The notes beneath the pieces were generated by a model. It did no database searches. It saw nothing but the letters and a program-made list of their open reading frames with translations, and was not told where the DNA came from. Both the position numbers and the translations under genes were made by a program. Positions 1 to 64,000 of a DNA stretch of 64,000 bases are shown piece after piece (position 1 is the first letter of the stretch; the number at the start of each line of letters is the position of its first letter). This DNA comes from Oscillospiraceae bacterium (GTDB taxonomy: Bacteria; Bacillota; Clostridia; Oscillospirales; Ruminococcaceae), in NCBI GenBank assembly GCA_021199795.1, contig JAJQHJ010000003.1:62001-126000 (forward strand), in the 5' to 3' direction.

Positions 1-246
1 CGAAAGCCCGACACCCTGTTCAAGATACCCTATACGGCAGTTCCCGGAAAAGCTGAGCCTGCCCTCGTTTTCAGGGGACGGGTCATAGCCCAGGTGACCT
101 GTGATGATAGAAAGAAGAGTAGTCTTTCCGCAGCCGTTCCTGCCGACAAGACCTATCCTCTCGCCCTCGTTTATAGTGAAGTTTATATCACGTAACAGCG
201 GCTCACCGTTAAAATATTTCCAGATTTTTTCAAGAGAGCAAAGCAT
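1..246 (-). CDS. ABC-F family ATPase, N-terminal fragment
   Basis: The gene starts at 246 on the minus strand and runs off the left edge, so only the first 82 codons are visible. The protein begins [18 protein letters not shown] and contains a Walker A motif GRNGCGKTT near residues 35-43, followed by a segment resembling the YLEQ stretch found after Walker A in ABC-F proteins (Uup/YdiF type). ABC-F proteins are soluble twin-ATPase translation factors that act on the ribosome, not transporters. An AGAGG ribosome binding site lies just upstream. The second ATPase domain and the ABC signature are outside the window, so an ordinary transporter ATPase cannot be fully excluded. Confidence 0.8.
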
Positions 247-418
247 ACTTTTTACCTCTGTATTTTGATGAATTTTTGGCTTGCAGTACTAAAGAATCAG
301 CTTGCGCAGCGGATTCAAAAGTGATAAATTGGTATTGTCAGGACGGCAACAGGTGAAAATGCTCTGTGGTCGTCACATTTACAAGGAATTCAACTTATAT
401 ATTTTGGTGTTTCCCCGT

Positions 419-466
419 TCAAAAGAGAAAGCAAGGCAGTCCATTTCAGGGCTGCTTTGCTTTTAT
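419..466 (-). terminator. Intrinsic terminator downstream of araC-type gene
   Basis: A stem of about 14 pairs (428-442 with 449-463, loop ATTTCA, two G-T pairs) is followed on the minus strand by a T-rich run at 426-419. It lies about 15-20 bases beyond the stop of the AraC-family gene. The plus-strand side is also T-rich, so it may act in both directions. Confidence 0.75.
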
Positions 467-481
467 AGTTTTTCGGGGTGG

Positions 482-1357
482 TCAGTCGGCTGTGCTTTCG
501 TCCTTGACCGTTTTCACACTTTTTGCAGGATTCATGAACGATTCGCGATACTGAGTCGGCGGCATCCCCTCAAGCTCCTTGAATCGCCTGTTGAAGCTCC
601 GTACACTCGAAAATCCGCATTCGTATGCAATCTCAGACATCGGCTTGAGTGTGCTTATAAGCATAGTTTTTGCCATGGCAATTCTCTTGGTGCCTATGTA
701 GTGGTTGAGAGTCATGTTGAAGTTCTTTGAGAATACGCTTGAAACGTAGCAGGGGACGATGTTCAAAGCACTCGCTATGCTCTTAAGAGACAAATCAGAG
801 GTGATGTTGTCATCGACATAGGCGAGTAATTTCCTGCATACCTGGTAGCTTGAGAGCCTGTCTTCTCTTTCCTCAAACTCTCCGCCTGAATAGGCGGGCA
901 TCATTCCGGAAAGAAGAACCGACAAAAGCCCTTTCACAACAGTCTTTCCGACGTTGTACTTGTGCGAAAATTCGATAAGAAACGGAATCTGAGCCTGCGC
1001 AAATTCCGGGCATCTGTCCCTGTCCAGAATTACAAATGGAGTTTTCGTGCTTTCAAAGAATGACATGAAATCGAGTAAGAAATCTGTTCCGAATATGAAT
1101 GTGCTGGTCGAGCCGGGAATGGTGTAGTGCATCGAATGAATTGTGTGCGGACATATCAGAACTCCTCCGCCTGTGCTGACAGTGAGCTCTCTTCCGTCAA
1201 CCATGAACATGACCTCGCCGCTTTCGACTATGTCAAGCTCAACCTGACTGTGAAGATGTCCGGAGGTCTTGACATTGTCGCTGGTGTAAGCGACAATCCC
1301 ATATTTCGCTACCTGTTCGTTCCATTCCTCATACTTGAAATTTTCTGTGTCCTTCAT
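482..1357 (-). CDS. AraC family transcriptional regulator
   Basis: A 291-residue regulator with an N-terminal cupin-type sensor domain (about residues 25-140) and a C-terminal pair of AraC helix-turn-helix motifs. The first helix region is LKSIASALNIVPCYVSSVFS and the second contains SEIAYECGFSSVRSFNRRFK, the typical AraC/XylS signature. An in-frame TTG lies upstream at 1426, but that TTG is the -35 box of a good promoter, so I chose the ATG at 1357 (MKDTENFKYEEW) preceded by GGAGGG. It directly follows the uronate isomerase gene on the same strand. By position it may control uronate catabolism, which is inference; the ligand is unknown. Confidence 0.9.
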   Translation of the reverse strand: MKDTENFKYEEWNEQVAKYGIVAYTSDNVKTSGHLHSQVELDIVESGEVMFMVDGRELTVSTGGGVLICPHTIHSMHYTIPGSTSTFIFGTDFLLDFMSFFESTKTPFVILDRDRCPEFAQAQIPFLIEFSHKYNVGKTVVKGLLSVLLSGMMPAYSGGEFEEREDRLSSYQVCRKLLAYVDDNITSDLSLKSIASALNIVPCYVSSVFSKNFNMTLNHYIGTKRIAMAKTMLISTLKPMSEIAYECGFSSVRSFNRRFKELEGMPPTQYRESFMNPAKSVKTVKDESTAD

Positions 1358-1397
1358 AATGTAAATGTTCCCTCCTTGCGGATTTAAGTCAAAGCGT

Positions 1398-1426
1398 ATT
1401 ATATCATAATAAGTCGTCACTTTCAA
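1398..1426 (-). promoter_or_regulatory. Promoter of the araC-type gene
   Basis: On the minus strand TTGAAA (1426-1421) and TATAAT (1403-1398) are separated by 17 bases. It lies immediately after the uxaC stop, so the regulator can be transcribed independently of uxaC. Confidence 0.8.
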
Positions 1427-1444
1427 GTGCCGATTCTGCCAAAA

Positions 1445-2848
1445 TTACATCATCCCAAAGTATCTGGCAGCATTATTATAGCTGATACCCTCGATGATAT
1501 CCTTGAGAGCTTTCTCATCATCCGGGTACTCTCCGCTTTCGACCCAATCACCGACTATGTCGCAAAGGATTCTTCTGAAATATTCATGGCGCGTATAGGA
1601 GAGGAAGCTTCTCGAATCGGTGAGCATTCCAACAAAGTTGCCAAGGAGTGAAAGGCTCGCGAGAGAGCGCATATGGGCATCCATTCCCACCTTTGAATCC
1701 TGGAACCACCATGCCGCACCGTGCTGAATCTTTCCCATAGCTTCAGTTCCCTGGAAGCTGCCGATGATGGTGTCAATCATAGCGTTGTCGCCCGGGTTGA
1801 GGGAATAGACAATAGTCTTCGGAAGCTTGTTCTTAATGTCAAGAGCGTTGAGGAAGCCTGCAAGCTCTTTTGAATTGTCCTTGGTCAGGATGCAGTCAAA
1901 TCCAGTGTCTGCACCGATGGAGTTGAAGAGGCGGGTGTTCGCGCTTCTCTGAACGCCGAAGTGGAGCTGCATGACGATATTCTTCTCGGCATACTGCTCA
2001 CCAAGATAAAGAAGTATGGCAGTCTTATACTTGTCTGCCTCTTCCATAGTTGCCTTTCCTCCGTTCATGACTTTCTGGAAGACCGCCTCAACCTCATCAT
2101 CCGAAGCAGGGGAGTAGACCATATAGTCAATACCGTGGTCGGTAGCCAGGCAACCGTGAGCGATAAAGTGATCAAGCCTCAGCCCCAGAGCTTTCTTTAC
2201 GTCATCAGCAGACTTGATATCAACTCCGGAAGCATCACTGAGCGCATGGATATATTCGTAGAATCCAGCTTTCTCGATGTTCACAGCTTTGTCAGGTCTG
2301 AACGACGGGCAGACTCTGGTTTCAAAACTCTTGTCTGCCGCAATCTTCTCATGCCACTCAAGGCTGTCAATCGGGTCATCTGTGGTGCCGATCATCTTTA
2401 CATTTGAGCGGGAAATAATACCTCTTGCACTCATTTCCGGCTCCTTAAGCTTCTCATTGCAGAGCTTATAGACCTCTTCGGCGGTATCGGCATTCAGGAT
2501 TCCGTCATAGCCGAAATATCTCTTCAGCTCAAGATGAGTCCAGTGATACATAGGGTTCCCAATAGCCTTTGGAAGAGCTTCAGCAAATCTTAAGAACTTT
2601 GTGTAATCATCCGCATCGCCGGTGATCTCATTTTCAGGAGTGCCGTTGGAACGAATCATTCTCCACTTATAGTGGTCTCCACCGAGCCATATCTCGGTTA
2701 TGCTGTCAAACCGCTTGTCCTCGTAAATCTCTTTCGGGCTGATGTGGCAGTGGTAGTCGATGATGGGCATGCTTTCAGCGTAGCTGTGGTAAAGATGCTT
2801 CGCCATTGCAGAATGTAGCATGAAATCTTCGTTAATAAATGTATGCAT
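1445..2848 (-). CDS. uxaC: Uronate isomerase (glucuronate isomerase)
   Basis: A 467-residue protein of the usual UxaC length. UxaC interconverts D-glucuronate with D-fructuronate and D-galacturonate with D-tagaturonate, the first step of intracellular uronate breakdown in the cytoplasm. The start HTFINEDFMLHSAMAKHLYH, the metal-binding DYHCHISP stretch near residue 35 and the block around GAAWWFQDSKVGMDAHM are characteristic of this amidohydrolase-fold family. The ATG at 2848 is preceded by GGAGGAG with 7-base spacing; a longer reading from 2869 lacks this support. No uxaB/uxuA genes are in the window, so the rest of the pathway must be elsewhere. Confidence 0.96.
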   Translation of the reverse strand: MHTFINEDFMLHSAMAKHLYHSYAESMPIIDYHCHISPKEIYEDKRFDSITEIWLGGDHYKWRMIRSNGTPENEITGDADDYTKFLRFAEALPKAIGNPMYHWTHLELKRYFGYDGILNADTAEEVYKLCNEKLKEPEMSARGIISRSNVKMIGTTDDPIDSLEWHEKIAADKSFETRVCPSFRPDKAVNIEKAGFYEYIHALSDASGVDIKSADDVKKALGLRLDHFIAHGCLATDHGIDYMVYSPASDDEVEAVFQKVMNGGKATMEEADKYKTAILLYLGEQYAEKNIVMQLHFGVQRSANTRLFNSIGADTGFDCILTKDNSKELAGFLNALDIKNKLPKTIVYSLNPGDNAMIDTIIGSFQGTEAMGKIQHGAAWWFQDSKVGMDAHMRSLASLSLLGNFVGMLTDSRSFLSYTRHEYFRRILCDIVGDWVESGEYPDDEKALKDIIEGISYNNAARYFGMM

Positions 2849-2883
2849 AAAGAAACTCCTCCGTATCATTTTGTGTTGAGATT

Positions 2884-2912
2884 ATTATACAACAATGTTT
2901 CCGGTCTTTCAA
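2884..2912 (-). promoter_or_regulatory. Promoter of uxaC
   Basis: Minus strand TTGAAA (2912-2907), 17-base spacer, TATAAT (2889-2884). It is divergent from the radC-like promoter at 2933-2961. Confidence 0.85.
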
Positions 2913-2932
2913 TAGTCGAAAAGAAAAAATAG

Positions 2933-2961
2933 TAGACAAAAAGCTGTAAATGCTTTATAAT
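2933..2961 (+). promoter_or_regulatory. Promoter of the radC-like gene
   Basis: TAGACA (2933-2938), 17-base spacer, TATAAT (2956-2961), about 30 bases before the ATG at 2993. Confidence 0.8.
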
Positions 2962-2992
2962 AAAAGGTATCAATAAGTAAGGGGATTCAAAA

Positions 2993-3697
2993 ATGGCAGA
3001 AAATATTCACGCAGGGCATCGTGGGAGACTCAAGGACATCTTCGCATCCGACGGCATAACCGCCCTTACCGACGCGAGAGCACTAGAAATGCTTTTATTC
3101 TATGTAATTCCCAGGTCTGACACCTATCCGCTTGCATGTCGCCTTGTAGATACATTCGGAAGCCTCCGGGCTGTACTTTCAGCAACCCCTGAGGAGCTGA
3201 AAACGGTCAACGGCTTCGGGGACAGTGCAGTATTGTTCCTCAATTTTGTTCACCAGCTTTATGAGCGTCTTGCTGAGGATGAGCTGCGCCAGTATCAGAC
3301 TCCCGAGGAAATGAGATATAATTCTCCGGAGGATCTTTGCAAATACTTCACTGACAAGCTTTCCCGGTGTCCGATAGAGCAGGCGTGGCTTGTCTGCTTT
3401 GACAAGGACATGTACTTAAAACGTGCCTATCTTCTGGGAGAGGGCACCGAGACCACAGTTGCGTTCAGCCTTGAGAATGTGCTGAAATTTGTCCGCGATT
3501 CCGGCTGTAATGTCTGCGCCCTTGGTCACAATCACCCGATAGAGGGCTCCGAGCCGTCAAATCTCGACCGTGCCTCCACCTTGCAGCTGAAAGCCCGGCT
3601 CAAGCAGGAGGGTGTAACCCTTATGGAACATGTTATTGTCGGCGTGGACAGTACCTCCTGCATCATCACCGATGCAATCGAGCAGATGCTCCGCTGA
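2993..3697 (+). CDS. radC: RadC family JAB-domain protein
   Basis: A 234-residue protein with an N-terminal helix-hairpin-helix-like region (about 1-90) and a C-terminal JAB/MPN domain. The metalloprotease motif reads GHNHPIEGSEPSNLD, matching the H-x-H-x(10)-D zinc-binding pattern (JAMM) of the RadC/UPF0758 family. The historical 'DNA repair protein' label is poorly supported and the biochemical role is unknown. It is transcribed alone from its own promoter and ends at a terminator. Confidence 0.9.
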   Translation: MAENIHAGHRGRLKDIFASDGITALTDARALEMLLFYVIPRSDTYPLACRLVDTFGSLRAVLSATPEELKTVNGFGDSAVLFLNFVHQLYERLAEDELRQYQTPEEMRYNSPEDLCKYFTDKLSRCPIEQAWLVCFDKDMYLKRAYLLGEGTETTVAFSLENVLKFVRDSGCNVCALGHNHPIEGSEPSNLDRASTLQLKARLKQEGVTLMEHVIVGVDSTSCIITDAIEQMLR

Positions 3698-3710
3698 ATT
3701 TACGCTGGAT

Positions 3711-3743
3711 CAAGCCCGCAAGCTGCCGGGCTTGTTTTTGTTC
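3711..3743 (+). terminator. Intrinsic terminator after radC-like gene
   Basis: CAAGCCCG (3711-3718) pairs with CGGGCTTG (3727-3734), followed by a T-rich tract. Confidence 0.85.
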
Positions 3744-3786
3744 CGGGAAAACCGAAAAATTTTTAGCAGATTCTTAGATTTTAGTA

Positions 3787-3840
3787 TTGACAAACGCTTT
3801 GAAATGGTGTAGAATGTAAGCATAGTGATCACTATACTTA
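3787..3840 (+). promoter_or_regulatory. Promoter and palindromic operator of the blaI-type cluster
   Basis: TTGACA (3787-3792), 17-base spacer and TAGAAT (3810-3815) form a strong promoter. Immediately downstream, 3817-3840 is a 24-base dyad: a perfect 14-base core ATAGTGATCACTAT flanked by TAAG and CTTA arms. It covers the expected transcription start, where a BlaI-type dimer would block transcription. That the adjacent BlaI protein binds here is inference from position and symmetry. Confidence 0.8.
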
Positions 3841-3870
3841 TAGAATCTTTCTTTTCTGGAGGAATTTACA

Positions 3871-4227
3871 ATGGTTAGATTTACAGATGCAGAACTCAAG
3901 GTTATGAATGTTATCTGGCATGATGGCGACTGCCCCGCAACTCACATTGCTGATGTTTTGGCGGAATCCACCGGCTGGCATATCAACACTACCTACACCA
4001 TCATTCACAAGTGCATTGAAAAGGGTGCCATTGAGAGGCAGAATCCTAAGTTCATCTGCCACGCCAAGGTTTCCCAGGAGGAAGCCCAGACTGACATGAC
4101 CCAGGATCTCGTCAACAAGCTTTATGACGGCTCGAAGAACAGCCTCTTTGCAGCTCTCTTAGGCAAGGACACCTTAAGCGATGAGCAGATCGCGAAGCTC
4201 CGTGACATAGTCTCGGAAATGGAATAA
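3871..4227 (+). CDS. BlaI/MecI family transcriptional repressor
   Basis: A 118-residue winged-helix repressor of the penicillinase repressor family. It starts MVRFTDAELKVMNVIW, continues with the recognition region TTYTIIHKCIEKGAIER, and ends in a dimerisation segment. Family members bind operator dyads as dimers and are inactivated when a partner M56 protease is activated. Its stop overlaps the start of the first M56 gene by one base, so the two are translationally coupled. A perfect dyad sits over its own promoter. The ligand is probably not a beta-lactam, because neither linked M56 protein has a penicillin-binding sensor. Confidence 0.93.
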   Translation: MVRFTDAELKVMNVIWHDGDCPATHIADVLAESTGWHINTTYTIIHKCIEKGAIERQNPKFICHAKVSQEEAQTDMTQDLVNKLYDGSKNSLFAALLGKDTLSDEQIAKLRDIVSEME

Positions 4228-5642
4228 TGACCCTCATTGAAATGACCCTATCGGGAGGAATCCTGATTATTCTCGTCCTCCTGATAAGGGCAATTTTCCT
4301 GAATCGATTACCAAAAACTGCGTTTATCGTGATGTGGGCGGTGGTTTTGTTGCGTCTTCTGGTGCCGGTCAGCTTTGTGGAGCTCTTAAGCCCGACCGAG
4401 GCTGAAGCCATAGTCTATGATAACATCATCCTAGCCGAAGAAACTGAGTCTTCCCCGAACATTACAGCTGTCAAGGAGACATACACTTTCGAGGATGTCG
4501 TCGCCACAGCAGAAGCCTCCAACCAGGCAGACGTGCTAAGAATAATCTGGCTCACAGGAGCAATCCTCTGCGCCATAATTCTCACCACACTCTACATACT
4601 CAATATCCGCAGATTCAAGCGTTCTGAGAACCTGGAAAGCGACTTCATATCATCATTCCAGAGCTCAAATAAGCTGAGGCGCACCGTCACAGTCAGACTG
4701 AGTGACAAGACTACCACGCCTCTGACCTATGGCATAATCCACCCGGTAATTCTACTGCCGATGGGAATGGACTTGTCTGACCAGAAGCAGCTCAAGTATG
4801 TCCTCATGCACGAATACATCCACATCCGCAAGCTCGACAATCTGCTGAAAGGCATTTCCAGTCTCGCGGTGTGCATTCACTGGTTCAACCCGCTTGTGTG
4901 GGTGATGAACAGATTTCTATCAAGAGATATCGAGCTCAGGTGTGATGAAGCCCTGCTCAGGCAATGTAATACTGATTGCAGAGCGGATTATGCTTTGACG
5001 CTGATTGACTTGGAAGACAAACGCCGCGGTTATGCATTCGGTACAGCCTTTGCAAAAGAGCCAGCGGAGGAGCGTGTAACGGCAATAATGAAGTTCAAAC
5101 CGGCTTCAATTTGCAGTATTGCTATAGCCGCAGTCCTGATTATAGCCATAGTAGCCCTTGCATTTACCGGCAGCTTCGTTGTCTCCGACAAAATCACCAA
5201 TACAGAAATTGTCTCGCTTATAGATGACTATTTCGAGTGGGTATACTTTGCAAAGTTCTCAGCTCCGGAGGTCGACCAGACCGACAGTTATGTAGTAGCT
5301 GGAACAACTTATTATCGTGTTCTGGATGAAGATTTCGATACTTGGGACGAGGTCGTGGGCTATGCCTCAGGTATTTTCTGCGGAGAAATGGCTGCATATG
5401 AAGACGGCGGGGAATGGGCAGGCTTTATCAGCGTAGACGGTGCGGTCTACTGCTGTAATACCGCCAGTCCGAACGGAGATTATCCCTACACCGACGAATA
5501 CTCTTACGAAATCCTGAGAAATACCGATGGCAGAGCCCTTATCAGCGTTGACAATCCGAGCTCAACCGGCGAGAGCCAATACCACAACGTCTTCACTTTC
5601 TCGCTTACTGAGAACGGCTGGCGCATCGGTGTCGATTACTAA
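4227..5642 (+). CDS. BlaR1/MecR1-type M56 membrane metalloprotease with novel ectodomain
   Basis: A 471-residue sensor-protease. Several membrane segments (about residues 1-55 and 105-130) precede the cytoplasmic gluzincin domain with the zinc motif HEYIH at residues 195-199 and a downstream RDIELRCDEALL block. A further membrane helix near residues 290-315 is followed by an external domain (about 320-471). In BlaR1 that position holds a beta-lactam-binding domain with SxxK; here it is an unrelated domain rich in Asp, Glu and aromatic residues. The external domain resembles the free lipoprotein encoded next (TWDE, CGE and LTENGWR/LTDDGWR landmarks). Presumably the protease cleaves or inactivates the coupled BlaI repressor on sensing an unknown signal. 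Confidence 0.88.
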   Translation: MTLIEMTLSGGILIILVLLIRAIFLNRLPKTAFIVMWAVVLLRLLVPVSFVELLSPTEAEAIVYDNIILAEETESSPNITAVKETYTFEDVVATAEASNQADVLRIIWLTGAILCAIILTTLYILNIRRFKRSENLESDFISSFQSSNKLRRTVTVRLSDKTTTPLTYGIIHPVILLPMGMDLSDQKQLKYVLMHEYIHIRKLDNLLKGISSLAVCIHWFNPLVWVMNRFLSRDIELRCDEALLRQCNTDCRADYALTLIDLEDKRRGYAFGTAFAKEPAEERVTAIMKFKPASICSIAIAAVLIIAIVALAFTGSFVVSDKITNTEIVSLIDDYFEWVYFAKFSAPEVDQTDSYVVAGTTYYRVLDEDFDTWDEVVGYASGIFCGEMAAYEDGGEWAGFISVDGAVYCCNTASPNGDYPYTDEYSYEILRNTDGRALISVDNPSSTGESQYHNVFTFSLTENGWRIGVDY

Positions 5643-5660
5643 AAGAAAGAAGGAATCATT

Positions 5661-6179
5661 ATGAAGAAACTGTTTTGTATTCTCCTGAGCCTCACAATGC
5701 TTTTAACCCTCTGCTCCTGTGGAGCGACCGAAGAATCAACCATCACCGACGAGGAGATAGTTGCTCTCATAGATGGCGATATCCAGATTGGCAAGTACCT
5801 CTACACCGAACCGGTAGACATCGACTGGAACGCCCAGCTTGAATATGAGGGCAAAGTTGTATATCCGTCCTGTGAAGACGGTTTGGAAACATGGGACGAG
5901 TGGGAAGCCTACATTCGCTCGATTTATTGCGGAGAATGGGCGGAATATGCCCTCAGCGATGAAATCTATGTAAACGTAGATGGCAAGCTCTGCAGTTATT
6001 CCGACGGTGGCATGGGTTATGATCTGACAGACGACTATGTCTATGAGGTTCTTGAAAACTCCGACGGAACGGCAAAAGTCAAAGTCACCAACCCCGGTAT
6101 TGACGGCGACTTTGCACAGGAGTACACTCTTATAATGACCCTCACCGACGACGGCTGGCGCGTCAGTGGACGGGAATAA
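5661..6179 (+). CDS. Lipoprotein related to the M56 ectodomain
   Basis: A 172-residue predicted lipoprotein with a signal peptide and lipobox ending LCSC at about residue 20. The mature part aligns over its length with the external domain of the preceding M56 protein: both have EIV(A/S)LID near the start, (E/D)TWDE, an (I/Y)CGE stretch, a DEYSYEIL/DDYVYEVL segment and an ending DGWR/NGWR. It therefore looks like a soluble membrane-anchored copy of the sensor domain, perhaps a ligand-binding partner or competitor. The GGAG-like site and spacing place it in the same operon. I do not recognise a named family. Confidence 0.8.
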   Translation: MKKLFCILLSLTMLLTLCSCGATEESTITDEEIVALIDGDIQIGKYLYTEPVDIDWNAQLEYEGKVVYPSCEDGLETWDEWEAYIRSIYCGEWAEYALSDEIYVNVDGKLCSYSDGGMGYDLTDDYVYEVLENSDGTAKVKVTNPGIDGDFAQEYTLIMTLTDDGWRVSGRE

Positions 6180-6194
6180 AGGAGAAACAAACAC

Positions 6195-7895
6195 ATGGCA
6201 ATCCTCCTCGAAATGACTTTGACGGGTGGAGTACTGATACTGTTGGTGCTCCTCCTGCGGACAATACTTCTGAACCGTCTTCCGAAAACGGCTTTTATCG
6301 TGATGTGGGCGGTGGTGCTGCTGAGGCTCTTGGTTCCTGTGAGCTTCTTTGGAACGACTGCAGCCACCACGGATGAAGCCTCAGATGGTTACACCATCGA
6401 AGCTGTCGCCCACACAGAGACAGAATCCGTAGCTTCAAGTGAAGTCGTAGTGCTCGACAGCTATGAGACCGAATCGGAAGCGGTTACTGAGACCTCAAGG
6501 CAGGTCAATGTATTCAGAATAGTCTGGCTCACAGGTGCGACTATCTGTGCTGCGGTTCTTGTGCTCTCATATATCCTGAGCTTCCGTAGATTCAGTAGAT
6601 CTGAGAATCTGAAATCTGGCTTTATAGCCTCTTTCCAGAGCTCAAATAAGCTGAGACGCACCGTCACAATCAAACTGAGCGACAAGACCACAACGCCACT
6701 GACCTACGGCATAATCCACCCGGTAATTCTGTTGCCGATGGGCATGGATCTGAGTGATCAGAAGCAACTCAAGTATGTTCTCATGCATGAATACATCCAC
6801 ATCCGCAAGCTGGATAATCTCTTAAAAGGCATTTCAAGTGTCGCAGTGTGCATTCATTGGTTCAATCCGCTTGTGTGGGTGATGAATAAGTTTTTATCGA
6901 GAGACATTGAGCTCAGGTGCGATGAAACGCTCCTGAAGCATTGTGAGGGGGATTGCCGGGCTGAGTACGCGCTTACTCTCATTGACCTTGAGGATAAACG
7001 GAGGAGAAGCTTTGCAGTGGGAACAGCTTTCGCCAAGCAACCAGCCGAGGAGCGAATCACTGCCATCATGAAATACCGCAAGGCAACGCCGCTGTCTGCC
7101 GTAGCAATGGTTCTCTGCATAACCATGCTCTGTGCGGCATTCGTCGGCTGTGGAGCAGTCGGAACCGCTGAAACTGCAACCAAAACATCAGACACCGAAA
7201 CCGAGCTTTCAGCTGTCGCCACCGCCACATCAGTAGCTTCGGCAACAGCAGAAACTATTTCCGAAGCTTCAGCCGGCTCCACCACTATTCTGAGCTCCAA
7301 AACCGATACGCTGAACGTCAACGTCAATGCACTTATTTCAGCAAATGTTGAGGACTGCGACTTTGAAAGCATAGAGCACACGACAACTCTTCCCGACGGC
7401 TTGTATTTCAAGGACGGTATCCTTTATAACGCTGACGGAGGAATAGAGGGCAAATTGAAGTCTGGCGATGAGAATATGGTAATCAACGGCACCGGTGATG
7501 CCGCGGAGGGCTATATGTTTGTCATAATTGATCTCAAGGTTAATAGCTCAGACTCGTCTGATTCGGACGAATCTGATGAATCTTCTGAAAAAACCACGGA
7601 GAAATATGTCTTTGATGAAGAGGCAAACAGCTATACTTTCTACATCGACAACTACACAGCATGTTATCCGATATATGAAAGTGTATCGCTGACGGATTCA
7701 AATTCTGTGACGGTATATCACTTGACAAGTCAGACCGATTCAAGCACTATAGAAGTAGAGGTGGAATCGGGAGATATTACTTACACATATAATCACTATA
7801 CTTCGGATGACTCATCCCTGAGTATTAGAGTGATATATGTCGTTCCCGAGGATTCTACGAATATCTGCCTGTATTTCAGCGATCGTTATAGATAA
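6195..7895 (+). CDS. Second BlaR1/MecR1-type M56 membrane protease
   Basis: A 566-residue paralogue of the protein encoded at 4227-5642; the N-terminal 300 residues are nearly superimposable (NRLPKTAFIVMWAVVLLRLL and GIIHPVILLPMGMDLSDQKQ blocks), with HEYIH at residues 198-202. After a hydrophobic segment the external part differs completely: a Thr/Ser/Ala-rich linker, then an unrecognised domain with an SSDSSDSDESDESSEK low-complexity stretch. An AAFVGCG sequence after that helix resembles a lipobox but is internal. It has no BlaI of its own, so both M56 proteins may report to the single repressor. Confidence 0.86.
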   Translation: MAILLEMTLTGGVLILLVLLLRTILLNRLPKTAFIVMWAVVLLRLLVPVSFFGTTAATTDEASDGYTIEAVAHTETESVASSEVVVLDSYETESEAVTETSRQVNVFRIVWLTGATICAAVLVLSYILSFRRFSRSENLKSGFIASFQSSNKLRRTVTIKLSDKTTTPLTYGIIHPVILLPMGMDLSDQKQLKYVLMHEYIHIRKLDNLLKGISSVAVCIHWFNPLVWVMNKFLSRDIELRCDETLLKHCEGDCRAEYALTLIDLEDKRRRSFAVGTAFAKQPAEERITAIMKYRKATPLSAVAMVLCITMLCAAFVGCGAVGTAETATKTSDTETELSAVATATSVASATAETISEASAGSTTILSSKTDTLNVNVNALISANVEDCDFESIEHTTTLPDGLYFKDGILYNADGGIEGKLKSGDENMVINGTGDAAEGYMFVIIDLKVNSSDSSDSDESDESSEKTTEKYVFDEEANSYTFYIDNYTACYPIYESVSLTDSNSVTVYHLTSQTDSSTIEVEVESGDITYTYNHYTSDDSSLSIRVIYVVPEDSTNICLYFSDRYR

Positions 7896-8284
7896 GATGG
7901 ATATAATGCATAATTTCTGAGCCTTAGAAAGCTTGAAATTTGTCGAGATATACAAAGTTGCGCTTTTTCTTCAAAAATCCTGTCACCAACGGCACCAAAA
8001 AAGCGTCTATACTAGTGAGAACACATGAGAAAAAGGAGAAATTTAATCTTATACCACCGCATGTTCCGGCATGGGGCTCCCGTGCCGGAACGTACCTCCA
8101 ATCAAAATAAAGCTATCTCCTTCACGTTTATGCCGACCTGACTCCACCGCCCACCCGGGCGGCTGGCAAGGGCGGCTTTTTTGCGCCTGCAAAAGTGCAT
8201 CTCAGTAACATCATTTCACCTTGTCTCATACTATAAACAGAGGCTCGCCTTTGCGGGCTTCAAGTAAGAATAAGGAGATACAAG
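7896..8284 (+). promoter_or_regulatory. Structured 389-base region upstream of cotJ
   Basis: No convincing gene is present. Three structures are visible: a 13-pair hairpin with a 3-base loop at 8063-8091; an element where CCGCCC (8147-8152) can pair with either of two GGGCGG copies (8157-8162 or 8170-8175), the second followed by TTTTTT (8177-8182); and a weaker hairpin at about 8239-8261 just before the cotJA ribosome binding site. CATACTATA at about 8227-8235 resembles the -10 box of sporulation sigma factors (sigma-E CATACAAT, sigma-K CATANNNTA). The role of the structures is unknown. Confidence 0.55.
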
Positions 8285-8512
8285 ATGAAACTTACTAATA
8301 TACTCAGCACTTCCGATTGCTGTGATGCTTCCGACAGCCCGTCTCTTGACTGCAAACAGCCGACTACGTCTCTGCCTGCAAGCACGCCGATAGGAATGCT
8401 CTATGTGCCTTACCAGTCCTGGCAAAAGGTTTATGAGCCGCAGGTCGGACTGCCGAGAGGCACCATTTTTGAAGAGCTTGACAAGCCGTTTATAGGGGAG
8501 AGAACGATATGA
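8285..8512 (+). CDS. cotJA: Spore coat associated protein CotJA
   Basis: A 75-residue protein. Its C-terminal half contains the CotJA signature, with IGMLYVPYQSWQKVYEP followed by GLPRGTIFEELDKPF. CotJA is a small protein of the cotJ operon, made in the mother cell and incorporated into the spore coat. It has an AAGGAG site just upstream, and its last 4 bases overlap the cotJB start (ATGA). In Bacillus the operon depends on sigma-E; a possible -10 box is visible about 55 bases upstream. Confidence 0.92.
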   Translation: MKLTNILSTSDCCDASDSPSLDCKQPTTSLPASTPIGMLYVPYQSWQKVYEPQVGLPRGTIFEELDKPFIGERTI

Positions 8513-8769
8513 CCAATACTAATCCACTCAAGTATGTGCAGCAGTATTCGTTCGCAGTCCTGGAAGCTCAGCTCTACCTCGACTCTCATCCGAACTGCGC
8601 CGACGCTCTCGCATACTACAACAAGTACAAGAAGCTTTATGAAGAAGCTAAGACCGATTACGAGGCAACCTATGGACCTCTGACTGCCGATTCAGACGCA
8701 AACAACGAATGCTGGCAGTGGGTCAAGGCTCCATGGCCTTGGGAACTTTCAGCAAACGAGGAGGTATGA
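8509..8769 (+). CDS. cotJB: Spore coat protein CotJB
   Basis: An 86-residue protein with the conserved CotJB pattern: an N-terminal helix with VQQYSFAVLEAQLYLDSHP, a central YYNKYKKLYEEAKTDYE block and the C-terminal WQWVKAPWPWE tryptophan cluster. It sits between cotJA (4-base overlap) and cotJC (3-base gap), the standard order. Its molecular role in the coat is unknown. Confidence 0.93.
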   Translation: MTNTNPLKYVQQYSFAVLEAQLYLDSHPNCADALAYYNKYKKLYEEAKTDYEATYGPLTADSDANNECWQWVKAPWPWELSANEEV

Positions 8770-8772
8770 GAT

Positions 8773-9369
8773 ATGTGGCAATATGAGAAGAAACTGCAAT
8801 ATCCCGTCAAGATAGCGAACCCCGACCCTGCGGCGGCGAAAATAATCATTTCCCAGTTCGGAGGACCCGATGGTGAGCTCAACGCCTCGATGCGTTACCT
8901 CTCCCAGAGATACACCGCACCCTGCCCCGAGGTCAAGGCTATACTAAATGATATCGGCACAGAAGAACTTGGTCATATGGAAATGATCTGCGCCATCATC
9001 TACCAGCTGACTAAGAACCTCACTCCCAAGGAAATCAAGGAATCCGGCTTTGACACCTATTTTGTCGACCACACAACCGGTCTCTATCCGATAGCTGCTT
9101 CCGGAACGCCATTCTCGGCGGAGCTCTTCCAGTCAACAGGCGACCCGATAGCCGATTTGTCAGAAGACCTGGCGGCGGAGCAGAAAGCCCGACTGACCTA
9201 TGACAACATCTTAAGGCTGGTCGACGACCCCGATGTCAGGGGCGTCATCAAATTCTTAAGGCAGCGCGAGATAGTCCACTTCCAGCGTTTCGGTGAAGCT
9301 ATGCGCCTCGTTACCGATCAGCTCGACTCAAAGAACTTCTACGCTTTCAACCCGAGCTTCGACAAATAA
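8773..9369 (+). CDS. cotJC: Spore coat manganese catalase-like protein CotJC
   Basis: A 198-residue ferritin-like four-helix protein of the manganese catalase family, starting MWQYEKKLQYPVKI. Dinuclear-metal ligand candidates are visible in GTEELGHMEM and in the later REIVHFQRFGEA segment (ExxH motifs). It is the last gene of the cotJ operon and is followed by a strong terminator. By analogy with Bacillus it is a coat component, possibly with catalase activity. Confidence 0.94.
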   Translation: MWQYEKKLQYPVKIANPDPAAAKIIISQFGGPDGELNASMRYLSQRYTAPCPEVKAILNDIGTEELGHMEMICAIIYQLTKNLTPKEIKESGFDTYFVDHTTGLYPIAASGTPFSAELFQSTGDPIADLSEDLAAEQKARLTYDNILRLVDDPDVRGVIKFLRQREIVHFQRFGEAMRLVTDQLDSKNFYAFNPSFDK

Positions 9370-9373
9370 GATA

Positions 9374-9405
9374 TTCCCGCCTCAGAACGGCGGGATTTTC
9401 TTTTC
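9374..9405 (+). terminator. Terminator of the cotJ operon
   Basis: CCCGCC (9376-9381) pairs with GGCGGG (9389-9394), followed by ATTTTCTTTT. Confidence 0.88.
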
Positions 9406-9436
9406 GACATGCTTCTTAACAGTCTTACGCTAATAT
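9403..9436 (+). promoter_or_regulatory. Candidate Spo0A-dependent promoter of spoIIE
   Basis: TTCGACA at 9403-9409 is the exact reverse complement of the Spo0A box TGTCGAA. A -10-like TAATAT lies 21 bases further at 9431-9436, which would place the box near position -37, as in Spo0A-activated sigma-A promoters. A second, imperfect site TTCGACC lies within the inverted repeat 9439-9455, after the -10. Assignment rests on consensus and position only. Confidence 0.6.
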
Positions 9437-9467
9437 TGTTTCGACCAAATCGAAAGGAAGCGTTAAA

Positions 9468-11120
9468 ATGAAGCTCATGGAATCAGTAAAAGCCGTCCCG
9501 AAAACAAATGTAGTCAGAATCGCAAAACCAATTCTCAGCTTTCTTGGAGGAGTCATCCTCGTGGGCTCACAGGTTTTAGGGGAGGATTCAGTGCTCACAG
9601 CGTCCCTGGTCGCCGCTTTGCCACCAGTCTGTGGATTTGCGGCACTCCTTGACGCGATGATGACAGCGATATTCACGGAAATAACGGCAGGAAAGGTAGC
9701 CTCTCTTGCAGCTGCTATGGTTGTTCTTCTGACAAGATTTCTCTTTGACGGGACAAGCCGCAGAACGTATCCGGGCATCGTATCGATAGTTGCGGCTGTA
9801 TCGTATCTTGGCTGTGCCATTTTTGCCGGAGCTATTTCAGGAGCCATGGTCGCAGACTACATAAGAATCATTTCGACCGGGCTTATTCTCGGAGCAAGCA
9901 CTTATCTGACAACGACAGTATTTCATATTGGAATTCTCCACGCCAGCAGGACTCAGCTTCTCTGGCTGTTTGCTCTGGCTGTGGTGATAGCCTCCTCATA
10001 TAATCTCAGCGAAATACTCAGCTTTCTTGTATGCGTAATCTGTGTATATAAACTCAGCCGCGAAAAATCCACTCTATCATCCACAGTCCGCTCAACTGCT
10101 CTTAAGCTCAGCTTTCTGGAAAACGCTCTTGGTCGCTTCCCAAGATTTCTGAATCCAGGATCAGATGAACACAGCTTTGAAAATATGGTGGAGCTTCTTG
10201 CACTCACCGAAGCTGACCTTGAGAAAGACCTCAGCACGAAAAAGCCTGACCCTAAATCCTCGCGTCTCTGCGACCTACTCTCGAAGAGGACTGGAACGGA
10301 AGTCGCAGCTGTCCCTCTTTCAGACGGAGCAGTGGAGCTATACTTTCCCAAGACTGCCCGAATCGGCGAGAACACCATCACAAAAGCCGCCGAAAAAGCC
10401 GGAATGGGGAGGAATGTTGAGCTCTTCAGAAGTGAAACCGACCGCCATATCCGCTTCACAGTAACCCCGGAGCCAAAGTGGCATTTCGATACCGGAGTCT
10501 GCCAACTGTCTGCTGATTCCTCGGAGCCGGATGGCACTTGCGGCGACCGTGCTGAAATCTGGAGCTTCGGAGTCTACAGCTATCTGATTTTATCCGATGG
10601 CATGGGAACTGGGAGTGAAGCTGGCAAATTGGCGAAAAGCCTGATGACTGCTTTCAGGAATCTGACAGAAGCCGGCTACTCCCTCGAATCTGCACTCCGC
10701 CTTTCTTCCGAATACATCCGCTCCTGCCAGCCGGACGAGTCGTTCGCGACTCTTGATATACTTTCAGCAAATATGATGACAGGTGAGCTGACGCTGAGAA
10801 AATGCGGGGCAGCCAGGAGTTATATTCTCCGCAACGGCGGCATCACTCCCATCCCAGCAGGCGGTTATCCGATAGGAATTCTGGAGGAAATCAGCCTGGT
10901 CAGCACGCAGATTACGCCTGATGACACTGTCACAATTCTCATGATGATCGACGGAGCCGACAGCCTTGGAATAGAAAGGCTTGCGGAGATTGTATCAGAG
11001 GAGGACAAGCTTTCAGTGGATGACCTGGCAGCTTTTCTCACAAATGAAGCCCGCAAGAGCCAGAACGCAGATTATCGCGACGATATTACAGTAGCTGTAA
11101 TCAGACTTTCAAAAATCTAA
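9468..11120 (+). CDS. spoIIE: Stage II sporulation protein E (short form)
   Basis: A 550-residue membrane phosphatase. About six hydrophobic segments fill residues 20-190, a linker follows, and a C-terminal PP2C-type serine phosphatase domain spans about 350-550, with LSDGMGTGSEAGKLAKSLM and the final YRDDITVAVIRL metal-binding motif. SpoIIE dephosphorylates SpoIIAA at the asymmetric septum to release sigma-F in the forespore. The Bacillus protein is about 827 residues with ten membrane segments, so this version is clearly shorter, mostly in the membrane and FtsZ-interacting regions. It is a single gene with a Spo0A-box-like promoter. Confidence 0.88.
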   Translation: MKLMESVKAVPKTNVVRIAKPILSFLGGVILVGSQVLGEDSVLTASLVAALPPVCGFAALLDAMMTAIFTEITAGKVASLAAAMVVLLTRFLFDGTSRRTYPGIVSIVAAVSYLGCAIFAGAISGAMVADYIRIISTGLILGASTYLTTTVFHIGILHASRTQLLWLFALAVVIASSYNLSEILSFLVCVICVYKLSREKSTLSSTVRSTALKLSFLENALGRFPRFLNPGSDEHSFENMVELLALTEADLEKDLSTKKPDPKSSRLCDLLSKRTGTEVAAVPLSDGAVELYFPKTARIGENTITKAAEKAGMGRNVELFRSETDRHIRFTVTPEPKWHFDTGVCQLSADSSEPDGTCGDRAEIWSFGVYSYLILSDGMGTGSEAGKLAKSLMTAFRNLTEAGYSLESALRLSSEYIRSCQPDESFATLDILSANMMTGELTLRKCGAARSYILRNGGITPIPAGGYPIGILEEISLVSTQITPDDTVTILMMIDGADSLGIERLAEIVSEEDKLSVDDLAAFLTNEARKSQNADYRDDITVAVIRLSKI

Positions 11121-11192
11121 AAATTCTTTTGTTAAGTTTGCACAAAAAAAGGCGTTGAAAAATGTTAAAAACGTCAAATTGGTCTAAACTCC

Positions 11193-11221
11193 TTGCAATA
11201 TTCATCAAAGCTTGCTATAAT
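11193..11221 (+). promoter_or_regulatory. Promoter of the glycogen operon
   Basis: TTGCAA (11193-11198), 17-base spacer, TATAAT (11216-11221), about 100 bases before the glgB start. It implies an untranslated leader of roughly 90 bases, in which I see no clear regulator. Confidence 0.8.
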
Positions 11222-11319
11222 GAAGCCATAAGCGAGTAAACGGAGAAAGTGCCGTTTTGCTTGATGCAAAAATATTAATCTTTACTACTTTTCACAATAA
11301 GAAAGAAGGGGTTATAGAT

Positions 11320-13272
11320 ATGAGCAAGGTCAATCAGGTGGAAGAGTACTTTGACGTGAAAACTGCGATTGCAAGTTTTTTAGACGGCAAAAACTACGAT
11401 TGTGCTGATTTTCTGGGTGCACACAAGAGAGACGAGGGCGGTTATATTTTTCGTGTCTGGGCACCAAGGGCGAAGCGTGTCTCTCTGGTAGGCGACTTTA
11501 ACGGTTGGGATCAGAACGCAAATCCGTGCCACAGAATCGATGGCGGTATCTGGGAATGCACGGCGCAGGCACTCGATACATATTCCACGTATAAGTATTT
11601 CGTTGAGGGCGCAGATGGCTCTCAGAGAATGAAAGCCGATCCCTATGGCGTCCATATGGAAACGCCTCCCGGGACTGCAACCAAATTGTTCGATATCGTT
11701 GGCTACAAGTGGGGCGACAATGCCTGGATGAATAAAAGGAAGAAGTCATCCCCCTATGATAAGCCGATGAACATCTACGAGGTAAACTTAGGCTCCTGGA
11801 AGCGTTATCCCGATGGCAACGTCTACAGCTATGAAAAGGCGGCTGACGAGCTTATTCCTTACCTGAAAGAAATGAACTACACTCACGTAGAGTTTATGCC
11901 TCTTACTGAGTATCCATATGAGGGTTCATGGGGCTACCAGGTCATGGGCTATTTCGCTCCGACTTCACGCTTCGGCACTCCCGAGGGCTTCATGAAGATG
12001 ATCGACAAATTTCATCAGGCGGGAATCGCTGTTATCCTCGACTGGGTGCCGGCGCACTTCCCGAAAGATGGCGCAGGTCTCTATGAGTTCGACGGCTCGC
12101 CCTGCTATGAATATGCCGATCCATTAAAGATGGAGCATAAGGCTTGGGGAACAAGGGTGTTTGACTTCGGTCGTCCCGAGGTCAGGTCTTTCCTGGTTTC
12201 AAGCGCACTTTTCTGGCTCGAAAAGTACCATGTTGATGGCTTGAGGGTCGATGCAGTAGCGTCCATGCTATACCTCGACTATGACAGACAGGGCGGCGAG
12301 TGGAGACCGAATAAATTCGGCGGACATGAGAATCTCGAGGCAGTTGAATTCCTGCAGATGCTTAACACAGCAGTCTTTTCAAGATGCCCTAATGCAATAA
12401 TGATTGCCGAGGAATCGACAGCCTGGGCAAACGTCACAAAGCCGGTCGACATGAATGGCTTGGGCTTCAACTTCAAGTGGAACATGGGCTGGATGAACGA
12501 CATGATGCACTATATGTCGCTTGACCCATACTTCCGCAAGTTCAACCACGATAAACTCACATTCTCGTTCTTCTATGCGTTTTCCGAGAATTTCATTCTC
12601 CCGATTTCGCATGACGAGGTCGTCCACGGCAAGCATTCACTTGTTGACAAGATGCCGGGCGATGCCGATTCAAAGCTTGCTAACGACAGAGCGTTCCTTG
12701 GCTATATGATGGCTCACCCTGGCAAGAAGCTACTCTTTATGGGAAGCGAATTTGCTCAGTTCCGCGAGTGGGACTACTCAAATGAACTCGAGTGGTTCAT
12801 GCCCGAGAAGTTTGAGGCTCACCGCGATTTCAAGGAATATGTCAAAAACCTCAACAAGTTCTACCTTGAGAATCCGTCCATGTGGCAGGAGGACTACTCC
12901 TGGAAAGGCTTCAACTGGATTGCTGCCGACGACAATGAACAGAGTGTAATCGTATTCAGAAGAATCGACAAGGCTGGAAAGGAGATTGTGGTCGTCTGCA
13001 ACTTCGTTCCGGTTGAGAGAAAGGGCTATCGCTTCGGCGTACCCTACAGAGGAACCTATACCGAGGTTATGAACTCAGCATCAAAGAACGGCTCACCCTA
13101 TCTCAATGGCACCGTGAAGTCGGAGAATGTTCCGTCTCATGGAATGGAGCAGTCGATAGCTGTGGACATCCCTCCGATGTCGGTTATGTATTTCAAAGTC
13201 AGAAAATATGGCGGCAGAAAAGCTGCCAAGATGACTGAAGAACAGTCATCTGATGAAAATACTGACAAATAA
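11320..13272 (+). CDS. glgB: 1,4-alpha-glucan branching enzyme
   Basis: A 650-residue GH13 enzyme that introduces alpha-1,6 branches into glycogen. An N-terminal CBM48-like domain (around FRVWAPRAKRVSLVGDFNGW) precedes the catalytic barrel. Visible landmarks are DWVPAHFPKD, the nucleophile region GLRVDAVASM (Asp at residue 311), the acid/base IAEES (Glu at 364) and the ISHDEVVHGK block. The ATG at 11320 is preceded by GAAGGGG; an upstream TTG reading has no ribosome binding site. It is the first gene of glgB-glgC-glgD-glgA. Confidence 0.97.
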   Translation: MSKVNQVEEYFDVKTAIASFLDGKNYDCADFLGAHKRDEGGYIFRVWAPRAKRVSLVGDFNGWDQNANPCHRIDGGIWECTAQALDTYSTYKYFVEGADGSQRMKADPYGVHMETPPGTATKLFDIVGYKWGDNAWMNKRKKSSPYDKPMNIYEVNLGSWKRYPDGNVYSYEKAADELIPYLKEMNYTHVEFMPLTEYPYEGSWGYQVMGYFAPTSRFGTPEGFMKMIDKFHQAGIAVILDWVPAHFPKDGAGLYEFDGSPCYEYADPLKMEHKAWGTRVFDFGRPEVRSFLVSSALFWLEKYHVDGLRVDAVASMLYLDYDRQGGEWRPNKFGGHENLEAVEFLQMLNTAVFSRCPNAIMIAEESTAWANVTKPVDMNGLGFNFKWNMGWMNDMMHYMSLDPYFRKFNHDKLTFSFFYAFSENFILPISHDEVVHGKHSLVDKMPGDADSKLANDRAFLGYMMAHPGKKLLFMGSEFAQFREWDYSNELEWFMPEKFEAHRDFKEYVKNLNKFYLENPSMWQEDYSWKGFNWIAADDNEQSVIVFRRIDKAGKEIVVVCNFVPVERKGYRFGVPYRGTYTEVMNSASKNGSPYLNGTVKSENVPSHGMEQSIAVDIPPMSVMYFKVRKYGGRKAAKMTEEQSSDENTDK

Positions 13273-13311
13273 ATAGAGCGTTTTCAATCTAAATCTGAAA
13301 GGAAGAGTGTA

Positions 13312-14514
13312 ATGTACAACAAAAAAGAATGCGTTGCGATGCTTTTGGCAGGCGGACAGGGATCAAGACTGTACGCACTGACAAAGAACGTAGCCAAGCC
13401 CGCCGTACCTTATGGAGGCAAGTACAGAATCATCGATTTCCCGCTGTCAAACTGTGTCAACTCAGGTATCGACACAGTGGGTGTTTTGACCCAGTATCAG
13501 CCGCTCGTTCTGAACGACTATATCGGCAACGGACAGGCATGGAACCTCGATAGGATCCATGGAGGCGTGCATATCCTGCCGCCTTACCAGTCAAATTCCG
13601 GCGCACAGTGGTATGAGGGCACTGCTAATGCCATCTACCAGAATCTCTCGTTTATCGACAGATACGATCCCGAGTATGTCGTGATACTTTCCGGCGACCA
13701 TATCTACAAGATGGACTATTCCAAGATGTTAAGCTTCCACAAAGAAAAGGACGCTGTCTGCACAATTGCGGTTCTGGACGTCGAGTATGAGGAGGCATCC
13801 CGCTTCGGAATCATGTCAGTTGACGATGATAACGCAATCACCAAGTTCGTTGAAAAGCCAAAGGTTCCCGAGAGTACCTTGGCATCAATGGGCATCTACA
13901 TATTCTCTTATCCCACTCTCAAAAAGTATCTCATCGAAAACGAGCAGGATGAGACTGCCACAAAGGACTTCGGCAAGAACATCATTCCTGCACTTCTCGA
14001 AAACAAGGAAAGGCTCTATGCCTACAGATTCGAGGGCTATTGGAAGGACGTTGGAACGATAGACAGCCTCTGGGAAGCAAATATGGATCTTCTGAGCCCG
14101 ACCGTTTCACTCGACCTCTATGATCCCAGCTGGAAGATCTACTCTAATAACGATTCACGTGCACCTCATATCATCGGCAAGAACGCTAAAATTCAGAATT
14201 CAATGGTAACCACCGGCTGTGTTATCGACGGTGCAGTTGAATTCTCGATGATTTCCGGCGGAGTCACCATCGAAGAGGGCGCAGTCGTAACCGATTCAAT
14301 TCTCATGCCCGGCGCAACCGTAAAGAAAGGCGCAGTTGTTGAGTATTCGATAGTCGGCGAGTCAAGCGTCATTGAGCCGGGTGCGCATATCGGCGCAAGA
14401 CCCGAAACGGTAGAGAACAAGGACGAGTGGGGAGTAGCTGTCGTCGGTCACGACGTAACAGTCAGCTCAGGCTCAGTCGTCAAGCCCAAAGAGATAATCT
14501 CTGCCGATATGTAA
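13312..14514 (+). CDS. glgC: Glucose-1-phosphate adenylyltransferase, catalytic subunit
   Basis: A 400-residue ADP-glucose pyrophosphorylase that makes ADP-glucose from glucose-1-phosphate and ATP. The nucleotidyltransferase signature [20 protein letters not shown] is intact near residues 9-28, with [20 protein letters not shown] following and [12 protein letters not shown] in the active site. A C-terminal left-handed beta-helix of hexapeptide-like repeats covers about 290-390. It is paired with the degenerate GlgD encoded next, as usual in Firmicutes. Confidence 0.97.
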
Positions 14515-14527
14515 GGAGGAAGCGGTA

Positions 14528-15655
14528 ATGAGCTATAATATGACAAATGTATTGGGCATTATCTTCGCAAATTCCCATGATGAGGCTTTGCCCGAGCTTG
14601 CATCAAACCGCACAATGGCATCTGTTCCATTCGGCGGAAGATTCCGTCTTATCGACTTCCAGCTTTCAAGCATGGTCAATTCCGGAATGTCCACAGTCGG
14701 AATAATCACAAAGTCAAACTATGAGTCACTTCTCGACCATATCGGCAGTGCGAGATACTGGGATCTAGCCCGTTCCTACGGCGGTCTCACAATTCTTCCG
14801 CCTTACGGAAATATCGACTCGGGTCTCTATGTCGGAAAGCTCGAAGCTCTCAAGGGAGCACTTGGCTACATCAAGAAGACCGGCTGCGAGTATGTAATCC
14901 TCACTGATGGCAATGTCGTTCTCAACGCAGACTATTCCAAGATTATCGAGGAACACATCGAGTCCGGAGCAGACATCACCTGCGTCGCCTCCACCGGCAA
15001 CTATTCTGCTTCCGAGACCGCTGATGCAGTCGCTTTCGAGACAGACTCAACCGGCAGAGTAAAGGAAACAATCCTCAACCCTGCAAAGGCAGGAAAGTAC
15101 ACCTTGGGTCTCAATATCAACATCCTTTCAACTGCACTTCTCGAAAGCCTGGTTATGGATCTCATTCCGAGAGGAAAGAATGTATTTGACAGAGACGTTT
15201 TGCAGGCTAAAGCTGGCAAGCTCAATATCCGTGTCCACGAGTACACCGGCTACTACAGCAGAATCCACGATTTCGAGAGCTACTACACAGAGAACATGAA
15301 GCTTCTCGACCCCGACAACCTCGGCAAGCTTATCCTTAAGAAGAGACCTATATACACTAAGGTTCGTGATGACGCACCCTCTAAGTACGGTCTTGACAGC
15401 TCAGTCAATAACTCACTTGTTGCTGACGGCTGCGTTATCGACGGCATAGTTGAGAACTCAATCCTCTTCAGGGGCGTAAAGGTTGCTAAGGGAGCAGTTG
15501 TCAAGAACTGCATTCTCATGCAGGACACTTCTGTCGGTAAGGAAACTATGATTTCCAACATCATCACGGATAAGGATGTTGTCATCGGCGATGAATTAAG
15601 AATCTCATCTGCCGTCGGAAGCCCACTCTATATCGGCAAGAAGAGAGTTCTCTGA
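14528..15655 (+). CDS. glgD: Glucose-1-phosphate adenylyltransferase, GlgD subunit
   Basis: A 375-residue GlgC homologue in which the catalytic signature is degenerate: the GGQGSRL loop is replaced by FANSHDEALPELASNRTMAS, while VPFGGRFRLIDFQLSSMVNS is retained. GlgD forms a heterotetramer with GlgC and modulates its activity. A left-handed beta-helix is visible at the C-terminus. It lies 13 bases after glgC with an AAGGAGG site. Confidence 0.95.
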   Translation: MSYNMTNVLGIIFANSHDEALPELASNRTMASVPFGGRFRLIDFQLSSMVNSGMSTVGIITKSNYESLLDHIGSARYWDLARSYGGLTILPPYGNIDSGLYVGKLEALKGALGYIKKTGCEYVILTDGNVVLNADYSKIIEEHIESGADITCVASTGNYSASETADAVAFETDSTGRVKETILNPAKAGKYTLGLNINILSTALLESLVMDLIPRGKNVFDRDVLQAKAGKLNIRVHEYTGYYSRIHDFESYYTENMKLLDPDNLGKLILKKRPIYTKVRDDAPSKYGLDSSVNNSLVADGCVIDGIVENSILFRGVKVAKGAVVKNCILMQDTSVGKETMISNIITDKDVVIGDELRISSAVGSPLYIGKKRVL

Positions 15656-15668
15656 TTAAGAAAGAACG

Positions 15669-17099
15669 GTGATTGAATTGAAAATTCTATATTGTGCAAG
15701 TGAAGCACTGCCGTATGTGGCGTCAGGCGGACTCGCCGATGTCGCAGGCTCGCTTCCAAAGGCACTTTGCGAGGCAGGACAGGACTGCAGAGTGGTTCTT
15801 CCTCTCTACGGCACCATCAAGCAGGAATTAAGAGACAGCCTTGAGTATGTGACAAACTTCTTTGTACCTGTATCGTGGAGAAGCCAGTACTGCGGAGTCT
15901 TCAAGGGAGAATCGGCAGGAGTTACATACTACCTCCTCGATAACGAGTACTACTTCAAGCGTAACACCATTTATGGTCACTACGATGATGCAGAGAGATT
16001 TGCGTTCTTTGCAAGAGCAATTCTTGAACTCATCAAGCATATCGACTTCAAGCCTGATATCCTGAACTGCAACGACTGGCAGACTGCCCTTACCCCCGTT
16101 TACTATAACCTCTTCTACAAGGGTGAAGAGGGGATGGGCAATATCAAGACGGTATTCACCATCCACAATATCCAGTATCAGGGCAAATACGGCATGGAGC
16201 TCTGCTCAGACCTCCTCGGAATTCCCGACTATGCAAGAGGAATCCTCGAATATGATAACTGCTGCAACTTCATGAAAGGTGCATTCGAGGTTTCGGACAA
16301 GATCACAACCGTTTCTCCGACCTATGCATGGGAAATTCTCAATCCCTACTTCTCGCATGGCTTGGATCCTGTACTCTGGAGCAAGCAGTATAAGCTCACT
16401 GGCTTCCTCAATGGAATCGACCAGGATATCTATAATCCTGAAATCGATCCGGCCCTTGCCGCTAACTATTCCGTTGATGACAAGTCAGGAAAGGCAATCT
16501 GCAAGAAAGCAATTCTCGAAGAATTCGGTCTTCCTGATGGAAAAGAACCTGTTATGGGCATAGTCACAAGACTTGCCTCCCACAAGGGCGTCGACCTTAT
16601 AAAGTGCGTCTTTGAGGATATGGTTCACCTTGGCTACAAGTTTGTAATTCTTGGCTCCGGCGAGAAGCAGTATGAAGACTTCTTCCGTGAAATGGCTTAC
16701 AGATATCCAGACAGGGTGGGAGTCAAGATTGGCTTCATCCCCGACGTAGCTCACAGAATCTATGCCGGTGCTGATATGTTCCTGATGCCGTCCCAGAGCG
16801 AGCCCTGCGGCTTGGCTCAGATGGTAGCTTTAAGATACGGCACAATCCCGATAGTCCGTGAAACCGGAGGCTTGAAGGACTCTATCGTTGACTGCGGTGG
16901 TCCCGGCGGCAACGGCTTCACATTCAAGACCTACAACGCTCACGATATGCTCGACGCAACAGTCAGAGCAAGAGCCTACTATGACCAGAGAATGCAGTGG
17001 GGCAAGCTCACTTCTCACGCTATGCGTGAAGATTTCAGCTGGGCACGCTCCGCAGAGCTCTATATGGGTCTCTACAGAGAGCTTGCAGGAGACGTTTAA
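15669..17099 (+). CDS. glgA: Glycogen synthase
   Basis: A 476-residue GT5 glycogen synthase that adds glucose from ADP-glucose to glycogen. The N-terminal donor-binding loop reads ASEALPYVASGGLADVAGSL; later motifs are FTIHNIQYQGKYG, FLNGIDQDIYNP and the C-terminal FLMPSQSEPCGLAQM. Two starts are possible: GTG at 15669, used here, or TTG at 15678, which gives the family-typical MKILYCASEA and has GGTGAT (complementary to the 16S tail) close upstream. A terminator follows at 17114. Confidence 0.96.
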   Translation: MIELKILYCASEALPYVASGGLADVAGSLPKALCEAGQDCRVVLPLYGTIKQELRDSLEYVTNFFVPVSWRSQYCGVFKGESAGVTYYLLDNEYYFKRNTIYGHYDDAERFAFFARAILELIKHIDFKPDILNCNDWQTALTPVYYNLFYKGEEGMGNIKTVFTIHNIQYQGKYGMELCSDLLGIPDYARGILEYDNCCNFMKGAFEVSDKITTVSPTYAWEILNPYFSHGLDPVLWSKQYKLTGFLNGIDQDIYNPEIDPALAANYSVDDKSGKAICKKAILEEFGLPDGKEPVMGIVTRLASHKGVDLIKCVFEDMVHLGYKFVILGSGEKQYEDFFREMAYRYPDRVGVKIGFIPDVAHRIYAGADMFLMPSQSEPCGLAQMVALRYGTIPIVRETGGLKDSIVDCGGPGGNGFTFKTYNAHDMLDATVRARAYYDQRMQWGKLTSHAMREDFSWARSAELYMGLYRELAGDV

Positions 17100-17113
17100 C
17101 CAGGATCTGTAAT

Positions 17114-17146
17114 AAAATCCTCACCAATTGGTGGGGATTTTGTTGC
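17114..17146 (+). terminator. Terminator of the glycogen operon
   Basis: A 12-pair stem (AAAATCCTCACC against GGTGGGGATTTT, one G-T pair) with AATT loop at 17114-17141, ending in a T-rich tract. Confidence 0.85.
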
Positions 17147-17172
17147 ATATAGTCACTGCTTTGAAATAACAG

Positions 17173-17201
17173 TTGCAAACTGCGTGAAAAGGTGATAAAA
17201 T
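17173..17201 (+). promoter_or_regulatory. Promoter of trkA-trkH
   Basis: TTGCAA (17173-17178), 17-base spacer, TAAAAT (17196-17201), 48 bases before the trkA ATG. Confidence 0.75.
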
Positions 17202-17248
17202 AGTGTTGAAATCCGCCGGGACAGGCGGGGAAGGGAATCTAAGACAAA

Positions 17249-18607
17249 ATGAAAATTACTGTTGCGGGATGCGGAAAAATAGGAATGGAGATAGTTGCGG
17301 CACTTGCGGCTGAGGGTCATGACGTAGTGGCTGTCGATATTGACGCCGATGTTGTGAACCTGATAACAAACGTCCATGACGTAATGGGCGTCATTGGCAA
17401 TGCCTCCGACTATGAAACCCTGGTCGAAGCCAATGTCGAGAAAGCCGACATATTCGTCGCATGTATGGATTCTGATGAACAGAATATGCTTGCCTGCTTC
17501 CTGGCTAAAAAGATGGGTGCCGAGAACACCATTGCCCGTATCAGAAACCCTGAATATAACGATAACAGCCTTGGCTTCCTGAGAAAAAATCTTGAACTCT
17601 CAGTTGCCCTTAATCCTGAGCTTCTCACTGCTCAGGAAATGTACAATATCTTAAAATTCCCGTCCGCAGTCGGAATTGAAAGCTTTTCAAGAAGAAACCT
17701 TGAGATGATTGAGATAATCATCCCGCAGGGCAGTGAGCTTGACGGAATGAATCTCATAAAAATGCGTGAAAAATTCAATGCAAACTTCCTTGTCTGCTGT
17801 GTCCAGAGGGGCAGCGAAGTCTTCATCCCGGGCGGCTCGTTTGAACTTAAGGCTGGGGATAAGATAGGCATAACTGCCTCGCTCACTGAAATGTCGAAGC
17901 TCCTCAAGATGCTGGGAGTCCTCAAGAAAAAATCAAAGCACACCATGATTCTCGGCGGAAGCAAGATTGCTTTCTATCTCGCCGCACTCATAACAAAGAG
18001 CGGCGGCTATGCCAAGATTATAGACAAGAACAAAGCCCGCTGTGAAGAGCTTGCCGGTCTGTTGCCGAGCACATCCACCATATATGGCGACGGAATGCAG
18101 CAGGAACTCCTCCTGGAGGAGGGAATTGAAAGCTCTGATGCGTTCGTCTCCTTAACCGGCTTTGACGAGGAAAACATCCTGACAGCGATATTTGCTTCCA
18201 TGCAGAACGTCCCTAAGGTTATAGCCAAGGTCAACCGCGACGAGCTGGTTGAAATGGCAACGAAGATAGGCGTTGAGTGCGTAGTATCTCCAAAAGATAT
18301 CACTTCATCAGTAGTCGTAAAGTATGCCCGAGCCCTTGAAAACAGCGTCGGTTCATCCGTTGAGACACTCTACAAGCTGATGGATGGCAAGGTTGAAGCA
18401 CTTGAATTTATAGTCAATTCCGAATCCAAACTCACTGGAATCCCGCTTAAGAGCCTTGAGCTTAAAAAGGGAATCCTCATCGCCGGCATCATGCGTGGCA
18501 GAAAGACGATAATCCCGTCAGGTAATGATATGATTACAGTAGGTGACAGGGTAGTAGTTATCTCCGGAAACTTAGGACTCGGAGACTTGGTAGATATATT
18601 AGCATAG
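17249..18607 (+). CDS. trkA: Trk potassium uptake regulatory protein TrkA
   Basis: A 452-residue cytoplasmic NAD(H)-binding gating subunit. Two RCK units are arranged in tandem: the first Rossmann motif is VAGCGKIGMEIVAAL (residues 5-19) with the acidic VDID end of strand 2, and the second begins near residue 230 (MILGGSKIAFYLAAL). Each is followed by a TrkA-C domain. It is directly upstream of trkH (21 bases), its membrane partner. Confidence 0.95.
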   Translation: MKITVAGCGKIGMEIVAALAAEGHDVVAVDIDADVVNLITNVHDVMGVIGNASDYETLVEANVEKADIFVACMDSDEQNMLACFLAKKMGAENTIARIRNPEYNDNSLGFLRKNLELSVALNPELLTAQEMYNILKFPSAVGIESFSRRNLEMIEIIIPQGSELDGMNLIKMREKFNANFLVCCVQRGSEVFIPGGSFELKAGDKIGITASLTEMSKLLKMLGVLKKKSKHTMILGGSKIAFYLAALITKSGGYAKIIDKNKARCEELAGLLPSTSTIYGDGMQQELLLEEGIESSDAFVSLTGFDEENILTAIFASMQNVPKVIAKVNRDELVEMATKIGVECVVSPKDITSSVVVKYARALENSVGSSVETLYKLMDGKVEALEFIVNSESKLTGIPLKSLELKKGILIAGIMRGRKTIIPSGNDMITVGDRVVVISGNLGLGDLVDILA

Positions 18608-18628
18608 TTATTAGAAAGCTGGTAAAAT

Positions 18629-20080
18629 ATGAATCGCAGAATGGTTTTCTATGTAGCGGGACAGATGGTTTTGGTGGAGGCAATTTTGATGCTTCTGCCT
18701 CTTCTTGTTTCGATAATCTACATGGAAAAGTGTGCCTATGCATTCTTAGCATCAATTCTCATCGCTCTCGTTTTAGGTGGGGCGATGATTTTAATCTTCA
18801 AACCGTCGAATAAGGTCATCTACTCAAAAGAGGGATTCATAATAACTGCTCTTTCCTGGGTAATGCTTTCACTGGTCGGCTGTTTGCCATTCGTAATCAG
18901 CCGTGAGATTCCGAATTTTGTGGATGCATTCTTTGAGACAGTCAGCGGCTTCACAACGACAGGAGCATCAATCCTTACAAGCTATGATGGCATGAGCCAC
19001 GGAATAATGTTCTGGCGAAGCTTCACCCATTGGGTAGGAGGAATGGGAGTACTGGTTCTCGTAATGGCGGTGTCTCCGACATCAACCGACCGGTCAATGC
19101 ACATTTTGAGAGCTGAAATGCCCGGACCAATTGTCGGAAAACTCGTCCCCAGAGTTCGCCAGACCGCAAAAATACTCTATCTCATCTATGTCGGACTCAC
19201 AGTTCTCGAAATAGGCTTCCTCTGTCTCGGAGGCTTGAGCCTCTATGAAAGCTGCATCTATGCATTCGGCAGTGCCGGCACCGGCGGCTTCGGAATCATG
19301 TCAGACAGCCTTTCGAGCTACAGCCCATATGTCCAGTGGGTAATCACAATATTCCTGGTGCTCTTTGCGGCAAACTTCAATATCTACTTCCTCATGCTGA
19401 TGCGTAAATTCAAGACCGCATTCAGGTCAGAGGAACTCTGGACATACTTAGGAATAATAGTAGCGTCCATCACGGTGGTTGCAATCAGCATATCTTCGCT
19501 GTATGACGGCTTTTGGGAAACTCTCAGGATGGCGGCGTTCCAGGTAATGTCGATCCTTTCAACAACCGGTTTTGCAACGGCAGACTTCAATCTGTGGACT
19601 CCTGTTGCGAAAGCAGTTCTGTTCGTCCTCATGTTCATAGGAGGCTGTGCCGGCTCCACTGCCGGAGGACTGAAGATTTCGAGAGTCGTGGTTCTCTTCA
19701 AGTCTATAAAGCGTGAGCTCTACAGAATGATCCACCCGCACTCAGTCGGAGCCGTAAAGCTGGATGGCAAAACGGTTGACGATAGCACAATCAAGGGCAT
19801 CGGAACCTATTTCTCGCTCTATATGTTCATCCTGATAGCTGCATTCTTAGCAATCTCATTTGAGCCTCTCACCTTTGAGGCAAAGATTTCCTCGGTCGTC
19901 GCCTGCTTCAACAATATAGGACCCGGCTTTGCCGAGGTAGGACCGATGGGTAGCTATGCGAGCTACTCCGCATTCTCGAAAATAGTCCTCTCAATCACCA
20001 TGCTTTTAGGCAGACTTGAAATCTATCCTCTTTTCTTCATCCTGATGCCATCACTCTGGAAGAGAAAGAGCAATGCATAA
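18629..20080 (+). CDS. trkH: Trk potassium uptake protein TrkH
   Basis: A 483-residue integral membrane potassium translocator with repeated M-P-M units. Selectivity-filter-like segments are visible: TVSGFTTTGASIL, SAGTGGFGIM, LSTTGFATADF and NNIGPGFAEVG, one per pore loop. It works with the TrkA gating ring encoded upstream. The rsmA gene follows after 15 bases, probably in the same transcript. Confidence 0.95.
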   Translation: MNRRMVFYVAGQMVLVEAILMLLPLLVSIIYMEKCAYAFLASILIALVLGGAMILIFKPSNKVIYSKEGFIITALSWVMLSLVGCLPFVISREIPNFVDAFFETVSGFTTTGASILTSYDGMSHGIMFWRSFTHWVGGMGVLVLVMAVSPTSTDRSMHILRAEMPGPIVGKLVPRVRQTAKILYLIYVGLTVLEIGFLCLGGLSLYESCIYAFGSAGTGGFGIMSDSLSSYSPYVQWVITIFLVLFAANFNIYFLMLMRKFKTAFRSEELWTYLGIIVASITVVAISISSLYDGFWETLRMAAFQVMSILSTTGFATADFNLWTPVAKAVLFVLMFIGGCAGSTAGGLKISRVVVLFKSIKRELYRMIHPHSVGAVKLDGKTVDDSTIKGIGTYFSLYMFILIAAFLAISFEPLTFEAKISSVVACFNNIGPGFAEVGPMGSYASYSAFSKIVLSITMLLGRLEIYPLFFILMPSLWKRKSNA

Positions 20081-20095
20081 TAAACCGGAGACAAT

Positions 20096-20950
20096 ATGAC
20101 CCCAAACCTTTCAAGCCCAACCGTAATAAAAGAAATCCTCAGCCGCCATGGCTTTACATTCTCAAAAAAGCTCGGGCAGAACTTTCTTATTGACCCGACT
20201 GTCTGTCCTAGAATCGCCGAAGCAGGGAACGCCCGTGAGGGATATGGCATAATCGAAATCGGAGCCGGAATGGGAGTCCTGACGGTCGAGCTTTCAAAGC
20301 GCGCCGACAAAGTAGTCGCAATCGAAGTCGACCACAGGCTCATAGATGTTCTGCATGAAACCCTGGCAGATTGTGATAATGTAAAAGTGATCGAAGCCGA
20401 CGTTTTAAAGCTTGATTTGAACAAGCTTATAGAAGACGAATTTGCAGGATTAAAAGTAGCCGTCTGCTCAAATTTGCCGTATTATATCACTTCTCCGATT
20501 CTGATGAAACTTTTTGAGTCGAGGCTACCGATAGAGTCGATAACCGCACTTGTCCAGAAAGAAGCCGGAGTCCGCCTATGCGCACCAGTTGGAACCCGTG
20601 AAGCAGGGGCAGTAACGGTTGCGGCAAGCTACTATTCCGAGGGCAAGGTTCTCTTTCCGGTTTCAAGAGGCTGCTTTATGCCAAGCCCGAATGTTGATAG
20701 CTGTGTCGTCAGATTTGACATGCGAAAGACCCCGCCGGAAGTGAAGAACGAAGAATTCTTTTTCAAGATGGTTCGTGGCATGTTCACCCAGCGGAGAAAA
20801 ACCACCCTCAACGCCATTTGCGGCTCACTTGGAATCGACAAGGCAACCGTAACGGAAGCCATGACCGAAGTGGGGATAGCTTCTAATTCAAGACCTGAGC
20901 AGCTGAAGATGAACGAGCTGATAGCTCTTTCCGATGCGTTATACAGATAA
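20096..20950 (+). CDS. rsmA: 16S rRNA dimethyladenosine transferase
   Basis: A 284-residue KsgA/Dim1 methyltransferase that dimethylates two adjacent adenosines (E. coli A1518/A1519) near the 3' end of 16S rRNA. It shows KKLGQNFLIDPTV at residues 24-36, the SAM motif IEIGAGMGVLTVEL, and the catalytic NLPYYITSPI motif IV. The C-terminal domain includes FTQRRKTTLNAI. It shares a bidirectional terminator with the convergent rpmB. Confidence 0.97.
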   Translation: MTPNLSSPTVIKEILSRHGFTFSKKLGQNFLIDPTVCPRIAEAGNAREGYGIIEIGAGMGVLTVELSKRADKVVAIEVDHRLIDVLHETLADCDNVKVIEADVLKLDLNKLIEDEFAGLKVAVCSNLPYYITSPILMKLFESRLPIESITALVQKEAGVRLCAPVGTREAGAVTVAASYYSEGKVLFPVSRGCFMPSPNVDSCVVRFDMRKTPPEVKNEEFFFKMVRGMFTQRRKTTLNAICGSLGIDKATVTEAMTEVGIASNSRPEQLKMNELIALSDALYR

Positions 20951-20988
20951 AAAAACAGCCGACCGAAAGGTCGACTGAATTTGTTTTT
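20951..20988. terminator. Bidirectional terminator between rsmA and rpmB
   Basis: CAGCCGACC and GGTCGACTG pair around a GAAA tetraloop (one mismatch). A T-rich stretch follows on the plus strand and TTTTTT on the minus strand. Confidence 0.8.
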
Positions 20989-21004
20989 GTACGTTTTGCG
21001 CGTA

Positions 21005-21190
21005 TTAAGCTCTGGTTACTTTTCCGGATCTTAAGCACCTCGAGCAGACATACATATGGCAGGGAGTACCGTTCTTGATAGCCTTTACTCTCATGATGTT
21101 CGGCTTCCAAGTTCTGTTGGTGCTTCTCATAGAGTGAGATACCTTATTTCCGAAAGTAACACCCTTACCGCAAATTTCACACTTTGCCAT
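21005..21190 (-). CDS. rpmB: 50S ribosomal protein L28
   Basis: A 61-residue L28 of the cysteine-containing type: CEIC near residue 4 and CSRC near residue 50 form the zinc-ribbon pairs. The core HSMRSTNRTWKPNIMRV is typical. The ATG is preceded by AAGGAGGTG. It is a single gene with its own promoter at 21281-21309. Confidence 0.97.
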   Translation of the reverse strand: MAKCEICGKGVTFGNKVSHSMRSTNRTWKPNIMRVKAIKNGTPCHMYVCSRCLRSGKVTRA

Positions 21191-21280
21191 TGGGCTGCAC
21201 CTCCTTCTTCAAGCTTCTGAGAGAGCCACAAGACGTGCCGACTCAATCAGCGTAGTTATAGTCATAATTCAACGTCATCT

Positions 21281-21309
21281 ATCATATCAAATTTCCGCGA
21301 CAATTGCAA
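21281..21309 (-). promoter_or_regulatory. Promoter of rpmB
   Basis: Minus strand TTGCAA (21309-21304), 17-base spacer, TATGAT (21286-21281). Confidence 0.75.
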
Positions 21310-21421
21310 GTGTTTTTTGAAATATTTTTTTCTGGATCGAAAAAAGACCCCCAAATAAGAAGAAACTGTGTCAAAATCCTTAAAATTTCACCCCGAAAGC
21401 ATTTATTAGAGTAAAGATGAC

Positions 21422-21450
21422 TTGAAATTTTCACACAAATGGTGTATCAT
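21422..21450 (+). promoter_or_regulatory. Promoter of the M50-scpAB operon
   Basis: TTGAAA (21422-21427), 17-base spacer, TATCAT (21445-21450), about 54 bases before the GTG start at 21504. Confidence 0.75.
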
Positions 21451-21503
21451 TAGACTGCATGAATTTTACCGGATTCCAATATACCGAAAAGGAGCCAACT
21501 TAA

Positions 21504-22193
21504 GTGTCGATACTCTCTTACCTGAATAATCCTCAGCAGCTGATAATCCTTGTGGGAATCAGACTGCTTATCATATTCACAATACTTCCTGTCCACGAAT
21601 GCGCCCATGCCTATGCCGCCCACAAAATGGGTGATGAAACGGCATACATGAACGGCAGAATGACCCTGAACCCTATTGCACACCTGGACATTTTCGGCGC
21701 GATTTTCCTTTTGCTCTTTGGCTTCGGCTGGGCAAAGCCAGTTCCCGTAAATCCGAGAAACTTCCGCGACTACAAAAAGGGAACAGCAATAACAGCAGCC
21801 GCAGGACCGCTTTCCAACCTTGCCTGTGCAGCAATTGGAATGTTCATCCTCCGGATCATCTATTGCATTCCGATTTCAACTGAGGCTATGTACAATATAC
21901 TTTCTTATGTTGCCCTTGCCATCTACTACTTCATAACAGTAAACCTTTCCCTTGCAATATTCAATCTTATCCCGATTCCGCCACTTGACGGTTCAAGAAT
22001 CCTGAGTGCATATGCGCCATATAAGGTCAATGCCTGGCTTGCAAGATATCAGAGATACATCTACATTGGCTTTTTGCTTTTACTCTTCCTGGGCGTTCTT
22101 TCAACTCCGATGAGCTGGCTTATAAACCTTGTCTATAAAGGACTCTACTACCTCTTCTTCTGGGTAGAACTGATTATGAAAGCGATATTTTAA
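21504..22193 (+). CDS. Site-2 protease family (M50) membrane protease
   Basis: A 229-residue polytopic membrane protein of the YwhC-like M50 group. The zinc motif HECAHAYAAHKMGDETA is near residue 31, followed by GRMTLNPIAHLD; the third ligand region is NLIPIPPLDGSRIL. These proteases cleave membrane segments of substrates; the substrate is unknown. It begins with GTG after AAGGAG and is 3 bases from scpA, an arrangement common in Firmicutes. Confidence 0.93.
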   Translation: MSILSYLNNPQQLIILVGIRLLIIFTILPVHECAHAYAAHKMGDETAYMNGRMTLNPIAHLDIFGAIFLLLFGFGWAKPVPVNPRNFRDYKKGTAITAAAGPLSNLACAAIGMFILRIIYCIPISTEAMYNILSYVALAIYYFITVNLSLAIFNLIPIPPLDGSRILSAYAPYKVNAWLARYQRYIYIGFLLLLFLGVLSTPMSWLINLVYKGLYYLFFWVELIMKAIF

Positions 22194-22196
22194 CAT

Positions 22197-22931
22197 ATGG
22201 GAACAGTAGCAGGCAAAAGCGATGTTGTATATAGACTTGAGGGCTTCGAGGGACCGTTAGATCTTCTTTTGTTCCTCATATCCAAGCACAAGCTGAGTAT
22301 CGCTGACATAGAGATTTCGGCATTACTTGATCAGTACCTTGACTATATCGACGGAATTGAAGACTATGATTTTGAGTACGCCGGAGATTTCCTCGAAATG
22401 GCGGCAAGGCTCATCCTTATAAAGACTCTCTACCTGCTTCCTAAGCATGAAGAGGCAATAGAACTCAAGCAGGAATTGGAGGGCAAGCTGACCCAGTATT
22501 CCGTCTGCAAGCAGGCGGCGGAGAAGCTCTCGCTCCTCTATGTCGGTGACAAGGTGTTCGCCAGTCAGCCTACGCTTCCGGAGCTTCCGAAAACCTATGT
22601 CGGTCACTGCGATCCGCAGGCTCTTCTTGACGCCTATATCGGAATCTTCGACAAAAAGATGCGAGAAAGACCGGTCGAAGCATCTGTTTTCAAGCCGATA
22701 GTCTCACACCGCGTTGTGTCCGTTTCAACTGGCATAGTGTCGGTCTTGAAGAGGCTTTATAAAAACGGAACCTGCCCGGTGTCAGTGCTGATAGACGGCA
22801 TTTCCGGCAAATCGGAAAAGATAGCGGCTTTCCTGGCAGTTCTGGAGCTCGCAAAGTCCGGCAGAGTGAGCCTTAATGACGATAACACCGAGATAACTCT
22901 CAACAGGAGGAAAACGAATGGAGTACAGTGA
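22197..22931 (+). CDS. scpA: Segregation and condensation protein A
   Basis: A 244-residue kleisin subunit of the SMC-ScpAB complex that compacts and segregates chromosomes. The N-terminal Smc-binding part has YRLEGFEGPLDLLLFLISKH, followed by EFLEMAARLILIKTLYLLP. It overlaps scpB by 14 bases, indicating coupled translation. The order scpA-scpB-carboxypeptidase-rluB recalls the ypuG-ypuH-dacB-rluB region of Bacillus. Confidence 0.95.
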   Translation: MGTVAGKSDVVYRLEGFEGPLDLLLFLISKHKLSIADIEISALLDQYLDYIDGIEDYDFEYAGDFLEMAARLILIKTLYLLPKHEEAIELKQELEGKLTQYSVCKQAAEKLSLLYVGDKVFASQPTLPELPKTYVGHCDPQALLDAYIGIFDKKMRERPVEASVFKPIVSHRVVSVSTGIVSVLKRLYKNGTCPVSVLIDGISGKSEKIAAFLAVLELAKSGRVSLNDDNTEITLNRRKTNGVQ

Positions 22932-23475
22932 AAAGCTTTCGGCACTTGAAGCGATACTTTTTGCATTGGGCGAGCCTGTGGAGGACGAGAAGCTTGCGGC
23001 TGCTGCCGGAATAGAGCTCAGTGAGCTCGAAAGCTTCATAAAGCTTCTTAACGACAGATATTCTGAATCCGGCTCAGCTCTTGAAGTAATAAAGCTGGAC
23101 CAGTCATGGCAGCTTGTTACAAAAAAAGAATTTGTGCCTTATATTTCAGCAGCTGTCCGCTCAAAGAGAAGCTCGGCACTGTCTCAGGCGGCACTTGAAG
23201 TTCTGACGATAATCGCCTATAACCAGCCGGTCACCCGTAGCTTTATCGACGATGTCAGAGGTGTAGACAGCTCGGGAGTTGTCAATAATCTTCTGGAGAA
23301 AGAACTCATCGCCGAGGCGGGGCGTCTCGACATTCCCGGAAAGCCGGTTTTATTCAAGACCACTGAGAATTTCTTAAGATGCTTCGGATTTTCAAGCTTG
23401 GGAGAACTCCCACCGCTGCCGTCCGATGAGGGACAGATAAGCATTGACGAAATACCAAGCGAAACAGAAGAATAA
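22918..23475 (+). CDS. scpB: Segregation and condensation protein B
   Basis: A 185-residue double winged-helix protein that dimerises and binds ScpA. The central ALEVLTIIAYNQPVTRSFID followed by VRGVDSSGVVNNLLEKELI is the ScpB signature. Its start overlaps the end of scpA. Confidence 0.95.
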   Translation: MEYSEKLSALEAILFALGEPVEDEKLAAAAGIELSELESFIKLLNDRYSESGSALEVIKLDQSWQLVTKKEFVPYISAAVRSKRSSALSQAALEVLTIIAYNQPVTRSFIDDVRGVDSSGVVNNLLEKELIAEAGRLDIPGKPVLFKTTENFLRCFGFSSLGELPPLPSDEGQISIDEIPSETEE

Positions 23476-23517
23476 CCTGATTGGAGGCGGAGCGTCATAG
23501 TAATATTTCTTACAATA

Positions 23518-24315
23518 TTGAAAATCATAGGCATAGTGCTTCTCGCTCTTATTCTCCTGATTTTTATACTTACGCTTTTCCCGATAAAGGCTTATATAAG
23601 CTTTGATAAGAAGAGCCTTAGGCTCACCGTCAAATACCTCTGGCTACAGGTCTTCAATCTCGACACTTCTGAGAAAAAAGATGCGGACAAGCCAAAAGGT
23701 GAGCCCGAGCCTGAACCTCCCAAGGAGAAGCCTGAGCCGAAGCCCCAAAAGCCCGAAATCGAAATCAGTGAAATCCCGGAAGCCACGGATGAACCCATTC
23801 CCGAACCCGAAGTCGTTTCAGAGCCTGAGCAGCCAACGGAGGAAAAAGAAGAGCCCGAGGAAGAAAAGAAAGGCAGTTCGCTCTTAGACAAGTGGAACGC
23901 AGTAAAAGTCTATCTTCCCAAGGTCAAAACCGCCCTCAAGAAGCTCTTAAAGCTCATCAAAATCAATGATCTGGAGCTCCACCTGACTGTCGGCGGCGAA
24001 GATGCGGCAACAGCCGGAATGAATTTCGGAAAAATGAACGCTGTTTTCTATAATGCTCTCGCCCTCATCTGCTGCCTGTTTTCAGTGAAAATAAAGAAAA
24101 CTGAAATCAAGTGTGATTATGAGAACAAAGCCTTTGATGCTGAGGGAAGCCTCCTGATCAAAGCAAGAGTACTGTCTATATTGGCATTAGCCGTGTATAT
24201 ACTTATAAATTATATGAAAGTCAAATCAGCTCTCGACAGCCCCGATAAGCCTGAGACTGATGAGAGTAAATCAAGAAAGAAGGATCAACATGAACGAAAA
24301 GAAAAGCAATCTTGA
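23518..24315 (+). CDS. DUF2953 (YtfI-like) membrane protein
   Basis: A 265-residue protein with an N-terminal membrane helix (residues 1-25), a Pro/Glu/Lys-rich linker (about 55-125) and a C-terminal part with LHLTVGGEDAATAGMNFGKM and KKTEIKCDYENKAFDAEGSL, as in the DUF2953/YtfI family. It overlaps the gerW (ytfJ) start, matching the ytfI-ytfJ pair of Bacillus. The start is uncertain: the only GGAGG (about 23482) is over 30 bases before the first usable start, the TTG at 23518. The biochemical role is unknown. Confidence 0.82.
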   Translation: MKIIGIVLLALILLIFILTLFPIKAYISFDKKSLRLTVKYLWLQVFNLDTSEKKDADKPKGEPEPEPPKEKPEPKPQKPEIEISEIPEATDEPIPEPEVVSEPEQPTEEKEEPEEEKKGSSLLDKWNAVKVYLPKVKTALKKLLKLIKINDLELHLTVGGEDAATAGMNFGKMNAVFYNALALICCLFSVKIKKTEIKCDYENKAFDAEGSLLIKARVLSILALAVYILINYMKVKSALDSPDKPETDESKSRKKDQHERKEKQS

Positions 24316-24715
24316 GGGTCTTGTCCAGACTGCGATTGAAAAGATCAAGGAAGTCGTCGACGTAGATACCGTTGTCGGCAATCCGATAACCGTTCCGAAC
24401 GGAACCACAATCATTCCTGTTTCAAAGGTTTCTGTCGGCTTCGGCTCAGGCGGCTCAGATATTCCTGCCAAGAGCGAAAAGGATCTCTTCGGCGGAGGAA
24501 TGGGCGGCGGAGTAACAGTAACTCCTCTTGCATTCATCACAATAGCTCCCGACGGAACAACAAAGCTTTTGCAGCTCACAGTCAATGCTCCTAAGGAGAA
24601 TGCTGCACTCGCCACAATTCCAGACGTTATAGACAAGGTCGTCAGCTTTTTAGACAAAGGCAAGAAAGTGGAAGTCGTCTACGAGGACGATGAAGACGAG
24701 GAATCCGACGAATAA
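24290..24715 (+). CDS. gerW: Sporulation/germination protein GerW (YtfJ family)
   Basis: A 141-residue YtfJ-family protein. The conserved core includes VVGNPITVPNGTTIIPVSKV and a glycine-rich GGGMGGGVTVTPLAF region, ending in an acidic tail. In Bacillus it is a spore protein needed for efficient germination. The ATG at 24290 is preceded by AAGGAT; an in-frame start 10 codons earlier is less likely. It overlaps the DUF2953 gene by 26 bases. Confidence 0.92.
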   Translation: MNEKKSNLEGLVQTAIEKIKEVVDVDTVVGNPITVPNGTTIIPVSKVSVGFGSGGSDIPAKSEKDLFGGGMGGGVTVTPLAFITIAPDGTTKLLQLTVNAPKENAALATIPDVIDKVVSFLDKGKKVEVVYEDDEDEESDE

Positions 24716-24788
24716 AACCGTGTGAAGTCCACAAACTAATCGTATAAAACAGTTGCTTGCGCAACTGGAAAGGAATACGAGAAAGCTT

Positions 24789-25688
24789 ATGGATAAATAT
24801 ACAATAAAACGGGTTGCAGTCTGCCTTATATGCCTGGTCGTGATGGCGTCCTGCATTTGTATAAAAACTAGGAACGCTTCATCCGATTCGGGTACTACGT
24901 CTGTTTTGTCAGCATTAGTCCGTTCCGAGCCGCAGATAGCTGCAAGGGCGGCAGTTGTTCTGGAGTATGAAACCGGCAGGATTCTCTATGAGAAAAACGC
25001 CGAGCTCCAGCTTCCTATGGCAAGCACAACGAAGATAATGACAACTCTTCTGACTCTCGAATCAGGTGACATAGACGACTGGTTCACAGTCGACAGCGAA
25101 GCCATCAAGGTTGAGGGCTCTTCAATGGGACTGAGCGAGGGCAAAGAAGTCACAAAGCGCATCTTAGCTTATGGAATGATGCTCCCAAGCGGTAATGACG
25201 CCGCGAATGCATCAGCAGTTGCAGTATCGGGAAGCATCGATGCGTTTGTAGAGCTTATGAACGAAAAAGCCGAGAATTTCGGGCTCACGTCCACCCACTT
25301 TGTAACGCCATCAGGATTAGATGACTATACTGATGAGCACTATTCGACCGCCCTTGACATGGCGAATCTGACACGTCTGGCACTTTCAGACGAAACGTTC
25401 AGAGAGATATGCGGGACAACCTCAATCTGCCTTGAATTCGGCGACGGCGAGAGCTTCTGGCTATCAAATTCAAATAAGCTCTTAAGCTCCTGCGACGGCG
25501 TTATCGGAGTAAAGACAGGCTTTACCGACAAAGCCGGAAGATGCCTCGTCTCTGCGTGCGAGCGCGATGGCGTAACCCTCATCTGCGTGACATTAAGCGA
25601 CCCTAACGACTGGTACGACCACACAAACCTTTACGATTACTGCTTCTCTATGGTAGGAGCAGTAACGTATCTAAGAAACCTCGGTTAA
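24789..25688 (+). CDS. D-alanyl-D-alanine carboxypeptidase (S11 family)
   Basis: A 299-residue penicillin-binding protein of the DacB/DacF type. An N-terminal signal-anchor (residues 8-25) is followed by the catalytic STTK (Ser79-Lys82), the SGN motif in LPSGNDAANA and the KTG in GVKTGFTDKAG. It trims the terminal D-Ala of peptidoglycan stem peptides outside the membrane. No long C-terminal amphipathic domain is evident, so it is short. By neighbourhood (gerW, scpAB, rluB) it corresponds to the sporulation-linked dacB/dacF group. An upstream TTG at 24753 is an alternative start. Confidence 0.93.
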   Translation: MDKYTIKRVAVCLICLVVMASCICIKTRNASSDSGTTSVLSALVRSEPQIAARAAVVLEYETGRILYEKNAELQLPMASTTKIMTTLLTLESGDIDDWFTVDSEAIKVEGSSMGLSEGKEVTKRILAYGMMLPSGNDAANASAVAVSGSIDAFVELMNEKAENFGLTSTHFVTPSGLDDYTDEHYSTALDMANLTRLALSDETFREICGTTSICLEFGDGESFWLSNSNKLLSSCDGVIGVKTGFTDKAGRCLVSACERDGVTLICVTLSDPNDWYDHTNLYDYCFSMVGAVTYLRNLG

Positions 25689-25709
25689 GAAAAATATGAC
25701 GGTGATGAA

Positions 25710-26483
25710 ATGACGGAAAGAATACAGAAGATAATTTCTGACTGCGGAGTCACCTCCCGAAGAAAGGCGGAAGCCATGATTTCGGAGGGCAGGGTCAAGG
25801 TAAATGGAAGACCCTGCAAGCTGGGTGATAAAGCAGATCCGAAAAAGGACATAATCAGTATAGATGGCATCAATCTTCCGACAGACGAGAAGAAAAATAA
25901 CATCTATATTATGCTCAATAAGCCCCGTGGCTATGTCACGACAATGAGTGACGACAGAGGAAGAAAGTGCGTAACTGAGCTTCTTGAGGGCATTGAGGAG
26001 AGAGTATATCCCATCGGCAGACTTGATATGAACTCCGAGGGTCTTCTTCTCTTCACAAACGACGGGGCGATGGCGAACGCAATCATGCATCCGAGCTGCC
26101 ATATCTCAAAGACCTATCGGGTAACAGTCAGACCGGAAATAACCGAGGAGCAGCTTGTTGAGCTCTCCGAGGGAGTAGTCCTGGATGACGGCAAGAAAAC
26201 TCTTCCTGCAACTGTTTTGGTTCTCACAAAGGAAGAGGGAAGAGTAGTCCTCCAGATAACCATCCGTGAAGGCAGAAACCGCCAGATAAGGCGGATGTGC
26301 AACGCAGTGGGTCTCGAAGTTGCAAGACTCAAGAGAACCTCTGTGGGACCTATAAAACTTGGAATGTTGAAGCCAGGCGACTATCGGGAGCTGACACCGG
26401 CTGAGCTTACAGCATTAAGAAATGCTATTCAAAAGGGATCTAAGGATTCCCAAAATAAAGACAATCGAGGCAAGAGAAAATGA
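25710..26483 (+). CDS. rluB: 23S rRNA pseudouridine synthase RluB type
   Basis: A 257-residue enzyme with an N-terminal S4 RNA-binding domain (MTERIQKIISDCGVTSRRKA onward) and an RsuA/RluB catalytic domain; the catalytic Asp lies in IGRLDMNSEGLLLFTND. The REGRNRQIRRMC block near residue 190 is also typical. It overlaps pncB by 4 bases. The basic C-terminal tail (QKGSKDSQNKDNRGKRK) probably aids RNA binding. Confidence 0.94.
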   Translation: MTERIQKIISDCGVTSRRKAEAMISEGRVKVNGRPCKLGDKADPKKDIISIDGINLPTDEKKNNIYIMLNKPRGYVTTMSDDRGRKCVTELLEGIEERVYPIGRLDMNSEGLLLFTNDGAMANAIMHPSCHISKTYRVTVRPEITEEQLVELSEGVVLDDGKKTLPATVLVLTKEEGRVVLQITIREGRNRQIRRMCNAVGLEVARLKRTSVGPIKLGMLKPGDYRELTPAELTALRNAIQKGSKDSQNKDNRGKRK

Positions 26484-27934
26484 ACAACGTAAATTACACA
26501 ATGCTTTTTGACTACTATGAGCTGACAATGGGCAACGGCTACTTTGAAAAAGGGCTGATGGACAGGGTCTGCTATTTCGATCTTTTCTACAGAAGAGTTC
26601 CCGGCGACGGTGGCTATGTCATCGCGGCAGGACTCGAGCAGGCTGCTGACTACATAAAGAACCTGCATTTTGACGATAAGGATATAGAGTATCTCCGCTC
26701 AAAGAAGCAATTTTCAGAAGACTTCCTTGAGTATCTCAAGAGCTTCAGGTTCACCGGCGACGTCTGGGCAGTTCCCGAGGGAACAGTAGTATTCCCAAAT
26801 GAGCCGATAATGACCATCCGTGCTCCTGCAATCCAGGCGCAGCTTCTTGAGACTTTCCTGCTCTTAACGATAAATCATCAGTCGCTTATTGCCACCAAGG
26901 CTAACAGAATTGTCCGTGCCGCCGAGGGAAGAGTAATCGCCGAGTTCGGCTCCCGCCGCGCTCACGGTCCCGACGCAGCAGTTCTGGGCGCAAGAGCCGC
27001 CTATATCGGAGGAGCAGCTGCAACAGCATGTGCCCTGACTGATGAAGAATTCGGAGTTCCGGCAACCGGTACAATGGCTCACTCATGGGTTCAGATGTTT
27101 GACACCGAGTATGAAGCTTTCAAGGCATACTGCGAGGTTTATCCCGACAACGCAACTCTTTTAGTTGACACCTACAACGTCCTCAAGAGCGGTGTTCCCA
27201 ATGCGATAAAGGCTTTTGATGAAGTTTTAAAGCCTCTCGGAAAGCGTCCCAAGGGAATAAGAATTGACTCCGGAGATATAACCTATCTTTCTCAGAAAGC
27301 AAGAAAAATGCTCGACGATGCAGGATATCCCGACTGCAAGATAACAGCTTCCAATTCCCTCGATGAATACCTTATCCGCGACATGCTCCTACAGGGTGCA
27401 AAGGTCGATTCATTCGGCGTAGGCGAAAGGCTCATCACCTCGAAGCCCTCATCCGTTCTCGACGGTGTCTATAAGCTGGTTGCATTTGAGGATGAGCAGG
27501 GCAACGTCATCCCTAAGATAAAGATTTCTGAGAATGTTCAGAAGATAACGACCCCTCACTTCAAGAAACTCTACCGTTTCTATGACAACGACAATGGCAA
27601 GGCAATTGCTGATTACCTCTGCCTGCATGACGAAACGGTCAACGACATGGAGCCGCTTGAAATTTTCGATCCGGATTACACCTGGAAGCGCAGAACTCTT
27701 GAGAATTACACAGCCCGTGAGCTTCTGGTTCCTATATTCAAAAACGGCGAGTGCGTCTATGAATTCCCGACCCTAAGTGAAAGCAGAAACCACTGCATCC
27801 GTGAGATCGCCACCATGTGGGATTCAGTTCTTCGTTTCGAGAACCCTCATGTCCACTATGTTGACCTTTCGCAGAAGCTTTGGGATATCAAGCAGAATCT
27901 CCTTAACGAGCACTCCCACCACTTTGCAAAATGA
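26480..27934 (+). CDS. pncB: Nicotinate phosphoribosyltransferase
   Basis: A 484-residue enzyme that converts nicotinate and PRPP to nicotinate mononucleotide for NAD salvage. The N-terminal LFDYYELTMGNGYF, the FGSRRAHGPDAA catalytic block and GIRIDSGDITYLSQKARKML are all family signatures. It overlaps rluB before it and the membrane protein gene after it by 4 bases each. The linked membrane protein may serve nicotinate uptake. Confidence 0.96.
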   Translation: MNNVNYTMLFDYYELTMGNGYFEKGLMDRVCYFDLFYRRVPGDGGYVIAAGLEQAADYIKNLHFDDKDIEYLRSKKQFSEDFLEYLKSFRFTGDVWAVPEGTVVFPNEPIMTIRAPAIQAQLLETFLLLTINHQSLIATKANRIVRAAEGRVIAEFGSRRAHGPDAAVLGARAAYIGGAAATACALTDEEFGVPATGTMAHSWVQMFDTEYEAFKAYCEVYPDNATLLVDTYNVLKSGVPNAIKAFDEVLKPLGKRPKGIRIDSGDITYLSQKARKMLDDAGYPDCKITASNSLDEYLIRDMLLQGAKVDSFGVGERLITSKPSSVLDGVYKLVAFEDEQGNVIPKIKISENVQKITTPHFKKLYRFYDNDNGKAIADYLCLHDETVNDMEPLEIFDPDYTWKRRTLENYTARELLVPIFKNGECVYEFPTLSESRNHCIREIATMWDSVLRFENPHVHYVDLSQKLWDIKQNLLNEHSHHFAK

Positions 27935-28473
27935 GAAAAACTTCTTTCAATGTCGCATTCGGCGGGATAGTTTCGGCACTATGCCTGGTGCTTGAATTTT
28001 CGGTGGGTATACTACCGATATTTCTGTATGTCTTCCCGATGATATGCTCTATACTCATGTATATCTTATACACCGAATGCGGCTTGAAAACTTGCCTTTG
28101 CGCCTATGTCGGGGTGTCGGTTCTCTCGCTTTTCATGTGTCCCGACAAGGAAGCTGCGATGATGTATGTCATGTTCTTTGGCTACTATCCGTTGCTTCGC
28201 GTATACATACAGAAGCTGAAGCCGAAAGTTCTGAAAACGCTTCTCAAATTCGCGACTTTCAACGTCGCTATGGTGCTGGCATACGTTATTATAATTTTTG
28301 TTTTTGGCATCACCGAAACGGATATGATGGGGGAGCTTTCGTGGTTCTGGATTCTATTGTTGGCAGTCGGAAATGTTGTGTTTGCAATGTTCGATATTCT
28401 CCTGGACAGGCTTCTTTATATCTATGAAAAGAAGCTTCGCCACAAGCTATTCGGACATGGAAAACGGCGGTAG
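27931..28473 (+). CDS. Small multi-spanning membrane protein linked to pncB
   Basis: A 180-residue protein with about five hydrophobic segments and a basic tail. It starts with the overlapping ATGA of pncB, so it is translationally coupled to nicotinate salvage. Size and hydropathy resemble an ECF-transporter substrate-binding (S) component, which would make it a candidate niacin uptake subunit, but I see no diagnostic motif. Treat the function as unknown. Confidence 0.7.
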   Translation: MRKTSFNVAFGGIVSALCLVLEFSVGILPIFLYVFPMICSILMYILYTECGLKTCLCAYVGVSVLSLFMCPDKEAAMMYVMFFGYYPLLRVYIQKLKPKVLKTLLKFATFNVAMVLAYVIIIFVFGITETDMMGELSWFWILLLAVGNVVFAMFDILLDRLLYIYEKKLRHKLFGHGKRR

Positions 28474-28481
28474 GATTTTCT

Positions 28482-29186
28482 ATGAAAAACATCTTCCAAA
28501 ACAAAAAGGCAATCAAAATAGCGGCTGTTGTCATCCTTGTCATAGTTATGGTTGGACTGACGATAGCCGGAATCCCGCTTGTAAAAATGCTCTCGACCGA
28601 TGAGGGCAGGGAAGCTCTTCAAGCCATAGTTGATAAGAATATCGTTTTGGGAGTCATCGTCTATCTTCTTTTGCAGATGCTCCAGGTTGTGGTTGCCCTT
28701 ATCCCGGGCGGAGTTATCCAGATTCTGGGAGGAGTCCTTTTCGGAAACTTCTGGGGAACAGTTTTATGTTTTCTGGGAATTCTCATCGGTACGGTATTGG
28801 TGTTCATGACCGTCCGGAAATTCGGTATGCCGGTGGTAGAGGCGTTTGTCGACAGCAAAGGCATAAAGCGATTTGAATTTCTGAACGATGACAAAAAGCT
28901 TGAAGCAACGGTTTTCATCCTCTTTCTGATTCCAGGCATACCAAAAGACGCCCTGACCTATATCGTGCCACTGACAAAGATTAAACCGTCCCGATTCTTC
29001 TTCCTTTCAATGCTCGCAAGAACTCCGGCGATAATCCTTTCAACAGTTTTCGGAGCGAGTCTGAGTGACGGCAACCTCATCACAGCAATTGTACTTTTCG
29101 CAGTAGTTGCTGTTCTTGGATTGGTTGGGATACTCTTCAAGGACAAGATTATCGAGAAGCTGAGACGCAATAAAGAAAGCACATGA
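28482..29186 (+). CDS. TVP38/TMEM64 family (DedA-like) membrane protein
   Basis: A 234-residue membrane protein with the SNARE-associated/VTT domain. Visible motifs are ALIPGGVIQILGGVLFGNFWG and FLIPGIPKDALTYIVPLTKI, the paired reentrant segments of this superfamily, followed by LARTPAIILSTVFG. Related proteins act as lipid scramblases or flippases; the substrate here is unknown. It is 8 bases after the preceding gene, in the rluB-pncB operon. Confidence 0.9.
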   Translation: MKNIFQNKKAIKIAAVVILVIVMVGLTIAGIPLVKMLSTDEGREALQAIVDKNIVLGVIVYLLLQMLQVVVALIPGGVIQILGGVLFGNFWGTVLCFLGILIGTVLVFMTVRKFGMPVVEAFVDSKGIKRFEFLNDDKKLEATVFILFLIPGIPKDALTYIVPLTKIKPSRFFFLSMLARTPAIILSTVFGASLSDGNLITAIVLFAVVAVLGLVGILFKDKIIEKLRRNKEST

Positions 29187-29213
29187 TTTTTGAAAAAATG
29201 CTGAAGAAAACCC

Positions 29214-29242
29214 TTGACATTTGCGTTTTCGTATGCTATAAT
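29214..29242 (+). promoter_or_regulatory. Consensus promoter of the tRNA pair
   Basis: TTGACA (29214-29219), 17-base spacer, TATAAT (29237-29242): a perfect sigma-A consensus, 44 bases before tRNA-Gly. Confidence 0.93.
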
Positions 29243-29285
29243 ATCGTTCGTTGCTGAGAAATAAGCTTCCCGGTAACGAATATCT

Positions 29286-29359
<74 letters not shown>

Positions 29360-29363
29360 TTTT

Positions 29364-29440
29364 GCGTCCTTAGCTCAGCTGGATAGAGCAACTGCCTTCT
29401 AAGCCGTAGGCCACAGGTTCGAATCCTGTAGGACGCGCCA
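29364..29440 (+). tRNA. tRNA-Arg (TCT)
   Basis: A cloverleaf with acceptor GCGTCCT/AGGACGC, D-stem GCTC/GAGC, anticodon loop CTTCTAA (anticodon TCT, reads AGA), T-arm ACAGG/CCTGT and encoded GCCA end. The anticodon stem ACTGC/GCCGT has a T-C mismatch at the middle pair (positions 29-41). It is 4 bases from tRNA-Gly and shares its promoter and terminator. Confidence 0.94.
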
Positions 29441-29467
29441 GAAAAAACGCCGAAAGGCGTTTTTTTC
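29441..29467 (+). terminator. Terminator of the tRNA operon
   Basis: AAAAAACGCC and GGCGTTTTTT pair around a GAAA tetraloop and end in TTTTTTT. Confidence 0.93.
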
Positions 29468-29474
29468 AACTAAA

Positions 29475-29544
29475 TCCGTCTTCGACGGAAGAAATCCCTG
29501 CGGGATGAAATCGCTGACGCGATGAAATCCGCTTGCGGCGGGAT
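29475..29544. repeat. Array of four short palindromes
   Basis: Four short hairpin-forming palindromes follow each other with 16-19 base periodicity: 29475-29489, 29494-29506, 29510-29523 and about 29527-29544. The second to fourth read ATC...GAT and are joined by short GAA or GAAA linkers. The array lies between the tRNA terminator and the ribosome binding site of the next gene. Confidence 0.7.
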
Positions 29545-29565
29545 AATGAGAAGGAGGAATCGTCT

Positions 29566-30024
29566 GTGACGGAATACCTTGAATACCTCGAAGAAAGCAC
29601 CGACACCGTAAAAAGCAAGCGTAATATCGGCAAGCTCATAATCATCGCAACCTACTTGGTGATTTATGCAATTGCAATGATCCTCTTCTGGTGCATAATC
29701 AGTGGCTCGGACGCAATGGGCTACTATCTGATTGTTATCGGTCTTGTCCTGCCAATCACCACTTTTGTGCTCTCGATCCTCATCGGGATAAACGACTACT
29801 GGGGCAGATGGAAATGGATTTCGGCAATAATCTTCGGCGTAATGTACACCCTCGCCGAATACGCCACCTTTAAGCTCGCCAACACCTTTGCTTTCGGCAA
29901 TTTCCACCTCCTGAACTTGACTTTACTGCTCATCGGTGCTATAATCTCTCTCGCCGGTCTCGGAATCGGGACGCTGGTACGTAGACACATAAGAAAGAAG
30001 AGAATGAAATGCACGAACCCTTGA
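29566..30024 (+). CDS. Small four-helix membrane protein
   Basis: A 152-residue protein with a short charged N-terminus (VTEYLEYLEESTDTVKSKRN), about four hydrophobic segments and a basic tail (RRHIRKKRMK). The GTG at 29566 is chosen because AGAAGGAGG lies 8 bases upstream; a longer in-frame reading would put the ribosome binding site inside the gene. It overlaps the Nudix gene by 16 bases. No family recognised. Confidence 0.75.
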   Translation: MTEYLEYLEESTDTVKSKRNIGKLIIIATYLVIYAIAMILFWCIISGSDAMGYYLIVIGLVLPITTFVLSILIGINDYWGRWKWISAIIFGVMYTLAEYATFKLANTFAFGNFHLLNLTLLLIGAIISLAGLGIGTLVRRHIRKKRMKCTNP

Positions 30025-30536
30025 ATATCGAGCTTCAGGATACCGAGTGGGAATACACATACACCGACCACGACAGAAATATTGCCCGGGCAATAGTCTT
30101 TGACGATGAGGGCAAATTCTATTTCGTGAAGACGAGTCGTGATGATAATTTTGGAAAATGCTCTTATATCGGAACGTCAGGCGGTGGAGTAGAACCCGGT
30201 GAGAAACCCGAAGAAGCGATTAAGAGAGAACTGAATGAAGAACTTGGAGTTACAGTTGATGTAATCTGCAAACTTGGGGTTGTCAGTGATTACTATAACT
30301 TGATACACAGGCATAACATCAATAATTTCTATCTTTGCAGGATAACGGCTTTTGGTGAGAAACATCTAAATCCTGATGAAATTAATGATTTTCATCTGTC
30401 AACAGTGAAGCTTACATATGAAGAAGCTCTTCAAGAATACGAGAACGCTAAGGAATCGAAGCTCGGAAGATTGGTAGCACAATGCGAGCTCCCGATTCTT
30501 AAGCATGCCAAAGAAATAATAGATAGCCTCGCATAA
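30009..30536 (+). CDS. Nudix hydrolase
   Basis: A 175-residue protein with a complete Nudix box GGGVEPGEKPEEAIKRELNE followed by ELGV at about residues 58-81, matching Gx5Ex7REUxEExGU. It hydrolyses some nucleoside diphosphate-linked substrate; which one cannot be told. It overlaps the preceding membrane-protein gene and ends at a bidirectional terminator. Confidence 0.9.
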   Translation: MHEPLNIELQDTEWEYTYTDHDRNIARAIVFDDEGKFYFVKTSRDDNFGKCSYIGTSGGGVEPGEKPEEAIKRELNEELGVTVDVICKLGVVSDYYNLIHRHNINNFYLCRITAFGEKHLNPDEINDFHLSTVKLTYEEALQEYENAKESKLGRLVAQCELPILKHAKEIIDSLA

Positions 30537-30576
30537 AAAAATCAGCCGGCACAGAACCGGCTGATTATTATTTTAC
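30536..30576. terminator. Bidirectional terminator
   Basis: ATCAGCCGG (30541-30549) pairs with CCGGCTGAT (30557-30565). A T-rich tail follows on the plus strand and TTTTTTT on the minus strand, serving the Nudix gene and the convergent M16C peptidase gene. Confidence 0.9.
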
Positions 30577-30581
30577 AGGTA

Positions 30582-33452
30582 TCAAAGAGTCTCGACTGAT
30601 TCAAGCTCCTCGCATTCGTCAAGCTGCTTCTTGGAACCTACAATGCAGATGCCGCCATCGCAGATGACCTTGTCGATGTTATATGAGAGCTCCATAAGCT
30701 GCTCCGGAGTTGCACCGATAAGCTCGTGGTACTTTTCGTTTACACGCTCAGGTGTGATGCCTGAGAAGTATCTGTTGTCAGCTATGACACCTTTCGTGCT
30801 CGGAGTGGTGAGCTGGAACATGTCAGAAACGCTTCCGATGATGAAGCCGGTGAGGTCGTCATTCGACTTCAGGAAGTTTCTTAAGAACTCGCCGCTCTTC
30901 TTGAAGTAGCCTAGCGAACGGTTCGCACTCGGATCACGGAACGAGTGGCAGGTGATATAGCCGGAATCTCTTGTTACAAAGCCGGTGCCATAAGCTCCGC
31001 CCTGGACTCTTATTACGTTCCAGAGGTAAGCGTAAGTGAGGATTCTTGCCGCAACGCTGTAGTCGCCGGTGACAGTCTTGCCGAAAGCTGAAACATTGCT
31101 TCCCATAGCCGCAAAAGCAATCTCGGTAGGAACTGCAATGCCCTCTTTCCTGATGCCGAACGGCTTCAAATCTGCCTTGCCGGTAGACTTGCCGACAGTC
31201 GGAAGTGTAGCTTTAACACATGTGACAACCGTCTCAGCGGCATTCGCCATTTCTCCGGTGATGCTTATAATAGCTCTGTCAGAACCAAGGACTTTGTTCT
31301 TGACACTGTCAAGTGCCGCAAGAAGCCCCTTAGTATCACTTTCAAATTCTCCAAGAGTCTTGTAGTAGCTGATGCCGGAGGTGTAATCATCGGCGACGCC
31401 TACAGAAGAAATCTGTGCGTTGACTCTCTTGAGTGCAGCCGTATTTCCTCTCATAAGAATGCTCTGGAAGAGATCTGTCTTTTCCTGTCTGAGAATTTCC
31501 ATGATGGAGGTTTCATTGTCGAGCTTGGTTTCCGAAAGAATCTCGCAGACGAGCTTTGTAGCATCTTCAAGCTTGGTTTCAAGAGCTGAATAGGAGACAA
31601 CAATCTTGACGTCATAACCTGAAACGCCCGGATAAGTTGAAATCTTCGCGCCAAAGTTGCCGCAGTAGAAGTTAAGAAGCGTCTGGAGCTTTTCAGCAGT
31701 GTGCGACTTGGTGTCGAGTCTGCCAAGTAGCGAGCAGAGAAGTGAAGCAGCAGCCAATTCTTTTTCACTCAGGTCAGTAGCATCAAAGTAGAGCTTCGTG
31801 TAGACGATGCCAGCCGCATTGAGCCTGTGCATGAGCACTTTCATGCCGCCGATTTCAGTTTCTTCAATCGGGAATTTCTCCGGCTCATCGGGAAGATCCG
31901 AGAGCTTGAGAACAGGAAGAGTGGCGAGATTCTCAGGCGTGTCCTCGCTGTGCTGCCAGGCTTCAAGCCTCTTTTGCTTTTCGATGAGAGCTTCGCGCTC
32001 CTCGGGAGTCCAGGATTCTTCCTCTCTTCTGAGCCTTGCCTGCTCAATTGCAGCAGTAGTCTCAGCATAGGTGTGCGACGGCTTCAGGATGACCTTGCAG
32101 GTATGCGGATCATTGAGAAGAACGTCTTTGATAAGCTGCTCAAAGTAGCCCTCATCGGCTTTCTTCTTCAAGTCTTCAAACATGTCGCCAACTATGAGCT
32201 TTGTTGCCGGGTCGCCTCCATAGAGCCAGGTGTCAAGAGCAGTGAGTCCGAATACAAGACCCTTGGGTCCATAGTCCTTTTCACGGAGCTTGAATTCAAG
32301 GTTAGCCATCGAGGAATCAAGCTGCTCACGGTCAACGCCGTTGTCCGCAATGTTTGTGAGAGTGTTACGGATAAGCTTCTCCACCTTACCCATGTTCTCA
32401 TCCTTGAGGTTTCTGACTTCCAGAACAGCATACGGCTGCAAAATACCGTCGGAAATCCGGAGTATTACGTCTTCAGCCAGCCCCTCAGAAAGGATAGCTC
32501 TGCTCAAAGGCGAATGGTTGGTTCCAGCCAATACTTCTGCCAGAACGTCCATAGCGATGAGCTTTTCATATTCGTCATAGGTGCCAATAACGTTGCCATA
32601 AGCAAGTCTTGTGTGACCTGTTAGCTCCTCAGACGGTGAAAGACCGTACTCATGGATGGTAACACCACCGTCAATCGGCTTCTGCATTTCGATTGGAGGA
32701 ATCTCGGGTGCCGCATCGTAGTGACTGAGATATTCGTCGTCGATAATCCCAAGAGTCGTGTCGATATCAACACTGCCGTCAATGAAGATATATGAGTTAG
32801 ACGGGTCATAATACTTCTTGTGGTTCGCGATGAACATTTCGTATGAAAGGTCGGGAATACTTGCTGGAGCTCCACCGGAATTATGCTTGTAGCAGTTGTC
32901 CGGGAAGAGTCCCTCCATAACTGCTTCTTCGAGAATGTCGTCCGGATCGGAGGTCGCGCCTTTCATTTCGTTGAAAACAACGCCCTTGTAGCTGACTGTG
33001 CCGTCGGGAGCAAACTCGTGATGCCATCCCTCCTGATAGAAGATTTCAGGCTTGGAGTAGATAAGCGGGTGGAAAACAGCGTCGAGATAAACCCTCATCA
33101 GGTTTATAAAATCCTGATTGTTCTTACTCGAAACGGGATAAACCGTCTTGTCCGAGTAGGTCATGGCGTTGAGGAACGTGTTCATAGAGTTCTTTAAAAG
33201 CTCGACAAACGGTTCCTTGACAGGATAGCGGTCGGAACCATTAAGAACCGAGTGCTCAAGAATGTGGAACACTCCTGTGTCGTTCTCCGGCAGGGTCTTG
33301 AATGCGATGCCAAAGGTCTTGTTGTCGTCCTCACGCTCAATCCAGATAAGTCTGGCTCCCGACTTAACGTGCTTCATTTCGTGGAGCTTCGCATCAATTT
33401 CTGAGAGCTCTCTGACTCTCATTTCGGCAAAGCCGTGGAATAATTCTGACAT
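30582..33452 (-). CDS. M16C family zinc peptidase (presequence protease-like)
   Basis: A 956-residue insulinase-type peptidase with the inverted zinc motif HILEH near residue 84 and the downstream VVFNEMKGA that supplies the third ligand. Two halves forming a clamshell are separated by the M16C-associated region (about 460-720). Length and order match bacterial presequence-protease homologues, which degrade short unfolded peptides. No signal peptide is visible, so it is probably cytoplasmic. AGGAGG precedes the ATG; it is transcribed alone. Confidence 0.94.
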   Translation of the reverse strand: MSELFHGFAEMRVRELSEIDAKLHEMKHVKSGARLIWIEREDDNKTFGIAFKTLPENDTGVFHILEHSVLNGSDRYPVKEPFVELLKNSMNTFLNAMTYSDKTVYPVSSKNNQDFINLMRVYLDAVFHPLIYSKPEIFYQEGWHHEFAPDGTVSYKGVVFNEMKGATSDPDDILEEAVMEGLFPDNCYKHNSGGAPASIPDLSYEMFIANHKKYYDPSNSYIFIDGSVDIDTTLGIIDDEYLSHYDAAPEIPPIEMQKPIDGGVTIHEYGLSPSEELTGHTRLAYGNVIGTYDEYEKLIAMDVLAEVLAGTNHSPLSRAILSEGLAEDVILRISDGILQPYAVLEVRNLKDENMGKVEKLIRNTLTNIADNGVDREQLDSSMANLEFKLREKDYGPKGLVFGLTALDTWLYGGDPATKLIVGDMFEDLKKKADEGYFEQLIKDVLLNDPHTCKVILKPSHTYAETTAAIEQARLRREEESWTPEEREALIEKQKRLEAWQHSEDTPENLATLPVLKLSDLPDEPEKFPIEETEIGGMKVLMHRLNAAGIVYTKLYFDATDLSEKELAAASLLCSLLGRLDTKSHTAEKLQTLLNFYCGNFGAKISTYPGVSGYDVKIVVSYSALETKLEDATKLVCEILSETKLDNETSIMEILRQEKTDLFQSILMRGNTAALKRVNAQISSVGVADDYTSGISYYKTLGEFESDTKGLLAALDSVKNKVLGSDRAIISITGEMANAAETVVTCVKATLPTVGKSTGKADLKPFGIRKEGIAVPTEIAFAAMGSNVSAFGKTVTGDYSVAARILTYAYLWNVIRVQGGAYGTGFVTRDSGYITCHSFRDPSANRSLGYFKKSGEFLRNFLKSNDDLTGFIIGSVSDMFQLTTPSTKGVIADNRYFSGITPERVNEKYHELIGATPEQLMELSYNIDKVICDGGICIVGSKKQLDECEELESVETL

Positions 33453-33508
33453 TAATTTACCTCCTGTATGTAATGATATTTGTAGGCTTTAAAATTTTAC
33501 CAATACTG

Positions 33509-33537
33509 ATTATACACCTATCCCGGATTAAAAGCAA
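33509..33537 (-). promoter_or_regulatory. Promoter of the M16C peptidase gene
   Basis: Minus strand TTGCTT (33537-33532), 17-base spacer, TATAAT (33514-33509). Confidence 0.75.
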
Positions 33538-33622
33538 GCGGGGGTGCCGAAATTTACAGTGGAAACTTCCGCAGAAATGTGCTATACTGTATTTGATTAT
33601 GATAGGAAGGGGGGACAGGTAA

Positions 33623-34369
33623 GTGCTCGAATCTGAGAAAAAACGCTTTACTGAGCTATTGGACAGACCAAAAGAAGAGCTTCTTATATCAGCCGGAGTG
33701 GGAACCCTCTCTGAAAAGTATCTCCACGCTGTGTTCAAATATTACTATGAGCCTGACCCCGATTTCCACGAGGTGGGAATAGGCAGGTTTACCGCCGACA
33801 TCTGCCGTGATAAGGATATAATCGAAATACAGACCCGGGCACTTAAGCGACTTCGGGAGAAGCTTGAATACTACATATCCGAGGGCTATTACACCACCAT
33901 CGTCTATCCAATTCCTCATAAGAAGTGGATTTCCTGGCTTGACTCAGGTACCGGAGAAATTTCGCCCAGGCGTCGCTCTCCCAAAACCGGCACAGCATAT
34001 GACAGCATCTATGAGCTCTATAACATCAAAGACTACCTCTCAAGCGGACAGGTTCAGGTTGTTCTCGAATTAGTAGACGTCTGGGACATAAAAAACACCG
34101 ATGGTTACGGCAGAGGCAGAAAGCACCGTGCCACCCGAAATGATCGTATTCCGCTTGAACTCTATGATGAAATAATCTTAAGCGAGCCGGAAGACTACCG
34201 CATCTTCCTGCCAGAAGCATTGCCGGATACATTTACCCGCAAGGATTACACTAAGCTTACGCATCTTGATGGCTTGGCTCTTTCGGGAGCTATTAAAATA
34301 CTTGAGGAAATGAGACTTATAGAGCTCATCGGCAAGGATGGCAATAAGTTCATCTATACGAAAGGTTGA
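33623..34369 (+). CDS. PD-(D/E)XK nuclease-like protein with C-terminal winged helix
   Basis: A 248-residue protein of no family I can name. The N-terminal third has GTLSEKYLHAVFKYY, then FTADICRDKDIIEIQTRALK: with Glu31, Asp59 and the Glu68-x-Gln70 pair this resembles the E...D...ExQ/K pattern of the restriction-endonuclease fold. A basic middle region (SPRRRSPKTG; GRGRKHRATRNDR) and a C-terminal winged-helix-like part (DYTKLTHLDGLALSGAIKIL) follow. It starts with GTG after a GGAAGGGG site and is 6 bases from the LysR gene, so it probably shares its transcript. No methylase is nearby. Confidence 0.7.
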   Translation: MLESEKKRFTELLDRPKEELLISAGVGTLSEKYLHAVFKYYYEPDPDFHEVGIGRFTADICRDKDIIEIQTRALKRLREKLEYYISEGYYTTIVYPIPHKKWISWLDSGTGEISPRRRSPKTGTAYDSIYELYNIKDYLSSGQVQVVLELVDVWDIKNTDGYGRGRKHRATRNDRIPLELYDEIILSEPEDYRIFLPEALPDTFTRKDYTKLTHLDGLALSGAIKILEEMRLIELIGKDGNKFIYTKG

Positions 34370-34375
34370 TAGGAT

Positions 34376-35368
34376 ATGACAATTCAACAGCTCAGATACG
34401 CAATCACAATTGCCGAAACCGGCTCATTCAATAAAGCCGCCGAGGTGCTCTATATAGCCCAGCCCTCTCTCACGAGCTCAATGCAGGAGCTCGAAAAGGA
34501 GCTTGGCATCACAATATTCTATAGAAGCGGCAGGGGAGCAACCCTCACGAACGACGGCGCAGAGTTTTTGTCATATGCAAGACAGCTCTACAGTCAGTAT
34601 GAATCCCTCGTCGAAAAGTACGGCAACCAGAGCTATAAGAAGAAGTTCGGTGTCTCCACTCAGCACTATTCCTTTGCCGTCAAAGCATTCGTTGAGCTTG
34701 TCAAGCACTACGATTCAGCCAAGTACGAATTCGCTATCCGTGAGACCAAGACCCGCGATGTCATTTCAGATGTCAGCACCATGAGAAGCGAGATAGGAAT
34801 TCTCTACCTTTGCGACTTCAACCGTGCCGCTATAACCAAAATTCTGAAAAGCAACAATCTTGAATTCCATCACCTCATCGAGTGCGACCCGTATGTTTAT
34901 CTCTGGAAAGGGCATCCGCTTGCAAATAACGAATCAATTGGCTTCGAGGAGCTCAGAGACTATCCCTGCCTTTCATTTGAGCAGGGCGACACCAGCTCTT
35001 TCTACTTTGCCGAAGAAATACTCAGCACTTCCGATTATGCCTACACGATAAAAGCCTGCGACCGTGCAACACTACTTAATCTGATGGTAGGTCTGAACGG
35101 CTACACCCTCTGCTCAGGAATCATCTGTGAAGAGCTGAACGGAAGCGATTATGTCGCGGTTCCATTTAGGACGGAGGACGAATCGGGGAGCAGAATGGAG
35201 ATAGGCTATATCACAAAAAAAGAATATTCGCCTGAGCTCACTTGCCAGGCAATACATAGAAGAAATGCAAAACTATCTGGGCACAAGGCACGGCAAGTAA
35301 TAGATTTTACCTATAGCTCACTATCCAAACGACGTATTGGACAAATCTGTTGCCTGGGTGTAAAATAG
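34376..35368 (+). CDS. LysR family transcriptional regulator
   Basis: A 330-residue LysR-type regulator with an N-terminal winged helix MTIQQLRYAITIAETGSFNK...AQPSLTSSMQELEKELG and a periplasmic-binding-like effector domain (about 90-300). It lies 57 bases upstream of metQ on the same strand and is the likely regulator of methionine uptake, in place of a SAM riboswitch, which is not visible. An inverted repeat GAATTG-N8-CAATTC at 35383-35402 is a candidate operator. The C-terminus (from about 305) is basic and unlike the usual LysR end. Confidence 0.93.
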   Translation: MTIQQLRYAITIAETGSFNKAAEVLYIAQPSLTSSMQELEKELGITIFYRSGRGATLTNDGAEFLSYARQLYSQYESLVEKYGNQSYKKKFGVSTQHYSFAVKAFVELVKHYDSAKYEFAIRETKTRDVISDVSTMRSEIGILYLCDFNRAAITKILKSNNLEFHHLIECDPYVYLWKGHPLANNESIGFEELRDYPCLSFEQGDTSSFYFAEEILSTSDYAYTIKACDRATLLNLMVGLNGYTLCSGIICEELNGSDYVAVPFRTEDESGSRMEIGYITKKEYSPELTCQAIHRRNAKLSGHKARQVIDFTYSSLSKRRIGQICCLGVK

Positions 35369-35382
35369 GGAACATCAAAACC

Positions 35383-35402
35383 GAATTGACAAAGGGCAAT
35401 TC
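35383..35402 (+). promoter_or_regulatory. Inverted repeat upstream of metQ (candidate LysR site)
   Basis: GAATTG (35383-35388) and CAATTC (35397-35402) are exact inverted copies separated by 8 bases, about 24 bases before the metQ ATG. The left arm overlaps TTGACA, a -35-like sequence. Binding by the adjacent LysR protein is inference. Confidence 0.5.
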
Positions 35403-35425
35403 ACTTAGAAAGGAATATTCAGACC

Positions 35426-36283
35426 ATGAAAACTTTAAAGAAATTTGTATCACTTCTTTTGTGCGCAGTACTCTCACTCACACTTCTGACCGCCTGCGGC
35501 GACACCGATGATGTCATCACCATCGCAGTTCCTAACGACACCACCAATGAAGCAAGAGCACTTCTTCTTCTCGAAGAGCTCGGCTACATTACATTGAAAG
35601 ATGGCGCAGGAATCACCGCAACAGTCGCTGACATTGAGGACAACCCCTATGGCATCGAATTCAACGAAGTTGAAGCAGCACAGCTCCCTAACGTTCTTCA
35701 GGACGTTGACTATGCTATAATCAACTCTAACTACGCAATCGAGGCTGGTCTCAACCCGATTGACGACTCACTCGCAATTGAGGGCTCATCCTCCGCTTAT
35801 GGCAATGCCCTTGTAGTAAAGGAAGGAAACGAGGATACCGACAAGATCAAGGCTCTCCAGGCTGCCCTCGAAAGCCAGCAGGTCGCAGACTACATAGCTT
35901 CCGCTTATGATGGAGCAGTCGTAAGCACAGTTGACAACCCCGGCGACGGCTACGACGATACAGTCGACTATGACGCACTTGCAGGCACCACAATTTCCGT
36001 TGCCGCTTCACCTACTCCTCATGCTGAAATCCTTGCAGTTGCAAAGGAAATCCTTGCTGAAAAGGACATCACCCTCAACATCATCGAATATACCGACTAT
36101 GTTGTACCGAACAACGTTGTTGAGAGCGGCGAGGTTGACGCCAACTACTTCCAGCACACTCCTTACCTCGACGACTTCAATGAGCAGAACGGCACTCACC
36201 TTGTTGCTGTATCCGTTATCCACGTTGAGCCGATGGGTCTCTACGGCGGCAAGCAGTCTTCGCTCGACGCTATCACTGAGTAA
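35426..36283 (+). CDS. metQ: Methionine-binding lipoprotein MetQ/NlpA family, apparently circularly permuted
   Basis: A 285-residue lipoprotein (lipobox LLTAC, Cys24) that captures methionine outside the membrane for MetNI. Both lobes of the NlpA fold are recognisable but in reversed order. Residues 30-165 carry the segment that is normally C-terminal (VPNDTTNEARALLLLEELGY; EAAQLPNVLQDVDYAIINSN; NYAIEAGLNP). After a short acidic linker, residues 188-285 carry the segment that normally follows the signal peptide (SVAASPTPHAEIL; EYTDYVVPN; GEVDANYFQHTPYLDDFN; HVEPMGLYGGKQSSLD). The frame is open throughout and the total length is normal for MetQ, so it looks functional. It heads metQ-metN-metI. 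Confidence 0.93.
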   Translation: MKTLKKFVSLLLCAVLSLTLLTACGDTDDVITIAVPNDTTNEARALLLLEELGYITLKDGAGITATVADIEDNPYGIEFNEVEAAQLPNVLQDVDYAIINSNYAIEAGLNPIDDSLAIEGSSSAYGNALVVKEGNEDTDKIKALQAALESQQVADYIASAYDGAVVSTVDNPGDGYDDTVDYDALAGTTISVAASPTPHAEILAVAKEILAEKDITLNIIEYTDYVVPNNVVESGEVDANYFQHTPYLDDFNEQNGTHLVAVSVIHVEPMGLYGGKQSSLDAITE

Positions 36284-36304
36284 AATCTATACCCTAACTT
36301 AAAC

Positions 36305-36345
36305 CCCAGAGAATACGCCGAAGAACACTCGGCGTATTTTCGGGT
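36305..36345 (+). terminator. Hairpin between metQ and metN
   Basis: AATACGCCGA (36312-36321) pairs exactly with TCGGCGTATT (36329-36338) and runs into TTTT, then a GGGTT that can pair with the upstream AACCC. Weak T tract: likely a partial terminator or mRNA-stabilising stem that raises MetQ over MetNI. Confidence 0.6.
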
Positions 36346-36365
36346 TGAACCCTAAAGGAGACAAA

Positions 36366-37376
36366 ATGATCGAAATCAAGAACCTGTCAAAGACATTCAC
36401 CACCAAATCCGGCGATGTCGAGGCACTTAAAAACATTTCCCTCACCATTCCTGACGGCGAGATATACGGAATCATCGGCATGAGTGGTGCAGGAAAGAGT
36501 ACCCTGGTGCGCTGTATCAATATGCTCGAACGCCCGACTGAGGGAAGCGTCCTTATTGACGGCGTAAATCTTAATGAGCTTTCCGAGGCTCAGCTCAGGC
36601 AGGAACGTCAGAAGATAACAATGATTTTCCAGGACTTCAACCTCCTGATGCAGCGAAACTGCCTTAAAAACGTCTGCTTTCCCTTGGAGCTAGCCGGAGT
36701 CAAAAAGTCGGATGCTGTCAAGAGAGCCATGGAGCTTCTTGAGCTCGTAGGTCTTGCGGATAAGGCTAAGAACTATCCGGCACAGCTTTCAGGCGGTCAG
36801 CAGCAAAGAGTTGCAATAGCAAGAGCCCTTGCAACCCACCCGAAGATTCTTCTTTGCGATGAGGCGACAAGTGCCCTAGACCCTCAGACTACCCACTCGA
36901 TTCTTTCGCTTATCCGTGATGTAAGAGACCGTCTAGGTCTTACCGTCATAGTAATAACCCATCAGATGAGCGTTGTTGAAGAGATATGCGGCAGGGTCGC
37001 GATTCTCAATGGTGGAGAAGTAGCCGAGGAGGGACCTGTTCAGGAGGTCTTTTCCGCACCAAAATCAGAGGCAGCAAAACGTCTTGTCTATCCGGACGGC
37101 TATTCCGAAACTCTGGTTCCCGCACCTGGCGAGCATTTCATCCGTGTTGTCTATAATGGTGCAGAGGTCAGCAAGACTCCACTTATCGCCCAGATGGCGG
37201 TGGATAGAAACATCACGGCAAGCATCCGTTCGGCATCAACCCGAAGCATCGGTGGCAAAGCCTATGGAAACATGCTCTTAAGCGTCACCGGTGATGAAAA
37301 GCTTGCCGAAGAAGCCATCAGCTATTTAAGAGAAATTCCCGACATAATCGCAGAGGAGGTAAAGGCAAATGCTTGA
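36366..37376 (+). CDS. metN: Methionine ABC transporter ATP-binding protein
   Basis: A 336-residue ATPase with Walker A GMSGAGKST (residues 38-46), signature LSGGQQQR, Walker B ILLCDEATSALDP and H-loop VITHQ. The C-terminal NIL domain (about 255-336, HFIRVVYNGAEVSKTPLIAQ) is the regulatory methionine-binding domain that mediates transinhibition in MetN. The ATG at 36366 follows AAAGGAG; an in-frame start 7 codons earlier is unlikely. It overlaps metI by 8 bases. Confidence 0.96.
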   Translation: MIEIKNLSKTFTTKSGDVEALKNISLTIPDGEIYGIIGMSGAGKSTLVRCINMLERPTEGSVLIDGVNLNELSEAQLRQERQKITMIFQDFNLLMQRNCLKNVCFPLELAGVKKSDAVKRAMELLELVGLADKAKNYPAQLSGGQQQRVAIARALATHPKILLCDEATSALDPQTTHSILSLIRDVRDRLGLTVIVITHQMSVVEEICGRVAILNGGEVAEEGPVQEVFSAPKSEAAKRLVYPDGYSETLVPAPGEHFIRVVYNGAEVSKTPLIAQMAVDRNITASIRSASTRSIGGKAYGNMLLSVTGDEKLAEEAISYLREIPDIIAEEVKANA

Positions 37377-38076
37377 TATATTCAGCTCAGAAGAGGTACA
37401 AGAAGCTCTTGAAATCTTCGTCCGTGAGTTTCCGACGGCAATCTGGGAGACGGTATACGTAACCGTGATTTCAACATTTTTCGCCGTCCTGATTGGTTTG
37501 CCACTTGGCGTAATCCTGGTTGCAGGGGACAAGGGCAAAATCTTAAAAATCCCATCAGGCGTTCTCCACGTCCTGAATGTCATAATAAACCTCCTCCGCT
37601 CAATCCCGTTCCTGATTCTTATGATAATGGTCTTCCCGCTGACAAGACTTATTGTCGGGACGGTTGTCGGAACAGTTGCGTCTATTGTCCCTCTCGTAAT
37701 CGCCGCATTCCCGTTTGTAGCAAGACTTGTTGAGACAAGCCTCCGCGAACTCGACCCGAACATAGTAGAAATGGCGCAGAGCATGGGCGCGAAGCCAATT
37801 CAGATCATTATGAAAGTAATGATCCCTGAGAGCATTCCATCGCTTCTTTCAAACTTTACAACCGCGATGACCACGATTTTAGGCTACTCCGCCATGAGCG
37901 GCATCATCGGCGGCGGTGGTCTCGGCAAAATCGCCATCAACTACGGCTACTACCGTTATCGTTACCTGGTAATGCTGTTAGCTGTAGTCTTCCTGATATT
38001 ATTGGTTCAGATTATTCAGACTGTTGGCACTCACCTGGCAACCAAACTTGACCGTAGACCCAGAGACAGGGCGTAA
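37369..38076 (+). CDS. metI: Methionine ABC transporter permease
   Basis: A 235-residue permease with about five membrane segments, the MetI signature NLLRSIPFLILMI and an EAA-type coupling loop (RELDPNIVEMAQSMGAKPIQ). The conserved YSAMSGIIGGGGLGKIA region follows. Last gene of the metQNI operon, ending at the terminator at 38111. Confidence 0.96.
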   Translation: MLDIFSSEEVQEALEIFVREFPTAIWETVYVTVISTFFAVLIGLPLGVILVAGDKGKILKIPSGVLHVLNVIINLLRSIPFLILMIMVFPLTRLIVGTVVGTVASIVPLVIAAFPFVARLVETSLRELDPNIVEMAQSMGAKPIQIIMKVMIPESIPSLLSNFTTAMTTILGYSAMSGIIGGGGLGKIAINYGYYRYRYLVMLLAVVFLILLVQIIQTVGTHLATKLDRRPRDRA

Positions 38077-38078
38077 TC

Positions 38079-38111
38079 AATTCGGAATTATGAATTCGGA
38101 ATTCGTAATTA
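38079..38111 (+). repeat. 33-base intergenic repeat, copy 1
   Basis: An AT-rich sequence composed of AATTCGGAATT units, immediately after the metI stop. An exact 33-base inverted copy lies at 49484-49516. Confidence 0.9.
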
Positions 38112-38141
38112 ACGGGCGGAGAAATCTGCTCGTTTTTTTGT
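38111..38141 (+). terminator. Terminator of metQNI
   Basis: AACGGGCGGA pairs with TCTGCTCGTT around a GAAA tetraloop (three G-T pairs), then TTTTTT. Confidence 0.88.
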
Positions 38142-38175
38142 CTGAAAAATTTTTCAAAAAATCTGCATTTGCCTA

Positions 38176-38226
38176 TTGACAACGTAACAATGTTATGTTA
38201 CAATCTAATCGTAACATAACATTGTT
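38176..38226 (+). promoter_or_regulatory. Promoter and large inverted-repeat operator of the yhbD-type operon
   Basis: TTGACA (38176-38181), 17-base spacer, TACAAT (38199-38204). An exact 16-base inverted repeat, 38186-38201 and 38211-38226 with a 9-base spacer, spans the spacer, the -10 box and the transcription start. Binding would block RNA polymerase; the MerR-like product of the first gene is the natural candidate (inference). Confidence 0.85.
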
Positions 38227-38247
38227 ATTTTTGAAAGAGGTGATAAC

Positions 38248-38646
38248 TTGAGTGGTTTGATATCCAAAAAAGAGCTTCTGAACAAGTACAATATTTCCTA
38301 TGGCACCCTTTACCGCTGGAAGCGGATGGGGTTGATACCTGATGACTGGCTTGTCAAGAAGTCCACCTACACGGGGCAGGAGACATTTTTTGATGAGGAG
38401 CAAATCTGCGAGCGTATCGAGGCGATAATCGCCCGCAAAGATCAGGTTCCGCTTGAACAGATAGCCCGTGAGCTTCAGGGCAAAACCGAGCAGGAAGCAA
38501 AACTCATCATCAATTCAAAGCATTGGACAAAGGAGATAAATATGTCCGATTTAGTTTCGGTTATCGTTAAGATTGGCGACGATGAGAGAGACCTGACGGA
38601 GATTATCTCAGGCAACACAGTAATAAATAAATCTCAGGAGGAATAG
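38248..38646 (+). CDS. YhbD-like (DUF4004) DNA-binding protein
   Basis: A 132-residue protein with a MerR-like N-terminal helix-turn-helix: ISKKELLNKYNISYGTLYRW followed by KRMGLIPDDW, as in YhbD of Bacillus. The rest is helical and may dimerise. It precedes a bactofilin-like gene by 4 bases, as yhbD precedes yhbE. The TTG start follows AAAGAGGTG. Confidence 0.85.
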   Translation: MSGLISKKELLNKYNISYGTLYRWKRMGLIPDDWLVKKSTYTGQETFFDEEQICERIEAIIARKDQVPLEQIARELQGKTEQEAKLIINSKHWTKEINMSDLVSVIVKIGDDERDLTEIISGNTVINKSQEE

Positions 38647-38650
38647 TATA

Positions 38651-39313
38651 ATGGCAGATTCAGTACGTATCAGTGGAGCTGGCAATGTCGGCGGAGGAGA
38701 GTATAAAAACATAAGCATAAGCGGTTCAGGCGAGGTGACATCAGATGTCAAGTGCCAGAGTCTCAAGAGTGCTGGCTCGGTGCATATTGCGGGTTCTGTA
38801 GAATGTTCAGGCGAATTCAAAATCGCTGGTTCTGTTCTGGTTGACGGCGACATAAAATGCGGAAGCTGTCATCTTGCAGGTTCCGCAAAAGTTAAAAGCA
38901 TAGAATCCAATGGAGAATTGTGGTTCGCCGGTTCAGTCATTGCAGACGGCAATGTTTCGAGCGAGAAAGTCATTATCGATGGTGTGGCAAATGTCAATGG
39001 ACTTATTAACGGCGACGAAATAAGAATCGCGTTTGATGGTGACGGTGTCAAAGCCAATGAAATCGGTGGCGGAACTATCAAAATAGCTCCCAAAAAAGAA
39101 CAGAAAGCATATTGGTTCCGCAAAAAGAAAATAAACCGTTCAGAAATCGGCACTATCGAGGGCGACGAGATAAGACTTGAGCTTGTCAAGGCTGATGTAG
39201 TCCGTGGTGCTAATGTAACGATAGGCGACAGCTGCGAGATTGAAAAGGTCGAATACTCCGAAAGCCTTGAAATCTCTGAAAACGCCCATGTCGATTACCA
39301 AGTGAAAATCTGA
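38651..39313 (+). CDS. Bactofilin-like polymer-forming protein (YhbE/YhbF type)
   Basis: A 220-residue protein built of short beta-helical repeats rich in Gly, Val and Ile (for example SISGSGEVTSDVKC, HIAGSVECSGEFKIAGSVLV). Such repeats form the right-handed beta-helix of bactofilins. The C-terminal half contains a loop with basic residues (WFRKKKINRSEIGTIEGD). Its partner gene encodes a YhbD-like regulator. The cellular role is unknown; Bacillus homologues are linked to stress and motility. Confidence 0.83.
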   Translation: MADSVRISGAGNVGGGEYKNISISGSGEVTSDVKCQSLKSAGSVHIAGSVECSGEFKIAGSVLVDGDIKCGSCHLAGSAKVKSIESNGELWFAGSVIADGNVSSEKVIIDGVANVNGLINGDEIRIAFDGDGVKANEIGGGTIKIAPKKEQKAYWFRKKKINRSEIGTIEGDEIRLELVKADVVRGANVTIGDSCEIEKVEYSESLEISENAHVDYQVKI

Positions 39314-39396
39314 CACCGCTTTTTATGCAAAACGCCCCAATGATGACTAACAAAACTCGTTTTCTTTCGTCTAAAGGGCGAAAATTCAAAAAAGCG

Positions 39397-39424
39397 TTGA
39401 CAAAAAGATTTTTATGAGTATAAT
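39397..39424 (+). promoter_or_regulatory. Promoter of the glutamine synthetase gene
   Basis: TTGACA (39397-39402), 16-base spacer, TATAAT (39419-39424), 130 bases before the glnN start, leaving a structured leader. Confidence 0.88.
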
Positions 39425-39435
39425 GTAACGCATAA

Positions 39436-39536
39436 GGCAAAGACGTCTTTGAGAACCCCGTATTGGGATGTTCCCAAGGACGCCTTTTTTGTTAAGCGGG
39501 AACCCAATACAACCATCAGTATTGTATCCCGACAAA
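39436..39536 (+). promoter_or_regulatory. Attenuator-like leader of glutamine synthetase III
   Basis: The leader holds a long imperfect hairpin (39439-39457 with 39466-39484) followed by TTTTTT (39485-39490), an intrinsic terminator inside the untranslated leader. Downstream, 39498-39510 can pair with the apical strand 39460-39475, and CAATAC/GTATTG (39505-39510, 39519-39524) form a second hairpin. Mutually exclusive folding suggests attenuation, but I cannot match it to a known riboswitch class. Confidence 0.6.
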
Positions 39537-39555
39537 TTCTAAAGGAGCGTTTCAC

Positions 39556-41652
39556 ATGAAAAAGATACCCGAGTATTTTGGATGTATGGTATTTGACGAC
39601 CGCGAAATGAAAGCAAGGCTTTCCCCCAAGGTCTACAATTCCCTGAACAAGACCATTGTCGAGAATGCAAGACTTGACATTGAGGTCGCCGATGCTGTGG
39701 CACAGGCAATGAAAGACTGGGCAGTTGAAAAAGGTGCAACCCACTACACCCACTGGTTCCAGCCGCTCACCGGCATCACCGCTGAAAAGCACGATTCATT
39801 TATTTCTCCCGCACCGGATGGCGGAGTCCTGATGGAATTCTCAGGCAAAGAGCTCATCAAGGGTGAACCTGATGCTTCCTCGTTCCCGTCTGGAGGCTTG
39901 AGAGCTACATTCGAGGCAAGAGGCTACACCGCTTGGGATCCTACTTCATACGCTTTCATCAAGGGCAAGACGCTCTGCATTCCTACTGCTTTCTGCTCCT
40001 ATGGCGGCGAAGCTCTCGACAAAAAGACTCCTCTTCTTAGATCCATGCAGGCTCTCAACAAGCAGGCTTTGAGAATCCTCAAGCTCTTCGGCAATGAAGA
40101 TGTAAAGTGTGTCAAGACTTCCGTTGGACCCGAGCAGGAATACTTCCTTGTTGACAAGGAAATGTACAATAAGCGTAAGGACCTCATCTTCACCGGCAGA
40201 ACTCTCTTCGGTGCACCGGCTCCCAAGGGTCAGGAACTCGATGACCACTACTTCGGCGTCATCAAGCCAAGAGTTGCTGCATACATGGAAGACCTCAACG
40301 AGGAGCTCTGGAAATTAGGAATCCTTGCTAAGACAGAACATAACGAGGTTGCACCCGCTCAGCATGAGCTCGCACCCGTTTACTCTACAACAAATATCGC
40401 AACCGACAATAACCAGCTCACAATGGAGATTATGCAGAAAGTTGCAGACAGACACGGTCTTGTTTGCCTCCTCCATGAGAAGCCTTTCGCAGGTGTCAAC
40501 GGTTCCGGTAAGCATAATAACTGGTCGCTTGCAACCGACACAGGAGTCAATCTTCTCACTCCCGGCGAAACTCCTTACGAGAATGCCCAGTTCCTTTTGT
40601 TCCTCTGCGCTGTAATCAAGGCAGTCGATGATTATCAGGATCTTCTGAGACTTTCCGTTGCAACAGCTGGCAATGATCACAGACTCGGAGCTAATGAAGC
40701 TCCTCCGGCAGTTATTTCAATGTTCTTAGGCGATGAGCTCACAGCAGTCCTCGACGCTATCGAGAACGACACTCCTTACAATGGAACTGAGAAGACTGTC
40801 ATGAAGCTCGGTGTACATGTACTTCCTAAGTTCTTCCGTGACACCACCGACCGTAACAGAACTTCGCCGTTCGCATTCACCGGCAATAAGTTTGAGTTCA
40901 GAATGCTCGGCTCTTCAAACAGTATCGCCTGCGCAAACATCATGCTTAACTCCGCAGTTGCAGAGTCGTTGAAGATTTACGCAGACAGACTTGAGGGAGC
41001 AGAGGACTTTGAGACCGCTCTTCACGAAATGATCAAGAAGACCATCAAGGATCACAAGAGAATCATCTTCAACGGCAACGGCTATGATGATTCTTGGATC
41101 AAGGAGGCAACCGAGGTAAGAGGACTCTCCAACCTCAAGACAACTCCCGATGCAATGCCTAAGCTTCTCGATGAGAAGAATGTGAATATGCTCACCGCTC
41201 ATAAGGTATATTCCAAGCCTGAGCTTGAAAGCCGCTATGAGATTCTCCTTGAGAACTACCACAAGACCGTACATATCGAGGCTGAGACCATGCTCAACAT
41301 GGCTAGAAAAGAAATCATGCCCGCAGTCAGCGCGTATGAGTCAGACCTCGCAAAGACTCTTAACCAGAAGAAAGCAGCTGCTCCGGATGCCGCTTGCGGA
41401 TATGAAACCAAGCTTATCTCCAAGCTTGCTACTCTGGAAGACAAGATCGATGCTGCTACTGATGATCTTGAAGAGGCGGTCAATGAGTATAAGAAACTGA
41501 CAGACGTCACCGAGGCTGCAATGTTCATCAAGGATTCTGTAATTCCTAAGATGGACGCACTGAGAGCACCTTGTGACGAGGCGGAAACAGTAACCGCCAA
41601 GAGCTATTGGCCATTCCCGACCTACGGAGATCTTCTGTTCGGGGTGAGATAA
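39556..41652 (+). CDS. glnN: Glutamine synthetase type III
   Basis: A 698-residue GSIII enzyme that makes glutamine from glutamate, ammonium and ATP. The N-terminal [57 protein letters not shown] and [20 protein letters not shown] blocks are characteristic of the large dodecameric type III enzymes, distinct from GlnA. It is followed by an ammonium transporter with fused PII domain, a clear nitrogen-assimilation unit. Confidence 0.97.
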
Positions 41653-41739
41653 ATACTTTTCTTTTCAGGCAACGCACAGGATTTAAGAATACCCTCTTGA
41701 TCCTGTAGCGGAACCTAATTCAACAAGGGGGAAAAGACA

Positions 41740-43473
41740 ATGACAGTAGAATTTTGGTATTTGATCGGAGCTGCTTTGGTATTCTGGATGCAGGCGGGCT
41801 TCGCGATGGTAGAAACCGGCTTTACGAGGGCAAAGAACGCCGGCAACATCATCATGAAGAACCTTATGGACTTCTGCATCGGTACTGTGGTATTCTCGCT
41901 CTTGGGCTATACGCTTATGATGGGCGAGGACACACTCTTCGGACTTATCGGTATGCCGAACATGAATCTTTGGGCTAACTTCAAGGAATTCATCGCTTCG
42001 CCTGCTGACGGGTCATTCACCGGAGCTTCCACATTCGTGTTCAACCTCGTTTTCTGCGCCACAACTGCAACCATCGTTTCCGGTGCTATGGCGGAGAGAA
42101 CCAAGTTTTCGGCATACTGCATCTATTCAGCAGTGATCTCCTTACTGGTTTATCCGATTGAGGCTCACTGGATCTGGGGCGGCGGCTGGCTTTCGCAGCT
42201 CGGCTTCCACGACTATGCAGGTTCCTGTGCTATTCATATGGTCGGCGGTATCGCTGCACTCGTTGGCGCAATCTTCCTGGGTCCCCGTATTGGTAAGTAT
42301 GTCAAGGACGAGAACGGAAAGGTGACCAAGGTCAACGCAATTCCCGGACATTCAATAACTCTCGGCGCACTCGGCGTGTTCATTCTCTGGCTCGGCTGGT
42401 ATGGATTCAATGGAGCGGCTGCAACTTCAGCATCCGAACTTGCCTCCATCTTCCTCACCACCACCATTGCACCCGCAGTTGCGACTGTTACGACCATGAT
42501 ATTCACATGGGTCAAGAACGGAAAGCCTGATGTCTCGATGTGTCTCAATGCTTCTCTGGCAGGACTCGTTGGCATCACGGCAGGATGTGACGCTCTGGAC
42601 GCATTCGGCGCATCAATCGTCGGAATTGTTTCCGGTATACTGGTTGTCGTTGTAGTCGAAGTTCTCGACCTCAAGCTTCACATCGATGATCCCGTCGGTG
42701 CCGTAGGCGTACATATGGCAAACGGCGTATGGGGAACATTGGCTGTAGGACTGCTTGCGAATCCAAACGCTCCTGCGGGACTCGAGGGTCTCTTCTACAC
42801 GGGTTCGTTCAAGCAGCTGGGAATCCAGGTTTTAGGTATTGTCACCGTAGCTATCTATGCCGTTATCATGATGGTAATAACTTTTGCACTGATTAAAAAG
42901 TTTAACGGCTTGAGAGCATCTGCCGAGGATGAAGTTGCCGGTCTCGACATCAGCGAGCACGGTCTTCCCAGCGCATATCCCGACTTTGTTCCGGCTGTCA
43001 GCAAGTATTCCTCATACGCTCCTGCCGACGGTATCGTGGCTGTAACATCCGATGTACCGGTTGCTGAGGCTATTCCCGTCAAGAAAGTTCCTGCTTTCGT
43101 AGAAGACGGCGAAACTCCGAAGTTCACAAAGGTCGAAATCATCTGCAAAGAGTCGAAGTTTGATGAGCTCAAGCATGCTATGATGAGCTTAGGCATCACC
43201 GGTATGACCGTCACCCACGTCTTAGGCTGTGGTCAGCAGGGTGGTAAGCCTGAGTACTACAGAGGCGTTGCAGTTGAGACGAATCTTCTTCCTAAGGTTC
43301 AGGTTGATATCGTAGTTTCCAAGATTCCTGTCAGACACGTCATCGAAACAGCCAAGAAAGTACTTTATACCGGTCACATTGGAGACGGCAAGATCTTCGT
43401 CTATGACGTTGAGAATGTTGTCAAGGTAAGAACCGGTGAAGAGGGCTTCGATGCGTTGCAGGACGTTGAATAA
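41740..43473 (+). CDS. amt: Ammonium transporter with C-terminal PII domain
   Basis: A 577-residue fusion. Residues 1-410 are an Amt channel with eleven membrane segments; [37 protein letters not shown] and [12 protein letters not shown] include pore aromatic and histidine positions. After a linker, residues 465-577 form a complete GlnB/GlnK-type PII domain: [20 protein letters not shown], a T-loop with [20 protein letters not shown], and a C-terminal [20 protein letters not shown]. The T-loop Tyr of the ELYRG position is kept. PII normally blocks Amt in trans; here the gate is covalently attached. Confidence 0.96.
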
Positions 43474-43559
43474 CTTATCCCCAATATAATATTTTCCTAA
43501 AAGCGTTTGAACTCGGATATGCCCTGCGGCAAACAGTTTCAAAGAGAATTGCATTGTTT

Positions 43560-43825
43560 GTCATAAACAGCTGAGAGTGCATAGATATGCGCCGCAGAGG
43601 TAACCCCGGGTGAGCTGCAACCTGAAAGATCTAGTCAAGTAGGTGCGCCGCGGTCCCCGCGTTAAAAGGGAAAGGCTTTGACTGAAGCCTGGAGAAGATA
43701 CAAATCAAAATAGGGTTTGTAGACTGAAAAGATAGGTGGCACCGCGAGTAACAGCACTTGCCCTATCGAATGCTGAGTAATACGAAACCGCAAAAGGCAG
43801 TTTCGTAGATAGGAGAGATGTACTT
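43560..43825 (+). promoter_or_regulatory. T-box leader of asparagine synthetase, translational type
   Basis: The conserved T-box lies at 43734-43746 (AGGTGGCACCGCG). The antiterminator-type structure is complete: helix A1 GATAGG (43731-43736) with CCTATC (43762-43767), 7-base bulge TGGCACC, helix A2 GCGAGT (43744-43749) with ACTTGC (43756-43761). The bulge TGGC pairs with tRNA ending GCCA, as expected for tRNA-Asn. There is no poly-U terminator. Instead the same CCTATC can pair with GATAGG at 43808-43813, which overlaps the ribosome binding site AGGAGAG, with an 8-pair hairpin (43781-43788 with 43800-43807) stacked inside. An AAC at 43619-43621 is a possible specifier, unproven. Confidence 0.88.
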
Positions 43826-45406
43826 ATGTGTTCGATAATGGGCTACTGTAAAAGCGGTGTCTCTTTTTCGGAGTTTAAAAAAGGTTTTGACAAAACAATT
43901 TCCCGTGGACCCGACGATTCAAGAATAATTGATACCGGCTCAGGGCTTCTAGGCTTCCACCGCCTTGCCATCATGGGCTTAACCCCCGAGGGAATGCAGC
44001 CTTTTGAGCTTGACGGCTCAGCAGTTGTCTGCAACGGCGAGCTATATGGCTTTGAGAAGCTAAAAGATGAGCTGGTAGAAAAGGGCTACAAATTCAAAAG
44101 CGGCTCCGACTGCGAGATAATTCTGCCGCTTTATTTCGAGTATGGAACCGACATGTTCAAAATGCTAGATGCCGAGTTCGCGATGATTATATTTGATGGC
44201 AGGACTAAAGAGTTTATAGCTGCCAGGGATCCGATTGGTATTAGACCGCTCTATTACGGCTATGACCGTGATGATAAGATAGTTTTCGCCAGCGAGCCTA
44301 AAAATCTCGTGCCCATATGCGAAAGAGTCATGCCTTTCCCGCCAGGATGCTATTATAAGGCAGGGGAGTTCATCAGCTACTGCGAGATATCCAAGCCTCA
44401 ATGTGTGATCAAGGCAAGCCTCGATGAGGTTTGTTCTGAAATCCACGACAAATTAACAAAGGGGATCAAGAAGAGGCTTGTAGCAGATGCTAAAGTGGGC
44501 TTCCTCCTGTCGGGAGGGCTTGACTCGTCACTAGTCTGCGCCGTCGCTCAGAGATATTCAGATAAGCCGATTCGCACCTTTGCCATCGGCATGAGCGAGG
44601 ACGCAATTGACCTGAAATACGCGAAGCAGGTCGCCGATTATATCCACAGCGACCACACCGAGGTAATTATCAACAAAGAGATAGTTTTAAGCTCTCTTGA
44701 GACGGTTATCGAGCTATTGGGCACTTACGATATAACCACCATCCGTGCCAGCATGGGCATGTATCTCCTCTGCAAGTGGATTCATGAGAACACCGATATC
44801 AGAGTTCTTCTCACCGGCGAGATTTCGGATGAGCTTTTTGGCTACAAATACACCGATTTTGCTCCCGATGCCGAAGCTTTCCAGAAAGAAGCCGAGAAGC
44901 GTATTCACGAGCTCCACATGTATGATGTCCTTAGAGCCGATCGCTGCATTTCAGTAAACTCTCTTGAAGCGAGAGTTCCTTTTGGAGACCTCGACTTTGT
45001 CAAGTATGTCATGGCAGTTGACCCGGAAATGAAGCTCAACACCTATGGCAAGGGCAAGTATCTTCTTCGTCACGCCTTTGAGGGCGACTATCTTCCGCAT
45101 GACATTCTCTATCGTGAAAAAGCTGCTTTCTCCGACGCCGTCGGTCATTCAATGGTCGATTACCTCAAGGAATACGCCGAGGAGACTTATTCGGACGAAG
45201 ATTTTGAAGCTCTCAGTGCCAAATACACGTTTGCAAAGCCATTCACGAAAGAATCGCTTCTCTACCGTGAAATCTTCGAGAAGTACTACCCCGGCAATGC
45301 CGAAATGGTAGTGGACTTCTGGATGCCAAACAAGTCCTGGGATGGCTGCAACGTCAACGACCCCTCCGCCAGAGTCCTCTCGAACTACGGCGCAAGCGGG
45401 GAATAA
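43826..45406 (+). CDS. asnB: Asparagine synthetase (glutamine-hydrolysing)
   Basis: A 526-residue two-domain enzyme. The N-terminal glutaminase domain has the catalytic Cys2 (MCSIMGY), RGPDDSRI and CNGELYGF; the synthetase domain has the PP-loop FLLSGGLDSSLVCAV and GEISDELFGYKY. It transfers glutamine amide nitrogen to aspartate. A T-box leader precedes it, so expression should respond to uncharged tRNA, most likely tRNA-Asn. The glutamine would come from the synthetase encoded 2 kb upstream. Confidence 0.96.
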   Translation: MCSIMGYCKSGVSFSEFKKGFDKTISRGPDDSRIIDTGSGLLGFHRLAIMGLTPEGMQPFELDGSAVVCNGELYGFEKLKDELVEKGYKFKSGSDCEIILPLYFEYGTDMFKMLDAEFAMIIFDGRTKEFIAARDPIGIRPLYYGYDRDDKIVFASEPKNLVPICERVMPFPPGCYYKAGEFISYCEISKPQCVIKASLDEVCSEIHDKLTKGIKKRLVADAKVGFLLSGGLDSSLVCAVAQRYSDKPIRTFAIGMSEDAIDLKYAKQVADYIHSDHTEVIINKEIVLSSLETVIELLGTYDITTIRASMGMYLLCKWIHENTDIRVLLTGEISDELFGYKYTDFAPDAEAFQKEAEKRIHELHMYDVLRADRCISVNSLEARVPFGDLDFVKYVMAVDPEMKLNTYGKGKYLLRHAFEGDYLPHDILYREKAAFSDAVGHSMVDYLKEYAEETYSDEDFEALSAKYTFAKPFTKESLLYREIFEKYYPGNAEMVVDFWMPNKSWDGCNVNDPSARVLSNYGASGE

Positions 45407-45418
45407 TAAACATAAAAA

Positions 45419-45458
45419 TACCGGCTCAGTGTGCAATACACTGAGCCGGGTTTATTTT
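45419..45458. terminator. Terminator between asnB and the PIN-domain pair
   Basis: A perfect 12-pair stem, 45421-45432 with 45438-45449, followed by TTTATTTTG. It separates convergent genes and can serve asnB. Confidence 0.9.
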
Positions 45459-45462
45459 GTTA

Positions 45463-45672
45463 TCACTTGTTAAAAGCCCTCATCAAATCTCCGGCTTCTT
45501 CTATGCTTATGTCGTCGCTATCGTACTTTTCCTTTGTGTAATCTCCACGCCCAAGGGGGTCAAACTGCTGCTTTATAAATAAAGTTGTTCCAACCGGTCC
45601 CAAAGCCTCTTCCAAAGCAGAAAAGCCAACGGTTCTGATTTCTATCGGATTATTCAAGTTCACTTGTTTCAT
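45463..45672 (-). CDS. Small protein paired with PIN-domain gene (candidate antitoxin)
   Basis: A 69-residue protein starting MKQVNLNNPIEIRTVGFSAL, with an acidic C-terminus (KYDSDDISIEEAGDL). GGAGGTG precedes the ATG at 45672. It overlaps the end of the PIN-domain gene by 23 bases. Co-transcription with a PIN toxin-like gene suggests an antitoxin, though it has no recognised DNA-binding fold and comes second, the reverse of usual VapBC order. Confidence 0.65.
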   Translation of the reverse strand: MKQVNLNNPIEIRTVGFSALEEALGPVGTTLFIKQQFDPLGRGDYTKEKYDSDDISIEEAGDLMRAFNK

Positions 45673-46123
45673 GAGTTGCACCTCCGTACATATAATCCAT
45701 CATAAATCTTACAGGGTTTATTACTTTTACATTCAGCTTCAAACGTGAAGCCATCTTCTCTAATTTAACATCCGTAGTTATCATTACATCAGCGTTCGCT
45801 CTCTCAGCTAAAGTCACATGGTAACTATCATAAGTTCTGATATTTGATTGTGAACGAATAACTTTTGCTCTTGACTCTATGTCATCATCGACATTTTCAT
45901 ATGACGTAACTGAAGAATAAAGTCTTATCACTTGTTCTCTTTTGTCTAAGTCGTTAATGCGACTAATTTCAAAGCTCAAAGCTGAACTTCCAACAAGTTC
46001 GTATACGCCCGATTGACAAGAGCGAAGTATTCCTTCAATTATTTGTGTTTCCAGATAAACTCGCTCTTGCGTCTGGTTGTCAAACGGTCTGTTGTAGCAA
46101 CAGCAATCCAAGTATATCTTCAA
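45650..46123 (-). CDS. PIN-domain protein (VapC-like ribonuclease)
   Basis: A 157-residue PIN-fold protein. Acidic residues in the expected places are Asp6 (IYLDCCCYNRPF), the DSYHVTLAERANAD block and ITTDVKLEK near the C-terminus. PIN proteins of this kind cleave RNA and often form toxin-antitoxin pairs. It probably begins with TTG at 46123 after GGGAGATGA. The downstream overlapping small gene is the likely partner. The triple Cys after Asp6 is unusual. Confidence 0.82.
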   Translation of the reverse strand: MKIYLDCCCYNRPFDNQTQERVYLETQIIEGILRSCQSGVYELVGSSALSFEISRINDLDKREQVIRLYSSVTSYENVDDDIESRAKVIRSQSNIRTYDSYHVTLAERANADVMITTDVKLEKMASRLKLNVKVINPVRFMMDYMYGGATHETSELE

Positions 46124-46156
46124 CGCTCGTCATCTCCCATAACTTCTCTGTATAGT

Positions 46157-46185
46157 ATGATAGCACAAATCTCAAAAATTATCAA
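46157..46185 (-). promoter_or_regulatory. Promoter of the PIN-domain pair
   Basis: Minus strand TTGATA (46185-46180), 17-base spacer, TATCAT (46162-46157). Confidence 0.7.
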
Positions 46186-46210
46186 CCCCCGAATTTAAAA
46201 TCTCATCGAG

Positions 46211-46912
46211 TTACTCCTCATAATAAACAATCATCCCGCCCAGTTCCTCAAACGCCTCTTTGAAAGTATCCCATCCCATAGCATGGGAGCTTCCGGTGTT
46301 CGGGTCTTTGTAGAGGACGTTGTTGTAACTGTCGAAGCCGTAGATGACGACGGCGTGTTCGTAGGCAGGCCATTTTACTGTTTCGCCGGTTTCGTAATCG
46401 ATCCATTCACGGCGGTACTGGATGCCGCCCTCGATGTTGGTTGTGTACCAAGCCTCAACAGGGTTGCCGCTTGCAATAATCTCTTTGATGTCTTCAAGTG
46501 TTGCGCCTGTCTTGGCTATTGCTCCTGACTTGAACTGTTCGGCAGTTTCTCTTATCGGCTCATTGAATACGCCGTAGGAACTCGAATCTCTCGGATCGCC
46601 GACAAACTCCTTTTCCGGGTTCGCTCCATATAGAACTCCATCAACTTCATACGGTGTAGGACCCTTTGGCAAAGCTTCGACTATCTCTTCCATAGTCACA
46701 TCAATGCCGTAGTACTTAAGAAGTATGTAAAGCGATGCGCATTCACAACCGGTTGGGTAATCGGGGTTCTGGTTGTAGTCTATAACGTCACTTAGATATA
46801 TCATGTTCTGCGGCTTTGTATTATCATAGATGTAAAATCCGACCGCGATAATCACGACAATTACAAATATAATCCTGAGTGGGTGTCTTTTCTTAGTTTT
46901 ATCTGTTGCCAT
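46211..46912 (-). CDS. Membrane-anchored C39-like cysteine peptidase
   Basis: A 233-residue protein with a single N-terminal membrane helix (residues 12-30) and an external papain-like C39_2 domain. The catalytic Cys is in YPTGCECASLYILL (about residue 56) and the His in AYEHAVVIYGFDSYNNVLYKDP. Substrate unknown; similar proteins in gut Clostridia are common and not bacteriocin exporters. The ATG at 46912 is preceded by GGAG at 9 bases; an upstream extension lacks a ribosome binding site. Confidence 0.85.
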   Translation of the reverse strand: MATDKTKKRHPLRIIFVIVVIIAVGFYIYDNTKPQNMIYLSDVIDYNQNPDYPTGCECASLYILLKYYGIDVTMEEIVEALPKGPTPYEVDGVLYGANPEKEFVGDPRDSSSYGVFNEPIRETAEQFKSGAIAKTGATLEDIKEIIASGNPVEAWYTTNIEGGIQYRREWIDYETGETVKWPAYEHAVVIYGFDSYNNVLYKDPNTGSSHAMGWDTFKEAFEELGGMIVYYEE

Positions 46913-46934
46913 CGGCTTCATCTCCATTAATATA

Positions 46935-46963
46935 ATTTTAATGCAGATTAAGCCATAAGTCAA
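46935..46963 (-). promoter_or_regulatory. Promoter of the C39-like peptidase gene
   Basis: Minus strand TTGACT (46963-46958), 17-base spacer, TAAAAT (46940-46935). Confidence 0.75.
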
Positions 46964-47024
46964 CAGTTCAAATCTTAAGATTTCATTAAGATTTAACGCC
47001 CTGCGGTTCGCAAGGCGTTTGATT

Positions 47025-47594
47025 CTACTCTTCAATAATAATTTCTTCCGAGTCGGAAGTTATAAGCTCAAAGTCAACGAAAGTAATACGCATGTAGTTC
47101 TCGTCGTCGCTTTCTCCAAGCTCCAAGACCATCGGGATTCCCGTTTTGCTGAAAGTAAGGGAATAGATTGTGCCACTTTCCTCGCCGGAGCAGTAGTCGG
47201 ACTCTTCGCCCTCGGTAACGTTAAGTTCAAGCGGAACCAGCTTGTCAAACGATTTCGTCACCAGTGACACGACCGAACCAACAGGGAACTTTGAGCTGTC
47301 AAAGGTGAAGTTCAGCCCCTTGAACGAAATTGTCGTCTCCTCGCCCTTGACATCAAATATAAGTCCGCTGACAATGGCAGGGGAGGTGAGCTCGACATTC
47401 CAGCTCCCGTCGCTCAGCCTGGTCAGGAGCATTTCATAGATGGTGTCGTCAAAGTCAACCTCTGCGGTCGCCGAAAAGCTGGTCGGAAGCGATTTCTCAT
47501 TTGTTACGACCGACCCAAGCGAGCACCCGCTCAGTCCCATCACCATAATTACCGATAAAAATATTGCAGTTATTTTTCTTAGATTTTGCCTCAA
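47025..47594 (-). CDS. Predicted lipoprotein
   Basis: A 189-residue protein with a signal peptide and lipobox LSGC (Cys24). The mature part is beta-rich (for example TAEVDFDDTIYEMLLTRLSD) and its layout vaguely resembles LolA-like lipid-binding proteins, but no motif settles this. It begins with TTG just after the dehydratase gene stop and is probably the last gene of the fabG-acpS-nnrD transcript. Confidence 0.72.
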   Translation of the reverse strand: MRQNLRKITAIFLSVIMVMGLSGCSLGSVVTNEKSLPTSFSATAEVDFDDTIYEMLLTRLSDGSWNVELTSPAIVSGLIFDVKGEETTISFKGLNFTFDSSKFPVGSVVSLVTKSFDKLVPLELNVTEGEESDYCSGEESGTIYSLTFSKTGIPMVLELGESDDENYMRITFVDFELITSDSEEIIIEE

Positions 47595-47600
47595 ACTAAA

Positions 47601-48599
47601 TCAAGCCCTCTCGAAGTTCTTGAAAAGCTCAGGCAGATAGGAAATTATGTCACTTGCAAGCATCCCGGTGCGTGAAAGTCTCTTTGAAACCTCTTCGCAG
47701 GAAGCTCCCATTGCGTATGTCCCCATGATTGCGGCAGTTGCAGGAGTTTTCCCTTGAGCTGTGAACGAAGCGATAAGCCCCGCCAGCAGGTCTCCGCTCC
47801 CGCCTTTCGACAACCCATCGTTTCCGAACATCGTGACATACGATTCAGCTGGATTAACAATCAGCGTCGAGCATGATTTCGAGACGACTGTCACGCCATA
47901 CTCTTCTGAAAGCTTACTAGCAACCTGATACCGGTCGCTGATGGCTGTTTTCATGTCGACTTCAGCAAGCCTAGAAAGCTCCGCCGGGTGGGGTGTCAAT
48001 GTGACATCTGTCTTTGCTTTTCTAAGCAATTCTATGCGCCTTGAGACAAGGTTTATGCCATCCGCATCTATAATTATGGGACAATTTGCATTTTCGATTA
48101 TAGTTTCAAGTACAGCCATCGCACCCTGAGATTGCCCGAGCCCACAGCCTATCAGAACTGCATCGCAGGCTCCCAGCAATTCGCGAATTCCCGAAAGCTC
48201 ATGCTCAGTGGGCTTGATAAATCCGTCTACGTCCGAATGACAGGGGAACAATGTACATTCCCTGACATTTGAGGCAAGCGAAATTGCCGACCGTTCAGTT
48301 GTGCATACGCTCACAAGCCCAACTCCAGACCGGAGTGCTGACATAGTCGAAATAGCCGCCGCACCTGGATACCTGTCAGAGCCAACTACAGACAAAAGCC
48401 TCCCGAAAGTGCCCTTGTGACCGTTTACGGGACGGCTTCCGATATTCTTTCGCATAAGCGATTCAGCAGCGTATCCGTCAATAACCTTAATATCTCCGCC
48501 GTCCGGTTCCAGAACCAAAGAGACATGGACGTTATTTTCTTTTGCAGTGATTTCAGCTTTATAAAGAGCTTCCCATGAAATAGTAGAAGTAGTGTTCAT
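47601..48599 (-). CDS. nnrD: ADP-dependent NAD(P)H-hydrate dehydratase
   Basis: A 332-residue ribokinase-fold enzyme that repairs hydrated NAD(P)H. It has HKGTFGRLLSVVGSDRYPGA, PIIIDADGINLVS, TLTPHPAELSRL and the nucleotide-binding GNDGLSKGGSGDLLAGLIAS. The first 55 residues match only the last stretch and linker of the NnrE epimerase domain, which is otherwise missing, so this is an NnrD with an epimerase remnant. The epimerase must be elsewhere. No clear ribosome binding site is seen, consistent with coupling to acpS 3 bases upstream. Confidence 0.92.
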   Translation of the reverse strand: MNTTSTISWEALYKAEITAKENNVHVSLVLEPDGGDIKVIDGYAAESLMRKNIGSRPVNGHKGTFGRLLSVVGSDRYPGAAAISTMSALRSGVGLVSVCTTERSAISLASNVRECTLFPCHSDVDGFIKPTEHELSGIRELLGACDAVLIGCGLGQSQGAMAVLETIIENANCPIIIDADGINLVSRRIELLRKAKTDVTLTPHPAELSRLAEVDMKTAISDRYQVASKLSEEYGVTVVSKSCSTLIVNPAESYVTMFGNDGLSKGGSGDLLAGLIASFTAQGKTPATAAIMGTYAMGASCEEVSKRLSRTGMLASDIISYLPELFKNFERA

Positions 48600-48602
48600 A
48601 AT

Positions 48603-48953
48603 TCAGTATGCGATAACAATCGCGGTCGCAACGGTTTCAGTGTGAGTGATGCTGACTGTGAACTGAGTGCTTCCTGCAATCTCAGCCGCCTTGCCTGTGA
48701 GCTCTATGTATGGAGCACCCAAATCATCCCGGAGTACAGACACTTCTTTAAGCTTGAATCCTCTGATTCCTGTACCTAATGATTTTGAGAACGCTTCCTT
48801 TGCAGCAAAATTAGCGGCAATAGTCTGCGGATTCATCTTCTTTTTAGAAAACATTGCAATCTCACTTTCCGAGAAGATTCTTTCCAGAAAAGTTGGGATT
48901 TCAATGCTTTTCTCAATGCGCGCGATATCTACGCAGTCAATACCCACTCTCAT
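48603..48953 (-). CDS. acpS: Holo-[acyl-carrier-protein] synthase
   Basis: A 116-residue AcpS that transfers 4'-phosphopantetheine from CoA to acyl carrier protein. The metal-binding VGIDCVDIARIE (residues 3-14) and FAAKEAFSKSLGTGIRGF blocks are intact. It overlaps the upstream membrane-protein gene by 4 bases and nnrD follows, a common Firmicutes pairing. Confidence 0.96.
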   Translation of the reverse strand: MRVGIDCVDIARIEKSIEIPTFLERIFSESEIAMFSKKKMNPQTIAANFAAKEAFSKSLGTGIRGFKLKEVSVLRDDLGAPYIELTGKAAEIAGSTQFTVSITHTETVATAIVIAY

Positions 48954-49456
48954 GACAGTCTCGGAAGATAGATTGAAATCATTTCGAGGGTTTTCTCGTC
49001 AGGAGTGAAATAGAGGTAGACCTTGCCTGTCTGCGGCTCATTAAATTCGATGGTGTATATATCGCCCTCATCGCCCTCAACGCTGTAGGCAACTGCGTCG
49101 CCCTGCTCTTTTCTTGAATGATAGAAGCCGACCGCGTCTCTTAGCTCAAAGCTGCAAAGGGCTTTTCTCTTCTTGCGGTCGATAATCTTGTCGACTGAGA
49201 TATTCGTCCCCGCAACGCAGTATTCATACTCAACATTGAGCCTGCCGAGGAGATAATACCCGAGGTAAATTATTCCCACGGCCAGGAGGATTCCCAATAC
49301 AAGTCCTACAAGAAAATACACACTGCTGAACAGGTTGATCATAAGTAACAGAACAGCCAGACCGAATACAAACGATAAAATGGTAATCAGATACTGCTTT
49401 GTTCTGTCCGACTTAGTAAACGGTCTTGAAACCAATTGCTCTCTTATAGTTTCCAT
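48950..49456 (-). CDS. Membrane protein upstream of acpS
   Basis: A 168-residue protein with two adjacent membrane helices (about residues 22-68) and a soluble beta-rich C-terminal half ending YFTPDEKTLEMISIYLPRLS. Similar proteins lie next to acpS in Oscillospiraceae, but I know no function. It overlaps acpS by 4 bases. Confidence 0.75.
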   Translation of the reverse strand: METIREQLVSRPFTKSDRTKQYLITILSFVFGLAVLLLMINLFSSVYFLVGLVLGILLAVGIIYLGYYLLGRLNVEYEYCVAGTNISVDKIIDRKKRKALCSFELRDAVGFYHSRKEQGDAVAYSVEGDEGDIYTIEFNEPQTGKVYLYFTPDEKTLEMISIYLPRLS

Positions 49457-49483
49457 AGATGCACTATCCTTTCATATCCAAAA

Positions 49484-49516
49484 TAATTACGAATTCCGAA
49501 TTCATAATTCCGAATT
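49484..49516 (-). repeat. 33-base intergenic repeat, copy 2 (inverted)
   Basis: The exact reverse complement of 38079-38111. It fills most of the gap between the FabG-like gene and the next gene of the operon. Confidence 0.9.
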
Positions 49517-49517
49517 T

Positions 49518-50246
49518 CTATATAATGCCGCCGTTCACCGAGATAACCTGTCCCGTGATGAACGAAGCTTCATCGCTTGCTAAAAACGCAATTGTCTTTC
49601 CGACATCTGTGGGAGTTCCGATCCGGAGCAGGGGAGTCTCCTCACATAGCTCGCTTATCGTCTCATCCGTGAGCTCACTGTTCATGTCAGTGTCGATAAC
49701 TCCGGGGGAAACGCAGTTAACTCTGATTCCACTTGGACCGAGCTCCTTTGAAAGAGCCTTTGTAAAGCCAATAATACCAGCTTTGCAGGCAGAGTATACT
49801 ACTTCGCATGAGGCACCTACTTCTCCCCACATGGAGGCGATATTTATGACCACTCCGTCGTGACGTTTTATCATGTCGGGAACTGCCCGCTTGGTTGTTA
49901 GCATAGCTCCCATGAGATTGACGTCGCTCAAGTTCTTTATCTCCTCGTCGTTCATATCCTGCAAAAGCCCGATATAAGCAACTCCGGCATTGTTCACAAG
50001 AACCGAAATCTCACCGAGGGATGAGTGAATATCCGAGAACATCCTGTCAAGTGCATCTGAGTCAGAAATGTCAGCCTGAAACGCTTCGGCAATGCCGCCC
50101 GATTCTGAAATTTCCCGGCAGACACTTTTTGCAGCCTCAATATTTGATTTATAATTCACAGCCACTGCATACCCGAGCTTCGCGAGCTCCACAGCCGCAG
50201 CCGCCCCGATTCCGCGGGAACCACCCGTAACAAGAGCTACTTTCAT
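49518..50246 (-). CDS. fabG: Short-chain dehydrogenase, 3-oxoacyl-ACP reductase-like
   Basis: A 242-residue Rossmann-fold reductase. The cofactor motif VTGGSRGIGAAAAVEL is at residues 6-21; NNAG, the Ser in NIASMWGEVGAS and the YSACK catalytic pair are present, with a C-terminal SFITGQVISVNGG. The sequence fits FabG, which reduces beta-ketoacyl-ACP with NADPH. Because it is next to acpS and not in a fab cluster, a related SDR of unknown substrate is possible. Confidence 0.87.
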   Translation of the reverse strand: MKVALVTGGSRGIGAAAAVELAKLGYAVAVNYKSNIEAAKSVCREISESGGIAEAFQADISDSDALDRMFSDIHSSLGEISVLVNNAGVAYIGLLQDMNDEEIKNLSDVNLMGAMLTTKRAVPDMIKRHDGVVINIASMWGEVGASCEVVYSACKAGIIGFTKALSKELGPSGIRVNCVSPGVIDTDMNSELTDETISELCEETPLLRIGTPTDVGKTIAFLASDEASFITGQVISVNGGII

Positions 50247-50265
50247 CCCATCACCTCTTAACGAT

Positions 50266-50294
50266 ATTATAACTCATTCTTAATAAGTTTGCAA
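50266..50294 (-). promoter_or_regulatory. Promoter of the fabG-acpS-nnrD operon
   Basis: Minus strand TTGCAA (50294-50289), 17-base spacer, TATAAT (50271-50266), shortly before the AGAGGTGATG site. Confidence 0.8.
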
Positions 50295-50302
50295 GGAAAT
50301 TA

Positions 50303-50333
50303 TATAAAAAAGGGCACGTATTTGCGCCCTTTA
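50303..50333 (-). terminator. Terminator of the transglutaminase-like gene
   Basis: AAAGGGC pairs with GCCCTTT (50326-50332 with 50309-50315), then TTTTTT on the minus strand. The stem includes the stop codon. Confidence 0.8.
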
Positions 50334-51299
50334 GTCTCGATCGAGATATTGCTCCTTGAAGTAGTAGATAATAACCGAATAGCTGTCGAAATCCATCCTC
50401 CAGTAGGCATAGACAGTCATTGTCGTTGTGTAAGGCGCGCTCCAGTCTGAATCAAGCGGAACCGCAGCCTCGGCAAGAATCTCACCCTCTGTTGCACTTG
50501 CCTGGAGAATAGTCTTGAGCTCATCCTTAGTTTCGGCGTACAATCCGTGCGTGAAGAAATATACATAATCCTCAGAGTCCGCCACAGGGCTTGAATCTCT
50601 GTCCCAGACATGAGCAATTTCCATAACCCCGTCAGTCACCATGAAGTATGTGTGTATAGGAATTCTGTCATCATAATCGGGAACATAGTCATCCCATGTG
50701 CAGTCGACGTGATACCACTTATCGTTCACGCATACCATATTCCAGGCATGATCCTCTCCGTCAGACGAGCCGGTGACTATTATCGATTTAACATCAAGCA
50801 TGTCCATAAAAAGCTGAAATGTGGTTGTGTAACCCATGCAGATGGCTTCACCGTAGATAAGTGCGCCATATGGTGTGCTCGATTCTTCCTTTGCAGAGCC
50901 TAAGAGACTGAGCTCGTCCGAATCGTAGGTAACGTGAGTCGTGATATAGTCGTGAGCCGCAAGAATGATTTCGTCGTCACTCATGTCTTCTGAATAGAAT
51001 TCCGAAATCGCATCGACAGCCGCCTGATAGACGAGTAAATTATCATCCGAAAGTGCGCTTGTATCGCCAGTCTCATATGCCTCCACAATAGCAGTGTTGT
51101 CATAAATGCCGGATTCCTCTTCGACTTCTTCCTCGGTAACTTCCGTCACGTCCTCCTCCGGAACTTCCTCAGCCTCGGTAGAGTAGGTGTACCCAGCCAC
51201 ATCAGTTGTGACATCCGAAAATGCACTTTTTTCTCCGCAGGAGGTGAAAATAGACAGAGATATCGCTGAAACGAGCAGTATTGAAATAAGTTTTTTCAT
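50331..51299 (-). CDS. Transglutaminase-like lipoprotein
   Basis: A 322-residue lipoprotein (lipobox FTSC near residue 21) with an acidic Glu/Thr-rich spacer and a transglutaminase-like cysteine protease domain. The triad is visible as Cys in GEAICMGYTTTFQLF, His in GEDHAWNMV and Asp in KWYHVDCTWDD. Such domains act on peptides or the cell wall outside the membrane. The ATG at 51299 is 4 bases beyond the stop of the SpoIID-domain gene; a TTG at 51311 is an alternative start. Confidence 0.87.
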   Translation of the reverse strand: MKKLISILLVSAISLSIFTSCGEKSAFSDVTTDVAGYTYSTEAEEVPEEDVTEVTEEEVEEESGIYDNTAIVEAYETGDTSALSDDNLLVYQAAVDAISEFYSEDMSDDEIILAAHDYITTHVTYDSDELSLLGSAKEESSTPYGALIYGEAICMGYTTTFQLFMDMLDVKSIIVTGSSDGEDHAWNMVCVNDKWYHVDCTWDDYVPDYDDRIPIHTYFMVTDGVMEIAHVWDRDSSPVADSEDYVYFFTHGLYAETKDELKTILQASATEGEILAEAAVPLDSDWSAPYTTTMTVYAYWRMDFDSYSVIIYYFKEQYLDRD

Positions 51300-51303
51300 A
51301 ATT

Positions 51304-52701
51304 TTACGCAATCGTTATGCCGGTGTAGTAATGGTGCAGGATCTGGTCGAAGCTGTATCCAGCGTAGATGGCATAAAGGTTTGCTCCTTCCTGAGACATT
51401 CCCACTCCGTGACCATAGCCATAGGTGACGAATGTGAATACCCCGTTTGAATAGCTGACGGTAAAGCAGGTCGAGCGGATATTTAAGATGTAGGTTCTGA
51501 ATACATACGCAGTAAGCGTTCTCTCAGTTCCAGAGACCTTGGCTGACGTGTGTCCGTCAATCGCAATTTTCCCGACATATCCGCCATCGGTGTAGGAAAG
51601 TATCTGAATCCAGTTCTCATAGTCGTCAGAAAGAGTTATGTTTGTCTTGGATTCGATCTTCTTTCTCAATTCTTCAACCGTGTAGGTTGTAACTCTTCCG
51701 TAGTTATCTGTGTCAAGGAAGTCATATTCGCTCACGACCGATTGTAGATACTCTCTGTCTCCGCCCCAGACATTTTCGCTTGAGCAGGTGACACCGGCAG
51801 TTGCGGCACAGTAAACAGCAAGGATATATTCTCCGTCATAGTACATAGCCAGTCCATCAACAGCCTCAACGCACTCGATAATCTTGCTGGGAACGTTAGA
51901 CTTAAGTGAGACAGATGCGTATTCGCCTTTAGCCTCGTAATACTTGATGTAGGTGTAAACAGCAACAGCCTGAGCCTTTATAGTTTCCTCTTCCATTGAT
52001 GTTCCAACTTCACTGTAGGTTACCTGGCAGACAATGTCGAAAGCGTTATCTGTTACATATCTTCCGGAGCTTGAGTCGTAGACAGTAACGGTGTCGTCCT
52101 TGTAGCTCTTGCCGTTGCTTAAGTTGTCGTTTTCGTAGCTCGATGTTGAGCTAACAGAATACCAGAGGCTGTCGGTTGAATCGTCTTCCGATTCGTCGCT
52201 GACCTCGGCATCCTCATCCTCGTCAACATCAACGTCTTCGTCTTCGTCAACCTCGACGTCCTCCTCAGTGGTAGTAGCCTCAGTTGTAGTGGTGACCGTT
52301 GTGGTTGCCGCAGTAGTAGCCTGAGTAGTCGTTCCGGCAGTGGTAGCGGATGTTTCCGGGGGAACAGTAGTAGTGATAATTTCAGTGGTTTCCGACACAG
52401 TTGTAACAGCAGTCACCTCAGTGGTAACAGGTGCGAATATCTCATATGAATCTATAGCCGCTTTCTGAATCTGCGAATCATAGTATTTCGCGACCTCCGC
52501 GACTTCCTCCGTGAGGTTTTCTTCCTCTGTGTCATCCTCTGTAGCTTCGTCAGACAGTGCCGAAGCGGAATCGCTGTCGAAAGTGACGTCACTCAGGACT
52601 GTGCTTTCAGCAAGCACTCTGATATAGTTGAGTGCGGCTGTGTACACAAGCACCAGGCTCAAAAGAATTATAACCCGTTTGAGAGTAAATACTTTCTTCA
52701 A
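51304..52701 (-). CDS. SpoIID/LytB-domain surface protein
   Basis: A 465-residue protein: N-terminal membrane anchor (residues 8-28), a long Thr/Val/Ser-rich linker, an Asp/Glu repeat stretch (EVDEDEDVDVDEDEDAEV) and a C-terminal SpoIID domain (about 215-465) with VTYSEVGTSMEEETIKAQAV, AATAGVTCSSENVWGG and the final GYGHGVGMSQEGAN. SpoIID-type proteins cleave glycan strands as lytic transglycosylases; Bacillus SpoIID acts in engulfment. The extended wall-spanning linker suggests a vegetative surface role here. Confidence 0.9.
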   Translation of the reverse strand: MKKVFTLKRVIILLSLVLVYTAALNYIRVLAESTVLSDVTFDSDSASALSDEATEDDTEEENLTEEVAEVAKYYDSQIQKAAIDSYEIFAPVTTEVTAVTTVSETTEIITTTVPPETSATTAGTTTQATTAATTTVTTTTEATTTEEDVEVDEDEDVDVDEDEDAEVSDESEDDSTDSLWYSVSSTSSYENDNLSNGKSYKDDTVTVYDSSSGRYVTDNAFDIVCQVTYSEVGTSMEEETIKAQAVAVYTYIKYYEAKGEYASVSLKSNVPSKIIECVEAVDGLAMYYDGEYILAVYCAATAGVTCSSENVWGGDREYLQSVVSEYDFLDTDNYGRVTTYTVEELRKKIESKTNITLSDDYENWIQILSYTDGGYVGKIAIDGHTSAKVSGTERTLTAYVFRTYILNIRSTCFTVSYSNGVFTFVTYGYGHGVGMSQEGANLYAIYAGYSFDQILHHYYTGITIA

Positions 52702-52758
52702 TGCGTCAGCTCCTTTCTGTCAAAGATAATTGTCAATAATTTCCTGATTTATTCAGGA

Positions 52759-53652
52759 TCAATAGTTGTATGAAACGCTGTCCGGCTTGTGCCTTGAAGA
52801 ATTCTTGGTGTATGTATAGCCGGAAATATCCTCGCCGTCGCGAACCTTTCTTGCAACAACAACCCAACGTGAATCGTCAAAGTCATAGGCGCAGGTTGAA
52901 AGAGTCAGGAACTCGTCACCATACTCGCACTCAATGTTGCTGTTGTAGTAGGTTCTCAGCATGATGTTCTCATAGAAGTAGTTGTAATCCTCTTCCGAGT
53001 CGAATGTGCGGCACTTGTAGTACTCAAACAGCGGCTCGCTGTCCTGCCATTCGTAGATGCCGATAAGGAAGCAGGCGACAATGACATACTGGTTTTCTTC
53101 CCAGAGGGTGTCAAAATTGATGACGTAGTTGTTCTGAACGGTGCTGACGCCATCCTTGTAGTCGAGAAGATGCCTGAAGAAAGTGCCATTAGCCATGCTG
53201 TGCCCATAGAGGGTGATGTTGTCCGCATGACTTGTAGCGGTAATCGGAACCTTATAGTCGGCGTAGATGCAGCCGGCAGAGGACTTCTCCCGCTCAAAGG
53301 AAAGCTCCAGGTATTCCGAATTGTCATCCGCCTGAACGACGGGGTAATCTATGTATGGGTCTCCGCTCGAATCGGTCAGAGTCGGAATACAGATCCAGCC
53401 CACGAAGTCATTATTTTGCTCATAATACTCGACATACTTTTCGAGCATTTCAGGCTCCGGTTCTGGTTCCGGTTCCGTAGTCGTCGCTTCGGTTGTGGTT
53501 GTCGGAGCGGTGGTAGCTTCTGTTGCTACAGTTGTGCCCTCAGTCACCTCCGGCTCATCTTCAATCTTCTTTGAGCATCCGGTAAAAATGCTTATTGCCA
53601 TTACTGCCGCAAGAAAAAGTGCTGTCTTGTTGATCGGTTTAGCCTGATTCAT
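52759..53652 (-). CDS. Class B-like sortase with lipobox
   Basis: A 297-residue sortase. The catalytic His is in LYGHSMANGTFFRHL, the Cys in LTLSTCAYDF and the Arg in DSRWVVVARK. Unusually the N-terminus is a lipoprotein signal (IFTGC, Cys26) with a Thr/Pro/Glu linker instead of a plain membrane anchor. It is paralogous to the sortase encoded just upstream. No protein in the window has a recognisable C-terminal sorting signal. Confidence 0.9.
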   Translation of the reverse strand: MNQAKPINKTALFLAAVMAISIFTGCSKKIEDEPEVTEGTTVATEATTAPTTTTEATTTEPEPEPEPEMLEKYVEYYEQNNDFVGWICIPTLTDSSGDPYIDYPVVQADDNSEYLELSFEREKSSAGCIYADYKVPITATSHADNITLYGHSMANGTFFRHLLDYKDGVSTVQNNYVINFDTLWEENQYVIVACFLIGIYEWQDSEPLFEYYKCRTFDSEEDYNYFYENIMLRTYYNSNIECEYGDEFLTLSTCAYDFDDSRWVVVARKVRDGEDISGYTYTKNSSRHKPDSVSYNY

Positions 53653-53702
53653 TCAATTATACTCCTTATAGGCGGTGTTTTATTCATCCTTGTCCGACTT
53701 GT

Positions 53703-54827
53703 TCAGTCGTCTTCTTCTGTATAGTACTGATAATCCGGTCCGTCGTCATCCGGGACATCCATATTGTAAGCGATATAGTAAGCCGCCGGCTTTCTGGCGT
53801 TTGGATTAGATTTGTAGGTGTAAACGCTGGGATCTTCTCCGTCACGAAGCTTTCTTGCAACTACAACGCACCTTAGATCCGAAATTTCATAAGAGCAGGT
53901 GGAAAGGGTGATATATTCGTCCTCCATTGTGCACTCAATATCCGTGGTATAGTAGTTGCGGTAAAGAATGTTTTGATACCAATAGTCGAAGTCCTCTATA
54001 GTGTCAAAATCAAAAATTGTATGATAAGCAAACAGAGGATTATCATCCTGATAGTCATATATTCCGATTATGAAGCAGGCAACTATGATATACTGGTTCT
54101 CTTCATACAGAGTCGAGTAGGTGATAAGCCTGTTGTTGGAGACGGTGGAAACGCCATTCTTGTAGTCTAGCAGGTGCCTGAAATAGGTTCCACTCGCCAT
54201 GCTGTGCCCATAGATAATGGTGTTTCTGGGATGAGAGTCCGCAGTTATCTTCACATGATAGTCAGCAAAGAGCGCGCCATAAGTCGTCTCGCTTCCGAAA
54301 ACATCATGCGTAAGATAGTAGTCGTTGTCGGTTGTTTGCATGATGGGATAGTCTATATATGCGTTTCCGTCGTCATCAGTAAGCGTGTCGATGGAAATCC
54401 ACCCGATAACGTCTGAATTGATGTCGTATATAGCTTCAAAGCTCGAAAGCATACCCTCGGGATACTTTGAAACAGTCACCTCAGCATCTGTACTGGTATC
54501 GTCAGTAGTGACAACATCATCGACCGTGACACTTGAGTCCACAGTGCTATCAGTACTGGTGGAATCAGTCTCCTCCGACGTGTCGGAAGAGTGGTACAGA
54601 TTTGAAAGATACTGCTGATCCTCATACATGTCAACCGTTCCAAACTTGTATTCATACACAGTATAGCCGCAATAAATAAGCGCGCAGATAGAGCCTAAAT
54701 ACACGACTTTTCTTATTATTTCTTTAATGCTGTCGCCTTTCCAGGGGAGAAGCTCCTTAACTCTTCCTTTGAAAGAACGGTCTCGCTCCTCGGTTCCAGC
54801 AGGGCGAACCTCGTTAAGCATTGACAT
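53703..54827 (-). CDS. Class B-like sortase, membrane-anchored
   Basis: A 374-residue sortase with a cytoplasmic N-terminus, one membrane helix (VVYLGSICALIYCGYTVYEY), a Ser/Thr/Asp-rich linker and a sortase domain containing IIYGHSMASGTYFRHL and ITLSTCSYEISDLRCVVVAR (His, Cys, Arg). It has an acidic, Tyr-rich tail (DDDGPDYQYYTEEDD). The ATG at 54827 is preceded by AAAAGGAG. Confidence 0.92.
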   Translation of the reverse strand: MSMLNEVRPAGTEERDRSFKGRVKELLPWKGDSIKEIIRKVVYLGSICALIYCGYTVYEYKFGTVDMYEDQQYLSNLYHSSDTSEETDSTSTDSTVDSSVTVDDVVTTDDTSTDAEVTVSKYPEGMLSSFEAIYDINSDVIGWISIDTLTDDDGNAYIDYPIMQTTDNDYYLTHDVFGSETTYGALFADYHVKITADSHPRNTIIYGHSMASGTYFRHLLDYKNGVSTVSNNRLITYSTLYEENQYIIVACFIIGIYDYQDDNPLFAYHTIFDFDTIEDFDYWYQNILYRNYYTTDIECTMEDEYITLSTCSYEISDLRCVVVARKLRDGEDPSVYTYKSNPNARKPAAYYIAYNMDVPDDDGPDYQYYTEEDD

Positions 54828-54894
54828 GATAATTTGATTCTCCTTTTGAGAAGCACTGCCCACACAGGGGCATCAAAATCCGACCGGTATCTTA

Positions 54895-55443
54895 TTACTT
54901 TACTATTTCAAGAGCCACTTCAAGCGAATACAGAACAGCCATAAGCCTGTTCCGAAGTCTGACATCAACTTCCGATTCCGGCTCAGTAAGAGCAAGATTC
55001 TCCGTAATCTCTCTCTGTTTTGTAACGACTGAAACGTATATAGTCCCGACTGGCTGCTCTTTGGTGCCACCAGTAGGACCTGCAATCCCGGTTATTCCGA
55101 TTCCTACATCCGCTCCCGACTTTTCAAGAACACTTTTAGCCATCGCAAGCGCGACTTCATGGCTCACAACTCCGTGTTCCGTGATGAAGTCCTGAGGAAT
55201 CCCCAGAAGCTCCGACTTGATTCTCTCCGAATAGGTGACAAGTCCGCACTCGAACATTTCAGATGCTCCTGAAACTGAGGTGATGCTCTCAGCCAGCATT
55301 CCGCCGGTACAGCTCTCAGCTGTAGCGACATGAAGCTTGTTCGCAATATAATATTGTACTACATTTCGTGCCGCTTTGTCAATATATGTCGGGATATCTC
55401 GGGACTCAAGCTCTGAAATCCGTCTTAATTTGTCTGAAATCAT
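54895..55443 (-). CDS. pncC: Nicotinamide-nucleotide amidase (CinA C-terminal type)
   Basis: A 182-residue stand-alone CinA-C/PncC protein that deamidates nicotinamide mononucleotide. TAESCTGGMLAESITSVSGASEMF, GVVSHEVALAMA and GIGITGIAGPTGGTKEQPVG are characteristic. It begins with ATG at 55443 after GAGG, just past the thiI stop. A roughly 20-residue N-terminal helical extension is present. Confidence 0.93.
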   Translation of the reverse strand: MISDKLRRISELESRDIPTYIDKAARNVVQYYIANKLHVATAESCTGGMLAESITSVSGASEMFECGLVTYSERIKSELLGIPQDFITEHGVVSHEVALAMAKSVLEKSGADVGIGITGIAGPTGGTKEQPVGTIYVSVVTKQREITENLALTEPESEVDVRLRNRLMAVLYSLEVALEIVK

Positions 55444-55454
55444 ACTCAATCGCC

Positions 55455-56645
55455 TCAGAAATCATATTCAACATATGGCTTATAGCTCTCAACTGTAGCT
55501 CCGTCAACTGCTTCCTGAATCAGCGGCTCAAAGTCAAATGAGTTCTGAGCCTCTTCAACGTCTTTAAGCACAGGCTTGGTTTTCGGATGCTTGGGAGTGA
55601 ACACAGTGCAGCAGTCCTCATATGGCTCGATAGAGATATCGAATGTGCCGGCTTTATATGCCCTGTCGATAATCTCCTGTTTGTCAAGACCTATGCATGG
55701 GCGGAAAACAGGAATCCTGCAAACCGCATCAGTAGTGACCATTGCGGCGGTGGTCTGGGAAGCAACCTGCCCTATGCTTTCGCCTGTGATAAGTGCCTGA
55801 TACTCGTATTTCTCTGCAATCCTCTGCGCTATCTCCATCATGAGTCTGCGCATTATGATTGTGAAAAGCTCCTCGGGGCAGTTGTCCCTTATCGCTTCCT
55901 GAATTTTCGTGAACGGGACTACAAACACCGACATCTGACCGCAGTATTCTGTCATTTTGCATGCAAGCTTCTTGACTTTTATGAGAGCCCTCTCGGAAGT
56001 ATAAGGCGGCGACTGGAAGTGGATTCCTCCTATAACAACTCCTCGTTTTGCTATCATGATTCCCGCAACAGGGGAGTCGATTCCGCCTGAAAGCAGTAGA
56101 AGTGCTCTTCCCGACGTGCCAACCGGCAGTCCTCCTGCGGCGTCAATGTCCGGAAGATGAACATAAGCTGCACGGTCTCTTATCTCGCATATAACCGTAA
56201 GTTCCGGGTTCTTGACATCCACTTTCAGATGTGGGAACTTTTCAAGGATCATCCCTCCAAGCTCCGCCATAATCTGCATAGAGTTCAAAGGGAACGTCTT
56301 GTCAGACCTCTTTGCCATGACCTTGAAAGTCTTTGCACCGTTGAGTTCATCCGAAAGATTTTCTTCAACAGCTCTGAAAATGGCGTCAAGATTCTTCTCA
56401 GCCGGAATCGCCACACATATCTTCGAGAAGCCATAGACCTTTCTGACCCTCTCGAAAGCTTCATCAAAATCGATATCATCGTTTTTGGGCTCGATAAACA
56501 GAGTCGACTGAATTTGTCTGCACTCGAATTCGCCCAATGGCGCAAGCCTACGCTTGACGTTTCTCATAAGAGTCTGTTCAAAGGTCTGACGGTTCAAGCC
56601 TTTCAGAACTATTTCGCCGTATTTGCACAGTATAATCTTCTGCAT
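55455..56645 (-). CDS. thiI: tRNA 4-thiouridine synthetase (tRNA sulfurtransferase)
   Basis: A 396-residue ThiI with N-terminal ferredoxin-like and THUMP domains and the PP-loop ALLLLSGGIDSPVAGIMI near residue 180. It lacks the rhodanese domain, as is normal in Firmicutes, where a dedicated cysteine desulfurase supplies sulfur. The csd gene ends 4 bases upstream. It modifies tRNA U8 and may contribute to thiamine thiazole synthesis. Confidence 0.96.
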   Translation of the reverse strand: MQKIILCKYGEIVLKGLNRQTFEQTLMRNVKRRLAPLGEFECRQIQSTLFIEPKNDDIDFDEAFERVRKVYGFSKICVAIPAEKNLDAIFRAVEENLSDELNGAKTFKVMAKRSDKTFPLNSMQIMAELGGMILEKFPHLKVDVKNPELTVICEIRDRAAYVHLPDIDAAGGLPVGTSGRALLLLSGGIDSPVAGIMIAKRGVVIGGIHFQSPPYTSERALIKVKKLACKMTEYCGQMSVFVVPFTKIQEAIRDNCPEELFTIIMRRLMMEIAQRIAEKYEYQALITGESIGQVASQTTAAMVTTDAVCRIPVFRPCIGLDKQEIIDRAYKAGTFDISIEPYEDCCTVFTPKHPKTKPVLKDVEEAQNSFDFEPLIQEAVDGATVESYKPYVEYDF

Positions 56646-56649
56646 ATTT

Positions 56650-57798
56650 TTACTTCCTTATTTTCGCAAGATTTTTCATGCCGTCGCTCACGGCTTCGCA
56701 AAGTGCATCAATATCCGATTTACTCGTCTCAAAAGAGAAGCTCAGTCTTATAATGCTGTCAAGATATCTTTCCGAAACCTTGAATTCCGTCGGCACATCG
56801 CTTGTTTTTCCTTTGGAGCAGGCAGACCCACTTGAAACATAGATGTTTCTTTCTTCCAGGAAGTGAAGCATGGTTTCGCTTCTGATATCCGGCACAGCCA
56901 GGCTCAGAATATATGGGCTTGCTGAAACATCGGAGAGAATCACAGCACCAATTTCCGAAAGCTTTTCTCTTGCATAAGCATTGATTTCAGAAGCGTGGCT
57001 ATATCTTTCAGAAAGATTTCCGTTCAGCACTTCAACTGCCTTGCCGAAAGCGTAAATCATAGGTACAGGCTCAGTTCCTGAGCGAATCCCTTTCTGTTGA
57101 CCTCCGCCAACCATCAGGGGAGTAAGGCGGATGCCTTTTCTTATAAACATAGCCCCTATGCCCTTTGGAGCGTGAATCTTGTGACCACTCATGGTGATTA
57201 TATCGACTTGTAGCTTCTTCTGCGACAGAGGAAGCTTCTCAAACCCCTGAACGCAGTCGCAGTGGGTGAAGCATTCGGGATAACGCTTTTTTATCTTCTG
57301 GAAAGCCTCCCCGACAGGAAGAATATACCCGTTTTCATTGTTGACAAGCATAGCACTTATCAGGCAGGTATTTTCGTTGACGGCACTGACAAGCGACTCA
57401 GCCGTAATTTCTCCGTTCTCATCCGGACTGACCCGGACAACCTCAAAACCCTTTTCTTCAAGCCTGTCAAAAGCCTTTTCAACTGACGGATGTTCAACAG
57501 TGGTAGTCACAACCCTCTTTTTCCGCTTGCCATAGGTTTCAGTAACTCCGAAAATAGCCGTGTTGTTTCCCTCAGTGGCTCCAGATGTAAATATAATCTC
57601 GCCCTGCTCGGAAGTAACCCCTAAAGCCAACATAATCTGTTTTTTGGAGTAGGTGATAAGTCTTTCCGCTTCAATTCCCATGTGATGAAGACTCGATGGA
57701 TTCCCATAAGCCTCGGTCATTGCATATGCCGCCGCACCGCTGACTTCGGTCATGACTTTCGTAGTGGCGGCATTATCAAGATAAATCTGCTCTTTCAT
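56650..57798 (-). CDS. Cysteine desulfurase (NifS/IscS-like)
   Basis: A 382-residue PLP enzyme that takes sulfur from cysteine. It shows YLDNAATTKV, the PLP-lysine region ITMSGHKIHAPKGIGAMF and the active-site Cys loop VSSGSACSKGKTS. Its place directly before thiI indicates it is the ThiI-dedicated desulfurase (NifZ type in Bacillus). The ATG at 57798 lacks a strong ribosome binding site; a longer in-frame start exists at 57852. Confidence 0.93.
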   Translation of the reverse strand: MKEQIYLDNAATTKVMTEVSGAAAYAMTEAYGNPSSLHHMGIEAERLITYSKKQIMLALGVTSEQGEIIFTSGATEGNNTAIFGVTETYGKRKKRVVTTTVEHPSVEKAFDRLEEKGFEVVRVSPDENGEITAESLVSAVNENTCLISAMLVNNENGYILPVGEAFQKIKKRYPECFTHCDCVQGFEKLPLSQKKLQVDIITMSGHKIHAPKGIGAMFIRKGIRLTPLMVGGGQQKGIRSGTEPVPMIYAFGKAVEVLNGNLSERYSHASEINAYAREKLSEIGAVILSDVSASPYILSLAVPDIRSETMLHFLEERNIYVSSGSACSKGKTSDVPTEFKVSERYLDSIIRLSFSFETSKSDIDALCEAVSDGMKNLAKIRK

Positions 57799-57862
57799 AA
57801 TGTAATACAATCTGAACCCCCAAATTATTGCATGGTATCTTAAAAAGTACATAGCTTTTCAC

Positions 57863-57891
57863 ATTATACAACATATCGCGAAAAAAATCAA
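57863..57891 (-). promoter_or_regulatory. Promoter of the desulfurase-thiI-pncC operon
   Basis: Minus strand TTGATT (57891-57886), 17-base spacer, TATAAT (57868-57863). Confidence 0.8.
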
Positions 57892-57931
57892 TTCTTGAAG
57901 CTGAAGTTTCACAAAACCGTCTTCTTGTTGC

Positions 57932-57960
57932 TTGATTATTCAGTGTTCTTGTGTTAAAAT
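57932..57960 (+). promoter_or_regulatory. Promoter of hemW
   Basis: TTGATT (57932-57937), 17-base spacer, TAAAAT (57955-57960), divergent from the desulfurase promoter. Confidence 0.75.
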
Positions 57961-57991
57961 CGTCTTAGAACCGAGGAAAGGAGCCAAAGTC

Positions 57992-59104
57992 ATGCTAGGA
58001 ATTTACATACATGTTCCATTCTGTTTAAGAAAATGCCCATACTGCGCATTCTATTCAATCGCCTATAGCGAAAGCCTCAAGGACGCTTATGTAAAAGCTG
58101 TCGCCAGGAATATACGCAAATATTCCGACATGCACCTCCCTTGCGACACGGTTTATTTCGGCGGAGGAACCCCGTCACTTCTGACTCCACGTGATATATA
58201 CACCATCTTGGAAGCAGTGCGAACTGGCTTCAACCTTTCACCCTCAAGTGAAATAACAATGGAGGCAAATCCCTCATCGGTGACTTCTGACAGCCTTTCC
58301 GGCTACTACAGAGCAGGTGTGAATCGCATTTCATTTGGCGTCCAGTCTCTCAATGACAACGAGCTGAAAGCTCTTGGCAGGCTTCACGACGCCAAAACCG
58401 CCCTGAATGCCATAGACATGGCTAGAAATGCCGGCTTTGAGAACATATCCTGCGATCTGATGATAGGCACGCCATATCAGACAATAGAAAGTCTGCTCAG
58501 CTCCTGCTGGCAATTGACGAGTATAGGAATCCCGCATATCTCCTCGTATATGCTCAAAATTGAAGACGGCACGCCCTATGATTGCGCCGAAATCCGTGAT
58601 TCCGTTGCCGACGACGATACCGTCTGCGATATGTATCTTGCCCTCTGCGATGAGCTGAGAACTATAGGCTATGAAAGATACGAAATCTCGAACTTCTCAA
58701 GACCCGGTCTCCGCTCCCGCCACAATATGAAATACTGGACAGGTGAGGACTACCTCGGCTTCGGTACCTCTGCACATTCGCTGTTCCAGGGCAAACGCTT
58801 CTATGTCCCGAATGACATTAAATCCTATATACACTCCGAAACCCAGCCGGTGCTCACGGAGGACGAAAGCCCCGACAGGCTCGAAGAATACATCATGCTT
58901 TCCCTGAGACTGAGTGACGGCATGTCGCTTGAGCAGCTTCGCCTCCTCGGCGGCAGCCCGGAAGCGGTGACCGAAAAAGCCAGACCTTATGCCGACGCCG
59001 GCTTCCTTAACATTGTTGACAACCGCATCACCCTGACCGACAAGGGCGCGTTGGTCTCAAACAGGGTAATATTTGAGCTCTACTCCGCTGCAACAGGTGA
59101 GTGA
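57992..59104 (+). CDS. hemW: HemW-type radical SAM protein
   Basis: A 370-residue radical SAM protein with IYIHVPFCLRKCPYCAF at the N-terminus (cluster Cys11, Cys15, Cys18), the VYFGGGTPSLL glycine-rich motif and a C-terminal HemW domain. HemW is a heme chaperone that is often misnamed oxygen-independent coproporphyrinogen oxidase; it lacks the HemN N-terminal features. AAAGGAG precedes the ATG at 57992. Confidence 0.94.
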   Translation: MLGIYIHVPFCLRKCPYCAFYSIAYSESLKDAYVKAVARNIRKYSDMHLPCDTVYFGGGTPSLLTPRDIYTILEAVRTGFNLSPSSEITMEANPSSVTSDSLSGYYRAGVNRISFGVQSLNDNELKALGRLHDAKTALNAIDMARNAGFENISCDLMIGTPYQTIESLLSSCWQLTSIGIPHISSYMLKIEDGTPYDCAEIRDSVADDDTVCDMYLALCDELRTIGYERYEISNFSRPGLRSRHNMKYWTGEDYLGFGTSAHSLFQGKRFYVPNDIKSYIHSETQPVLTEDESPDRLEEYIMLSLRLSDGMSLEQLRLLGGSPEAVTEKARPYADAGFLNIVDNRITLTDKGALVSNRVIFELYSAATGE

Positions 59105-59119
59105 CACTGATACAAATCT

Positions 59120-59158
59120 GAATTACTGCTTTCTTAACAGAGGGCAGTAATTTTTTTG
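59120..59158 (+). terminator. Terminator of hemW
   Basis: ATTACTGC (59122-59129) pairs with GCAGTAAT (59144-59151), then a T run. Confidence 0.82.
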
Positions 59159-59234
59159 CAAAAAATCATCAGATCCGGTGTAGTATCCTTGGGGAAACGG
59201 GTACTGTAATAGTAGAGGAAGTGAGAAAACCATC

Positions 59235-60494
59235 ATGAAAAAAGTACTTTTGACACTGTTGAGTGTGACACTGTTATTCTGCTCCTGCGGGTCTACGGAT
59301 ATGGCAGGAGTTGAAGCAGAGGAAGCTGTTCCGGAAATTACTGAATCAATTGAAACCGATTATCTCTCAGGTTACACCGGTTCCAGTAGCACAGTAGACT
59401 CCATCACCGAGGGCGAGGACGGCAATTATTACTACTGCTTCTCAAGAAGTGTGATGAGTGCGCTTGTCGGGTTTGATTCTGCAACCGGCACGGCAGAATA
59501 TCTCTGTGATGATGAAAGCTGCGAGCACAATTCCACCAGCTGCTCTGCATACACAAGAAAAGTGGTCTCTGCATTGACCTGTTCTGACAACGAACTTTAT
59601 TGGGTTGAGTCTGAAATATCGGAGGTGAAAAACGAGGACGGAGCCTTTAAGTATAAGTATGACTACACTGTCTGTTGCAGGGATATTGAAAGTGGAACCA
59701 AAGTTGAGCTTTCCATCATCAGCAATTTGGATTACAGTTATGTTGTCGGATTCTATAAGGGCACAGTTATCATGATTTCCGATGGTACAGTCTACAAGGC
59801 AGACATCAAGAGCGGCGAAATGTCAAAGGTCTGCGATATAACTTTTCTTGAGGACTCGGATTATAAGCTCTATGCTGAGACAAACGCCGGCAAGCTGAAC
59901 ATTATCCTGGTCTACTATGTCACCGACTACGAAGCCGAAGAAGTCACCTACACAATCCAGAAGAGCACTATAGACCTCGACAGCGGCGAAGCTGAGGAAC
60001 AGATTTTGCAGAATCCGGTAATTTCAAGCTTTGACTTCGATGAGATAACCTCGGTGCCGTATATCATGCATGAAGTGTATTTCTCTGAGGATTCGTTTAT
60101 CTTTGCAGTTGTCTGTGAAGACGACATTTTGTACTGTTCCTGCAGATATGATGAGTGGGAGCTTACGGAGCTTGGCTCAGTCGTTGGAGCTACCTTGGGT
60201 GCTTATTATGACTTTTCTGATAATGCCATCTATTTTGTCAGCGGTTCAGTGCTCACCGGAATCAGCATACTGAGTGGTGAGGAGCTTCTTAAGATAGAAA
60301 TCCCAGATTATGAAGAGCTCTCGGATGCGGATTCAATACTAGTGGAGATGCATAGGGACGGCAACTTTTTAATCACCGCCACCCGTTCAAATACAGACAG
60401 CGTAACCCAGCAGGGCTGGCTTCTGACTGCTTCGGAAGAAACCAATGAATCAACTCTGCACAGCTGCAACGCTGTCAGCCTTTGGGTGAAATAA
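59235..60494 (+). CDS. Predicted lipoprotein with Cys/His motif
   Basis: A 419-residue lipoprotein (lipobox FCSC, about residue 18). The mature part alternates short beta segments with Asp/Glu-rich turns and reads like a beta-propeller. Near residue 90 it has CDDESCEHNSTSCSAY, the same C-x4-C-x-H-x5-C spacing as the next protein. It sits 18 bases upstream of that gene and an ABC transporter. No family name known to me. Confidence 0.72.
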   Translation: MKKVLLTLLSVTLLFCSCGSTDMAGVEAEEAVPEITESIETDYLSGYTGSSSTVDSITEGEDGNYYYCFSRSVMSALVGFDSATGTAEYLCDDESCEHNSTSCSAYTRKVVSALTCSDNELYWVESEISEVKNEDGAFKYKYDYTVCCRDIESGTKVELSIISNLDYSYVVGFYKGTVIMISDGTVYKADIKSGEMSKVCDITFLEDSDYKLYAETNAGKLNIILVYYVTDYEAEEVTYTIQKSTIDLDSGEAEEQILQNPVISSFDFDEITSVPYIMHEVYFSEDSFIFAVVCEDDILYCSCRYDEWELTELGSVVGATLGAYYDFSDNAIYFVSGSVLTGISILSGEELLKIEIPDYEELSDADSILVEMHRDGNFLITATRSNTDSVTQQGWLLTASEETNESTLHSCNAVSLWVK

Positions 60495-60512
60495 TTTTTG
60501 GAGGAATTTGAA

Positions 60513-61712
60513 ATGAAATTTCGCAACATACTAATCAAACTCACCATAGCAGTCCTACTGCTCACCACTCTTTGCTCCTGTGGAAGCAAGGAAGCCATCG
60601 AGGTGACCGTTACTGAAGACTGCGACTATAACTTCTTCCAGTATCGTCAGGATACCTGCAGCAATGAGGCAGTGGTGTATTTTGTGCTTCCGTATGAGCA
60701 GATGCTGATGTTTTATGACAAGCAAAGCGGAGTATGTGCACCTCTTTGCGGAAAGCCGGAGTGCGATCATACCGACTATGCCTGCAATGCTTATTTTCCG
60801 AGCAGCGACGGGCTCTGCCTCTATAACGGAAAGCTCTATCGCTTCTATGAGAGCGGAAAGACCATTGTGTGCAGTGACACCGACGGCACCAACAAGACGA
60901 CTGTGCGTTCTGTAAATACCACTCTTTTCACCGATAACTTCACCGGCAGCTATATCTCCGATCCATCATCAGCATTCCACAGAGGCTGGTTCTACTATGC
61001 CGCAGGAGTAACCGTGGTCAGTGCCGGACTTACCACGGATTATGCAAGGGTCATTGCCTATCCTATAGATTCTGACGAAGAGGGAACTCTTATATATTCG
61101 TCTGATGAATATAAAAATGTCGCAATCGAGCCTTACGGGGACTATATCTACATAATGGCATATGACGATTCATCACATGATGTAAGCAGAATGGAGATAG
61201 TCAGGTATTCCGTCGAAACCGGTGAGAGCGAGACACTCTACAAGGGTGAGAAGTCATTCCAATCCCGCAGATTCCGTGTGACTGATGACGCCATCATCTT
61301 CTGCGGCTGCACGCTTGAGGATTACACGATTTATAAACTCACTTTTGGGGAAGATACGATAGAAACCATATACGAGGGCACATACTACTACACCTATGGC
61401 TTTATCGGGGAGAATATTCTACTTGGGCTTTACAAGGCAGACGGCGCAGACGGCTTTGATGTCAGTATTATAGATCAAGAGGGAAATACCCTCATGGAGA
61501 CTACGGTCGAGTATGAGGATTTGGAGGCAGGACGTTTTGTAATCCCACAGATTATGGGCACAGATGAAGACTATATCTATATCGACACTCGTGTGTGGTA
61601 TAATGATTACCCGTATGAAAGCATAATTGCCCTGTCTCTTGACGGAAGCGAGCAGACAACCCTATGGAGCAATGCGGAAGAAGTAAATGCGGGGGAATAT
61701 GTATGGAACTAA
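60513..61712 (+). CDS. Second predicted lipoprotein with the same Cys/His motif
   Basis: A 399-residue lipoprotein (lipobox LCSC) with CGKPECDHTDYACNAY at about residues 80-95, matching the C-x4-C-x-H-x5-C motif of the preceding protein. The rest is beta-rich and propeller-like (repeated YxxxG/Y-D segments). GGAGG precedes the ATG at 60513. It overlaps the ABC ATPase gene by 10 bases, so the transporter is translationally coupled to it. Confidence 0.74.
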   Translation: MKFRNILIKLTIAVLLLTTLCSCGSKEAIEVTVTEDCDYNFFQYRQDTCSNEAVVYFVLPYEQMLMFYDKQSGVCAPLCGKPECDHTDYACNAYFPSSDGLCLYNGKLYRFYESGKTIVCSDTDGTNKTTVRSVNTTLFTDNFTGSYISDPSSAFHRGWFYYAAGVTVVSAGLTTDYARVIAYPIDSDEEGTLIYSSDEYKNVAIEPYGDYIYIMAYDDSSHDVSRMEIVRYSVETGESETLYKGEKSFQSRRFRVTDDAIIFCGCTLEDYTIYKLTFGEDTIETIYEGTYYYTYGFIGENILLGLYKADGADGFDVSIIDQEGNTLMETTVEYEDLEAGRFVIPQIMGTDEDYIYIDTRVWYNDYPYESIIALSLDGSEQTTLWSNAEEVNAGEYVWN

Positions 61713-62443
61713 GGCTAAGCAATCTCACAAAACGTTATGGCGACGTGACTGCTCTTGACGATTTTTCGGTCACATTCGATGTCGGGATAACCGGAATCTT
61801 GGGCGCGAACGGCGCAGGAAAATCCACGATGATGAGCCTGATTACGGATAATGTTAAGCGTGACAGCGGCTCGATAACTCTTGACGGAAAAGAAATACTT
61901 GAAATGGGTGCAGACTTCCGAAGTCTTGTAGGATATATGCCACAGCAGCAGGGCGTTTATGATAAAATGACCGCTCTTAGCTTCGTTTCATACATAGGCA
62001 GACTCAAGGGCTTGAAAGGCAAGGCTCTTAAAGAAGAGACCGAAAGAGTTCTTGAGATTACGAATTTATCGCATGTCAGAAACAAAGCTGTAGGCGGCTT
62101 TTCCGGAGGAATGAGACAGAGGGTTCTGCTCGCCCAGGCAGTCTTAGGCGACCCGAAAATACTTATCTTAGACGAGCCGACAGCAGGTTTAGACCCGAAA
62201 GAGCGAATCAGGATCCGAAATTTCATAAGCGAGCTTGCCCGTGACAGGATAGTTCTTCTCTGCACCCATATAGTCTCTGATATAGAGTCTGTCGCAGATA
62301 AAGTTCTGCTCATGAAAAAGGGCAAGCTCTTAATGTGTGACAGTCCAGCAGGACTTATTGAATCTTTGCCCGATGACTATGTCCCTGTCAACCACTATCC
62401 GAGCCTTGAGGACGTCTATCTTTACTACTTAGGTGGTGAATGA
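61703..62443 (+). CDS. ABC transporter ATP-binding protein
   Basis: A 246-residue ATPase with Walker A GANGAGKST, Q-loop MPQQQG, signature FSGGMRQRVLLAQA, Walker B ILILDEPTAGLDP and H-loop CTHIV. It resembles ATPases of ABC-2 exporters. The ATG at 61703 is preceded by GGGGG. It ends one base before the permease start. Confidence 0.94.
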   Translation: MELRLSNLTKRYGDVTALDDFSVTFDVGITGILGANGAGKSTMMSLITDNVKRDSGSITLDGKEILEMGADFRSLVGYMPQQQGVYDKMTALSFVSYIGRLKGLKGKALKEETERVLEITNLSHVRNKAVGGFSGGMRQRVLLAQAVLGDPKILILDEPTAGLDPKERIRIRNFISELARDRIVLLCTHIVSDIESVADKVLLMKKGKLLMCDSPAGLIESLPDDYVPVNHYPSLEDVYLYYLGGE

Positions 62444-62444
62444 T

Positions 62445-64000
62445 ATGGGCGAGATAAAAAGAGTGCTTCTCTCGAGGAGCCGGATTGCAATTATTCTCGT
62501 CATGCTTTTTGCCATGCTCTGCATTTTTATGTATGATTTTTTGGGAGGAATCCGCTCAGGCATAATCTCAGACAACATAGAAGCCAATGAATATATTCAG
62601 AATATCATGGAGAACTGCGAGGGCAAAAGCCTTGAAGAAATAGATGAATACTTAGATGAAGAGAAAATGAGCCTTTTATATAGCACGGTTGACAGTCAGC
62701 TTAGATCTATTTTGCAGACAAGGCTTTATTTTCTCGCAGATGAGGTTGAATATCAGCTCGGCTACTATGATTACTTGGAAAACGTCCAGGCACAGGCGGA
62801 GCTTCTCAGCAAGACAAGCATATTTTCCTCAGCCAACACATTTTCTGGCAGAAATATTACAAAGACGGCTGATGATTTCAGCAACCTCGACGGCGTAGCT
62901 CTCGAATTCGGCGACAGCTACGGCATAACAAAATGGCTTGGGTTCACTCTTGCCGATTACTTCTTCCTTGCAGCACTGGTGGTTATAGTCATCGGCTTTT
63001 TGGAAGAGAGAAAAGTCGGACTCTGGTCAGTCATCCGTACAACGAAACACGGCAGAAGCAGGCTCTGTATGCAAAGAATCGCTACTTTAGGGATAGCAAG
63101 CGTAGACCTGACCTTGCTTTTCTATCTGCTGCCACTTTGCCTGAGCCTCGGCTTCACAAACAGCTTCGGAACGCTTGGGAGGTCTCTCCAGTCTCTTGAA
63201 TACTTTTCACGCTGTACACTAAATCTGACGATTGCGCAGTGGCTGGGGCAGTATCTCCTCATGAAAGTGCTCTGCGGAGTGCTTTTAGGGCTGTTCATCT
63301 GGGCAGTAATGTCCACCGTGGCGAACGTACAGTTCTCTTTAGGGGTTATAGGAGCAGTTCTCGCAGTCGAATATCTTCTCAACACACTTCTTCCGGTTCA
63401 GAGCTTTGCAAACGTTCTGAAGTACCTGAACATCTTTTCATACGTCAACCTCACTGCGCTCTACAGCAATTATCTGAATGTCAATATTCTCGGCTATCCA
63501 GTCGGAATCAGAGCGATGATGTTCGTAGTCCTGCCGGTGGCGTTGGTGCTGTTTGCTATTCTTTGTTTAAAGTCTTCAACACGTTATCCCGACGGGCAGA
63601 GAGATATTCTGTCGGCTATCTGGCTGAAGCTCAATTTTATTCTCGACAAGCTGAGAGTTCACTTGGGAGCATTCGGCTGGGAGCTCTATAAGGTGCTCAT
63701 ATACTCTTTCGGAGTGGTTGTGATTATCGCCGCATTTCTTGTCGGAGGAGCACTTGCCTACGACGTCGCCATCTATGAGAGTGACCAGTGGTACCAGCTG
63801 TATCTTTCCGACATCGAGGGAGAGATAACCGAGGAAACAGAAGAATACTTTGAAATAGCAAGAGCCAATGCTGAAAGCTCCAGCTACTCCGGCGATCTTA
63901 CAATTGCACTTTACCGCCTTGAGCTTGAGATAAGCGAGGCTACAGCCCGTGCAGAAGAGGGCGGCTATACTCCCTATATCCTAGATTCAAAGCCATTCCG
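62445..64000 (+). CDS. ABC-2 type transporter permease, 5' part
   Basis: The frame opens at ATG 62445 (MGEIKRVLLSRSRIAIILV), with AGGTGG upstream, and stays open to the window edge: about 518 codons, incomplete. A first membrane helix (residues 12-35) precedes an extracytoplasmic helical segment of about 130 residues, then a group of about six helices (165-390), then a second such pattern starts near residue 420. Two repeats of 'helix, long external loop, helices' suggest a large fused exporter permease. Substrate unknown. Confidence 0.85.
   Translation, partial: MGEIKRVLLSRSRIAIILVMLFAMLCIFMYDFLGGIRSGIISDNIEANEYIQNIMENCEGKSLEEIDEYLDEEKMSLLYSTVDSQLRSILQTRLYFLADEVEYQLGYYDYLENVQAQAELLSKTSIFSSANTFSGRNITKTADDFSNLDGVALEFGDSYGITKWLGFTLADYFFLAALVVIVIGFLEERKVGLWSVIRTTKHGRSRLCMQRIATLGIASVDLTLLFYLLPLCLSLGFTNSFGTLGRSLQSLEYFSRCTLNLTIAQWLGQYLLMKVLCGVLLGLFIWAVMSTVANVQFSLGVIGAVLAVEYLLNTLLPVQSFANVLKYLNIFSYVNLTALYSNYLNVNILGYPVGIRAMMFVVLPVALVLFAILCLKSSTRYPDGQRDILSAIWLKLNFILDKLRVHLGAFGWELYKVLIYSFGVVVIIAAFLVGGALAYDVAIYESDQWYQLYLSDIEGEITEETEEYFEIARANAESSSYSGDLTIALYRLELEISEATARAEEGGYTPYILDSKPF

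Follow-up and report, generated by a model that had tools for sequence, protein, structure and literature searches.

The 64,000-nucleotide stretch of Oscillospiraceae DNA analysed here (the window) encodes a MetQ/NlpA lipoprotein of 285 aa (metQ*; 35426..36283, + strand, stop included) that, based on its open reading frame and on Pfam, PDB-sequence and genome searches, is circularly permuted. metQ* is very probably a working methionine-binding lipoprotein whose chain was permuted in nature. Taken together with its relatives, the best reading is that a working MetQ was circularly permuted repeatedly in nature, for which we infer both the function and the route of origin.

Order of the MetQ halves and gene neighbourhood

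The metQ* frame starts with ATG and stops with TAA. Its product begins with MKTLKK...LLTAC24, continues with ITIAVPNDTTNEARALLLLEEL ... AAQLPNVLQDVDYAIINSNY ... YDGAVVSTV, passes through an acidic linker (DNPGDGYDDTVDYDALAG) and then reads TTISVAASPTPHAEIL ... EPMGLYGGKQSSLDAITE up to the stop. In the Pfam search (hmmscan), the protein matches Lipoprotein_9 (PF03180) with an E-value of 8e-80 and 267.8 bits (cut-off 27), which excludes a chance match, and no other Pfam family was found at E 0.001. The profile is covered over both of its parts, in two stretches of non-canonical order: the better one places residues 32-167 on profile positions 99-234 of 236, and profile positions 1-96 were located by genome search downstream of it within the same 297-codon open frame. 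Furthermore, all 22 PDB chains found with phmmer were aligned as two stretches, and the best of them (4ib2) pairs metQ* residues 188-285 with chain residues 11-108 and residues 33-166 with chain residues 112-249, which is the reversed order. The swapped halves that a preliminary description had read from the sequence are thereby confirmed, as the comparison with Lipoprotein_9 returned the reversed and not the canonical order of matches.

The signal peptide and lipobox (35426..35497, +) end at Cys24, a putative lipidation site predicted from the LTAC motif and invariant in all 40 aligned proteins of the window-like arrangement (type A). They are followed by the canonical C-terminal half, now N-terminal (residues 31-167; 35516..35926, +; Pfam, phmmer and alignment), the linker between the old termini (residues 168-187; 35927..35986, +; alignment of 40 proteins) and the canonical mature N-terminal half, now C-terminal (residues 188-285; 35987..36280, +; phmmer, genome search and alignment). 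The halves are exchanged around the canonical turn SLDEL-PDG-A / I-VPND, and metQ* retains only part of the canonical DELPDG turn at its break. The lipobox cysteine, the junction near residue 188 and the acidic linker, previously placed at about 166-187 and here at about 168-187, were borne out. Within the linker, G175, Y182 and G187 are invariant in 40 of 40 type A proteins, which, judged by this conservation, sets it apart from a random-sequence loop; the predicted model has pLDDT block means of 90-98 over residues 161-190. In total, 63 columns are invariant among the 40 type A proteins. A profile comparison of the two metQ* halves (hhalign) gave no signal of an internal repeat (probability 0.5%).

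The frame is open as stated in the preliminary description, and its supposedly normal length needs correction, since the linker makes metQ*, at 285 aa, somewhat longer than most of the canonical relatives fetched (mostly 264-280 aa, few up to 312). The NCBIfam MetQ models remain below their cut-offs with metQ* (TIGR00363, 164.4 of 228.85 bits), and the canonical L084 passes TIGR00363 with 245 bits and fails NF008285 (240 of 374). The low score of metQ*, which domain tools return as two half-matches, is explained by the split match, an explanation that is not proof of equivalence.

As described before, metQ* is followed on the same strand by both pump genes: metN (36366..37376, +; Pfam) encodes an ABC ATPase with a NIL domain that matches NCBIfam ABC_MetN with E 5e-109 and 364 bits (under the cut-off of 500), and metI (37369..38076, +; Pfam) encodes the permease, which reaches 200 bits with the NCBIfam MetI model (cut-off 212). 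A LysR-type regulator (34376..35368, +; Pfam and locus comparison) lies upstream. Among the 47 type A rows checked, the LysR gene lies before metQ* in the window, in the 10 rows closest to it, which share further neighbours as well, and in L075. In 42 of these 47 rows, metN and metI lie directly 3' of metQ* and share its strand; three of the other five have metN only and two have neither, four of the five having little downstream DNA or metN only and one without pump genes (L057) being at a contig end. No metN or metI matches were found in the 1,494 downstream bases of the type A locus L080 (G128). The RNA families of the window comprise two tRNAs only, with no methionine-linked RNA switch at gathering score, and no methionine-linked leader reached that score in 12 type A loci scanned, of which L046 and L056 have less than 520 bases upstream.

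Occurrence and number of permutation events

A survey of related Clostridia, of the kind proposed in the preliminary description, found the same order in same-genus genomes, in genomes sampled across the class, in the genus of Faecalibacterium sp. An122 and in a named Vescimonas strain. Counting the genome of the window itself, 7 of the 25 genomes from the genus carry metQ* as a one-piece full-length match with 90-100% identity; of the other 18, three have distant matches in canonical order only (G003, G018, G019), two have weak signal-peptide matches only (G007, G011) and 13 have no match. In the class, 18 of 391 sampled genomes from ten family codes carry it, and one of the families with carriers (f20) also includes a genome with two half matches in canonical order (G080). 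Among 32 loci found in the named collection, 30 are permuted (29 window-like, one of a second arrangement, type B) and two are canonical (L062, L064); the permuted loci include the Faecalibacterium sp. An121 and An122 records, which carry no MAG label. In the genus to which Faecalibacterium sp. An122 belongs, 30 of 31 genomes contain the family, with swapped order in all 30, one of which (G1139) has an additional canonical-order copy. Vescimonas fastidiosa MM35 encodes a permuted protein (WP_212820853.1) followed by the ATPase and the permease, and this protein is annotated as a plain MetQ/NlpA binding protein. At E 1e-6, the permuted form is the sole family member in 45 of 46 genome handles, two of which (G048 and G815) are apparently a single assembly; the remaining genome, which contains L062, is canonical. 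Among viral contigs, 11 stretches matched the search pattern and none encoded a relative.

Because the order recurs in many genomes, it is not an assembly artefact. Given this recurrence, a chimera or annotation artefact that joined two gene fragments, for which the 43 contigs of the window genome and the preponderance of MAGs among the carriers in the named collection might speak, is very unlikely and carries next to no weight, as separately assembled genomes, including the non-MAG An121/An122 and MM35, share the order together with a like linker and operon.

Several variants of the permuted gene were observed. The metQ* proteins of Faecalibacterium (L055, L052-L054, L059, L060 and L063) start with a twin-arginine type signal, identified by a Pfam TAT_signal match in L055 and by an RR motif in the others; the window protein has no such match. 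One genome (G816, L043) carries two separate permuted metQ copies. Two permuted genes are broken, one by an in-frame TAG at codon 251 (L041 in G001) and one, in the An122 genus, by being split over two frames (L162 in G1153).

Type B is represented by a Solobacterium MAG (L061), in which the NPHGYEIV loop forms the start of the mature protein and ...VPNDTDNYGRAIDFLN...GTINN its end, giving Lipoprotein_9 matches to profile positions 114-234 and then 1-122. G889 has the same arrangement (profile 123-235, then 1-125) with 70% identity to L061. The type B break lies about 25 positions further than that of type A, and metN and metI follow metQ* in both loci. The closest canonical kin of type B (L097 in G985) is metQ-first and has a Thr in place of the pocket His.

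A third arrangement (type C; L128-L142) was identified in Subdoligranulum variabile TSDC17.2-1.1 (L128) and relatives in 14 of 297 genomes of the An122 family, a search in which 54 genomes matched, 14 with type C and 9 with type A, and 10 of the other 31 were inspected and all found canonical. Type C shares with type A the family and the turn at which the chain is broken, and differs in clade, in linker (about 13 residues of other sequence), in operon order and, in L128, by a T-box. The order metN-metI-metQ* was found in 13 of 15 type C loci (L140 is short of DNA and L134 has an odd match order) and is shared by the canonical sisters of type C (L153-L156), to which the type C halves show 61-74% identity versus 44-62% to ten type A rows. 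The sequence SLDELADGAVIGIPADATNGGRALLLLQDLG of the canonical L154 corresponds in the L128 protein (type C) to an end in SLDVFGK and a start, after the signal, with YQIGIPADATNGGRALLLLQDLG.

T-box leaders were identified directly before the type B metQ* (L061, 4581-4825) and before metN of the type C operon (L128, 2086-2341), and both contain C-AUG-G-CC after the GAA of stem I. At what we take to be the site of the specifier codon, AUG would correspond to methionine; both T-boxes thus have an apparent Met specifier.

metQ precedes those pump genes that were found in 47 of 49 type A and B rows (the other two show no pump gene), versus canonical rows in which it is last in 43 of 51, first in four and without a visible pump gene in four. 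A link between permutation and metQ-first operons was considered and dropped, as type C has the order metN-metI-metQ* and the canonical L097 is already metQ-first.

For phylogenetic analysis, halves were rearranged into canonical order in 86 rows, comprising 27 from the 57 rows of type A, 8 from the 15 of type C, both of type B, and 49 from the 58 canonical ones, of which nine long or odd sequences were set aside by choice. In this tree, type A forms a clade (100/100), type B forms a clade (100/99) with the canonical L097 as its sister (100/99), and type C (100/99) is nested in canonical rows (100/92 and 100/97). A single clade of all permutants was rejected by the AU test (p=0.0006). Pairwise constraints gave borderline values (A+C, p 0.043; A+B, p 0.057), and earlier sets gave no rejection (A+B, p 0.104; A+C, p 0.184), the lower values being obtained only in the set with the close canonical sisters of type C; by themselves, the pairwise tests would not show three events. 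The best reading of these sequence comparisons is nevertheless that types A, B and C represent three separate permutation events, because the breaks differ between A and B, linkers and operon orders differ between A and C, and B and C have canonical sisters.

Ligand residues, sequence constraint and predicted structure

MetQ is a Venus-flytrap lipoprotein that passes methionine to MetNI, and in Neisseria its lipid is described as required for maximal stimulation of MetNI (PMC8416018). The methionine contacts given for the Neisseria protein NmMetQ are R156, N213 and N238 in one domain and Y81, F98, H100 and Y103 in the other, the Arg and the two Asn holding the alpha-amino and carboxyl groups of the ligand (PMC6739813). 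By motif and spacing, these correspond to R44, N102 and N127 in the first-placed half of metQ* and to Y225, F242, H244 and Y247 in its second-placed half, with the R156-N213 spacing off by one between the two proteins. All seven residues are retained in 57 of 57 type A rows, of which L147 and L148 duplicate the genes of L055 and L059, and L041 and L057 are shortened by a stop and a contig end, respectively. They are likewise complete in all 15 type C rows, and both type B rows retain six of seven, with Thr replacing the pocket His.

In comparisons of the mature protein with six close relatives (three known to be of the same genus), dN was 0.034-0.045 versus a dS of 0.71-1.05; in four more distant comparisons, dS was saturated and gave no usable value in three. 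The two broken copies mentioned above might suggest that metQ* is a decaying, non-functional remnant, an idea that we regard as highly improbable in view of the open frame and lipobox, the low dN relative to dS in the six comparisons, the 63 invariant columns in 40 proteins and the lack of a second family member in 45 of 46 genome handles.

The predicted structure of metQ* is confident (pLDDT 89.5, pTM 0.80), and its residues 28-172 align to NmMetQ 140-282, where 142 residues superpose on the open form (6cva) with an rmsd of 2.2; the alignment is sequential and superposes one half but not the swapped half at the same time. The prediction and superposition proposed in the preliminary description thus yielded a confident model, with a match to NmMetQ that covers one half. 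The type B model has a pLDDT of 31.5 and was built from an alignment of only two sequences.

The claim that the permuted protein is functional appears well supported by its recurrence, by the low dN relative to dS and by the conserved ligand residues, and a role of metQ* as a working MetQ is well supported on the same comparative grounds. metQ* would fold as an ordinary two-lobed MetQ trap, bind methionine between its lobes and feed the MetN-MetI pump encoded beside it. The lipobox now precedes the half with the Arg and the two Asn, which would attach the lipid anchor to the lobe that does not carry it in canonical MetQ.

A genuine permutation combined with a change of ligand, for instance to another amino acid or a peptide, would be in line with the unreached NCBIfam cut-offs, with the finding that no RNA switch linked to methionine reached gathering score in the window or in 12 type A loci, and with the Thr that replaces the pocket His in type B as well as in its canonical sister L097. 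Against such a change, which we consider improbable, types A and C retain all seven NmMetQ methionine contacts, the adjoining MetN has a NIL domain, and one operon each of types B and C follows a T-box whose specifier appears to be that for Met.

Origin and relation to known binding proteins

Duplication followed by deletion is the usual route by which natural permutants arise. The permutations of MetQ may have originated in this way, by in-frame tandem duplication of metQ and subsequent loss of the outer halves, as the preliminary description had supposed. This route is plausible in that tandem metQ genes exist: G159 contains three tandem canonical metQ genes after metI (L125:440-2995, +), which possibly represent the kind of precursor required. 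No fused double or 1.5-length metQ intermediate was found among the genes examined. Candidate long frames were rejected as intermediates, namely a different binding protein fused to MetQ (G126), canonical genes whose upstream frame is open where long (G1288, G1416 and G1447) and a type C gene (G1213). The G126 fusion (L126:1949-3604, -) encodes 552 aa, with a binding protein that by eye looks like an amino-acid type before the canonical MetQ, and is followed by metN and metI. Two other loci (L114 in G837 and L117 in G849) contain frames of about 480-490 aa with a MetI-like part before a canonical MetQ and metN upstream, which are apparent MetI-MetQ fusions.

The missing intermediate would also fit a working but neutral permutant of other origin, for example by fission and re-fusion or by shuffling between two metQ genes, and a mixed source of the halves is conceivable, as the tree used both halves together. 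Since tandem metQ genes do exist, we regard such an origin as a real, if less probable, possibility.

In the predicted model, the permuted chain begins immediately ahead of strand one of the second lobe. The permutation was probably tolerated because this position matches the place of the old start in the first lobe. The new chain order would resemble an ordinary type II binding protein with its lobes exchanged, an argument drawn from the succession of strands and helices and from matches over the full length, several of which have a large rmsd.

Compared with known MetQ/NlpA proteins (PF03180; NmMetQ and E. coli MetQ), metQ* has the same two mature halves, seven ligand residues, lipobox and accompanying metN and metI. 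It differs from NmMetQ and E. coli MetQ in that the halves are swapped and the old termini are joined by a 20-residue linker, and its anchor precedes the half that is C-terminal in known MetQ. Our searches of open-access papers in PubMed Central showed no report of a permuted MetQ, and published cases of ABC binding proteins that are permuted in nature seem to be rare, with one found. This is Tp0684 (TpMglB-2) of Treponema pallidum, a crystallised lipoprotein that binds glucose, is circularly permuted and is assigned to 'Type Ic / Cluster Bc'; its authors mention related proteins in gut and Gram-positive bacteria and offer speculation on anchoring (PMC4990184). Like TpMglB-2, for which ligand binding is reported there, metQ* is a naturally permuted binding lipoprotein of an ABC importer encoded beside transporter genes. 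Retention of the fold in metQ* is predicted from its model. TpMglB-2 is of another binding-protein type with another ligand, and metQ*, which matches PF03180 as its only Pfam family, lies outside the sugar-binding type I group. Furthermore, the permuted part of TpMglB-2 is described as poorly conserved and perhaps derived from another gene (PMC4990184). Both halves of metQ* are instead well matched by single canonical proteins, with N- and C-half identities of 65/59% (L084), 60/56% (L018) and 69/50% (L062), and more than one event occurred in MetQ.

An adaptive interpretation is that the convergent permutations, by placing the anchor on the Arg/Asn/Asn lobe in three events, turned MetQ round relative to MetNI and thereby altered methionine capture, opening or release in gut Firmicutes; we offer this tentatively and consider it rather unlikely. 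Beyond the preliminary description, the permuted form is widespread, and two further permutants occur in separate clades. In the genomes examined from the genus of Faecalibacterium, MetQ is permuted, and such a gene is annotated as plain MetQ in Vescimonas. With three permutants in separate clades of one family, MetQ represents a replicated natural experiment, in which two permutants have close canonical sisters and type C has kept its pump genes and gene order unchanged. The MetQ permutants thus allow asking whether such rearrangements are neutral or useful, how they have arisen, and whether it makes a difference to the importer where the lipid anchor is attached.
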